DNA of 32,754 nucleotides. Source: Spirosoma fluviale. GTDB lineage: Bacteria > Bacteroidota > Bacteroidia > Cytophagales > Cyclobacteriaceae. The notes under the pieces are model-generated. The model had not been told where the DNA came from and did not search any database. It saw only the letters and a program-made list of their open reading frames with translations. The DNA is taken from the NCBI GenBank assembly GCA_945872775.1, contig CAMCBC010000006.1:1-32754 (forward strand), read 5' to 3'. The translations under genes and the position numbers were made by a program. Below are positions 1 to 32,754 of the stretch, one piece after another (position 1 is the first letter of the stretch; every line of letters starts with the position of its first letter).

Positions 1-210
1 ACCTACCCCTGATTTGGCAATCACCACAGCTTGCCCTTTTAAGTTGCCCGTGTAGAAGGTAAGTCCCCCATATTGTTCTTCTTTTTTGTCCTTTAAGGAA
101 TCCAACAAAATGGCGATTTCCTGATCCAAAGCACCCAAGATGGCGGTACGTTGCGCAGTAGCGCCTAGGGAGAGAAGGAGGAAAAGGACTACTAACGAAA
201 GTGTTTTCAT
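1..210 (-). CDS. Exported MTA/SAH nucleosidase-like protein (partial, C-terminus beyond window edge)
   Basis: Too short for the ORF track. Reading down from ATG at 210-208 gives 70 residues open to the window edge. The first 20 residues form a signal peptide (MKTLSLVVLFLLLSLGATAQ). The mature part runs ILGALDQEIAILLDSL, then GGLTFYTG and AKSGVG, which matches the N-terminus of 5'-methylthioadenosine/S-adenosylhomocysteine nucleosidase (MTAN/Pfs), including the Glu aligned with E. coli Glu12. The family cleaves the N-glycosidic bond of MTA, SAH or 5'-deoxyadenosine to release adenine. A signal peptide is unusual, since the classical enzyme is cytoplasmic. Its ATG overlaps the stop of the upstream purine permease as ATGA, so the two are probably translationally coupled. 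Exported adenine release followed by import is inferred. The catalytic Asp near the C-terminus lies outside the window and cannot be checked. Confidence 0.8.
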   Translation of the reverse strand, partial: MKTLSLVVLFLLLSLGATAQRTAILGALDQEIAILLDSLKDKKEEQYGGLTFYTGNLKGQAVVIAKSGVG

Positions 211-1502
211 AGGGCTAAAAAGAAAATCGAAAGTAGGCTAATCCAAATTAAAATGGGGTGAATTTCTATTCTTTTTCCCGCTGCGAATTTCAAAAAGGTG
301 AAGGCGATAAAGCCAAAAGAAATGCCAATGGACAAGCTGTAGGTAAAGGGAATGAGCACAAGAGTCAAAAAGGAGGGCAGGGCTTCCTCGGGGTTTTTCC
401 AATCGATTTGCGTGAGTGGCAAGATCATAAAAGAGCCCACGAGCACCAAAGCGATGGAACTTGCAATGGATGGGATAATGGACAAAAGGGGAGAGAAAAA
501 CAAGAAGGGAAGGAAGAGCAAGCCTGCAGTGATGGCAGTAAGGCCCGTTCTGCCGCCAGCGGAGATTCCCACCGCCGACTCGATGTAGGCAGTGCCCGAA
601 CTGCTACCAACCAATCCTGCCACAAGTGTAGCTAAAGAATCCGTAAGCAGAGATTTTTGCATGTTCTGAGGGTTGCCTTCTGCATCCTTGAGACCTGAAG
701 CCTCTGCCAAGCCTACAAAGGTGCTGATTCCATCAAAAAGCAGGGTGAAGGTAAAGACAAAAATTACGGGCAGGTAACTGTAGCGAAGTGCACCTAGGAG
801 GTCCGCTTTTCCCACCAAACTGAAGTCAGGCCAGGAGAAAATTCCGGTGTAGTTGACGAGGGTGGATGCCCCTCCAGAAATAGCAGTTGCGTCACCCCAC
901 CAGCGCCCTATCGGCCAAGCGAGCAGGGTGGTAAAGGCGATGCCAAAGAGTAGTGCGCCTGGAACTTTCCGAAGGGTCAAGGCCCCAGTGAAGAGCAAGC
1001 CCGCAAGAAAGGTTAGGGTTGTCGGATCTTTGAAAGAGGCCATGCTCACCAAGGTGGCTGGGTTGGCCACAATGAAATCGGCATTCTGAAAGCCAATGAA
1101 ACAAATGAAAAGCCCAATGCCAGCAGATACAGAATGACGTAGGGAACTGGGTATGGCACGAATGATTTTTTCTCGGGTATTGAATAGGGAAAGGAGGAGA
1201 AACAACACGCCGGACCAGAAAACCGCACCCAAAGCTTCTTCAATCGTTAGTCCAAAGCCCAAGACTGCGGTGTAGGTGAAAAATGCATTGATGCCCATAC
1301 CAGGAGCTACCACGATGGGGTTTTTGGCATAAAGCCCCATCATCAAGCTGCCAAAGGAGGACACCAATACTGTAGCGGTAACGACGGCAGAGAAAGGCAT
1401 CCCTGTAGCCGAAAGTATCGCTGGATTGACGATGATGATGTAAAAACAGGCTAAAAAGGTGCTGACCCCTGCGAGAATTTCGGTTTTGGTGTTCCGCTTC
1501 AT
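207..1502 (-). CDS. NCS2-family purine permease, AzgA/PbuG type
   Basis: A 431-residue polytopic membrane protein with about 12-13 hydrophobic segments, the usual length for the AzgA (COG2252) branch of nucleobase:cation symporters. Family hallmarks are visible: APGMGINAFF near residues 66-75, a TLLFDGISTFVG segment near 253-263, and TAYIESAVGISAGGRTGLTA near 304-323, the signature helix region of adenine/hypoxanthine/guanine permeases. The family imports purine bases with H+ through the inner membrane. The TGA stop overlaps the ATG of the nucleosidase gene (ATGA), so this is the first gene of a two-gene purine-salvage operon. The ATG at 1502 directly precedes MKRNTKTEILAG, a normal family N-terminus. 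Which purine is preferred cannot be told from sequence alone. Family assignment is firm. Confidence 0.9.
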   Translation of the reverse strand: MKRNTKTEILAGVSTFLACFYIIIVNPAILSATGMPFSAVVTATVLVSSFGSLMMGLYAKNPIVVAPGMGINAFFTYTAVLGFGLTIEEALGAVFWSGVLFLLLSLFNTREKIIRAIPSSLRHSVSAGIGLFICFIGFQNADFIVANPATLVSMASFKDPTTLTFLAGLLFTGALTLRKVPGALLFGIAFTTLLAWPIGRWWGDATAISGGASTLVNYTGIFSWPDFSLVGKADLLGALRYSYLPVIFVFTFTLLFDGISTFVGLAEASGLKDAEGNPQNMQKSLLTDSLATLVAGLVGSSSGTAYIESAVGISAGGRTGLTAITAGLLFLPFLFFSPLLSIIPSIASSIALVLVGSFMILPLTQIDWKNPEEALPSFLTLVLIPFTYSLSIGISFGFIAFTFLKFAAGKRIEIHPILIWISLLSIFFLAL

Positions 1503-1551
1503 GGCCTCAAAATAGACAAATCCGCACTAGAATAAAAAATTTGATAAATAG

Positions 1552-1640
1552 GCTGTCAACTGTCCACCGTCCACAGTCGACAGCAAATTGTATTTATGGA
1601 CTACAATTGACTGTGGACTGTCGACCGTCAACTGTTGACA
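1552..1640. repeat. Inverted repeat built from degenerate 7-nt units
   Basis: Between porT and the permease gene lie two arms in opposite orientation. The right arm reads GACTGTG-GACTGTC-GACCGTC-AACTGTT-GACA, a clear 7-nt period. The left arm, read on the minus strand, gives GACTGTG-GACGGTG-GACAGTT-GACAG. The centre has a second small inversion, CAAATTGTA facing TACAATTG. No ORF occupies it. It could form a cruciform in DNA or a long hairpin in readthrough RNA. It lacks a T-run, so it is not a standard terminator. A similar architecture with a different heptamer occurs near 32.2-32.4 kb. Confidence 0.75.
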
Positions 1641-1658
1641 AATAATTCAAAAAAACAA

Positions 1659-2462
1659 TTACTGGAAGTTAAACACAATCGTCACTCCTTTTCTTCGAAG
1701 GGAGGAGATGACATCTCGGATTTCCGGGGCTGTTTTATCAGCCACATAGAGATTATTGATGCCGTGCGAGAAGCGGATCTCAGGGGCAAACTTGAAATAC
1801 TTGAAGTAGATTTCAAATCCCATGCCTGCCTCTACCGTGAAGTCTCGTTTGGCGGTTACAATAGGATCAAGGTTGATTTCCTCTTGGGCCTTGGTATTGA
1901 ACAAGTAGCTTCCTCCGCCAATAAAGTACATGCGGGTATTGTTGAACCGCATGGAGCGGTATTTGAATACCACTGGAAGCTCCACCATGGTTGCTTCATT
2001 GACCAGTTCTTCGGTTCGGTACCCAAGACCGGGTAAGGCAGTATTGTTTGAAGTATTGGGATAGGTTGCCGATGCGCCATCAAAGTAGTTGACGTCCAAT
2101 TTGTACTCGTAAAAACCAATTTTTGGAGTAAAAATCAGGTTGACCTGGTCATGAAATCGTAAAATGCCAATAAAGCCCAAGGAAAAACCCGGCGTGAACT
2201 TGGGAAAGATGGAATGAACGGCTCCGGTGGCGGAATTTGCTGGATTGAGAAACTCAGGAGAGTAGCGAAGTTGGTAGCTCGCGGTATGTGCTCCAAGGAA
2301 GAAACCATAGGAGGTAAGCTTGTCATCCGAGCCTGAATTATTGGTGAGCCCGAAATACCCTTGCGCATTGCTTTGGGCCACTACACACAGCAGCAGGAGG
2401 CTTAGGACAATTACTTTTGCCCTACGTAGATGGAACTGATGCCAAAAGTGAGTGGTTTGCAT
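1659..2462 (-). CDS. porT: PorT/SprT-like outer-membrane beta-barrel protein (type IX secretion)
   Basis: 267 residues. A basic N-region (HLRRAK) and hydrophobic core ([13 protein letters not shown]) end in SNAQ at about residue 34, a Bacteroidota-type signal peptide. The rest is rich in alternating beta strands ([38 protein letters not shown]) and ends in VTIVFNFQ, an aromatic C-terminal residue pattern typical of outer-membrane barrels. The pattern fits PorT, a T9SS accessory barrel, and placement directly behind ubiE is, from memory, a recurrent Bacteroidota arrangement. The ATG at 2462 lies inside ubiE, a 52-nt overlap. No ATG, GTG or TTG sits closer to the signal peptide in this frame, so the overlap is probably real. 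A generic PorT-family barrel unrelated to T9SS remains possible. Confidence 0.72.
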
Positions 2463-3133
2463 ACGGTGCTTTGAAAGCCTACTTTTTTTAATATGGTCAG
2501 AAAATTTTCTCCATCTGGAAAGGCTTCCACTGACTCGGGAAGGTAAGTATAGGCAGAATTGTCTTTGGATACAATTTTTCCGATTTGGGGAAGAATCACA
2601 TTCGAATAAAACCCATAAGCTTGCTTCATCGGAAATGACCTGGGTTTGCTAAATTCCAAGATCACTGTTTTTCCTCCTGGCTTGAGGACACGGTACATGT
2701 CTGCCAATCCTTTTTCCAGATTTTCAAAGTTCCGAACTCCAAAGGAAACGATCACTGCATCGAATTTATTGTCTTCAAAGAGAAGTCCTTCGGAATCCCC
2801 GAGGTGCATTTCGATTTTTTCTTGAAGCCCACGCTTCACCATTTTCTTGCGGCCTTCGGAAAGCATGCCTTCGGAAATGTCCACGCCAATGATTTTGTCT
2901 GGGTTTAATGCCAATGCCTCGATGGCAAAATCACCCGTCCCGGTAGCAATATCCAGAATCAATTTCGGCGCATCTTTTTGGAGATGCTTAATGGCTTTTT
3001 TTCTCCAAATGATATCGATACCTAGACTCAATACATGGTTCAGCAAATCGTACTTCGGGCTGATGCTGTTAAACATTTCAGCTACCTGCGCTTTTTTAGG
3101 GTCTTGCTTATCTTTGTAGGGGAGGACGGTCAT
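2411..3133 (-). CDS. ubiE: Demethylmenaquinone methyltransferase (UbiE/MenG)
   Basis: A SAM-dependent C-methyltransferase for the last step of menaquinone synthesis. The ORF track starts at 3208, but its first 25 residues are unlike the family, whereas [20 protein letters not shown] from ATG 3133 is a normal start, giving 240 residues. Signature 1 ([19 protein letters not shown]) lies at residues 28-46, SAM motif I ([11 protein letters not shown]) at 60-70, the acidic residue GVDIS near 83-87, [11 protein letters not shown] near 129-139, and signature 2 (RVLKPGG ... EFSKP) near 148-164. In an organism of this type it should act on demethylmenaquinone rather than a ubiquinone intermediate (inference from lineage). 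It is first in an overlapping pair with porT, with a purine-rich AAGAAG about 5 nt before the ATG. Confidence 0.92.
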
Positions 3134-3229
3134 CACGATTCTTCTTTGGTGGCACAATATTACTACACAAACCCGAGGATATGAAAATTGTTGGAGGCCT
3201 TCCGGCAAAGTGCTTCCAAAATAAAAGCC

Positions 3230-3237
3230 TATTTTTG
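3230..3237 (+). promoter_or_regulatory. Possible -7 element (TATTTTTG) for engB
   Basis: It matches TAnnTTTG, the Bacteroidota housekeeping -7 consensus, 17 nt before the engB ATG in the ubiE/engB divergent gap. I see no convincing TTTG about 20 nt upstream. Confidence 0.45.
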
Positions 3238-3254
3238 TATCCTATTTAAAAGTC

Positions 3255-3866
3255 ATGATCAAAAAAGCCACCTTTTTAGTTAGCAATACTGACGTCACCA
3301 AGTGCCCAAAACCCGATCGTGCAGAGATTGCATTTATCGGACGCTCCAATGTAGGCAAGAGCTCCCTGATCAACATGCTTACCGGAGTGAAGGAGCTTGC
3401 CAAAACTTCCCAAAAGCCAGGTAAGACACAGCTGGTCAACCATTTCAACATCGATGATCGTTGGTATTTGGTGGATTTACCGGGATATGGATTTGCCAAA
3501 GTAAGCAAGGACAAGAAGGTGAAGTGGGAGAAAATGATCAGCAACTACCTGACTTCCCGTCCCAATCTTTGCGGGGTATTTGTGTTGATTGACAGCCGTT
3601 TGGAACCGCAAACCATCGATTTGGAATTTCTCAACTGGTGTGGGGAAGAAGATGTTCCGTTTGTAGTGGCTTTTACCAAAGCCGACAAGCAGTCCAAAAC
3701 TCAGACGGACAAAAACGTAAAATCATTTTTGAATAAGCTGGTTGAGATTTTTGGCGATACGCCAGATTATTTCGTGACCTCCGCAGAAAAAGGCCAAGGC
3801 AAGGACGAGGTACTGCAGTACTTGGCGGATCTGGTGTCGGAATTTGAATCCCAGCGTACAAATTGA
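3255..3866 (+). CDS. engB: Ribosome-biogenesis GTP-binding protein EngB (YihA/YsxC)
   Basis: 203 residues, the usual length for this essential small GTPase, which acts in the assembly of the large ribosomal subunit. All G motifs are visible: G1 GRSNVGKSS (residues 29-37), the G2 threonine in KPGKTQ (about 58), G3 DLPG (74-77), G4 TKAD (141-144) and G5 TSAE (175-178). The N-terminal MIKKATFLVSNTDVTKCP matches the family strand before the G-domain, supporting ATG 3255. It is divergent from ubiE. The next gene, DUF5606, follows after 39 nt and has its own predicted -7 element. Nothing anomalous is seen. Confidence 0.95.
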   Translation: MIKKATFLVSNTDVTKCPKPDRAEIAFIGRSNVGKSSLINMLTGVKELAKTSQKPGKTQLVNHFNIDDRWYLVDLPGYGFAKVSKDKKVKWEKMISNYLTSRPNLCGVFVLIDSRLEPQTIDLEFLNWCGEEDVPFVVAFTKADKQSKTQTDKNVKSFLNKLVEIFGDTPDYFVTSAEKGQGKDEVLQYLADLVSEFESQRTN

Positions 3867-3876
3867 TGGATACTGC

Positions 3877-3884
3877 TATATTTG
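3877..3884 (+). promoter_or_regulatory. -7 promoter element TATATTTG for the DUF5606 gene
   Basis: A perfect TAnnTTTG match 21 nt before ATG 3906. It overlaps the ORF-track start at 3882, so a transcript from here would begin downstream of that ATG. This decides for the 3906 start. The -33 element is not clear. Confidence 0.6.
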
Positions 3885-3905
3885 CAGCCTGAATCCCTAA
3901 AGAAT

Positions 3906-4328
3906 ATGAATTTTAAAGACATTGCATCTGTAGCCGGAAAGCCGGGATTGTACAAAATCGTAAGCCCAACCCGCTCTGGCGTGGTGCTTGAAGCCTTTGA
4001 CGAGAAAAAAACCAAATTGGTAGCAGGCATGTCTATGCGTGTGTCGGTACTAAGTGATATTTCGATTTACACCCTCACTGAAGAAGGAGCAGAACCTTTG
4101 GAGTCGGTGATGAAAAAAATCGAATCCAACTACCAAGGGGATACGGGAGTGGATGCGAGTGCTTCTGATGCGGAGTTGCGTGCCTTCCTAAAATCAGTAT
4201 TGCCAGAATTTGATCAGGACCGCGTGTATGTGTCCGACATCAAAAAATTGAATGCCTGGTACACGATTATCCATAAAAACTGCCCTGAAGTACTTCAAGA
4301 GAGTTCATCCACTGAAAAAGAAGCCTAA
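3906..4328 (+). CDS. DUF5606 domain protein
   Basis: 140 residues from ATG 3906 (MNFKDIASVAGKPGLYKIV), the standard start of this Bacteroidota-restricted family. The ORF-track start at 3882 adds eight unlikely residues and lies in a promoter element. The protein has a small N-terminal beta-rich half (KPGLYKIVSPTRSGVVLEAFDEKKTKLV, with a strand-forming SVLSDISIYTL) and a C-terminal helical half (SDAELRAFLKSVLPEFDQDRVYVSDIKKLNAWYTII). No catalytic motif, signal peptide or membrane segment is visible, so it is probably cytosolic. The function of the family is not known to me. It ends directly before a strong intrinsic terminator and follows engB, so it may be read both from its own promoter and by readthrough. 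Confidence 0.85.
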   Translation: MNFKDIASVAGKPGLYKIVSPTRSGVVLEAFDEKKTKLVAGMSMRVSVLSDISIYTLTEEGAEPLESVMKKIESNYQGDTGVDASASDAELRAFLKSVLPEFDQDRVYVSDIKKLNAWYTIIHKNCPEVLQESSSTEKEA

Positions 4329-4333
4329 CACCT

Positions 4334-4357
4334 AGCCCCGTATCCACGGGGCTTTTT
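4334..4357 (+). terminator. Intrinsic terminator after DUF5606
   Basis: Perfect 7-bp stem AGCCCCG/CGGGGCT with a TATCCA loop, followed by TTTT. It starts 5 nt after the stop codon of the DUF5606 gene. Confidence 0.88.
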
Positions 4358-4359
4358 CA

Positions 4360-4367
4360 TACCTTAG
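4360..4367 (+). promoter_or_regulatory. -7-like element TACCTTAG, 4 nt before ATG
   Basis: One mismatch to TAnnTTTG, separated from ATG 4372 by CGAG. This is the same 4-nt spacing seen at marC, the helicase and ccmB. It lies directly after the terminator, where a new promoter is required. It predicts a leaderless transcript. Confidence 0.45.
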
Positions 4368-4371
4368 CGAG

Positions 4372-4686
4372 ATGTCCACCCTTGCCGAAGAAACTTTTGC
4401 CCTGGTCACCCAAGAATTGGCCCTTCCTGAAATTAAGGAGGAGTTTGACGAGCAAAAAGCGGTGGCCGTAATCACCCAGGCCCTGAGACAGCTGCTTGAC
4501 AAAAATCTGGAACGTCTCCTTCAAATTTGCTACCGGATAGACTTGTCAGAAAACACACTCAAAAAAATCCTTTCCGAATCTCCCCCTGAGCAGCTTGCCT
4601 CAGATCTGGCGCAAGCCTTGTGGGAGCGGCAGAAACAAAAAATCGTCCTCAGAAGACGCTACTCAGGCACGGAAGGCTCCGAGTAG
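4372..4686 (+). CDS. Small conserved hypothetical protein, helical
   Basis: 104 residues. I do not recognise a named domain. The sequence is predicted almost wholly alpha-helical, with acidic N-terminal helices (AEETFALVTQELALPEIKEEF), a central amphipathic segment (ALRQLLDKNLERLLQICYRIDL) and a basic tail (ERQKQKIVLRRRYSG). There is no signal peptide and no membrane segment. The charge pattern and the phrase LLQICYRIDLSE suggest a small adaptor-like cytosolic protein, but that is only an impression. It sits between a terminator and the sugar isomerase gene, 59 nt upstream of the latter's ATG, on the same strand. The codon and base use look like the neighbours, which supports a real gene. The gene is likely real and the function unknown. 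Confidence 0.7.
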   Translation: MSTLAEETFALVTQELALPEIKEEFDEQKAVAVITQALRQLLDKNLERLLQICYRIDLSENTLKKILSESPPEQLASDLAQALWERQKQKIVLRRRYSGTEGSE

Positions 4687-4745
4687 GTCAAAAGCCACTT
4701 TTTTCCTTCCGAGGGATTGCGTATGTTTCGTTCAAATCTCTTTTT

Positions 4746-5870
4746 ATGGCAAATCCCATCTGGATCATGACCTCTGCTTTTGATCAGCTATCTCTGGAGG
4801 AGACGGTTGAAAAAGCACTTCAAATAGGTGTTCAAGGACTAGATCTTTGCGTTTTCCGCAAGGATGGTACGCGAAATGATTTCGTGGCTACACACCTGGA
4901 TTACCTGAATTTTGGTCCTCAGGAAGCGCAAAGCTTGCTGCGCCAGTTTAACCAAGCATCCCTTCGCTTGTCCATCGGAGCCTTTGAAAATCTCATCGGT
5001 GGAGATCCCATCCACCGTATTCACAACCAAAATCACCTCCTCCGCCTGATCCGCATCGCCTACTTGTTGGGAGGTGATGATAACGATGTGACGGTAGGCA
5101 CCTTTGTGGGCTACAATCACGAGCTAGGGAATGAAGAGGGAGGATTTGAGAAAAATCTACTAGAATACCAACGAATTTTTGGTCCCATCATTCGCTATGC
5201 GGCAAGCCTAGGGGTGACGGTGGTCTATGAAAACTGTCCCATGGAGGGTTGGAGAAGTTCGGGATATACGGGCACCTTCAATAACCTGAGCGGGGTCTTG
5301 GCAGCGCGCAAACTGATGTACGAGCTCGTACCTGAAAAAAATCACGGAGAGATCTACGATCCCTCCCACGATGTATGGCAGCATACCGACCCTGTGTCCG
5401 TGATGCAGCATACCGACATGAGCCGTGTACGGCGAATCCATGTGAAGTCCACCCGCAATGTATCCGATCCCTTCTGGGGAAATATGTATCCCATGCAGCA
5501 AATTCGGCCCGACTGGGCAGAGAAAGTAGGGATTACTTCCAGTAAAAACCCTTGGGACAGACACCACTACGAAGCCACGCTTCCAGGATTTGGACTAGGG
5601 GATTCCATGGATTGGAGAGCCTTTGTGGGCCTTGTGCGAGCGAAAGGATTTACGGGGCCCTTCGAAATTGAAAATGAGGCGCTTCTTTCCAAGCAAACAG
5701 GCAGTATGGGTGCCATCGTCCAAGGCTGTAAAGCAGCAGTGCAGAATTTAGCACCCCTGCTTTGGGAACTGAGTGCCGAAGGTTGGACCTATCCCGAGTC
5801 AGCGTATCAGCCACTCCAGGAATTGAGGCGCAGCGATATTCCAGTGATGACCATGGATCAGCTGCAGTAA
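4746..5870 (+). CDS. Sugar phosphate isomerase/epimerase-like TIM-barrel protein
   Basis: 374 residues from ATG 4746 (MANPIWIMTSAFDQLSLEE). The ORF-track extension to 4620 overlaps the previous gene and encodes a low-quality basic stretch, so I reject it. The fold is the xylose-isomerase-like TIM barrel (AP endonuclease family 2): the strand LSLEETVEKALQIGVQGLDLCVF at the N-terminus, GVTVVYENCPMEGW with a metal-ligand-type Glu near the centre, IYDPSHDVWQ with a His/Asp pair, RRIHVKSTR, and GPFEIENEALLS near the C-terminus. These Glu, Asp and His residues are the usual divalent-metal site. The substrate cannot be told; family members act on ketohexoses, inositols and sugar phosphates. No signal peptide is seen. 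It is convergent with rnhA, with only 19 nt between the stops. Confidence 0.82.
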   Translation: MANPIWIMTSAFDQLSLEETVEKALQIGVQGLDLCVFRKDGTRNDFVATHLDYLNFGPQEAQSLLRQFNQASLRLSIGAFENLIGGDPIHRIHNQNHLLRLIRIAYLLGGDDNDVTVGTFVGYNHELGNEEGGFEKNLLEYQRIFGPIIRYAASLGVTVVYENCPMEGWRSSGYTGTFNNLSGVLAARKLMYELVPEKNHGEIYDPSHDVWQHTDPVSVMQHTDMSRVRRIHVKSTRNVSDPFWGNMYPMQQIRPDWAEKVGITSSKNPWDRHHYEATLPGFGLGDSMDWRAFVGLVRAKGFTGPFEIENEALLSKQTGSMGAIVQGCKAAVQNLAPLLWELSAEGWTYPESAYQPLQELRRSDIPVMTMDQLQ

Positions 5871-5889
5871 ATCTCAAAAAAAGTAATGG

Positions 5890-6342
5890 TTAGCCTTGTT
5901 GCTCGTAGACGGTATCTGCGGGTAAGTTGGGCTGCTCTGCTGCTGCCACGGCCAACTGGTCACAACGCTCATTTTCGGGGTGACCTGCGTGCCCTTTAAG
6001 CCAGAAAAACTTGGGCTTAAACTTCAGGTGGAGGGGTATGTAGCGCAGCCAGAGGTCCGGATTTTTTTTGTCTTTGAACCCTTTTTTCTGCCAAGACCAA
6101 AGCCAGCCTTTTTCGATCGCATCGACTACGTACTTGCTATCCGAATAGACCTGCACGGGATATTCGGTGGTCTTGATCTCCTGGAGCGCACGGATCACGG
6201 CTAGGAGTTCCATGCGGTTGTTGGTTGTCAATCGGAAGCCTTCAGATAGCTCTTTTCGGTGCTGCCCAAACTTCAGCACTGCTCCATAGCCTCCAGGACC
6301 TGGGTTGCCTTTGGCTGCTCCATCGGTGAAAATGACAATCAT
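5890..6342 (-). CDS. rnhA: Ribonuclease HI
   Basis: 150 residues, close to the E. coli enzyme. It cleaves the RNA strand of RNA:DNA hybrids (R-loops, Okazaki primers). The metal-binding DEDD set is visible: Asp7 in FTDGAAKGNPGPGGYG, Glu45 in NNRMELLAVI, Asp68 in YSDSKYVVDAI and Asp128 in NERCDQLA. His118 in LKGHAGHPEN is the catalytic-loop histidine. The basic handle region (LWSWQKKGFKDKKNPDLW) is present, so this is the E. coli-like RNase HI subtype. The ATG at 6342 is preceded by TTTCTTTG-TTGC, a weak version of the 4-nt-spaced -7 pattern. It lies 37 nt behind marC on the same strand and may also be read from there. Confidence 0.95.
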   Translation of the reverse strand: MIVIFTDGAAKGNPGPGGYGAVLKFGQHRKELSEGFRLTTNNRMELLAVIRALQEIKTTEYPVQVYSDSKYVVDAIEKGWLWSWQKKGFKDKKNPDLWLRYIPLHLKFKPKFFWLKGHAGHPENERCDQLAVAAAEQPNLPADTVYEQQG

Positions 6343-6346
6343 GCAA

Positions 6347-6354
6347 CAAAGAAA
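6347..6354 (-). promoter_or_regulatory. Weak -7-like element TTTCTTTG, 4 nt before the rnhA ATG
   Basis: One mismatch to TAnnTTTG (second base), at the same N4-ATG spacing as the TACCTTTG sites. Alone it would not be worth calling; it is listed because of the shared spacing. Confidence 0.3.
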
Positions 6355-6379
6355 TCAAAAAAAGTGAAGCCTAGTTTTT

Positions 6380-6967
6380 TCATCCTCCAGCTAATGGAAA
6401 GGCGTTGGTCTTGAAGATTTTCACAGCAATCGACAAGAGAATAATTCCAAAGATTCTACGAAGCACGTCTACTCCTGTTTTTCCAAGTTTACGCTCTAGC
6501 CAATTCGTGCTTTTAAGTACGATGAACACAAAAATCAAGTTGAGCAGGATGCCTATGGCAATGTTGATCTGTTCAAACTCTGCCTTCAAGGTCAAGATAG
6601 TCGTAAGCGTACCCGCTCCGGCGATCAATGGAAATGCAATGGGTACGATGGAAGCACTGGTACTGGCAGTGGCTTCGGGGTCTGGTTTGAAGAGCTCAAT
6701 CCCCAAAATCATCTCAGCACCAAGTGCGAAAATGATCAAGGCTCCTGCGATGGCAAAGTCTTCCACACCAATGCCAAACAAATTCAGGATGGACTTTCCC
6801 ACCAATAGGAAGGTAATCATCAACACCCCTGCCACGATGGTGGCTTTCCCAGATTGAATATGGCCTACTTTTTTACGTAGGTTGATGATGATGGGAATAG
6901 ATCCCAAAATATCAATCACGGAAAATAAGATGAGGGAAACCGAAAGAATTTGTTTGAAATCTACCAT
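6380..6967 (-). CDS. MarC-family integral membrane protein
   Basis: 195 residues with six hydrophobic segments, the usual size of the MarC/YchE/YhgN family (UPF0056). Family features include an N-terminal helix with LILFSVIDILGSIPIIINL, the conserved IAFPLIAGAGTLTTILTL segment in the middle (residues about 110-128), and a final helix RRIFGIILLSIAVKIF. The family is an inner-membrane protein of unknown transport role. Despite the name, its link to antibiotic resistance was not upheld in E. coli, to my knowledge. The ATG is preceded by TACCTTTG-CGTC, so a leaderless mRNA is likely. It is followed by rnhA. Confidence 0.88.
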   Translation of the reverse strand: MVDFKQILSVSLILFSVIDILGSIPIIINLRKKVGHIQSGKATIVAGVLMITFLLVGKSILNLFGIGVEDFAIAGALIIFALGAEMILGIELFKPDPEATASTSASIVPIAFPLIAGAGTLTTILTLKAEFEQINIAIGILLNLIFVFIVLKSTNWLERKLGKTGVDVLRRIFGIILLSIAVKIFKTNAFPLAGG

Positions 6968-6971
6968 GACG

Positions 6972-6979
6972 CAAAGGTA
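6972..6979 (-). promoter_or_regulatory. -7 promoter element TACCTTTG, exactly 4 nt before the marC ATG
   Basis: The minus strand reads TACCTTTG-CGTC-ATG. It is a perfect TAnnTTTG match with the start site expected at or near the A of ATG. I see no good TTTG at -33. The same octamer and spacing occur at 19830-19837 and 19954-19961. Confidence 0.65.
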
Positions 6980-7028
6980 AGAAGATTTTGTCGAGGACAG
7001 GAATCCTTTACCAATTCCACTTGTGGAT

Positions 7029-7706
7029 TTACAGCAGGTCAGCGCCGTCTTCCACCTCTTCCAAGGCTTGGCTCAGAAAGTCGATAAAGGGTTTCATCGC
7101 ATAAAACCCGTCCAAGGCGAACTTGATAAATGCTCCAGAATTGACTGCTTGATCGGAAATGGGATGGGAAACGGTAAAGCTTTTCAGTTTGAGGTAGTCA
7201 ATGTAAGGATGGCTGGCCTCGTAGTCTCTAGGGCTCGTTTTCAGTTTTTCGCCTTCGATGCCAGAAAAGAGTTTCTTGAAGGAGGGAGACTGTTCGATTT
7301 CCTGAAGTTGTGCACCACTAAAGTCGATTTCTTTACGGATTTTTTTGAGCACTTCCGCTTCGGGCATCCAGATTCCCCCTGCCAAAAATGAGTTGCCTGG
7401 CTGGATTTGTAGGTAATAGCCTGGACCAGGGGAATTCTTTCCTGTTGGAGAAAAGTAAACCCCAAAATTGGTTTTATAAGGGTTTTTGTTTGCCGAGAAG
7501 CGAACATCTCGGTTTTGTCTAAAAAGACAGTTTTTGGCTTTGAAGGCGGCCAAACTTGGTTCCAGTGCCACCATTTCCTGGAGAAGAACTTCTGCATCCT
7601 CAAGCAAGATCGCTCGAGTGCTTTGGTACCAGGATTTGTTGGCATCCATCCACTCTTTGTGGTTGTTTTGCGCAAGGGCAGCTAAGAAGTCAAGGTAAGG
7701 ACGCAT
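7029..7706 (-). CDS. DUF2461 domain protein (TIGR02453 family)
   Basis: 225 residues, the normal length. The family pattern is visible: an N-terminal LDFLAALAQNNHKEWMDANKSWY segment (the Asn-His-Lys-Glu-Trp helix), then FRQNRDVRFSANKNPYKTNFG near residues 62-82, which is the most conserved block, followed by GPGYYLQIQPGNSFLAGGIWMPE. The C-terminal half carries helices and a DFLSQALEEVEDGADLL tail. No signal peptide or membrane segment is seen, so it is probably cytosolic. The biochemical role of the family is not established to my knowledge. It lies upstream of marC on the same strand with a 61-nt gap that contains the marC promoter, so the two are probably separate units. Confidence 0.88.
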   Translation of the reverse strand: MRPYLDFLAALAQNNHKEWMDANKSWYQSTRAILLEDAEVLLQEMVALEPSLAAFKAKNCLFRQNRDVRFSANKNPYKTNFGVYFSPTGKNSPGPGYYLQIQPGNSFLAGGIWMPEAEVLKKIRKEIDFSGAQLQEIEQSPSFKKLFSGIEGEKLKTSPRDYEASHPYIDYLKLKSFTVSHPISDQAVNSGAFIKFALDGFYAMKPFIDFLSQALEEVEDGADLL

Positions 7707-7758
7707 GGCGATTGGTAAGGATAGGATTCAGGTTCTGAAGTCTTAACTCAAAAAGTGA

Positions 7759-7894
7759 GGTGGAGTTTAAATAAACTTGATTAGCTAACCTTTGCTGTTT
7801 TTTCAAACAGCGAAGGTTTAGTTTTAACAACTGTTGTCTAGACCTTCGAGGTCTGAAAGACCTCAAAGGTCGGGCCCATCAAATAAACTCCACC
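7759..7894. repeat. Nested multi-hairpin element overlapping the murF 3' end
   Basis: The outer arms are GGTGGAGTTTA (7759-7769) and TAAACTCCACC (7884-7894). The right arm is also the last codons of murF. Inside are two hairpins of the same design: AACCTTTGCTGTTT-tttc-AAACAGCGAAGGTT (7787-7818) and GACCTTCGAGGTCT-gaa-AGACCTCAAAGGTC (7841-7871), each 14 bp with one mismatch or wobble pair. They share the skeleton RACCTTYGMKGTYT. A small palindrome, ACAACTGTTGT, lies between them. On the murF mRNA strand the first hairpin's loop is GAAA. It could be a REP/BIME-like DNA repeat or a structured 3' UTR. There is no T-run. Confidence 0.78.
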
Positions 7895-9174
7895 AGCGTC
7901 TCTAGCTTCATGCCTCGACTTCCTTTGATCAGGATTAAGTAGTCCTCAAGTTTGCTGTCTTCCAGCCAGTTGCGGAAGGAAAAAGGGTCAGGGAAGTATA
8001 GAGCAGCTGGGGCTTTTTCGAGTGCGGATACAATCAGCTTGCCTGTAAAGCACACCTTGTCAAAGGCATATTCACTCACCAGCTCGCCCAGCTTTCGGTG
8101 CTCCTCTTCTGCATAGTCTCCAAGCTCGAACATGTCTCCCAAAATGACCATTTTGTGTTTCTTGCCCGTCATCTTTCCAAAGGTGCGGATGGCTACTTCC
8201 ATGCTGGATGGGTTGGCATTATAGGCATCCAGCACAATCACATTGCTGCGCTTTTCTACGAGTTGCGAGCGCATGTTCTCTGGGGTGTACTGCAAGATCC
8301 CACGAACGGCGTCTTCCATCGGCACACCAAAGTAGGTGCCTATGGTGATTGCATTGGCGATATTCCCAAAGTTGTAGGCGCCAACGAGCGAACTTACCTG
8401 TGTGCCTGCTACTTCAGGAACCGAAAAGGCCACAAAGGGATCGGCTCCATGAAATTGGACCTCACAAAAATCTCCTTTTGCCGGAAAAAGCACTGGCTGC
8501 TCAAATCGGGCAATGAGTGGCGCCAAGATCGGATCTTGTGTATTGATAAAAACGGTGCCCTGGTGTTCCTTCAGGAATTGGAACAGTTCGGTTTTGGTCT
8601 TTAACACGCCTGAAGGACCTCCCATGCCTTCCAAGTGCGCTTTACCGATGTTGGTGATGCAGCCGTGGGTAGGTTCTGCGATAAGGCAGAGTTCCTCAAT
8701 GTCTCCTTGCTTGTTGGCTCCCATCTCGATGATGGCAATCTCGTGCTCGGGTTTCAAGCGCAGCAGGGTCAGCGGCACGCCGATGTGGTTATTCAGATTT
8801 CCAATAGTGGCAAGCGTATTGAATTTTTGCTTCAGCACACTATGCAAGAGTTCCTTGGAAGTAGTTTTTCCATTGGAGCCTGTTAAGCCGATGACAGGGA
8901 TGTTGAATTTTCTTCGGTGAAAAGTGGATAGCTGCTGCAAGGTGCTCAAGACATCTTCGCACAAAAAATAACGGGCATCCCCGGCAGGAACCACCGATGG
9001 GTCATCTACTACCACTGCCGAGGCACCCATCTCCAAGGCGGTCGGCGCAAAGGCATTCGCATTAAAGTTTGGCCCTTTCAACGCAAAAAACAGGTTTCCC
9101 GAATCAATTTTTCGCGTATCGGTACTTACACCAGTGCTGTGAAGAAAAAGGGAGTAGAGCGTATCCAGGTTCAT
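7879..9174 (-). CDS. murF: UDP-N-acetylmuramoyl-tripeptide--D-alanyl-D-alanine ligase (MurF)
   Basis: Cytosolic Mur ligase adding D-Ala-D-Ala to the UDP-MurNAc-tripeptide, the last soluble precursor step of peptidoglycan synthesis. Using ATG 9174 (MNLDTLYSLFLHSTGVSTDTRKI) gives 431 residues. The ORF-track start is a TTG three codons earlier with no advantage. Domain 1 carries STDTRKIDSGNLFFALKG (uridine-binding). The ATP-binding P-loop GLTGSNGKTTSKE is near residues 96-108, followed by NLNNHIGVPLTLL and the IIEMGANKQGDIEEL block typical of MurF. Domain 3 carries LDAYNANPSSM and LGDMFELGDYAEEEHR. All this separates MurF from MurC/D/E. The gene stands alone rather than in a dcw cluster. Its last codons form one arm of the downstream hairpin element. 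Confidence 0.95.
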   Translation of the reverse strand: MNLDTLYSLFLHSTGVSTDTRKIDSGNLFFALKGPNFNANAFAPTALEMGASAVVVDDPSVVPAGDARYFLCEDVLSTLQQLSTFHRRKFNIPVIGLTGSNGKTTSKELLHSVLKQKFNTLATIGNLNNHIGVPLTLLRLKPEHEIAIIEMGANKQGDIEELCLIAEPTHGCITNIGKAHLEGMGGPSGVLKTKTELFQFLKEHQGTVFINTQDPILAPLIARFEQPVLFPAKGDFCEVQFHGADPFVAFSVPEVAGTQVSSLVGAYNFGNIANAITIGTYFGVPMEDAVRGILQYTPENMRSQLVEKRSNVIVLDAYNANPSSMEVAIRTFGKMTGKKHKMVILGDMFELGDYAEEEHRKLGELVSEYAFDKVCFTGKLIVSALEKAPAALYFPDPFSFRNWLEDSKLEDYLILIKGSRGMKLETLVEFI

Positions 9175-9262
9175 TTTTTTCAAAAATTTGTCACAAAATA
9201 ACGCAATCGAAGCATCTTTGCAGTGAGCGCTCCGTTTTATTTTAATTGAGATGCTTCACACC

Positions 9263-11350
9263 ATGCGAAAAATCCTTGTCCTTATTTTTTTATGGTTTTC
9301 TACGCCTGCATTAGCGCAGAAGGTCATGGAATTGGATCAGCGCAAAACCATTCAGGTGAATGGACAAGTCCTGCCGAATGGGCTTTCGCTGGGGATCAAT
9401 TCGGCCCAAATCCAAACGATGGACCTGACTGGGGATGGAAAAGAGGAGTGGGTGGTCTGGGACATCAATTCCCGGCAACTTCAGGTTTTTGAAAAAACAG
9501 GGGAACAGTTTCGTGTCCGCCCCGAACTCAGCTACTTTTTCCCATCGGAGATCAGTGGATTTTTGCTGTTGGTTGACTTTGATCGAGATGGTAAAAAGGA
9601 CTTGTTTACCTCGACTCCACTGGGCATTCGTGCCTATCGAAATACAGGTTCGGGCGCTCAGATTTCTTGGACCCTGGCCCAAAATTTTCTCCGCCTGGAG
9701 GGAGCCAATAATATCCCAGCCAACAACCTAGATACCCCACTTTTGCAAGACTTGGATGGAGATGGGGATATGGACTTGCTGCTGTTCAATTTTGCCGTAG
9801 GTGACTACCTGGAATACTACCGCAATACCTCCGTGGAGCGCAAGGGGACTCCCGATATCGATGGCTTTGCTTTCCCGGGTCGGCATTGGGGCAACTTTGA
9901 GTTTTGTGCCTGTAGCCAGATCAGTTTTGGACTAACCTGTGATGGGAGAACCCTCGCTGGACCTCCTGAAAACCCAGATCAAGCCCGTACCCAGCATGCA
10001 GGAGGACATAGTCTCCTGTATCGGGACTTTACAGGAGATGGAATCCCGGATCTACTCTTGGGGAGAGAAGAATGCAGTACCCTTTATTTCCTGCCCAATT
10101 CGGGTACGGCGGTAAGCCCTCGTTTTACTTCCTTTTCGAATCAAGTCCCAGGATTCGGTTCCTTGCCCGTATTTCCAAGATTCCATCTGGGGCAGTTTCT
10201 CGATGAATCCCTAGTGGTCAGTTTGAATACCAACGAAACAGCCACTCCCTTTGGAATTGATTTCTCCCAGTCGATCGTCAAACTCGAAAAAGCTACCGGA
10301 ATTCCCCGTCCTATCCTCCAAAATCAAGTATTAGATCTGGGTGAAAATACGCGCCCATTTTTTAGCGGAACTGCCTTTTCGGGAGAGTTGCTGCTGACTG
10401 CTAATGCGAAAAAAGGGGATAAAATCATCGGTCAAGCTTTTCGTTTCCGCTACTCTGGGAGCCAATTTGAGCTTCTAGACTCAGATTATTTGGGATTAGC
10501 TGCAATGGAACTTCTGGATCTTTCCCTGCTTGAATTTTCATCCAGCATCAAGGAATCCTTTGTATTTGCTACTGGTACCCGAAGGAGCAGCACAGGTATT
10601 CCAACACAGCTCTTGCTACGAAAGGAAGGGGCTTCTTGGGTAGAATTTTCCTTGTCAGGCTTAAGTCTACAGTTGGGCGATCAGCTCAATTTTTTTAGTT
10701 TCCAAGGCAAGGACGAGTTACTTGTGGCTTCCTCCACTGGAACGCTGACTCGCTACGAAGTAGACCTTGCCGCAAAAAAGGCAGTTCGAAAGGCTGCAAA
10801 TTTTCTTGGATTTCAAGACAACCCTGCCAACCGTAACCTAAGTATTGCCATCGGCCAGGGGGAGCGTCCAAACTTGTATTCGGTAGATCAAAGTGGTCGA
10901 ATCTTCCGAACCACAGATTTTCTCAATGCAGCCGTTCGGGAGGAGGTGCTCGTTCGCATCCAAAACCAAGATGTTCCCCTACGCCTAGGTCGCTCCACCT
11001 GGCTTGCCGCGGTGAAATCTACTTTGGGTGAGGAAGAGGACCTTATTCTCGGTACCCGTGGAGGGGGGCTGATTTACCTCAGCGCCGTAACTTCTGACGG
11101 AGATGGAGAAGCAGAATTTTTAGTAAGCAGCTTTCCTAATCCAACTTCCGGGGCCTTCCAGGTAGTTTCTAGCCTACCCGCTACGGCGCGCTTGGTCTCT
11201 AGCTTGGGTCAAGTGATCCTCCAAGATGTAGTTATTCCTGCGAGGCAAGCTGTTCGGATCGATGCGGGGACCCTTGCTCCTGGGCTTTATTTTTTACAGC
11301 TTGAAACTGCCGATCAGCGGATGCAGGTACGAAAAATCTGGGTAAACTAA
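9263..11350 (+). CDS. Secreted FG-GAP/VCBS-repeat protein with T9SS type A sorting domain
   Basis: The start is taken at the second ATG (MRKILVLIFLWFSTPALAQK), which gives a compact signal peptide; ATG 9251 adds only MLHT. The protein is about 695 residues. The N-terminal half holds FG-GAP/VCBS-type units with Ca-binding-like loops: DLTGDGKEEWVVWD, DFDRDGKKDLFTS, DLDGDGDMDLLLF and DFTGDGIPDLLLG, pointing to a beta-propeller. A Cys-rich insert (FCACSQISFGLTCDG) lies between the third and fourth units. The last 75 or so residues (SSFPNPTSGAFQV ... LAPGLYFLQLET ... RKIWVN) are a classic type IX secretion sorting domain (TIGR04183-like). It should therefore cross the outer membrane and be surface-anchored or released. 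The function is not known; such propellers often mediate adhesion or binding. It is divergent from murF. Confidence 0.88.
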   Translation: MRKILVLIFLWFSTPALAQKVMELDQRKTIQVNGQVLPNGLSLGINSAQIQTMDLTGDGKEEWVVWDINSRQLQVFEKTGEQFRVRPELSYFFPSEISGFLLLVDFDRDGKKDLFTSTPLGIRAYRNTGSGAQISWTLAQNFLRLEGANNIPANNLDTPLLQDLDGDGDMDLLLFNFAVGDYLEYYRNTSVERKGTPDIDGFAFPGRHWGNFEFCACSQISFGLTCDGRTLAGPPENPDQARTQHAGGHSLLYRDFTGDGIPDLLLGREECSTLYFLPNSGTAVSPRFTSFSNQVPGFGSLPVFPRFHLGQFLDESLVVSLNTNETATPFGIDFSQSIVKLEKATGIPRPILQNQVLDLGENTRPFFSGTAFSGELLLTANAKKGDKIIGQAFRFRYSGSQFELLDSDYLGLAAMELLDLSLLEFSSSIKESFVFATGTRRSSTGIPTQLLLRKEGASWVEFSLSGLSLQLGDQLNFFSFQGKDELLVASSTGTLTRYEVDLAAKKAVRKAANFLGFQDNPANRNLSIAIGQGERPNLYSVDQSGRIFRTTDFLNAAVREEVLVRIQNQDVPLRLGRSTWLAAVKSTLGEEEDLILGTRGGGLIYLSAVTSDGDGEAEFLVSSFPNPTSGAFQVVSSLPATARLVSSLGQVILQDVVIPARQAVRIDAGTLAPGLYFLQLETADQRMQVRKIWVN

Positions 11351-11404
11351 GCCCGCGGTATTTTTAGGTATCCTTGTGGCATTTTTCATCAATTGTGTCA
11401 GCGG

Positions 11405-11436
11405 TTTGTCAACATAATCCAAATAAGCTAGTTTAG
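11405..11436 (+). promoter_or_regulatory. Promoter TTTG-N20-TAGTTTAG before the amidohydrolase gene
   Basis: -33 TTTG (11405-11408) and -7 TAGTTTAG (11429-11436; one mismatch to TAnnTTTG) are exactly 20 nt apart, the canonical Bacteroidota spacing, about 20 nt before ATG 11456. Confidence 0.65.
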
Positions 11437-11455
11437 AAATTCAAATCCACGTTAC

Positions 11456-13159
11456 ATGAAAAACTTTCTTTTTGCAGGCCTCACTTTACTACTCCTGTGG
11501 AGCTGCCAATCTGGGCCAGCACCTGCTGATCAAGTCTTTATCAATGGGATCGTCTACACTGTGGATGAGGCCAATCCAAAGGTGGAGGCAGTGGCCGTCA
11601 AAGACGGATTGATCCTCGCGGTCGGCACCACAGCAGAAATTCAGGCCTATGTGGGGGGTGATACCGAGGTGATTGACCTTCAAGGCAAGACCATGACGCC
11701 AGGAATCATTGAATCCCATGCCCACCTGATGGGGATTGGCTACAACAAACTCGAAATTGACTTGATGGGCGTGAAGACCTACGAGGAACTCATCCAAAAA
11801 GTAGAGGAAGCCGCCGCCGTGGCTAAGCCCGGAGACTGGATTACGGGCAGAGGATGGCACCAAGACAAGTGGTTGAAAATGCCGGAAAAGACCGTGAAAG
11901 GTTTTCAGACCCACGATGCACTCAGTGCTGTGAGCCCAAACAATCCCGTCTACTTGGCCCATGCCTCAGGCCATGCCTCCTTTGTGAATCAGAAGGCCAT
12001 GGACCTGGCAGGCATCACGCCTTTGCGCAGCGAATCCCCAACCCAAGAAGTGGAGGGTGGAGAGGTGCTGCGCGATGAGCTAGGAAACCCTACCGGGGTC
12101 CTCGTGGAGCGTGCTTCAACTTTAGTGAGCAAATTGATCCCTGAAACTACCCCTGAAAAAGACGAGGAGGCATTGATGCTAGCCTTGAAAGAACTTGCTG
12201 AAAAGGGAATCACCTCCTTTCACGATGCCGGTTCAGGCCAGGAGGTCATCGACCTAGTTCAGAAATTTCAAAAAGAGGGCAAGCTCACCGCCCGCATGTA
12301 CATCATGCTAACCGGAAGGCAGCCCGACTTATTGGAAGCTTGGTATAAAAAAGGGCCGATGATTGACCCAAACCATTGGGTGACAGTTCGTTCGATCAAA
12401 CTCAATTGCGATGGGGCATTGGGTCCTTGGGGAGCCTGGTTGTTGGAAGATTATTCGGATAAGCCTGGACATCGCGGCCACGAGACTTTGCCCATGTCAA
12501 TAGTGACTGAGGTTTCAGAGCGAGCGCTGCCACTTGGATTCCAGGTTTGTGCTCATGCGATTGGCGATCGTGCCAACCAGGAGATTTTGGATCGATTTGA
12601 AGCCGCTCTGGCCAAAAACCCAAAAGCTACCGACCACCGTTTCCGCATCGAGCATGCGCAGCACCTGCACCCAGATGATATTCCTCGATTTGGGAAACTG
12701 GGCGTGATTGCGGCCATGCAGGCGATTCACTTGAGTTCGGACCGCCCTTGGGCCATCGACCGCTTGGGCGAAAAGCGCATCATCGATGGGGCATACGTGT
12801 GGCAGAGTCTGTTTAAAACTGGTGCACGCATTGCCAATGGGACCGATGCTCCGGTGGAACCCGTGGATCCGCTTCCATCTTTTTATGCTTCCGTGACCCG
12901 CAAGACCCTTCAAGGTCTGCCGGAAGGGGGCTACGAAGGAGATCAAAAAATGACCCGAGAGCAGGCACTCAAGTCCTATACTTTGGATGGAGCCTATGCC
13001 GAATTTGAAGAAAAATTTAAGGGTTCAATTGAGGTGGGCAAAGCCGCTGACTTTACGGTATATGATAAAAACATCATGGAAATTCCGGAAGATGAAATCC
13101 TGCAGGCCAAGGTGCAGTTGACTGTGGTAGGAGGAAAAGTGGTGTACAAGAAACCCTAA
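11456..13159 (+). CDS. Lipoprotein amidohydrolase, YtcJ-like (amidohydrolase family 3)
   Basis: 567 residues. MKNFLFAGLTLLLLWSC is a lipoprotein signal peptide with the acylated Cys at 17, so the enzyme is predicted to be membrane-anchored outside the cytoplasm. Family 3 amidohydrolase features include the INGIVYTVDEANP N-terminal sandwich, metal-site ESHAHLMG (His88 and His90), GRGWHQDKW, FHDAG near the middle, VCAHAIGDRAN, RIEHAQHLHPDD, NGTDAPVEPVDPLPSFYASVTR, and a C-terminal GKAADFTVYDKNI. The family hydrolyses C-N bonds of N-acyl or cyclic amide substrates through a metal-activated water; this protein's substrate is unknown. It has its own promoter. The S9 peptidase follows after 73 nt on the same strand, which suggests, without proving, a shared role in peptide or amide scavenging. 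Confidence 0.9.
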   Translation: MKNFLFAGLTLLLLWSCQSGPAPADQVFINGIVYTVDEANPKVEAVAVKDGLILAVGTTAEIQAYVGGDTEVIDLQGKTMTPGIIESHAHLMGIGYNKLEIDLMGVKTYEELIQKVEEAAAVAKPGDWITGRGWHQDKWLKMPEKTVKGFQTHDALSAVSPNNPVYLAHASGHASFVNQKAMDLAGITPLRSESPTQEVEGGEVLRDELGNPTGVLVERASTLVSKLIPETTPEKDEEALMLALKELAEKGITSFHDAGSGQEVIDLVQKFQKEGKLTARMYIMLTGRQPDLLEAWYKKGPMIDPNHWVTVRSIKLNCDGALGPWGAWLLEDYSDKPGHRGHETLPMSIVTEVSERALPLGFQVCAHAIGDRANQEILDRFEAALAKNPKATDHRFRIEHAQHLHPDDIPRFGKLGVIAAMQAIHLSSDRPWAIDRLGEKRIIDGAYVWQSLFKTGARIANGTDAPVEPVDPLPSFYASVTRKTLQGLPEGGYEGDQKMTREQALKSYTLDGAYAEFEEKFKGSIEVGKAADFTVYDKNIMEIPEDEILQAKVQLTVVGGKVVYKKP

Positions 13160-13232
13160 TTAAGAGTTGATTTAAGGAGTTTAAAAATTCAAAGAATTAA
13201 ACCCATTTAACCCAGTCTTTATTCTAATCCGA

Positions 13233-16160
13233 ATGAAAAAAATCTTCCTTCTCTTCCTTCTTGCAGTGTCTTCAATCTCCTTGGCGCAGGCTCAAGTACA
13301 GGCACCTATCTCGATGTCTTGGAAAGACGTCGCCACCTGGAAATCCATGCCCAACTCTGGATTCAAACTTTCCCCCGATGGGCAATGGATGGCTTATGTA
13401 CTCACAGGCATCGAAGCCGACGGGGAATTGATTCTCCAAAAAGTGGCGGACCCCAATAGCAAAAAGTCTTTTCCAATCGGAAATACTTCCTTTGCCAGTT
13501 TTGAGTTTAGCGACAACAGCCAGTGGATCGCCTTCAAAGAATTTCCCAAGTTCACCGAAAAGCAGGCCAACGAAAAAGCCAATGGGAAGCCACTCAAGGA
13601 AAAACTCCACCTGATTCAATTGGCCTCTGGAGAAAAAAAGACCTTCGCGGGAATTTCAGGGTATTACTTTAATGGTGAGGCGGCATCCCACCTGCTGATG
13701 ACCCTTCCCAAGGAAGGAAATGGAGATTCCAAAGGTTCTGATCTTCTAATTTATCACCTGACTACAGGCAAGTCCCAAAACCTAGGCAATGTCCGTGAGC
13801 AGGCTGTAAATATAAAAGGCAGCCACCTCGCCTACACCGTAGATGCAGCCAACTCCCAAGGCAATGGACTCTACCTACTCACCTTGGCGACTAACGCTAT
13901 CCAAGTTCTAGATTCAGATGAAGCAGGATACCAGGGCATTAATTGGACGGATAAGGGGGATGGGTTTGCAGCGCTCAAATTCAAAAAGGATAAGAAATAC
14001 AAACAAGAAAAAGGGGCGGTACTTGGCGTGAAAAACCTGTCCAATCCACAGGTCACACTGTACGATCCAGCTTTAGACAGCCTTGGATTTGATCAAACTT
14101 ACACCATCAGTCCCAACAAACGGCCGATGTGGTCTGATGACCTGACGCGTCTCTTCTATGGAATTCACCCGCTGGTGTTGGCGGAGAAAGTAAAAGCGAA
14201 GCAGGAGGTAAACCAAGATTCAGTGCAACAAGCCGAAGTGGCCAATCTTGAAAAAATTAAGGCTGATTCCACCATCAAGTCGGTTTCCGATCTTCAAAAA
14301 GCCATTGCCAAACTCAATACTGGCGCCTCCCCCGAGAAGAAGGCTTCTGATGCCAAGAAGCCTGAGATGACCATCTGGCATTGGGAAGATGACCGCATGC
14401 AATCCCGACAGCAGGTGATGGAGGGGATGGATAGAAACGCAAGTTTCTGGGCAGTGTACGACCCGGCTACCAAAACCCATTTGGCATTGCAAGACAGCAG
14501 CCTCCGGGAACTCAACCTTTTGCCACAACAACGCCATGCACTAGGATCGGATCCAGGTGAATCTGAATTGGACAATAACCTGAACGGGCAGAACTACCTC
14601 GATTATTACCTCGTCGATGTGGCTACGGGTGCGAAAACCTTGCTCCTAGAGAAATTTTACCAGCCCACCTTTGCTTCCATGCCTCGGCCATCTACCGATG
14701 GTAAAAAGTTGCTCTATGGCAAGGATGGGCATTTTTATGCCTACGACATCCTTGCGCAAACCCACAGCAATTTGACCGAGAAGCTTCCTGTCTCCGTGGT
14801 AGATGTGGATGAAGATGAAAACCTCGCGAAGCCACTCCACAATCCACTCGGCTGGAGTAGTGATAGCAAGTATGTGTTGATCCGCGATGGATGGGACATT
14901 TGGCAAATCCCTATGTCCAGCAAAGAAGGCGCCATTAACCTCACCCAAAATGGAAAGGTCCAGCACATTCGGTACCAGTACCGGGTCAACTTGAATGCAG
15001 ATGAAAAAGGGATAGACCTAAGCAAACCACTGTACATTCGCCTCTATGGGGAGCGAAACAAAAAGACAGGAATAGGTACGCTTTCCCCCGCCAAAGTGGG
15101 TCTTGCCCCAGGACTGAAGGTGCTACTTTGGGAAGATGCGAATATCCAAGGTTTAGCCAAAGCCAAAAAGGCAGGGGTATTCACCTACACCAAAGAAAAG
15201 TTTAACCAGCCTACCCAGGTATTCCTTACTGATGCGAGCTTGAGCAATGCCAAGCAGATCACCGAAAATGCTCCAGATGCCGGCAAGTTTGCTTGGTCTT
15301 CTGGAGTGAAGTTGGTGGACTACGTAACTGCCAAGGGAGATTCCCTGCAAGCGGCATTGCTGCTTCCTGCTGGCTACCAGGAAGGTAAAAGTTACCCTAC
15401 TATCATTTACTACTACGAAAAGCTCTCTCAAAATCTGCACAACTGGTCCAATCCATCCTACAGCGGTACGGGTTGGAATCCAAGCCTCTACACGAGTAAT
15501 GGCTATGCCGTGCTGATGCCAGACATTGTGTACAAATTGGATGATCCTGGCATGTCGGCACTTTGGGCGGTGCTCCCTGCGGTAGATGCTGCCGTCCAAA
15601 CGGGCGTGGTTGATCCCAACAAGATGGGACTCCATGGCCACAGCTGGGGAGGCTACCAAACTTCCTTCTTGATCACCCAGACCAACCGATTCAAAGCTGC
15701 TGCTGCCGGTGCTCCGCTCACCAACATGATTTCCATGTACGACCTCATCTACTGGAATACAGGAGAAGCCAACATGACCATTTTTGAATCTTCTCAAGGT
15801 AGATTTTTGGGAGGTCCTTGGGAAAATTGGGATGCCTACGAGCGGAATAGCCCCATTTACCACGTCAAAAATGTACAAACACCACTGCTGATGCTTCACA
15901 ACGACAAAGATGGAGCGGTAGACTTTACCCAAGGAATCGAGTTTTACAATGCGCTACGCCGCCTCAAGAAACCAGTAATCCTAGTGCAGTACCTAGGGGA
16001 GAACCATGGGCTCGGCAAATTGGAAAACCGAAAAGACTATGCAGTACGGATGATGGAATTCTTTGATCACCATCTCAAGGGGCTGCCCGCTCCAGCATGG
16101 ATGGAAAAAGGAGTTCCTCGATTGAAGTTGGGGGATCACTTGGACGAAAGAGCGTTTTGA
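13233..16160 (+). CDS. Exported S9-family (prolyl oligopeptidase-like) serine peptidase
   Basis: 975 residues. The N-terminal MKKIFLLFLLAVSSISLAQAQ is a signal peptide, so it is periplasmic or exported. A long N-terminal region with WD/beta-propeller-like strands (SPDGQWMAYVL, DNSQWIAFKEF, WSSDSKYVLIRDGWDIWQI) gates a C-terminal alpha/beta-hydrolase. The catalytic serine is in LHGHSWGGYQ (Ser804), the Asp is in HNDKDGAVDF (about residue 890), and the His is in GENHGL (His925). The family cleaves short peptides, often N-terminal di- or tripeptides or after proline; which subtype this is cannot be told. It is longer than typical DPP-like members (about 700 residues), with an extra charged linker near residues 310-370 rich in Lys, Ala and Glu. 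It ends at a strong bidirectional terminator. Confidence 0.92.
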   Translation: MKKIFLLFLLAVSSISLAQAQVQAPISMSWKDVATWKSMPNSGFKLSPDGQWMAYVLTGIEADGELILQKVADPNSKKSFPIGNTSFASFEFSDNSQWIAFKEFPKFTEKQANEKANGKPLKEKLHLIQLASGEKKTFAGISGYYFNGEAASHLLMTLPKEGNGDSKGSDLLIYHLTTGKSQNLGNVREQAVNIKGSHLAYTVDAANSQGNGLYLLTLATNAIQVLDSDEAGYQGINWTDKGDGFAALKFKKDKKYKQEKGAVLGVKNLSNPQVTLYDPALDSLGFDQTYTISPNKRPMWSDDLTRLFYGIHPLVLAEKVKAKQEVNQDSVQQAEVANLEKIKADSTIKSVSDLQKAIAKLNTGASPEKKASDAKKPEMTIWHWEDDRMQSRQQVMEGMDRNASFWAVYDPATKTHLALQDSSLRELNLLPQQRHALGSDPGESELDNNLNGQNYLDYYLVDVATGAKTLLLEKFYQPTFASMPRPSTDGKKLLYGKDGHFYAYDILAQTHSNLTEKLPVSVVDVDEDENLAKPLHNPLGWSSDSKYVLIRDGWDIWQIPMSSKEGAINLTQNGKVQHIRYQYRVNLNADEKGIDLSKPLYIRLYGERNKKTGIGTLSPAKVGLAPGLKVLLWEDANIQGLAKAKKAGVFTYTKEKFNQPTQVFLTDASLSNAKQITENAPDAGKFAWSSGVKLVDYVTAKGDSLQAALLLPAGYQEGKSYPTIIYYYEKLSQNLHNWSNPSYSGTGWNPSLYTSNGYAVLMPDIVYKLDDPGMSALWAVLPAVDAAVQTGVVDPNKMGLHGHSWGGYQTSFLITQTNRFKAAAAGAPLTNMISMYDLIYWNTGEANMTIFESSQGRFLGGPWENWDAYERNSPIYHVKNVQTPLLMLHNDKDGAVDFTQGIEFYNALRRLKKPVILVQYLGENHGLGKLENRKDYAVRMMEFFDHHLKGLPAPAWMEKGVPRLKLGDHLDERAF

Positions 16161-16206
16161 TGTTTTAAAGCTGGATTTCGAACAAGGAATTCCAACTATA
16201 CCTCCA

Positions 16207-16247
16207 AAAAATGAATCCCTTGGCTTTGGCCGAGGGATTCATTTTTG
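16207..16247. terminator. Bidirectional intrinsic terminator
   Basis: An 11-bp perfect stem AATGAATCCCT/AGGGATTCATT (16210-16220 and 16233-16243), with A's before it and T's after it, so both strands read hairpin plus U-run. It lies between the convergent S9 peptidase and PQQ dehydrogenase genes. Confidence 0.9.
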
Positions 16248-16277
16248 TTACCTAGGTTTCAACTTTATGTCCACAGG

Positions 16278-18392
16278 TTAATCTGGTAAGGCAAAAGCCA
16301 CATAGGCATCCCCACTTTTGGTACCCTTTCCACCGCCGCAGGCAATGACAAGGTATTGCTTTCCATTTCTTTCATAAACCGCAGGGGTAGCATGGCCTGC
16401 TGCTGGCAGCTGCGCTTCCCAAAGGAGTTTGCCAGTTTCCTTATCAAAAGCCCGGATTTTCGCATCCTTGGTGGCCGCGATAAAAAGTAGACCGCCGGCA
16501 GTGACCACAGGACCTCCGTAATTTTCAATGCCGGTATTTTCAATGCCCATTGACTTTAACGAATCCACAGACCCAAGCGGGATTTGCCACTTTTTCAATC
16601 CCGTATTCATGTCAATAGCCGTCAGCAGGCCCCAGGGAGGGTTGGAACCATAGATTCCCTCTTTGGTGAGGAGCTGCTTGTATCCCTTCATGTAGTAACG
16701 AGGGTAAAGTTTGGAGCTTTCGGTTTCCAGTTCTTTTTTGTTTTCAGCATCGGCCTTGCCGAATAGGTAATCCACTAAAACTCCACGCTCCTCTGCTGAA
16801 ATATGGGAGAATGAAGGCATCGCCCCTCTTCCTTTTTGAAGCAAGAGATTTAGAGATTCCGGAGTGTAGGTTTGGTTGAGACCGATCAAACTTGGAACAG
16901 CCGGAGGATTTCCCTTTCTGTCCAAACCATGGCAATTCCCACAGTAATTGGTGTAAATGGATTGACCCACCCCGCCAAAGTTGGCATTTGGAGTCATCTC
17001 AATGAGCCATGGAATTTGATTGGCATTGACGTAGAGGGTTTGGGATTCGGGATCAAAGGATGCACCACCCCATTCACCGCCTCCATCCATGCCTGGAAAA
17101 AGTACGAGCGACTTTTCTGGATGTGGAGGTGCCCAGGTGTCCCCAAAAATGGCATTTGAAAGCTGGTCACGAATGTCTTTTTCCCATTCAGGCTTCAGAT
17201 TGAGGATGTTTTTTTCTTCAAAAACCAGGTTCATAAACGGTTCTGGCAAGGAAGGGATGGGCTGGGTTTTCGAACTTACCTCTCCTGGCATTTGGGATTG
17301 GGTTGTGGGAGTTTCAACGATCGGCCAGATGGGTTTTCCAGTTTCCCGATCAAGAACGTAGGTATAGCCCTGTTTGGAAATTTGCGCCACGGCATCGATC
17401 CATTTGCCGTCTTTTTGAATGCGAATCAGGTTGGGATTTGCGGGAAAGTCTCGATCCCATACATCATGGTGAACAGCCTGGAAATGCCAAATTCGCTTTC
17501 CAGTTCGGGCATCAAGAGCTAAAAGCGAGTTCGCATACAGGTTGTCGCCGTTTCGGTAGCCACCCCAAAAATCATAGGTAGCCGAACCAGTCGGAACGAA
17601 AACGATTCCCCTCCCATAATCCAAGGTCATTCCCGCCCAGTTGTTGGCTCCACCTATTTTCCGAATGTGTTTCGGATCCCAGGTTTCGTACCCAGGCTCG
17701 CCGGCTTGGGGAATGGTATGGAAAATCCATTCCCGCTTCCCTGTCTTTACATTGTAAGCCCGAACATGCCCAGGAGCTGCGTCTAGTCCCTCAGAAAGGC
17801 GCATCCCCAGAATCAATTTGTCTTCAAATACAACACCTGGAGAATTGGATACGATCAGAAAATCTTCCGAGTCGTGGTCTAGATCTTTCCGAAGGTCTAC
17901 TTTTCCTTGATCTCCGAAAGTCAAAATTGGCTCCCCTGTCAGCGCATTTACTGCCATCAACCAGTTGCCGGCCGAAAATAAAATTCGCTTATCATTCCCC
18001 GCTTCCCAGTAGCTCACCCCACGATTGGTGCCTGCCCAGGAGTTTTCACCCCCCAAAACAGTAAACGGATCAAAACGCCAGACTTCTTCTCCAGTGGCTG
18101 CATTGAGCGCAAAAACATTCAGCTTGGGTGTGGTGCCATACAGCAGATCGCCCACAAGGATGGGCTGGCATTGGATCTGGCTTCGCTCCGTGGCGTCACC
18201 GGTACGATAGGTCCAGGCTACTTCGAGTTGGGCTACGTTTTCTTTATTGATTTGGGTCAATGCCGAATACCTCGAACCATCTTCAGGCCCGCCATAGTGC
18301 GACCAATCGGTGTAGTCGATTTCGCTGGCTTTTTGGCTACAGGATAAGGCAAAAAGGCAGAAGACAACAAAAAGAGATTTTGTAAAGGCCAT
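16278..18392 (-). CDS. PQQ-dependent dehydrogenase lipoprotein with inserted cytochrome c domain
   Basis: 704 residues. The signal MAFTKSLFVVFCLFALSC gives a lipidated Cys18. Quinoprotein propeller features are present: DWSHYGGPEDGSRYSAL (N-terminal start of the blades), repeated W-motifs (AATGEEVWRFDP, KTGKREWIFHT, ARTGKRIWHFQAVHHDVWDRDFPANPN), and GANNWAGMTLDYGRGIVFVPTGS. The VHHDVWDRD block resembles the glucose/quinate dehydrogenase branch. A mono-heme cytochrome c domain (CGNCHG, 484-489; probable Met525 axial ligand in AMPSF) is inserted before the last blades, which resume at IDMNTGLKKWQIPLG. It would oxidise a sugar or alcohol outside the cytoplasm and pass electrons from PQQ to heme. 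No PQQ biosynthesis gene lies in the window. An inverted repeat stands just before its ATG. Confidence 0.9.
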   Translation of the reverse strand: MAFTKSLFVVFCLFALSCSQKASEIDYTDWSHYGGPEDGSRYSALTQINKENVAQLEVAWTYRTGDATERSQIQCQPILVGDLLYGTTPKLNVFALNAATGEEVWRFDPFTVLGGENSWAGTNRGVSYWEAGNDKRILFSAGNWLMAVNALTGEPILTFGDQGKVDLRKDLDHDSEDFLIVSNSPGVVFEDKLILGMRLSEGLDAAPGHVRAYNVKTGKREWIFHTIPQAGEPGYETWDPKHIRKIGGANNWAGMTLDYGRGIVFVPTGSATYDFWGGYRNGDNLYANSLLALDARTGKRIWHFQAVHHDVWDRDFPANPNLIRIQKDGKWIDAVAQISKQGYTYVLDRETGKPIWPIVETPTTQSQMPGEVSSKTQPIPSLPEPFMNLVFEEKNILNLKPEWEKDIRDQLSNAIFGDTWAPPHPEKSLVLFPGMDGGGEWGGASFDPESQTLYVNANQIPWLIEMTPNANFGGVGQSIYTNYCGNCHGLDRKGNPPAVPSLIGLNQTYTPESLNLLLQKGRGAMPSFSHISAEERGVLVDYLFGKADAENKKELETESSKLYPRYYMKGYKQLLTKEGIYGSNPPWGLLTAIDMNTGLKKWQIPLGSVDSLKSMGIENTGIENYGGPVVTAGGLLFIAATKDAKIRAFDKETGKLLWEAQLPAAGHATPAVYERNGKQYLVIACGGGKGTKSGDAYVAFALPD

Positions 18393-18399
18393 TTGGGTG

Positions 18400-18443
18400 A
18401 ATTTGGTGTCTGAAAATGGAAAGCTTTTGAATTACACCAAATT
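18400..18443. promoter_or_regulatory. Inverted repeat upstream of the PQQ dehydrogenase gene
   Basis: Perfect 10-bp arms AATTTGGTGT (18400-18409) and ACACCAAATT (18434-18443), 24 nt apart, begin 7 nt before the ATG at 18392. This could be an operator for a dimeric regulator or a leader hairpin. No regulator gene is adjacent. Confidence 0.5.
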
Positions 18444-18514
18444 AGAGAGAAAAATTTATATTCTCAGCCCCTTTTTTTCTAGAGATTATTGGGTTGGATT
18501 ACCCAGAAAATCGA

Positions 18515-19825
18515 CTAAATCACTGTTATCCTAACTTTTTTCTCCTTGAGTTTTTGATTGTTTACCTTGGGGAGGACCTGCTCCAGAACAGCTGATTTTA
18601 CTGCAACAAAAGCACAATCAACTTTCAGTTCAATCGCGCCAAGTTCGGCCGCATTGATCCCCCCTTGTTTCAAAAAGAAGCCGGCAATATCCCCCTTGGA
18701 AATTTTATCTTTTCTTCCTCCTGAGATCAACAAAGTACTCCAAGTTGAGGGGGCAGGTAGGGTGGAGGGAAGCAATTTTTCAAGTGCTGGCTTTCCTACA
18801 AAATCGGGCAAGGGCTCTTTTTCATACTGAAGGATGTAGGCAGTTCCTTCGCTATTCATACGTGCCGTGCGTCCATTGCGGTGGATAAACTCTTCTGCAC
18901 GAAGTGGAAGGTGGTAATGGATGATGAAATCCAGTTCGGGTACATCGATTCCTCTTGCAGCCAAGTCCGTAGCGAGGAGGAGCGGATAGGTGCCATTTCT
19001 AAATTTGATTAGGGATCGTTCCCTATCAATTTGCTCCATGCCCCCGGAAAAAACGCCGTGTGAAATGTCGTGGTCGCTTAAGTAGTCACTCACCCGTTGG
19101 ATGGAGTCCTTGAAATTGCAAAAGATGATCCCATTTTTCGATCCCAGTTGTCCCAGCAACTGTCCGAGTGTTTCGAGTTTGTCTTTGGTCGGGGAGACGA
19201 CTTTTTTGACTTGGAGCTGGGAGATTTTATCTTCTAGAAAATCCAGTACTTGAGGAGATTTTAGTCCCACAAAACGCGGAATTTCTACCCCTTGGGTGGC
19301 TGAGGTAAGGATTTTTCTACCTACACCGGGCAGTGCATGGAGGATGTCTCGCATTTCTCCTTCAAAGCCGATTTCGAGGGATTTGTCAAATTCATCCAAA
19401 ACTAGGCTCTGAACAAAGGCAGTGTCAAAGGCTTCCCTGCGCAGGTGGTCTGCTACTCGTCCAGGCGTGCCCACAAGGACTGCTGGGCGGTGTTTGATTT
19501 CCATTCTGTCCTTTGACCCCGCGCGGCCACCGTACACCGCATTGACCTTGAATCCTGTTCCCATCTGTCGAACGACTTGTTCGATCTGGATGGCAAGCTC
19601 CCGGGAAGGAACCAAAATTAAAAGTTGAACCTCCTCACAGGTGGGATCGAGTTGCAGAAGTAGTGGCAAGAGAAAAGCCAAGGTCTTTCCTGTGCCGGTA
19701 GGCGATAATAGGATCAGGTGGGCCGACTTCTCCATTGCCTCTTGCGTGGCAAGCTGCATGGGATTGAGCTGGGTGATGCCGAGTTTGGCGAGGATTTCCT
19801 CCTGATTTTTGACGCGAGTGGACAT
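18515..19825 (-). CDS. DEAD-box family RNA helicase, DbpA-like, with DEFD motif
   Basis: 436 residues from ATG 19825 (MSTRVKNQEEILAKLGI). The ORF-track extension to 19864 would run through the promoter element and adds 13 atypical residues. Superfamily 2 motifs: Q-motif NPMQLATQ, I SPTGTGKT (41-48), Ia VPSRELA, Ib TPGRV, II DEFD (144-147, in place of DEAD), III TSAT, IV IIFCNF, V ATDLAARGID, VI HRNGRTARM. The last 65 or so residues (KGDIAGFFLKQGGINAAELGAIEL ...) resemble the DbpA C-terminal RNA-binding domain that recognises 23S rRNA, so a role in large-subunit assembly is likely. The A-to-F change in motif II keeps both acidic residues, so ATPase activity should remain. It is divergent from ccmB. 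Confidence 0.9.
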   Translation of the reverse strand: MSTRVKNQEEILAKLGITQLNPMQLATQEAMEKSAHLILLSPTGTGKTLAFLLPLLLQLDPTCEEVQLLILVPSRELAIQIEQVVRQMGTGFKVNAVYGGRAGSKDRMEIKHRPAVLVGTPGRVADHLRREAFDTAFVQSLVLDEFDKSLEIGFEGEMRDILHALPGVGRKILTSATQGVEIPRFVGLKSPQVLDFLEDKISQLQVKKVVSPTKDKLETLGQLLGQLGSKNGIIFCNFKDSIQRVSDYLSDHDISHGVFSGGMEQIDRERSLIKFRNGTYPLLLATDLAARGIDVPELDFIIHYHLPLRAEEFIHRNGRTARMNSEGTAYILQYEKEPLPDFVGKPALEKLLPSTLPAPSTWSTLLISGGRKDKISKGDIAGFFLKQGGINAAELGAIELKVDCAFVAVKSAVLEQVLPKVNNQKLKEKKVRITVI

Positions 19826-19829
19826 GTGA

Positions 19830-19837
19830 CAAAGGTA
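19830..19837 (-). promoter_or_regulatory. -7 promoter element TACCTTTG, exactly 4 nt before the helicase ATG
   Basis: The minus strand reads TACCTTTG-TCAC-ATG. It predicts transcription start at or beside the ATG at 19825 and excludes the longer ORF-track start. The -33 element is not evident. Confidence 0.65.
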
Positions 19838-19953
19838 GTCTTTTTGTCGGGCTCCTCTTCCCATGTTGCTGGAATCTACCCATTCGTGGCAGGAGTAATT
19901 CCTATTCCTTCATTTTCAATTTTGGCAGGTTCGACGCTTGAAAAGGATTTTGC

Positions 19954-19961
19954 TACCTTTG
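19954..19961 (+). promoter_or_regulatory. -7 promoter element TACCTTTG, exactly 4 nt before the ccmB ATG
   Basis: The plus strand reads TACCTTTG-TGGC-ATG. Octamer and spacing are identical to the divergent helicase promoter 117 bp away, which suggests equal, leaderless expression of the two genes. Confidence 0.65.
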
Positions 19962-19965
19962 TGGC

Positions 19966-20631
19966 ATGTGGAAGGAAATTTCGGTCCTGATTCGTAAAGA
20001 GATTACGCTGGAGTGGAGGCAAAAATATGCCCTCAACGGGATCTTGCTATATGTGGTATCCGCTGTATTTATCACCTATCTCAGCGTGGGAGCCAAGATG
20101 GGAAACCTTTCTATTCCAACTTGGAATGCCCTTTTTTGGATCATTTTACTTTTCTCTTCGGTCAATGCTGTAGCCAAAAGTTTTGTACAAGAGCAGCAGG
20201 GACGGCAGTTGTATTACTACATGATTGCTTCCCCAGAATCCATCATCCTTTCCAAAATTTTTTACAATACCGGCCTTACCCTGATTTTGGCGCTCCTGGG
20301 TTTTGGGGTGTTTTCAGTGGTGTTGGGTAACCCAGTTCAAGACCAGGGATTATTCCTTCTGAACCTTGTGCTTGGTGCAATGGGATTTTCAGCCAGCCTC
20401 ACTATGGTCAGCGGGATAGCTTCCAAAGCAGGTAATAATGCCACGCTGATGGCAATTTTGAGTTTTCCAGTGATTATTCCCATCCTGTTGATGGCGATCC
20501 GAATCTCCAAAAACGCACTTGATGGATTGGATTGGAGCGTCAGTAGCGACAAGCTCCTCAGCCTCTTGGCCATCAATGTCTTGGTTGCTACCACTTCCTA
20601 CCTTCTTTTCCCCTATTTGTGGAGGAGTTGA
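19966..20631 (+). CDS. ccmB: Heme exporter/cytochrome c maturation membrane protein CcmB
   Basis: 221 residues with six hydrophobic segments, the family length. The start MWKEISVLIRKEITLEWRQKYALNGILLY is the characteristic N-terminus of CcmB (RKE..LEWR), followed by VNAVAKSFVQEQQGRQLYYYMIASPESIILSKI, the most conserved block, and the C-terminal LFPYLWRS. CcmB is the membrane subunit of the CcmAB ABC transporter in system I cytochrome c maturation; with CcmC and CcmD it helps release holo-CcmE in the inner membrane. The usual ccmC neighbour is missing: directly after the stop begins an AT-rich islet with genes on the opposite strand. The product itself is intact. It is transcribed from a divergent leaderless promoter. 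Confidence 0.93.
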   Translation: MWKEISVLIRKEITLEWRQKYALNGILLYVVSAVFITYLSVGAKMGNLSIPTWNALFWIILLFSSVNAVAKSFVQEQQGRQLYYYMIASPESIILSKIFYNTGLTLILALLGFGVFSVVLGNPVQDQGLFLLNLVLGAMGFSASLTMVSGIASKAGNNATLMAILSFPVIIPILLMAIRISKNALDGLDWSVSSDKLLSLLAINVLVATTSYLLFPYLWRS

Positions 20632-20672
20632 GGGGATTCTTGACTTACTAGCCAATAAAAAAACAATTAAAC

Positions 20673-20705
20673 CCCAATGACTTTAAAATAAACTAGAGTC
20701 ATGGG
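20673..20705 (-). terminator. Possible terminator between ccmB and the AT-rich islet
   Basis: CCCAATGACT (20673-20682) can pair with AGTCATGGG (20697-20705) with one bulged base. On the minus strand the hairpin is followed by TTTAATTG and then seven T's. It would end the two-gene minus unit. The stem is imperfect. Confidence 0.4.
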
Positions 20706-20737
20706 AGAAGTATTTTAAAAGATAGGCATCAAATTAT

Positions 20738-20878
20738 TTAATCATTGATTTTTTTGGATCCCTTGCGTCCAAACAATCCTTTGATTGCTTTTATTCCATA
20801 GAAAAAAATAATAAAAACAATAAGTATGATCAAGACTAGATTAAAAAACCACCAGAAGTAAATTGCAAAATTTTCCAT
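20738..20878 (-). CDS. Small single-pass membrane protein (46 residues), unknown
   Basis: The ORF-track start at 20950 lies inside the upstream gene and adds 24 residues before the hydrophobic segment. ATG 20878 (MENFAIYFWWFFNLVLIILIVFI...) gives a tidier gene of 46 residues. It is one long hydrophobic helix (residues 4-30) followed by a strongly basic tail (KAIKGLFGRKGSKK), so a positive-inside topology with the C-terminus in the cytoplasm is likely. It follows the lipoprotein-like gene by 28 nt on the same strand, probably as one transcript. I do not recognise a family. It could be a small stress or toxin-like membrane peptide, but nothing beyond size and charge supports that. It is AT-rich like the rest of the islet. 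Confidence 0.5.
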   Translation of the reverse strand: MENFAIYFWWFFNLVLIILIVFIIFFYGIKAIKGLFGRKGSKKIND

Positions 20879-20906
20879 TTTCTTAATTATTTGGTTTAAA
20901 TTATTT

Positions 20907-21644
20907 CTATGCAAAGGCTTGCCATACAGATGTCTCTCCAGTGCAAGCATCGACCCTTATACTTACATATCTAGGCTCAGTTACATAAAATGTAAGTCCA
21001 TCAATTACGGCAATGAAAGTAAACTGAAATGTGGCAAAGAATACATATTGATTTCCTGAAGTGCTTTTTAATTGGATGTCATATCCTACTACGCCAGTAA
21101 ATGGTACCCACCCATATGTATTTGCAGTAGAATTTGCTAAAGTCGCGTTTTGAATATTCAAGACAAAATTAACTCCAAGACCACCTCCTTCTTCATAACT
21201 GGGAAATGGACCACCGTAAATTATCGGCAGCCTAGCATTTACTAGATGTGGGTTTTGAAAGCAAAGTATTTTCAAATTCTCATGTGAAGCATAATTTCCG
21301 GATTTAGTTATAGATTCACTTCTGACATTACTCCCTTCCGAAACTCTAGAAAGGATTTCTTTAGCTATCCAAAGATTTTCGGTTTCTTGAGGATTTTTAA
21401 TGTATTTAAGAAATCCTTCATAATTTTTTAAACTGCCTATATCTAACCCTTCTCCAGAGCCTATTTTTGCTTGAAACCCATGTTTTTTTGAGATTTCCAA
21501 TACTTCGTTAATTAGTGGCTCATTCTGGTATTCAAAATCATTGCATGAAATAGATGTTGACAAGAAAAGGGCTAGAATTAATTTTTTTCCAATCCTAAAA
21601 ACTAATTGTGCTTTCAAAAAACATACACTTGTGAAAATTTCCAT
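20907..21644 (-). CDS. Unknown lipoprotein-like exported protein in an AT-rich islet
   Basis: The N-terminal region holds a basic stretch and hydrophobic core (FRIGKKLILALFLSTSISC), so the Cys in SISCNDFEYQN is a candidate lipidation site. ATG 21644 (MEIFTSVCFLKAQ) is used; ATG 21668, eight codons upstream, is equally possible, and either N-region is longer than usual. The mature part begins helical and charged (NEVLEISKKHGFQAKIG, ETENLWIAKEILSRVSEG). It then becomes beta-rich with aromatic strands (YVFFATFQFTFIAVIDGLTFYV) and ends VDACTGETSVWQAFA. No named domain is recognised. Two Cys (ILCFQN, VDACTG) could form a disulfide. Codon and base use are clearly AT-richer than the flanking genes, which suggests transfer. 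A good promoter (CTTG-N20-TAGGTTTA) stands upstream, so the gene is probably expressed. Confidence 0.62.
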   Translation of the reverse strand: MEIFTSVCFLKAQLVFRIGKKLILALFLSTSISCNDFEYQNEPLINEVLEISKKHGFQAKIGSGEGLDIGSLKNYEGFLKYIKNPQETENLWIAKEILSRVSEGSNVRSESITKSGNYASHENLKILCFQNPHLVNARLPIIYGGPFPSYEEGGGLGVNFVLNIQNATLANSTANTYGWVPFTGVVGYDIQLKSTSGNQYVFFATFQFTFIAVIDGLTFYVTEPRYVSIRVDACTGETSVWQAFA

Positions 21645-21704
21645 GATGATTTGGTTAAAAATTGGCACCCATTAAAAAAGTTTCTCATTCCAAAAAACTT
21701 AAAC

Positions 21705-21736
21705 TAAACCTACCTGTCCATCAACAGATTAGCAAG
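21705..21736 (-). promoter_or_regulatory. Promoter CTTG-N20-TAGGTTTA for the islet lipoprotein gene
   Basis: Minus strand: -33 CTTG (21736-21733), exactly 20 nt, then TAGGTTTA (21712-21705; one mismatch to TAnnTTTG). Spacing is the same as at 11405-11436. Confidence 0.55.
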
Positions 21737-21895
21737 TAAAAATATAAAAATTATTTTATTAATTTGTAATTAGCTATATATCAGCTGTTTTATTTATATT
21801 TTTTATAATAATATAACAATTATAATATAATTAATTGATTTTCAACCAGATAGTACCAAATAGCACGCTTCATTTCGACTATTCAAAGAACAAAC
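21737..21895. other. Very AT-rich gene-free stretch
   Basis: Part of the 344+ nt gap between the islet lipoprotein gene and the SDR gene. It consists mostly of A/T runs such as TTTATAATAATATAACAATTATAATATAATTAATTG. No ORF with coding character, RNA gene or clear repeat is seen. It may mark an insertion boundary or a bendable upstream region. Confidence 0.6.
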
Positions 21896-21923
21896 AAAAA
21901 ATCCCCTACAATTTGTAGGGGAT
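21896..21923 (-). terminator. Orphan minus-strand intrinsic terminator
   Basis: A perfect 10-bp stem ATCCCCTACA/TGTAGGGGAT with an ATT loop. On the minus strand it is followed by TTTTT. No minus-strand gene lies upstream of it in this gap, and the plus strand has no T-run after it. Confidence 0.75.
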
Positions 21924-22000
21924 GGAGTGCAATTTTGGAGTATTTGGAATTCTAAGATTGGAATAAATAGATAAAACCTTCAGGAATCTTTCAATCCCTT

Positions 22001-22008
22001 TATCTTTA
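22001..22008 (+). promoter_or_regulatory. -7-like element TATCTTTA, 4 nt before the SDR ATG
   Basis: One mismatch (last base) to TAnnTTTG, then AACC and ATG 22013. The spacing matches the TACCTTTG sites and it predicts a leaderless mRNA for the SDR/dipeptidase unit. Confidence 0.5.
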
Positions 22009-22012
22009 AACC

Positions 22013-22774
22013 ATGAAAAACAAAATTGCCTTGGTGACGGGCGCAACCTCTGGAATTGGTTGGGCTTGTGCATTGACCCTAGCCAAGATGGGATATGACT
22101 TGATCGCTACCGGCAGAAGGAGCGAGCGCTTGGAGGAACTTAGGTTAGAGCTTCCTGAGGGAATTCGATTTTTACCCCTACTATTTGATGTGCGTGATCG
22201 AGCCGAAGTGGAGCGGTTGTTGACTAACCTCCCTTCAGAATGGGCTGCAATTGATGTTCTGATCAATAATGCGGGCAACGCACATGGATTGGATCCCATC
22301 CAAACAGGAAAAGTAGACGATTGGGATGCCATGCTCGACATCAATGTGAAGGGCCTACTTTATGTTTCGAAAGCAATTATTCCAGGCATGACGGAGCGTA
22401 ACTCCGGCGCCATCATCAATATCGGCTCTATCGCAGGCAAAGAAGTATATCCGAATGGAAATGTCTATTGTGCCTCCAAACATGCTGTAGATGCCCTTAC
22501 AAATGGCATGCGGATGGACTTGAATCCCTTTGGAATCAAAGTGATGGGCATACATCCTGGACTCGTGGAAACCGAGTTTTCGCTAGTTCGATTCAAAGGG
22601 GATGAAAAAAGAGCGGAAACTGTTTACCAAGGCTATGCTCCCTTGCTCGCACAGGACATTGCCGATATTGTCGAATTTGCACTTACTCGTCCGTCGCATG
22701 TGGTTCTCGCCGATGTAGTGGTACTCCCTACTGCTCAAGCTTCTGCCACCGTAATCAAGAAAAAACTTTCCTAA
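22013..22774 (+). CDS. Short-chain dehydrogenase/reductase, YdfG-like
   Basis: 253 residues, classical SDR length. The Rossmann cofactor motif TGATSGIGWA is at residues 10-19, with ATGRRSERL after strand 2, where the Arg pair suggests NADP(H) preference (inference). NNAGNAHG lies near residue 85, the catalytic Ser in NIGSIAGKEVYPNG, and the active-site YxxxK in YCASKHAVDAL. The C-terminal part IHPGLVETEFSLVRFKGDEKRAETVYQG resembles YdfG-type enzymes that oxidise serine, 3-hydroxy acids or related substrates; the true substrate is not predictable. The stop and next start share one base (TAATG), so it is translationally coupled to the VanX-like dipeptidase. Confidence 0.92.
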   Translation: MKNKIALVTGATSGIGWACALTLAKMGYDLIATGRRSERLEELRLELPEGIRFLPLLFDVRDRAEVERLLTNLPSEWAAIDVLINNAGNAHGLDPIQTGKVDDWDAMLDINVKGLLYVSKAIIPGMTERNSGAIINIGSIAGKEVYPNGNVYCASKHAVDALTNGMRMDLNPFGIKVMGIHPGLVETEFSLVRFKGDEKRAETVYQGYAPLLAQDIADIVEFALTRPSHVVLADVVVLPTAQASATVIKKKLS

Positions 22775-23526
22775 TGAAGAAATTTTCCTACCTCTTGCTT
22801 GGATTAGCCTTGGCATGCTCCGCTCCAAAAAGTGATCAGCAAGCTTTTTCGAGTGCCCAGCGCGACTCTCTTTTCCAAGAAGATGCTACGAGTAAGGAGA
22901 ATGATTTGAAGGGTACGGATCTCAAAAAATCACTGCAGGAGCAAGGTTTGGTAGATATTGAGGAGGAGATCCCGGGAATTAAGGTGGAGTTGAAATATTC
23001 TACCTTAGACAATTTCTTCAAGCAAGATGTGTACGGAGATTTGACACGATGCTACCTGCATCCGGTAGCTGCAGCCATGCTAGCCAAAGCCCAAAAGGCA
23101 TTGCAGGAAGAATATCCCAACCTAAGTCTCCTGGTTTACGATGGGGTAAGACCGGTACGCGTGCAGCAAATTTTGTGGGATGGCTTGGACAAGCCAGACA
23201 GCATAAAGCCGCTGTATGTTTCGGACCCCAAAATTGGAGGACTTCATAATTTCGGAGTGGCCGTCGACTTAACCATCCTAGACTTGAAAACAGGGAAACC
23301 ACTCGATATGGGTACTCCTTTTGACTTCTTTGGCTACCCTGCCTATCCTGACCGTGAACTACAGATGCTCGCGGAGAAAAAAATCACCAAAGCGCAAGTG
23401 GCCAACCGTGAAATCCTCAGAAAGGTGATGAAAGGTGCAGGATTTACAGGAATCGGTAGCGAATGGTGGCATTTTAATGCATTTTCACGAAAAGAAGCAG
23501 GGGAAAAATTTACCCTGATCCAATAA
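22774..23526 (+). CDS. D-Ala-D-Ala dipeptidase, VanX/DdpX-like (peptidase M15D) lipoprotein
   Basis: 250 residues. MKKFSYLLLGLALAC gives a lipobox with Cys15, so the protein is membrane-anchored outside the cytoplasm. The M15D active site is complete: Zn ligands His158 and Asp165 in GGLHNFGVAVDL, and His233 with catalytic Glu230 in SEWWHF; the substrate-positioning Arg is in VYDGVRPVRVQ (about 126). VDIEEEIPGIKVELKYSTLDNF is the usual N-terminal strand. The family hydrolyses D-Ala-D-Ala. Being exported and without vanH/vanA or vanR/vanS nearby, it is more likely to serve cell-wall dipeptide recycling than glycopeptide resistance (inference). A charged linker (residues 20-55) tethers the domain to the lipid anchor. 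It shares one base with the preceding SDR gene. Confidence 0.92.
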   Translation: MKKFSYLLLGLALACSAPKSDQQAFSSAQRDSLFQEDATSKENDLKGTDLKKSLQEQGLVDIEEEIPGIKVELKYSTLDNFFKQDVYGDLTRCYLHPVAAAMLAKAQKALQEEYPNLSLLVYDGVRPVRVQQILWDGLDKPDSIKPLYVSDPKIGGLHNFGVAVDLTILDLKTGKPLDMGTPFDFFGYPAYPDRELQMLAEKKITKAQVANREILRKVMKGAGFTGIGSEWWHFNAFSRKEAGEKFTLIQ

Positions 23527-23558
23527 GTATTTATAGAACTCAATCAAAACAATAACCC

Positions 23559-24308
23559 ATGAACTCATTCAAATCCTTCCTTTTAGCCGCCGTACTCTTG
23601 TTGAGCACGGGCATGGCTGCATTCGCCCAGCAGGGCGGACAGTTTCGCGTGTTGGTTTTTTCCAAAACTGCAGGCTTTCGACACCAGTCTATCCCCAATG
23701 GGGTAATGGCCCTCAAAAAAATGGGCGAAAAACATGTGTTTTCAGTGTTCACCTCTGAAGATGCTACTCAATTTACAGATGAAAACCTCGCCAAATTCGA
23801 TGTGGTGGTGCTGATGAGTACTACAGGGACCATTTTTAACGATACCCAAAAGGCCGCCTTCCAAAAATTTGTTCAATCTGGCAAGGGAGTAGTGGGTATC
23901 CACTCTGCTACAGACACGGAATACGAATGGCCTTGGTACAATCAGATGATTGGAGGATACTTCCTCGCACATCCTCGTAACCAAACCCTCCGTCTACATG
24001 TGGCGGACCGTTCGCATCCTGCTACTTGGCATTTGCCTGAAAACTGGCTTTGGACCGACGAACTGTACGAGTTTAGAAACATGAATCCGGCTATCAAGGT
24101 CTTGATCCAGGCTGATGAGACGACTTACCAGCCTGCAAAAGCCATGGGCGCCAACCATCCGATGGCTTGGTACCATGAGTTTGATGGAGGAAGAGTTTTC
24201 TACACGGCGCTAGGCCATGTGGATGCAGTTTGGGAAGATGCAGATTTCTTGAAGCACCTCTATGGTGGCATTTGGTATGCAGCCAAAGGCAGCCTTCCAA
24301 AAAAATAA
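23559..24308 (+). CDS. Exported ThuA-domain protein
   Basis: 249 residues. MNSFKSFLLAAVLLLSTGMAAFAQQ is a clear signal peptide. The remainder is one ThuA domain (glutamine amidotransferase-like fold): FRVLVFSKTAGFRHQSIPNGV at the start, then FDVVVLMSTTGTIFNDTQKAAFQKFVQSGKGVVGIHSATDTEYEWPWYNQMIGGYFLAHP, the most conserved block with its GIHSA and GGYF elements, then TDELYEFRNMNP, HPMAWYHEFDGGRVFYTALGH and HLYGGIWYA. ThuA proteins are linked to trehalose or other sugar metabolism, often beside glycosyl hydrolases or PQQ-type sugar dehydrogenases; the reaction is unclear. It lies 32 nt after the dipeptidase, probably in the same transcript. Family assignment is secure, function is not. Confidence 0.92.
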   Translation: MNSFKSFLLAAVLLLSTGMAAFAQQGGQFRVLVFSKTAGFRHQSIPNGVMALKKMGEKHVFSVFTSEDATQFTDENLAKFDVVVLMSTTGTIFNDTQKAAFQKFVQSGKGVVGIHSATDTEYEWPWYNQMIGGYFLAHPRNQTLRLHVADRSHPATWHLPENWLWTDELYEFRNMNPAIKVLIQADETTYQPAKAMGANHPMAWYHEFDGGRVFYTALGHVDAVWEDADFLKHLYGGIWYAAKGSLPKK

Positions 24309-24377
24309 GTAAACTTTACCCGCTTTGGAACTTCTACCGCCAAATTTGGTTTTTCCTTCTAAAATCCCTTTTCTGTC

Positions 24378-24959
24378 ATGTTGAAAGCGCAAGCTAGACC
24401 CGTTCACCTCTACATGGAGGCCAATCCCAACCCCAATTCACTCAAGTTTGTGGCCAACTTTATGTTGGTTGAGGAGGGAGTAAGTTATGATTTTCCAGAT
24501 GCGGCAAGTGCCGGAGCAAGTCAGTTGGCGAAGGAACTGTTCAATTTTGCAGCGGTGCAGCGCGTATTTATCGCTTCCAATTTTGTAACCATTACCAAGT
24601 CGGAAGATGCGGAATGGGCAGAAGTACAGACAATCTTTCGGGACCACATCCGGCAGTACCTGGAGTCCGGCAAACAGGCGGTGCAGGTGCTTTTGGAGAA
24701 GGATCCCCTTTTTGACGAAAACGATTCAGAGATTGTAAAAAAAATCAAAGGTATCCTAGACGAATACATCCGCCCTGCAGTAGAGCAGGATGGGGGAGCC
24801 ATTGTATTTCATTCCTTTACCGATGGAATCGTGAAGGTGCTTTTGCAAGGCTCCTGCTCAGGATGCCCTTCGAGTACCGTCACCTTGAAGGCAGGCATTC
24901 AAAATCTGCTTACCCGAATGCTTCCAGAAGTTAAGGAAGTACAGGCAGAGGGCGTGTAA
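24378..24959 (+). CDS. NifU-like Fe-S scaffold/carrier protein (Nfu type)
   Basis: 193 residues. Two domains: an N-terminal Nfu_N-like domain (residues 10-95, YMEANPNPNSLKFVAN ... FVTITKSEDAEW) and a C-terminal NifU domain (115-190) with IRPAVEQDGGAIVFHSF and the cluster-binding GSCSGCPSS motif (Cys160 and Cys163). Two subunits together would hold a [4Fe-4S] cluster and deliver it to apoproteins in the cytoplasm. The ATG at 24378 leaves nine residues before the conserved start. DUF3810 follows 12 nt later with a GTG start, so the two are likely co-transcribed. No isc/suf gene is in the window, which is common for nfu. Confidence 0.93.
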   Translation: MLKAQARPVHLYMEANPNPNSLKFVANFMLVEEGVSYDFPDAASAGASQLAKELFNFAAVQRVFIASNFVTITKSEDAEWAEVQTIFRDHIRQYLESGKQAVQVLLEKDPLFDENDSEIVKKIKGILDEYIRPAVEQDGGAIVFHSFTDGIVKVLLQGSCSGCPSSTVTLKAGIQNLLTRMLPEVKEVQAEGV

Positions 24960-24971
24960 GCGCTCAAGGCC

Positions 24972-26048
24972 GTGAAAAAGACAAACTGGACCTGGGCCTT
25001 TTTGGGACTGCTGGCACTAGCCGTTCGATTTCTGGCTGGCCAGTACCCTGAGGCTACAGATCAATTCTATTCGCGAACTTTTTTTCCAGTCATTCGCAAT
25101 GGGATTGATCTCAGCTTGGGTAAGCTGCCTTTCCCTACCGTATACTTATTCATAGGACTGGTATTTGCCCTTTCTTGGGTTAGTTTTCGTCGATTTTTCC
25201 GATTTGTAGGTTGGAGACAACGCGCACGATATGCCTTGCATGCTGGCGCCAATGGACTAGGTGCCTTGGTATTCTTTTTCCTACTGCTTTGGGGGTTTAA
25301 TTACCAGCGAACGCCCATTTTCCAGCAGTTAAACCTGCAACCCAAGCCGCTCGATGTACAGCAGCTGACCGCTGAACTAGACCTAACCCTCCAATTGGCC
25401 TCTTTGGATCGTGGGCGCATCAGCCAGGACACCATCGCCCTCACCGAAGTGATGGCCTATTTACCCCTCGAGGACCTGGTGCGAGGCACGATGCAAGCAA
25501 ACTTGGAGGTTTTGGGTTTGGATTTTACTGGCCACCCACGAACGAAGCAATTTCCTCCTGAAGGATTCATGCGAAGAATGGGCATTCTAGGCATTTACTT
25601 TCCATTTACAGGTGAAAGTTACCTAGATCCGAGTTTGCATACCTTGGAAAAACCGTTCACTATTGCGCACGAGATGGCCCATAGCTATGGGGTTACGGAT
25701 GAGGGGGAGGCCAACTTTATTGCCTGGGTGATCTGTACCCGTTCGGAGGAACCGATTTTGCGTTATGCTGCTCATCTTTTGTTGCTTCGGTACCAGCTTC
25801 GAGATTACCATGGGATGGACCCAGATGGAGCCTTATGCTGGATGGAAAATCTTCCAAGAGGGATCATCCAAGACTTGATTTCGATTCGTGAATCGACTGA
25901 GGCCTATCCTCCTTTATGGCTTGAAATGAGTCGAAAGTCCAATGACCTATTTTTAAAATCTCAGGGAGTCAAGGCGGGGATCAAATCCTACCAGCAACTC
26001 CCCATGCTTGCTTCTGCTTGGAGGCAGCGGATGAATCGAAAAAATTAA
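24972..26048 (+). CDS. DUF3810 membrane protein with a zincin-like HExxH motif
   Basis: 358 residues from a GTG start (24972), 12 nt behind the nifU-like gene. Three hydrophobic segments lie at about residues 8-23, 54-70 and 93-110. A long C-terminal domain follows, predicted outside or at the membrane face. It holds FTIAHEMAHSYGVTDEGEANFIA: His233-Glu234 and His237 form HExxH, and Glu246 is a candidate third ligand, so a membrane-anchored metallopeptidase is plausible (inference from the motif). GFMRRMGILGIYFPFTGESYLDP precedes it, as in other DUF3810 proteins. The substrate is unknown. It ends 15 nt before the convergent EamA gene, with no clear terminator. Confidence 0.88.
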   Translation: MKKTNWTWAFLGLLALAVRFLAGQYPEATDQFYSRTFFPVIRNGIDLSLGKLPFPTVYLFIGLVFALSWVSFRRFFRFVGWRQRARYALHAGANGLGALVFFFLLLWGFNYQRTPIFQQLNLQPKPLDVQQLTAELDLTLQLASLDRGRISQDTIALTEVMAYLPLEDLVRGTMQANLEVLGLDFTGHPRTKQFPPEGFMRRMGILGIYFPFTGESYLDPSLHTLEKPFTIAHEMAHSYGVTDEGEANFIAWVICTRSEEPILRYAAHLLLLRYQLRDYHGMDPDGALCWMENLPRGIIQDLISIRESTEAYPPLWLEMSRKSNDLFLKSQGVKAGIKSYQQLPMLASAWRQRMNRKN

Positions 26049-26063
26049 AACGCAGGTCTTTTT

Positions 26064-26960
26064 TTATTTCCGGTTTCCTATCCAAACCCCCAAAATTACC
26101 GCGGCAATACCGAAGTAATGACCCAAAAGGAGTACCTCACCATCCAAAACACCCCACATGATGGCTACAATTGGGATCGTGTAGGTGACTAGACTCGCAA
26201 AAAATGGGCTTGCATTTTTGATCATGATGTTGAATAAAACCAAGGCCGTTGCAGTGCCCACCATCCCGAGTAGGGTGACGTAACCAAGCGCCTCCCAAGC
26301 GTCTGGATGGGTGGCCATTTTATAGGAGAACTGGGTGCCTCCAAACAAATAAATCAAGGCAAAAGGGAGAATCATCAACAAGGAAATGGAAGAGATTTCT
26401 ATGGACTTCAATTTGGTGAATCGCGCCTTGATGAAGTGTAGGTTGAAGCTGTAGCAAATACAAGCGGCAATTACATACAAGGCATAGGCGTTGATTTGCG
26501 ACAAAGAATCCAATCCTCCACCTTCCTTGAAAGTCACCAGGATGAGTACGCCCAAAAAAGCAATGACCAAGCCAATTCCATTTCTTTTGGTGATGGAAGT
26601 ATTGAAGAATAGTGCGCCTGAAATGACTACAAAAAGTGGGGTTAGCGCATTCAAGACGCCGGTTAGGGAGCTGCTCAATTGGGTTTGCGCAATTGGAAAC
26701 AAAAAAGCAGGAATAAAACTTCCCAGCATGCCGGCAATCAATAGATTTTTTACCTGTGTTTTGCTGAGCTGTCGGAGACGAGGAAGGGATAAAGGAAGCA
26801 GTAAACTGGCAGCTGCCACCATGCGGTAGGCTCCAACTTCCCCAGGAGAGAACACTTCCAACCCTCTTTTGATCAGAATAAAGGAGCTTCCCCAGATCAA
26901 GGTGAGTACCACCAACAGGATCCAATTTTTGAGGGAGTTTTCAGAGGTGTTGGTGGACAT
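26064..26960 (-). CDS. EamA/DMT-family transporter
   Basis: 298 residues from ATG 26960 (MSTNTSENSLKNWILL). The ORF-track start at 26984 is a TTG eight codons upstream and is less likely. There are ten hydrophobic segments arranged as two EamA repeats. The first begins LVVLTLIWGSSFILIKRGLEVFSPGEVGAYRM, the second ICYSFNLHFIKARFTKLKSIEIS, and conserved AxLxPLFVV and TIPIVAIMWG helices end each repeat. Members export amino acids or other small metabolites through the inner membrane; the substrate cannot be inferred. It lies downstream of dusB on the same strand with a gap of about 90 nt that contains an imperfect hairpin (26992-27037). Confidence 0.9.
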   Translation of the reverse strand: MSTNTSENSLKNWILLVVLTLIWGSSFILIKRGLEVFSPGEVGAYRMVAAASLLLPLSLPRLRQLSKTQVKNLLIAGMLGSFIPAFLFPIAQTQLSSSLTGVLNALTPLFVVISGALFFNTSITKRNGIGLVIAFLGVLILVTFKEGGGLDSLSQINAYALYVIAACICYSFNLHFIKARFTKLKSIEISSISLLMILPFALIYLFGGTQFSYKMATHPDAWEALGYVTLLGMVGTATALVLFNIMIKNASPFFASLVTYTIPIVAIMWGVLDGEVLLLGHYFGIAAVILGVWIGNRK

Positions 26961-27051
26961 TACTGGGGTTTTGAGGGCAAACAAACTTTATTTTTCATTC
27001 GACTAAGCCCTTCTTTTCGGCCTAAATTCGATGAAAAGTGATAATCGATTG

Positions 27052-28050
27052 CTACAGGGGTTGAAATTCGTAATCGGCATAGGCTTCTTGCACGCGATCC
27101 AAAATGCTGAGAACTTCTACATAATGTTCTGCTGTAACCATTTCTGTACGAAAGGGTTTGAAGTTGGGCATGCCTCTGAAGTAATTCGTGTAGTGGCGGC
27201 GCATTTCAAGGATGCCTTGTTTTTCCCCTTTCCACTCGATGGAAAAATCCAAGTGCTTTTTGGTCACTGCAATGCGTTCCATTAGGTCAGGTGCTGTAAG
27301 CTTTTCCCCAGTAGCAAAGAAGTGTTTGATTTCGTTAAAAATCCAAGGGTAGCCAATCGATGCTCTGCCGATCATCATGCCGTCCACATTGTATTTGGAT
27401 CGGTATTCGGCTGCTTTTTCGGGGCTATCTATGTCACCGTTGCCAAACACAGGAATGTGTAGGCGAGGATTGTCTTTGACTAGATTCAACCAAGACCAGT
27501 CGGCCTCTCCCTTGTACATTTGCTGTCGGGTACGGGCGTGGATGGAGATGGCCTGTATGCCTATATCCTGGAGTCGTTCGGCTACTTCTACAATCCGAAT
27601 GGTATCATGGCTCCATCCAAGACGGGTTTTTACCGTCACGGGAAGGTTGACCCGCTTGACAATCTCCGCAGTCATGGAAACCATCTTGTCGATGTCCAGT
27701 AAGATCCCCGCTCCAGCACCTTTGCAGGCTACTTTGTGAACGGGACATCCATAGTTGATGTCCAAAATATCAGGTCCAGCAGCCTCGGCGATGGCAGCGG
27801 CTTCCCGCATGGATTCAATTTCTGCACCAAAAATTTGGATGCCTACCGGGCGTTCGTAGTCGTAAACATCCAGTTTTTGCACGCTTTTGGCTGCATCGCG
27901 GATGAGTCCTTCGGAACTGATAAACTCGGTATACATCAAGTCAGCGCCGTTTTGCTTGCATACTGCCCGGAAGGGAGGGTCACTCACATCCTCCATGGGA
28001 GCGAGTAAGAGCGGGAAATCTCCCAATGCTATATTTCCAATCTTTACCAC
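27052..28050 (-). CDS. dusB: tRNA-dihydrouridine synthase, DusB-like
   Basis: 332 residues from a GTG start (28050; MVKIGNIALGDFPLLLAPME). FMN-dependent reduction of uridines in the tRNA D-loop. TIM-barrel and FMN-site motifs are LLAPMEDVSDPPFR (residues 15-28), the catalytic-Cys block DINYGCPVHKVACKGAGAG (Cys102), VTVKTRLGW, ISIHARTRQQMYKGEADW, VFGNGDIDSPEKA and GMMIGRASIGYPWIF. The C-terminal helical domain carries RRHYTNYFRGMPNFKPFR. It fits the DusB/NifR3 subgroup found in most bacteria. The gene is divergent from the CPBP protease, and the 36-nt gap holds a dyad (28059-28079) covering both predicted -7 regions. No anomaly is seen. Confidence 0.93.
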   Translation of the reverse strand: MVKIGNIALGDFPLLLAPMEDVSDPPFRAVCKQNGADLMYTEFISSEGLIRDAAKSVQKLDVYDYERPVGIQIFGAEIESMREAAAIAEAAGPDILDINYGCPVHKVACKGAGAGILLDIDKMVSMTAEIVKRVNLPVTVKTRLGWSHDTIRIVEVAERLQDIGIQAISIHARTRQQMYKGEADWSWLNLVKDNPRLHIPVFGNGDIDSPEKAAEYRSKYNVDGMMIGRASIGYPWIFNEIKHFFATGEKLTAPDLMERIAVTKKHLDFSIEWKGEKQGILEMRRHYTNYFRGMPNFKPFRTEMVTAEHYVEVLSILDRVQEAYADYEFQPL

Positions 28051-28058
28051 CTGACATT

Positions 28059-28079
28059 CTAAATTTCGTGTAAATTTAG
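28059..28079. promoter_or_regulatory. Dyad in the dusB/CPBP divergent promoter
   Basis: CTAAATTT-CGTGT-AAATTTAG, perfect 8-bp arms. Each arm is close to the TAnnTTTG -7 consensus, so the whole 36-nt gap may be two face-to-face core promoters, or an operator. Confidence 0.45.
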
Positions 28080-28086
28080 CCCAATT

Positions 28087-29040
28087 ATGGAGATTTACGA
28101 AACTCAGGCTGAAATAGCCTCTCGGAAGAACTGGCTTTTGTCCCTCGTGGTCATCACTTTGGTGGCGTTCGGCACCCTAGTTTTGCTTCAAGGCATCGCT
28201 GTGATTCTCATTCCGCCCCTTTTTAAAATTAGCGTGGAGGAGTTGATGGCCCTTGTAGGTGGGGACTATTCGGTTGCAAATGGACGCATGGCCTTGCTTT
28301 TTGCACAAGGGCTGGGCTCTGGCCTTGGATTTTGGGTAGCCACTTGGATAATTACGCGCTTTATGGAAAAAGCCGACCTGCATTGGTCCAAGCAGTTGGC
28401 TCGTGTAAGCGGAAAAAATCTAGCGCTAGTCGTCGCCATGACGGTTGGGGGCATGCTGTTCAATGGCCTGTTGATGTATTGGAATTCGCTATTGATCTTG
28501 CCTGAATTTCTTTCCGGTGTTGAACAATGGATGCGCGATATGGAAACGCAGCTCATGGAACTTACCAACTACCTGACAGATTTTCAATCCATTCCGGAGT
28601 TACTTTCTGGAATTTTGGTGATTGGCGTATTTGCAGGTATTGGAGAGGAATTGTTTTTCCGAGGGTTGATTCAGCCCAAAATGCAGCGATACTTTCAATC
28701 TCCTCATTTGGGGATATGGATCACGGCCTTCATCTTTTCAGCAATCCATGTGCAGTTTTATGGATTTCTGCCGCGAATGTTTTTGGGCGCCTTGTTTGGG
28801 TACCTCTACCATTACACCGGAAGTTTATTTTACCCGATTCTGGGCCATATTCTAAACAATACCTTCACCCTTTTGCTAGTTTACGCGTCCAATGAAGGCT
28901 TGATTGAACTAGATGTTCAGTCAACGGATACTGTTTCTTACCCCGGGGCAGCTGTAGGAATTTTGGTTCTTATCCTTGGATTTCTTTACTTTAATAAAGT
29001 CAATCGGGTACCGAATGAAAAACTGGACGAAAGTGTTTGA
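28087..29040 (+). CDS. CPBP-family intramembrane metalloprotease
   Basis: 317 residues with about eight hydrophobic segments. The Abi/CPBP catalytic pattern is complete: EExxxR in GIGEELFFRGLI (Glu187, Glu188, Arg192), FxxxH in FSAIHVQFYG (His221), and HxxxN/H in GHILNNTF (His254, Asn258). These glutamate proteases cut within the membrane; bacterial members are linked to bacteriocin self-immunity or regulated proteolysis, but the substrate here is unknown. A large loop (residues 135-170) separates the N-terminal helices from the catalytic core. The 3' end overlaps the DUF2007 gene by 26 nt, so these genes and cdsA form a tightly packed operon. Confidence 0.92.
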   Translation: MEIYETQAEIASRKNWLLSLVVITLVAFGTLVLLQGIAVILIPPLFKISVEELMALVGGDYSVANGRMALLFAQGLGSGLGFWVATWIITRFMEKADLHWSKQLARVSGKNLALVVAMTVGGMLFNGLLMYWNSLLILPEFLSGVEQWMRDMETQLMELTNYLTDFQSIPELLSGILVIGVFAGIGEELFFRGLIQPKMQRYFQSPHLGIWITAFIFSAIHVQFYGFLPRMFLGALFGYLYHYTGSLFYPILGHILNNTFTLLLVYASNEGLIELDVQSTDTVSYPGAAVGILVLILGFLYFNKVNRVPNEKLDESV

Positions 29041-29221
29041 GGATCAAAATCAAATTCGAGTAGAAATTGTGAAGGGGGTCTTGGAAGATAAAGGAGTTGT
29101 GGCTTTTGTGCTCAACAAGAAAGAATCCGTCTACCAAGTGATCGGTACCTATGAGGTGCTTGTTCCTACAGATCAAACCCTTTACGCACTTCAACTGATT
29201 CAGCATGAGATCACGTTTTAA
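29015..29221 (+). CDS. DUF2007-like small protein (putative signal transducing)
   Basis: 68 residues from ATG 29015 (MKNWTKVFEDQNQIRVEIVKG). The ORF-track start at 28976 lies deeper inside the CPBP gene and adds residues unlike the family. One small alpha/beta domain: WTKVFEDQNQIRVEIVKGVLEDKGVVAFVLNKK, then YEVLVPTDQTLYALQLI, matching DUF2007 (PF09413-like), a ferredoxin-like fold of unknown ligand. It overlaps the CPBP gene by 26 nt and cdsA by 17 nt, so its translation is coupled on both sides. No membrane segment is seen. The fold assignment is moderately sure. Confidence 0.8.
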   Translation: MKNWTKVFEDQNQIRVEIVKGVLEDKGVVAFVLNKKESVYQVIGTYEVLVPTDQTLYALQLIQHEITF

Positions 29222-30044
29222 TATCAATAAGTACAGTAATCTCGCGCAACGGGCCATCACCACCTTGGTGGGAGGGGGTCTTATCTTGGCTGCGAGTATC
29301 TATTCGGACTGGACTTATTTTTTGATTTTTGCCGTGATTTTGGGATTTACTCAAATGGAATTTTACAAGCTCTCTGGCCTGGATGGCATGCTGCCTTTGA
29401 AGAGTTTTGGTACCATCCTTGGCCTATTGATATTCGCTTTAACCTTCATGGTGGAGAAAGAGCGCTTGCCAAATGAATACCTCTACCTGATTTTCCCGTT
29501 GGTATCCTTGACGCTCTTTATCAAGCTTTACAAGAAAACGGATAAGAAGCCATTTACGGGCGTTGCATTCACCTATCTAGGTCTTTTTTATGTCGCTGCT
29601 CCCTTTTCGCTATTGAATTTGGCTGTGTTTTCTGTGGACGCGGTGTACCATTACGAGATTTTGGTGGGCTGCTTACTTATTTTGTGGGCCAGCGACACCG
29701 GAGCGTATTTTGCAGGAACGCGATTTGGGAAGACCAAACTTTTTGAACGCGTGTCGCCCAAAAAGTCCTGGGAAGGATTTTTGGGAGGTGCTTTTTCAGC
29801 ACTAATTGTCGCCTTTGTCCTCTCTCAGTACTTTGTGGTACTGGAGGATTGGAAATGGCTTGTGATTGCAGGAATTATCATCATTGCAGGCACCTATGGG
29901 GATTTGATTGAGTCCTTATTTAAGCGTTCCATCGAAATTAAGGATTCAGGTTCTGTGCTCCCTGGGCATGGAGGATTTATGGATCGTTTTGATGGATTGT
30001 TACTTTCGGCACCGTTTATCACTGCTTTTTTGAAAATCTGTTAA
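29205..30044 (+). CDS. cdsA: Phosphatidate cytidylyltransferase (CdsA)
   Basis: 279 residues, polytopic (about eight helices). Makes CDP-diacylglycerol from phosphatidate and CTP in the inner membrane, the entry to all phospholipids. The C-terminal signature is complete: SPKKSWEGFLGG, then GDLIESLFKRSIEIKDSGSVLPGHGGFMDRFDGLL, with the Asp residues that bind Mg2+. ASDTGAYFAGTRFGKTKLF is also typical. The start overlaps the DUF2007 gene by 17 nt. The psd gene about 1.5 kb downstream supplies the final step of phosphatidylethanolamine synthesis, so this is a lipid locus with gdhA between the two. No defect is seen. Confidence 0.95.
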   Translation: MRSRFNINKYSNLAQRAITTLVGGGLILAASIYSDWTYFLIFAVILGFTQMEFYKLSGLDGMLPLKSFGTILGLLIFALTFMVEKERLPNEYLYLIFPLVSLTLFIKLYKKTDKKPFTGVAFTYLGLFYVAAPFSLLNLAVFSVDAVYHYEILVGCLLILWASDTGAYFAGTRFGKTKLFERVSPKKSWEGFLGGAFSALIVAFVLSQYFVVLEDWKWLVIAGIIIIAGTYGDLIESLFKRSIEIKDSGSVLPGHGGFMDRFDGLLLSAPFITAFLKIC

Positions 30045-30109
30045 TTCTACACCTCGCAATTAAAAATCTGCTTAAATTTACTTCACAGTTTACTACCTAA
30101 CGACCCAAT

Positions 30110-31387
30110 ATGGCTTACATAGAACCGGCACCGATAAAGGATAGAGAGAATCCTTTGGAGTCCATGATGGAGAGATTCAACATCGCAGCCGAGAAACTCG
30201 GTCTTTCCGATGAAGTATACAACGTACTAAAAAACCCAGCCAAGCAAGTGATCGTTTCGCTACCCATCACGATGGACAGTGGAAAAATCCAAGTTTTTGA
30301 AGGCATTCGAGTGATCCATTCCAATATTCTAGGACCAGCAAAAGGAGGGATTCGATTTGCTCCAGATGTGCATTTGGATGAAGTAAGGGCACTCGCAGCC
30401 TGGATGACCTGGAAGTGTGCGGTAGTAGATATTCCTTATGGAGGTGCAAAAGGTGGGGTACGATGCAACCCACGCGAAATGTCGAAAGGCGAAATCGAGC
30501 GTCTGGTTCGTGCTTACACCATGGCGATGATTGATGTGTTTGGTCCTGATAAGGACATTCCTGCACCAGATATGGGCACTGGACCTAGAGAGATGGCCTG
30601 GTTGATGGATGAGTACTCCAAAGCGCATGGAATGACTATACCGGCTGTCGTTACCGGCAAGCCTTTGGTTTTGGGCGGTTCACTCGGTCGAACCGAAGCT
30701 ACTGGTCGTGGGGTGATGGTGTCGGCACTTACTGCCATGCAAAAGTTAAAAATCAACCCGTTTCAAGCCACCTGCGCCGTGCAAGGATTTGGAAACGTGG
30801 GCAGCTGGGCTGCACGTCTATTGGAAGAGCGAGGATTGAAAATTGTTGCGATCTCTGATCATACGGGCGCATTCTACAGCGAGAAAGGCATCAACATTGT
30901 GGAGGCAATCGCCTACCGCGACAGCAATAACGGCACATTGGAAGGCTTTGCTGGTGGAGAGAAATTGGAAAATGCAGCTGACTTATTGACTTTGCAGGTA
31001 GATGTATTGGTGCCAGCAGCAGTTGAAGACGTAATTACTATTGCCAATGCAGATCAAATCAAAGCAAAACTGATCGTAGAAGGCGCCAATGGTCCTACCT
31101 CTGCAAAAGCCGATGCCATATTGAACGAGAAAGGAATCATGGCCGTACCTGATATTTTGGCGAATGCCGGTGGGGTAACGGTTTCTTACTTTGAGTGGGT
31201 CCAAAACCGATTGGGTTACAAGTGGACCGCAGACCGCGTGAATAGACGCTCAGATCGGATCATGAAGGATGCATTTGATAACGTCTATCAAGCCTCCGTC
31301 AAGTACAATGTGCCGATGCGTATCGCTGCGTACATTGTGGCAATTGACAAAGTAGCACAAACCTACACCTATCGTGGAGGGTACTAA
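30110..31387 (+). CDS. gdhA: Glutamate dehydrogenase (Glu/Leu/Phe/Val family)
   Basis: 425 residues, the hexameric short GDH size. It interconverts glutamate with 2-oxoglutarate plus ammonia in the cytosol. Motifs: GPAKGGIRFAPDVHLDEV with substrate-binding Lys78, MTWKCAVVDIPYGGAKGGVRCNP with Lys102 and catalytic Lys114, PAPDMGTG, and a Rossmann motif VQGFGNVGSWAA near residue 224. C-terminal EGANGPTSAKADAIL and DILANAGGVTVSYFEWVQN follow. The substrate pocket has the lysine typical of GDH, so glutamate is favoured over branched-chain or aromatic amino acids (inference). A TAAATTTA -7-like element lies about 30 nt before the ATG, and a strong terminator follows, so this is a separate unit. Confidence 0.94.
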   Translation: MAYIEPAPIKDRENPLESMMERFNIAAEKLGLSDEVYNVLKNPAKQVIVSLPITMDSGKIQVFEGIRVIHSNILGPAKGGIRFAPDVHLDEVRALAAWMTWKCAVVDIPYGGAKGGVRCNPREMSKGEIERLVRAYTMAMIDVFGPDKDIPAPDMGTGPREMAWLMDEYSKAHGMTIPAVVTGKPLVLGGSLGRTEATGRGVMVSALTAMQKLKINPFQATCAVQGFGNVGSWAARLLEERGLKIVAISDHTGAFYSEKGINIVEAIAYRDSNNGTLEGFAGGEKLENAADLLTLQVDVLVPAAVEDVITIANADQIKAKLIVEGANGPTSAKADAILNEKGIMAVPDILANAGGVTVSYFEWVQNRLGYKWTADRVNRRSDRIMKDAFDNVYQASVKYNVPMRIAAYIVAIDKVAQTYTYRGGY

Positions 31388-31416
31388 GTCGATTTTTCCT
31401 AAAAAATGATAACTTT

Positions 31417-31447
31417 GGGCGTGGGGAATTTTCTCCACGCCCTTTTT
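31417..31447 (+). terminator. Intrinsic terminator after gdhA
   Basis: A 12-bp stem GGGCGTGGGGAA/TTCTCCACGCCC with one G-T wobble pair and a TT loop, followed by TTTTT. It cuts through the ORF-track N-terminus of psd and so rules out the long start at 31406. Confidence 0.92.
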
Positions 31448-31510
31448 CATGCAAGGGATTCGCATCAAAACCCTATTTTCGAAAGGCTTTGCTGTTTTAA
31501 TCAACTGGAT

Positions 31511-32176
31511 ATGATGACAATACATAAAGAAGGAAGAAGCCTGTTATTTTGGATGCTACTTGTCCTTTCCCTAGCCAATTACCTGATTTATTACTTTTTT
31601 CCTGACGAAAGGTTGCTCTTCAATCTCGCACTAGGGGTAAGTATTGTGCTGTACTTGATCGTGCTTCAATTTTTTAGAAACCCAATCTTTGAGTTACCCC
31701 AAGAAGAGGGAATAGTCTTTGCTCCTGCGGATGGAAAAGTAGTGGTAATTGAGGAGGCTTTTGAGGACGAATACCTCAAAGAAAAGCGCAGACAAGTGTC
31801 CATTTTTATGTCGCCCATCAATGTTCATGTGAATCGATCTCCAATTCAAGGTACGGTAGACTTTTTTCAATACCATAAGGGCAAATACCTAGTTGCTTGG
31901 CATCCAAAATCTAGTACCGAAAATGAACGAACTTCCATGGTGCTTCGTGATTCCAAGGGAAACACCCTAATGATCCGACAAATTGCGGGTGCTTTGGCCA
32001 AAAGAATCAAGTGGTATGTCACCAAAGGGTCTTCCCTTCAGCAAGGAGAAGAATTTGGCTTTATCAAATTTGGTTCTCGTGTAGATTTATACTTGCCCTT
32101 GGACGCAGAGATTCTCTGTGAGATGGGACAAGTGACTAAGGGAGCTAGAACGCCATTAGCACGGTTGAAAGGCTAA
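31511..32176 (+). CDS. psd: Phosphatidylserine decarboxylase (PSD-type)
   Basis: 221 residues from ATG 31511 (MMTIHKEGRSLLFWML). The ORF-track start at 31406 would place the gdhA terminator inside the gene. Two N-terminal hydrophobic segments are followed by FRNPIFELPQEEGIVFAPADGKVVVIEE and SIFMSPINVHVNRSPIQGTV (the conserved MxxxNVHVNR block). The C-terminal FGSRVDLYLP carries the Gly-Ser where self-cleavage makes the pyruvoyl cofactor. The family (PSD-A type, about 220 residues) decarboxylates phosphatidylserine to phosphatidylethanolamine at the membrane. No pss gene is visible in the window. It completes a lipid locus with cdsA upstream. Confidence 0.93.
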   Translation: MMTIHKEGRSLLFWMLLVLSLANYLIYYFFPDERLLFNLALGVSIVLYLIVLQFFRNPIFELPQEEGIVFAPADGKVVVIEEAFEDEYLKEKRRQVSIFMSPINVHVNRSPIQGTVDFFQYHKGKYLVAWHPKSSTENERTSMVLRDSKGNTLMIRQIAGALAKRIKWYVTKGSSLQQGEEFGFIKFGSRVDLYLPLDAEILCEMGQVTKGARTPLARLKG

Positions 32177-32400
32177 AAATTGTCAACGGCTAAAAGTTTA
32201 CGTTAGGAAAGTAGTATCAGGATTGTACCAAGAACTAAGTACCAAGTACAAAGTAGGGATACGTGTTCTGAAAAAAATGATGGTACATTGTACTTGTACT
32301 TCGTATAGCTAATTGTACTTAGTTCCGCAGGTAGACTTCATGAAATAACGCTACGAATCCTTACTTTGTACTTCGTACTTGGTACCTTGTACATTGGTTA
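32177..32400. repeat. Second inverted array of degenerate 7-nt units
   Basis: Left arm 32225-32255 reads GTACCAA-GAACTAA-GTACCAA-GTACAAA-GTA. Right arm 32361-32396 reads TACTTTG-TACTTCG-TACTTGG-TACCTTG-TACATTGG, the near reverse complement. A middle block (32283-32330) holds further TTGTACTT units. The 7-nt period matches the element at 1552-1640, but the unit sequence differs. The stretch carries no ORF. Two GGCTAAAA copies (32171-32178, 32188-32195) lie at its left edge, the first over the psd stop. It does not resemble a terminator. Confidence 0.75.
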
Positions 32401-32407
32401 AAAATTA

Positions 32408-32754
32408 CTAATTTGTCTTCCAAGCCCGCGTCATCTCTTTTTTGCCTGGAGGTCCAGGCAGACTTTCCACTTCCAAGCCCAAGTCCTTCAGATCGCGCTT
32501 CAGTTGGCCCATCGCACAATAGGTGGTAAATACAGCTCCGGGTCGCATCGCATCTACAACTGGCTCTAATACCTCTTTTTTCCAGAGTTCGGGCTGCTTG
32601 CTCGGAGCAAATGCATCGTAAAATACCAAGTCGGCTGGATAGAGAGCCGTTTCTTCTAGGGTAGTTTGATCTTTTTTGAAATTGAAGTACTCGGAAACAG
32701 GCCCGCCTTCATTCCAAGGGAGTTCATGTAGGGCTTGAAAATACTTGTGGTAAT
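32408..32754 (-). CDS. mnmD: tRNA mnm5s2U biosynthesis methyltransferase MnmD-like (partial, N-terminus beyond window)
   Basis: The minus-strand frame is open from the window edge. My reading above the ORF-track start (a TTG at 32629, inside the gene) gives YHKYFQALHELPWNE, then EYFNFKKDQTTLEE and YPADLVFYDAFAPSKQPELW. The DLVFYDAFAPSKQPELW block, then VFTTYCAMGQLKRDLKDLG and ESLPGPPGKKEMTRA, are hallmarks of the methyltransferase domain of MnmC, present here as a stand-alone MnmD-type C-terminus because the reading frame stops soon after KKEMTRA. It would methylate nm5s2U34 in tRNA wobble positions using SAM. The N-terminal SAM motif lies outside the window. About 115 codons are visible. Confidence 0.85.
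   Translation of the reverse strand, partial: YHKYFQALHELPWNEGGPVSEYFNFKKDQTTLEETALYPADLVFYDAFAPSKQPELWKKEVLEPVVDAMRPGAVFTTYCAMGQLKRDLKDLGLEVESLPGPPGKKEMTRAWKTN

Follow-up and report, generated by a model that had tools for sequence, protein, structure and literature searches.

A stretch of Spirosoma fluviale DNA of 32,754 nucleotides (contig CAMCBC010000006.1; the window) carries the same octamer, TACCTTTG, exactly 4 nt ahead of the ATG of three genes: marC, a DbpA-type helicase gene and ccmB. This arrangement, called N4 below, raises the question of whether transcription of these genes begins on the start codon itself. Promoters of the primary sigma factor of Bacteroidota, sigma-ABfr, are described as -33 TTTG / -7 TAnnTTTG (TAHHTTTG) in three publications (PMC6847099, PMC7366714, PMC9723704). 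The -7 element of F. johnsoniae is T-12 A-11 T-8 T-7 T-6 G-5, with the start site 4-5 nt downstream (PMC6847099), and the box of F. psychrophilum lies at -12 to -5 (PMC9723704).

We hold it to be highly probable that each octamer is the -7 element of a promoter that serves this primary sigma factor and that, with the element exactly 4 nt ahead of the ATG, the A of this ATG would be the first base transcribed by RNA polymerase. In that case marC, the helicase gene and ccmB, and probably also rnhA, an SDR gene and a gene for a 104-residue protein, would give mRNAs without a leader, and ribosomes would begin translation by recognizing a 5'-terminal AUG. Publications on relatives supply the octamer's role as a promoter and its distance to +1; that the leader is lacking, and how translation begins, are predictions.

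Sites and genes in the window

A pattern search of the window for TANNTTTG-N4-ATG finds exactly three sites, those named by the sequence-only reading, against 0.36 expected by chance; none of 100 shuffles reaches three. The marC site TACCTTTGCGTCATG (6965-6979) lies on the minus strand, with the -7 element at 6972-6979 and the spacer CGTC plus ATG at 6965-6971. The F. johnsoniae spacing rule places the predicted +1 on the A at 6967, the first base of marC (6380-6967, minus strand), which encodes a MarC/NAAT family membrane protein (PF01914). The helicase site TACCTTTGTCACATG (19823-19837, minus strand) comprises the element at 19830-19837 and TCAC plus ATG at 19823-19829, with the predicted +1 at 19825. 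On the plus strand, the ccmB site TACCTTTGTGGCATG (19954-19968) comprises the element at 19954-19961 and TGGC plus ATG at 19962-19968; the predicted +1, at 19966, opens the gene for a heme exporter of the CcmB family (19966-20631, PF03379).

Degenerate octamers, each with one mismatch to TAnnTTTG where the first three are exact, are present at N4 before three further genes, as the sequence-only reading had described. They are TTTCTTTG-TTGC-ATG before rnhA (element 6347-6354, minus strand, ATG 6340-6342), in which T replaces A at -11, TATCTTTA-AACC-ATG before the SDR gene (22001-22008, plus strand, ATG 22013) and TACCTTAG-CGAG-ATG before the 104-residue gene (4360-4367, plus strand, ATG 4372). 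ATG is the start codon of all six genes. Domain matches bear out the names given earlier to marC, the helicase, ccmB, rnhA (product RNase HI) and the SDR gene (product adh_short), and family searches returned no match for the 104-residue protein. No tRNA gene was detected when the window was scanned for them.

The helicase gene (18515-19825, minus strand) encodes a DEAD-box protein with a DbpA RNA-binding domain; PF00270 (DEAD), PF00271 (Helicase_C) and PF03880 (DbpA) are all matched above cut-off. Its score against the NCBI equivalog DbpA, NF008744, is 298 bits, below the cut-off of 524, and the protein is therefore called DbpA-type rather than DbpA. The longest open reading frame starts at 19864, so that the ATG at N4 is an internal methionine 13 codons downstream (corrected start MSTRVKNQ). 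A longest-ORF call thus translates the promoter and would read it as protein (...QKDYLCHM). Longest-ORF calls of leaderless genes in Bacteroidota are likely to be too long.

Terminators add a geometric argument. Before the 104-residue gene, an intrinsic terminator (4334-4357, plus strand; -14.7 kcal/mol, z -3.25) has an 8-bp stem at 4334-4353 and a TTTT run ending at 4357, 2 nt from the octamer and 14 nt from the ATG, which leaves a separate transcript of this gene room for scarcely more than a very short leader. In four relatives a strong terminator hairpin also precedes rnhA, its T-run ending 2 nt before the octamer. This hairpin is the marC terminator (GCCGG...CCGGC followed by T6-7), and terminator and predicted leaderless rnhA promoter fit there into about 40 nt. 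A good terminator at this place is confined to those four relatives: the hairpin preceding rnhA in the window is weak (-3.2 kcal/mol). Additional upstream promoters may exist; marC and rnhA, 61 and 37 bp, respectively, behind co-directional genes, are the notable cases.

Spacing across the genome

The spacing histogram that the sequence-only reading had proposed as a check was run on 1.43 Mb of the source genome, with 1170 genes called by a dicodon model; gene starts outside the orthology-tested set are calls of this simple model. The distribution is not flat over N0-N15. The perfect octamer stands at N4 before the candidate ATG of 10 genes, against a mean of 1.46 over N0-13 without N4 (Poisson P 3e-6), and every other spacing below N14 is occupied by 0-3 genes. 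When the six letters are rearranged into their 29 other orders, N4 holds 0.86 genes on average and at most 3. In the same 1.43 Mb, GTG and TTG candidate starts have no N4 peak (1 and 0 genes, respectively, against the 10 with ATG). Both the motif and its N4 peak are direct observations.

Gene context agrees with a promoter at these sites. A divergent upstream neighbour is found for 8 of the 10 N4 genes and for 278 of the 1051 others (26%; P 7e-4), and none of the N4 genes lies within 30 nt behind another gene, as against one third of the remaining genes. Of the 47 N4 sites that the entire 2.6 Mb draft (79% complete) contains, about 24 precede coding ORFs. Further predicted leaderless genes of this genome include hemE, clpS, tilS, rluD, an RluA-type pseudouridine synthase gene and two ABC-F ATPase genes, as well as dnaB, gpmI, kdtA-like, cvfB-like and gluQ-like genes and those for an ECF sigma factor and a histidine kinase.

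Chance alone could place an AT-rich octamer at one spacing before three genes of the window, and about half of the 47 matches indeed have no coding ORF behind them, while the reversed pattern gives 29 matches. The significance of the N4 peak speaks against this, and the conservation footprints described below already contradict it; we give chance practically no weight.

One-mismatch octamers are only modestly enriched at N4 (21 against 12.6, 1.7-fold), so that the case for the degenerate sites of the window is made by conservation and the position of terminators rather than by numbers. The earlier proposal that six promoters form one leaderless class is supported at the three exact sites, at rnhA and the SDR gene through retention at N4, and at the 104-residue gene through its terminator.

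The octamer also forms a second, broad peak at N15-26, that of an ordinary leadered class. This bears on the proposal that the N4 octamer is a translation-initiation element in an mRNA that starts farther upstream, a proposal which draws on the description of Bacteroidota as lacking Shine-Dalgarno sequences and using other features close to the start codon (PMC6847099). An element of that kind would not be expected to recur in front of leadered genes, as it does here and, mostly at N16, at marC of other genera, nor directly after terminators, as in some of the cases above. Moreover, A is rare at -6 to -3 in the N4 genes, unlike in leadered genes, although the motif itself fixes some of these positions. 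We regard a translation element as very improbable.

A closer competitor accepts the promoter and places the start 1-3 nt upstream of the ATG, in which case the mRNAs would have very short leaders instead of none at all. Start-site choice usually varies by a base or two, and a few orthologs have spacings of N5-N7, which would give leaders of 1-3 nt. The published start sites also lie either 4 or 5 nt past the element (PMC6847099). At a distance of 4 nt, +1 of an N4 gene is the A of its ATG; at 5 nt, this A would be missing from the AUG of the transcript. The source genome alone leaves +1 unfixed, as only 34% of its own leadered promoters have A at the predicted position. Against short leaders, the spacing is sharply N4 and does not spread over N4-N8 (10 genes against 3, 2, 1 and 1 at N5-N8), and among helicase orthologs N4 outnumbers N5 by 39 to six. 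Short leaders are thus unlikely in our view, if less so than the other alternatives, and a start on the A of the ATG is preferred.

Conservation of the spacing within and beyond the genus

The genus comparison covers 41 genomes, a closely related sample whose flanks have diverged and in which ortholog counts are not independent; conservation is given as the mean share of the commonest base. For marC, 28 of the 29 distinct orthologs have a spacing of 4, and conservation reaches 99% at the six fixed positions, compared with 50% over the 48 nt upstream. The corresponding values for ccmB are 23 of 28 orthologs, 93% and, in the flank, 44%. Retention of octamer and spacing between diverged flanks, in dozens of genomes, shows that the distance from octamer to ATG is itself maintained and disagrees with a chance origin. 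Judged from these alignments, the exact N4 spacing is under selection.

The arrangement TTTCTTTG-N4-ATG before rnhA is kept in most genomes of the genus, and the SDR gene has either TATCTTTA or the TAnnTTGY-like TATCTTGT, nearly always at N4. On this evidence the degenerate members can be considered real in at least two cases. A pyrimidine directly precedes the ATG in 29 of 29 marC, 25 of 28 ccmB and 29 of 39 helicase rows, the pattern expected for a pyrimidine-purine transcription start. Together with the N4 peak, the retention of N4 by marC, ccmB, rnhA, SDR and helicase orthologs supports the leaderless prediction with which the analysis began.

Genome sizes in the genus fall into two groups, of about 2.2-2.8 Mb (drafts, 67-91% complete, the source genome included) and about 4-6 Mb, which suggests that the smaller genomes belong to a streamlined clade.

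Beyond the genus the genes part ways. Among 58 promoter-bearing helicase orthologs, 39 have N4, six have N5 and 47 fall within N3-5, across several orders of Bacteroidota. By sample, N4 is found in 11 of 16 orthologs from the family, 22 of 29 from named genomes and 6 of 13 from the class, and it persists down to about 44% protein identity. Spacings of N3-5 occur in Kordia, Lutibacter, Nonlabens, Sunxiuqinia, Saccharicrinis, Fulvivirga, Cryomorpha and Saprospiraceae, and Reichenbachiella has N5. In many Flavobacteriaceae without the N4 arrangement, the gene lies directly behind another. The helicase can therefore be described as a very widely conserved predicted leaderless gene. The nearest named relative found, a Cytophagales metagenome-assembled genome, has a helicase of 91% identity, and the adjacency of helicase and ccmB is seen only in the nearest relatives. 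A complete genome of the same genus has no close helicase ortholog, the best match reaching 32% identity.

In other genera, marC with a perfect octamer has spacings of N14-N29, or else the gene lies directly behind another, so that the predicted leaderless marC is particular to the source genus. N4 is found in 9 of 23 promoter-bearing ccmB orthologs of the family, the remainder having mostly N6-9 or N16-17. Class-wide, N4 is found in 5 of 30 hemE, 4 of 30 rluD and 4 of 30 clpS orthologs, the rest being leadered or without a perfect octamer.

A complete genome of another genus has about 22 distinct N4 genes, of which 7 are orthologous to N4 genes of the source genome, while a hand calculation from gene counts gives an expectation of about 0.1. 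The shared genes are rluD, the dbpA-type helicase gene, a sugar nucleotidyltransferase gene, hemE, clpS, tilS and an ABC-F gene. On these comparisons, the predicted leaderless class is conserved gene by gene.

Relation to known promoters and significance

The sites resemble published sigma-ABfr promoters in the octamer and in an expected start site 4-5 nt downstream. No clear peak of a -33 TTG element was seen in 82 leadered promoters of the source genome, and the -33 element of F. johnsoniae is described as weak, too (PMC6847099). The difference is that +1 is predicted here on the start codon, whereas most published promoters are leadered, with medians of 24-32 nt.

Leaderless mRNAs are already known in Bacteroidota, at about 4-6%. 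Published figures are a leaderless share of 5.5% in F. psychrophilum (PMC9723704), leaders below 10 nt for about 3.7% in B. thetaiotaomicron, and 13% with leaders of at most 10 nt in F. johnsoniae (PMC6847099). The transcripts predicted here are of the same type and of comparable proportion, roughly 10% of perfect-motif promoters by a rough estimate. They differ in that named genes keep the architecture across genera, and the helicase across orders; the passages cited contain neither cross-species conservation nor these genes. A search of largely open-access literature turned up no description, for Bacteroidota, of leaderless genes that are conserved or of a DbpA-type gene that is leaderless, and gene-specific conservation appears to be new.

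In the TA-led leaderless genes of Actinobacteria and Deinococcus-Thermus, too, a -10/-7 box some 12 bp ahead of the start codon is taken to mark a gene as leaderless, the box there being a sigma-70-type TANNNT rather than TAnnTTTG; the same survey left many Bacteroidetes genes 'atypical' (Zheng et al. 2011, PMC3160421). A further likeness concerns the SDR gene: in six close relatives its -7 box is TATCTTGT, at N4 and thus at -12 to -5, as in the F. psychrophilum motif SM5, TAnnTTGY (PMC9723704), whereas the window and other relatives have TATCTTTA at the same gene. A switch of sigma factor with retention of the start position is possible at this gene.

A functional theme for the N4 set finds no support. 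With classes assigned by eye, 8 of about 24 N4 genes concern RNA or the ribosome (those for the helicase, two ABC-F proteins, two pseudouridine synthases, cvfB, tilS and gluQ), against about 8 in a random sample of 40 leadered-promoter genes (two ABC-F, GlnRS, SerRS, RbfA, SpoU, TrmB and NusB), which gives no significant enrichment. Any regulatory reason for retaining leaderless starts is speculation; the conservation itself is observed. One rather doubtful idea is that selection across Bacteroidota keeps leaderless a gene set led by the DbpA-type helicase because undissociated or immature ribosomes translate it differently; the helicase and further factors related to RNA or the ribosome would then be made when normal initiation is impaired.

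TAHHTTTG-N4-ATG offers a simple sequence rule for leaderless genes in a phylum that lacks Shine-Dalgarno sequences and in which start codons are difficult to assign; applied to the helicase gene, the rule shifts the start 13 codons into the longest ORF. Named genes with a long-kept predicted leaderless start make the purpose of leaderless translation directly testable in culturable relatives, and marC, leadered in other genera and predicted to be leaderless in the source genus, would be a natural test case for the switch.
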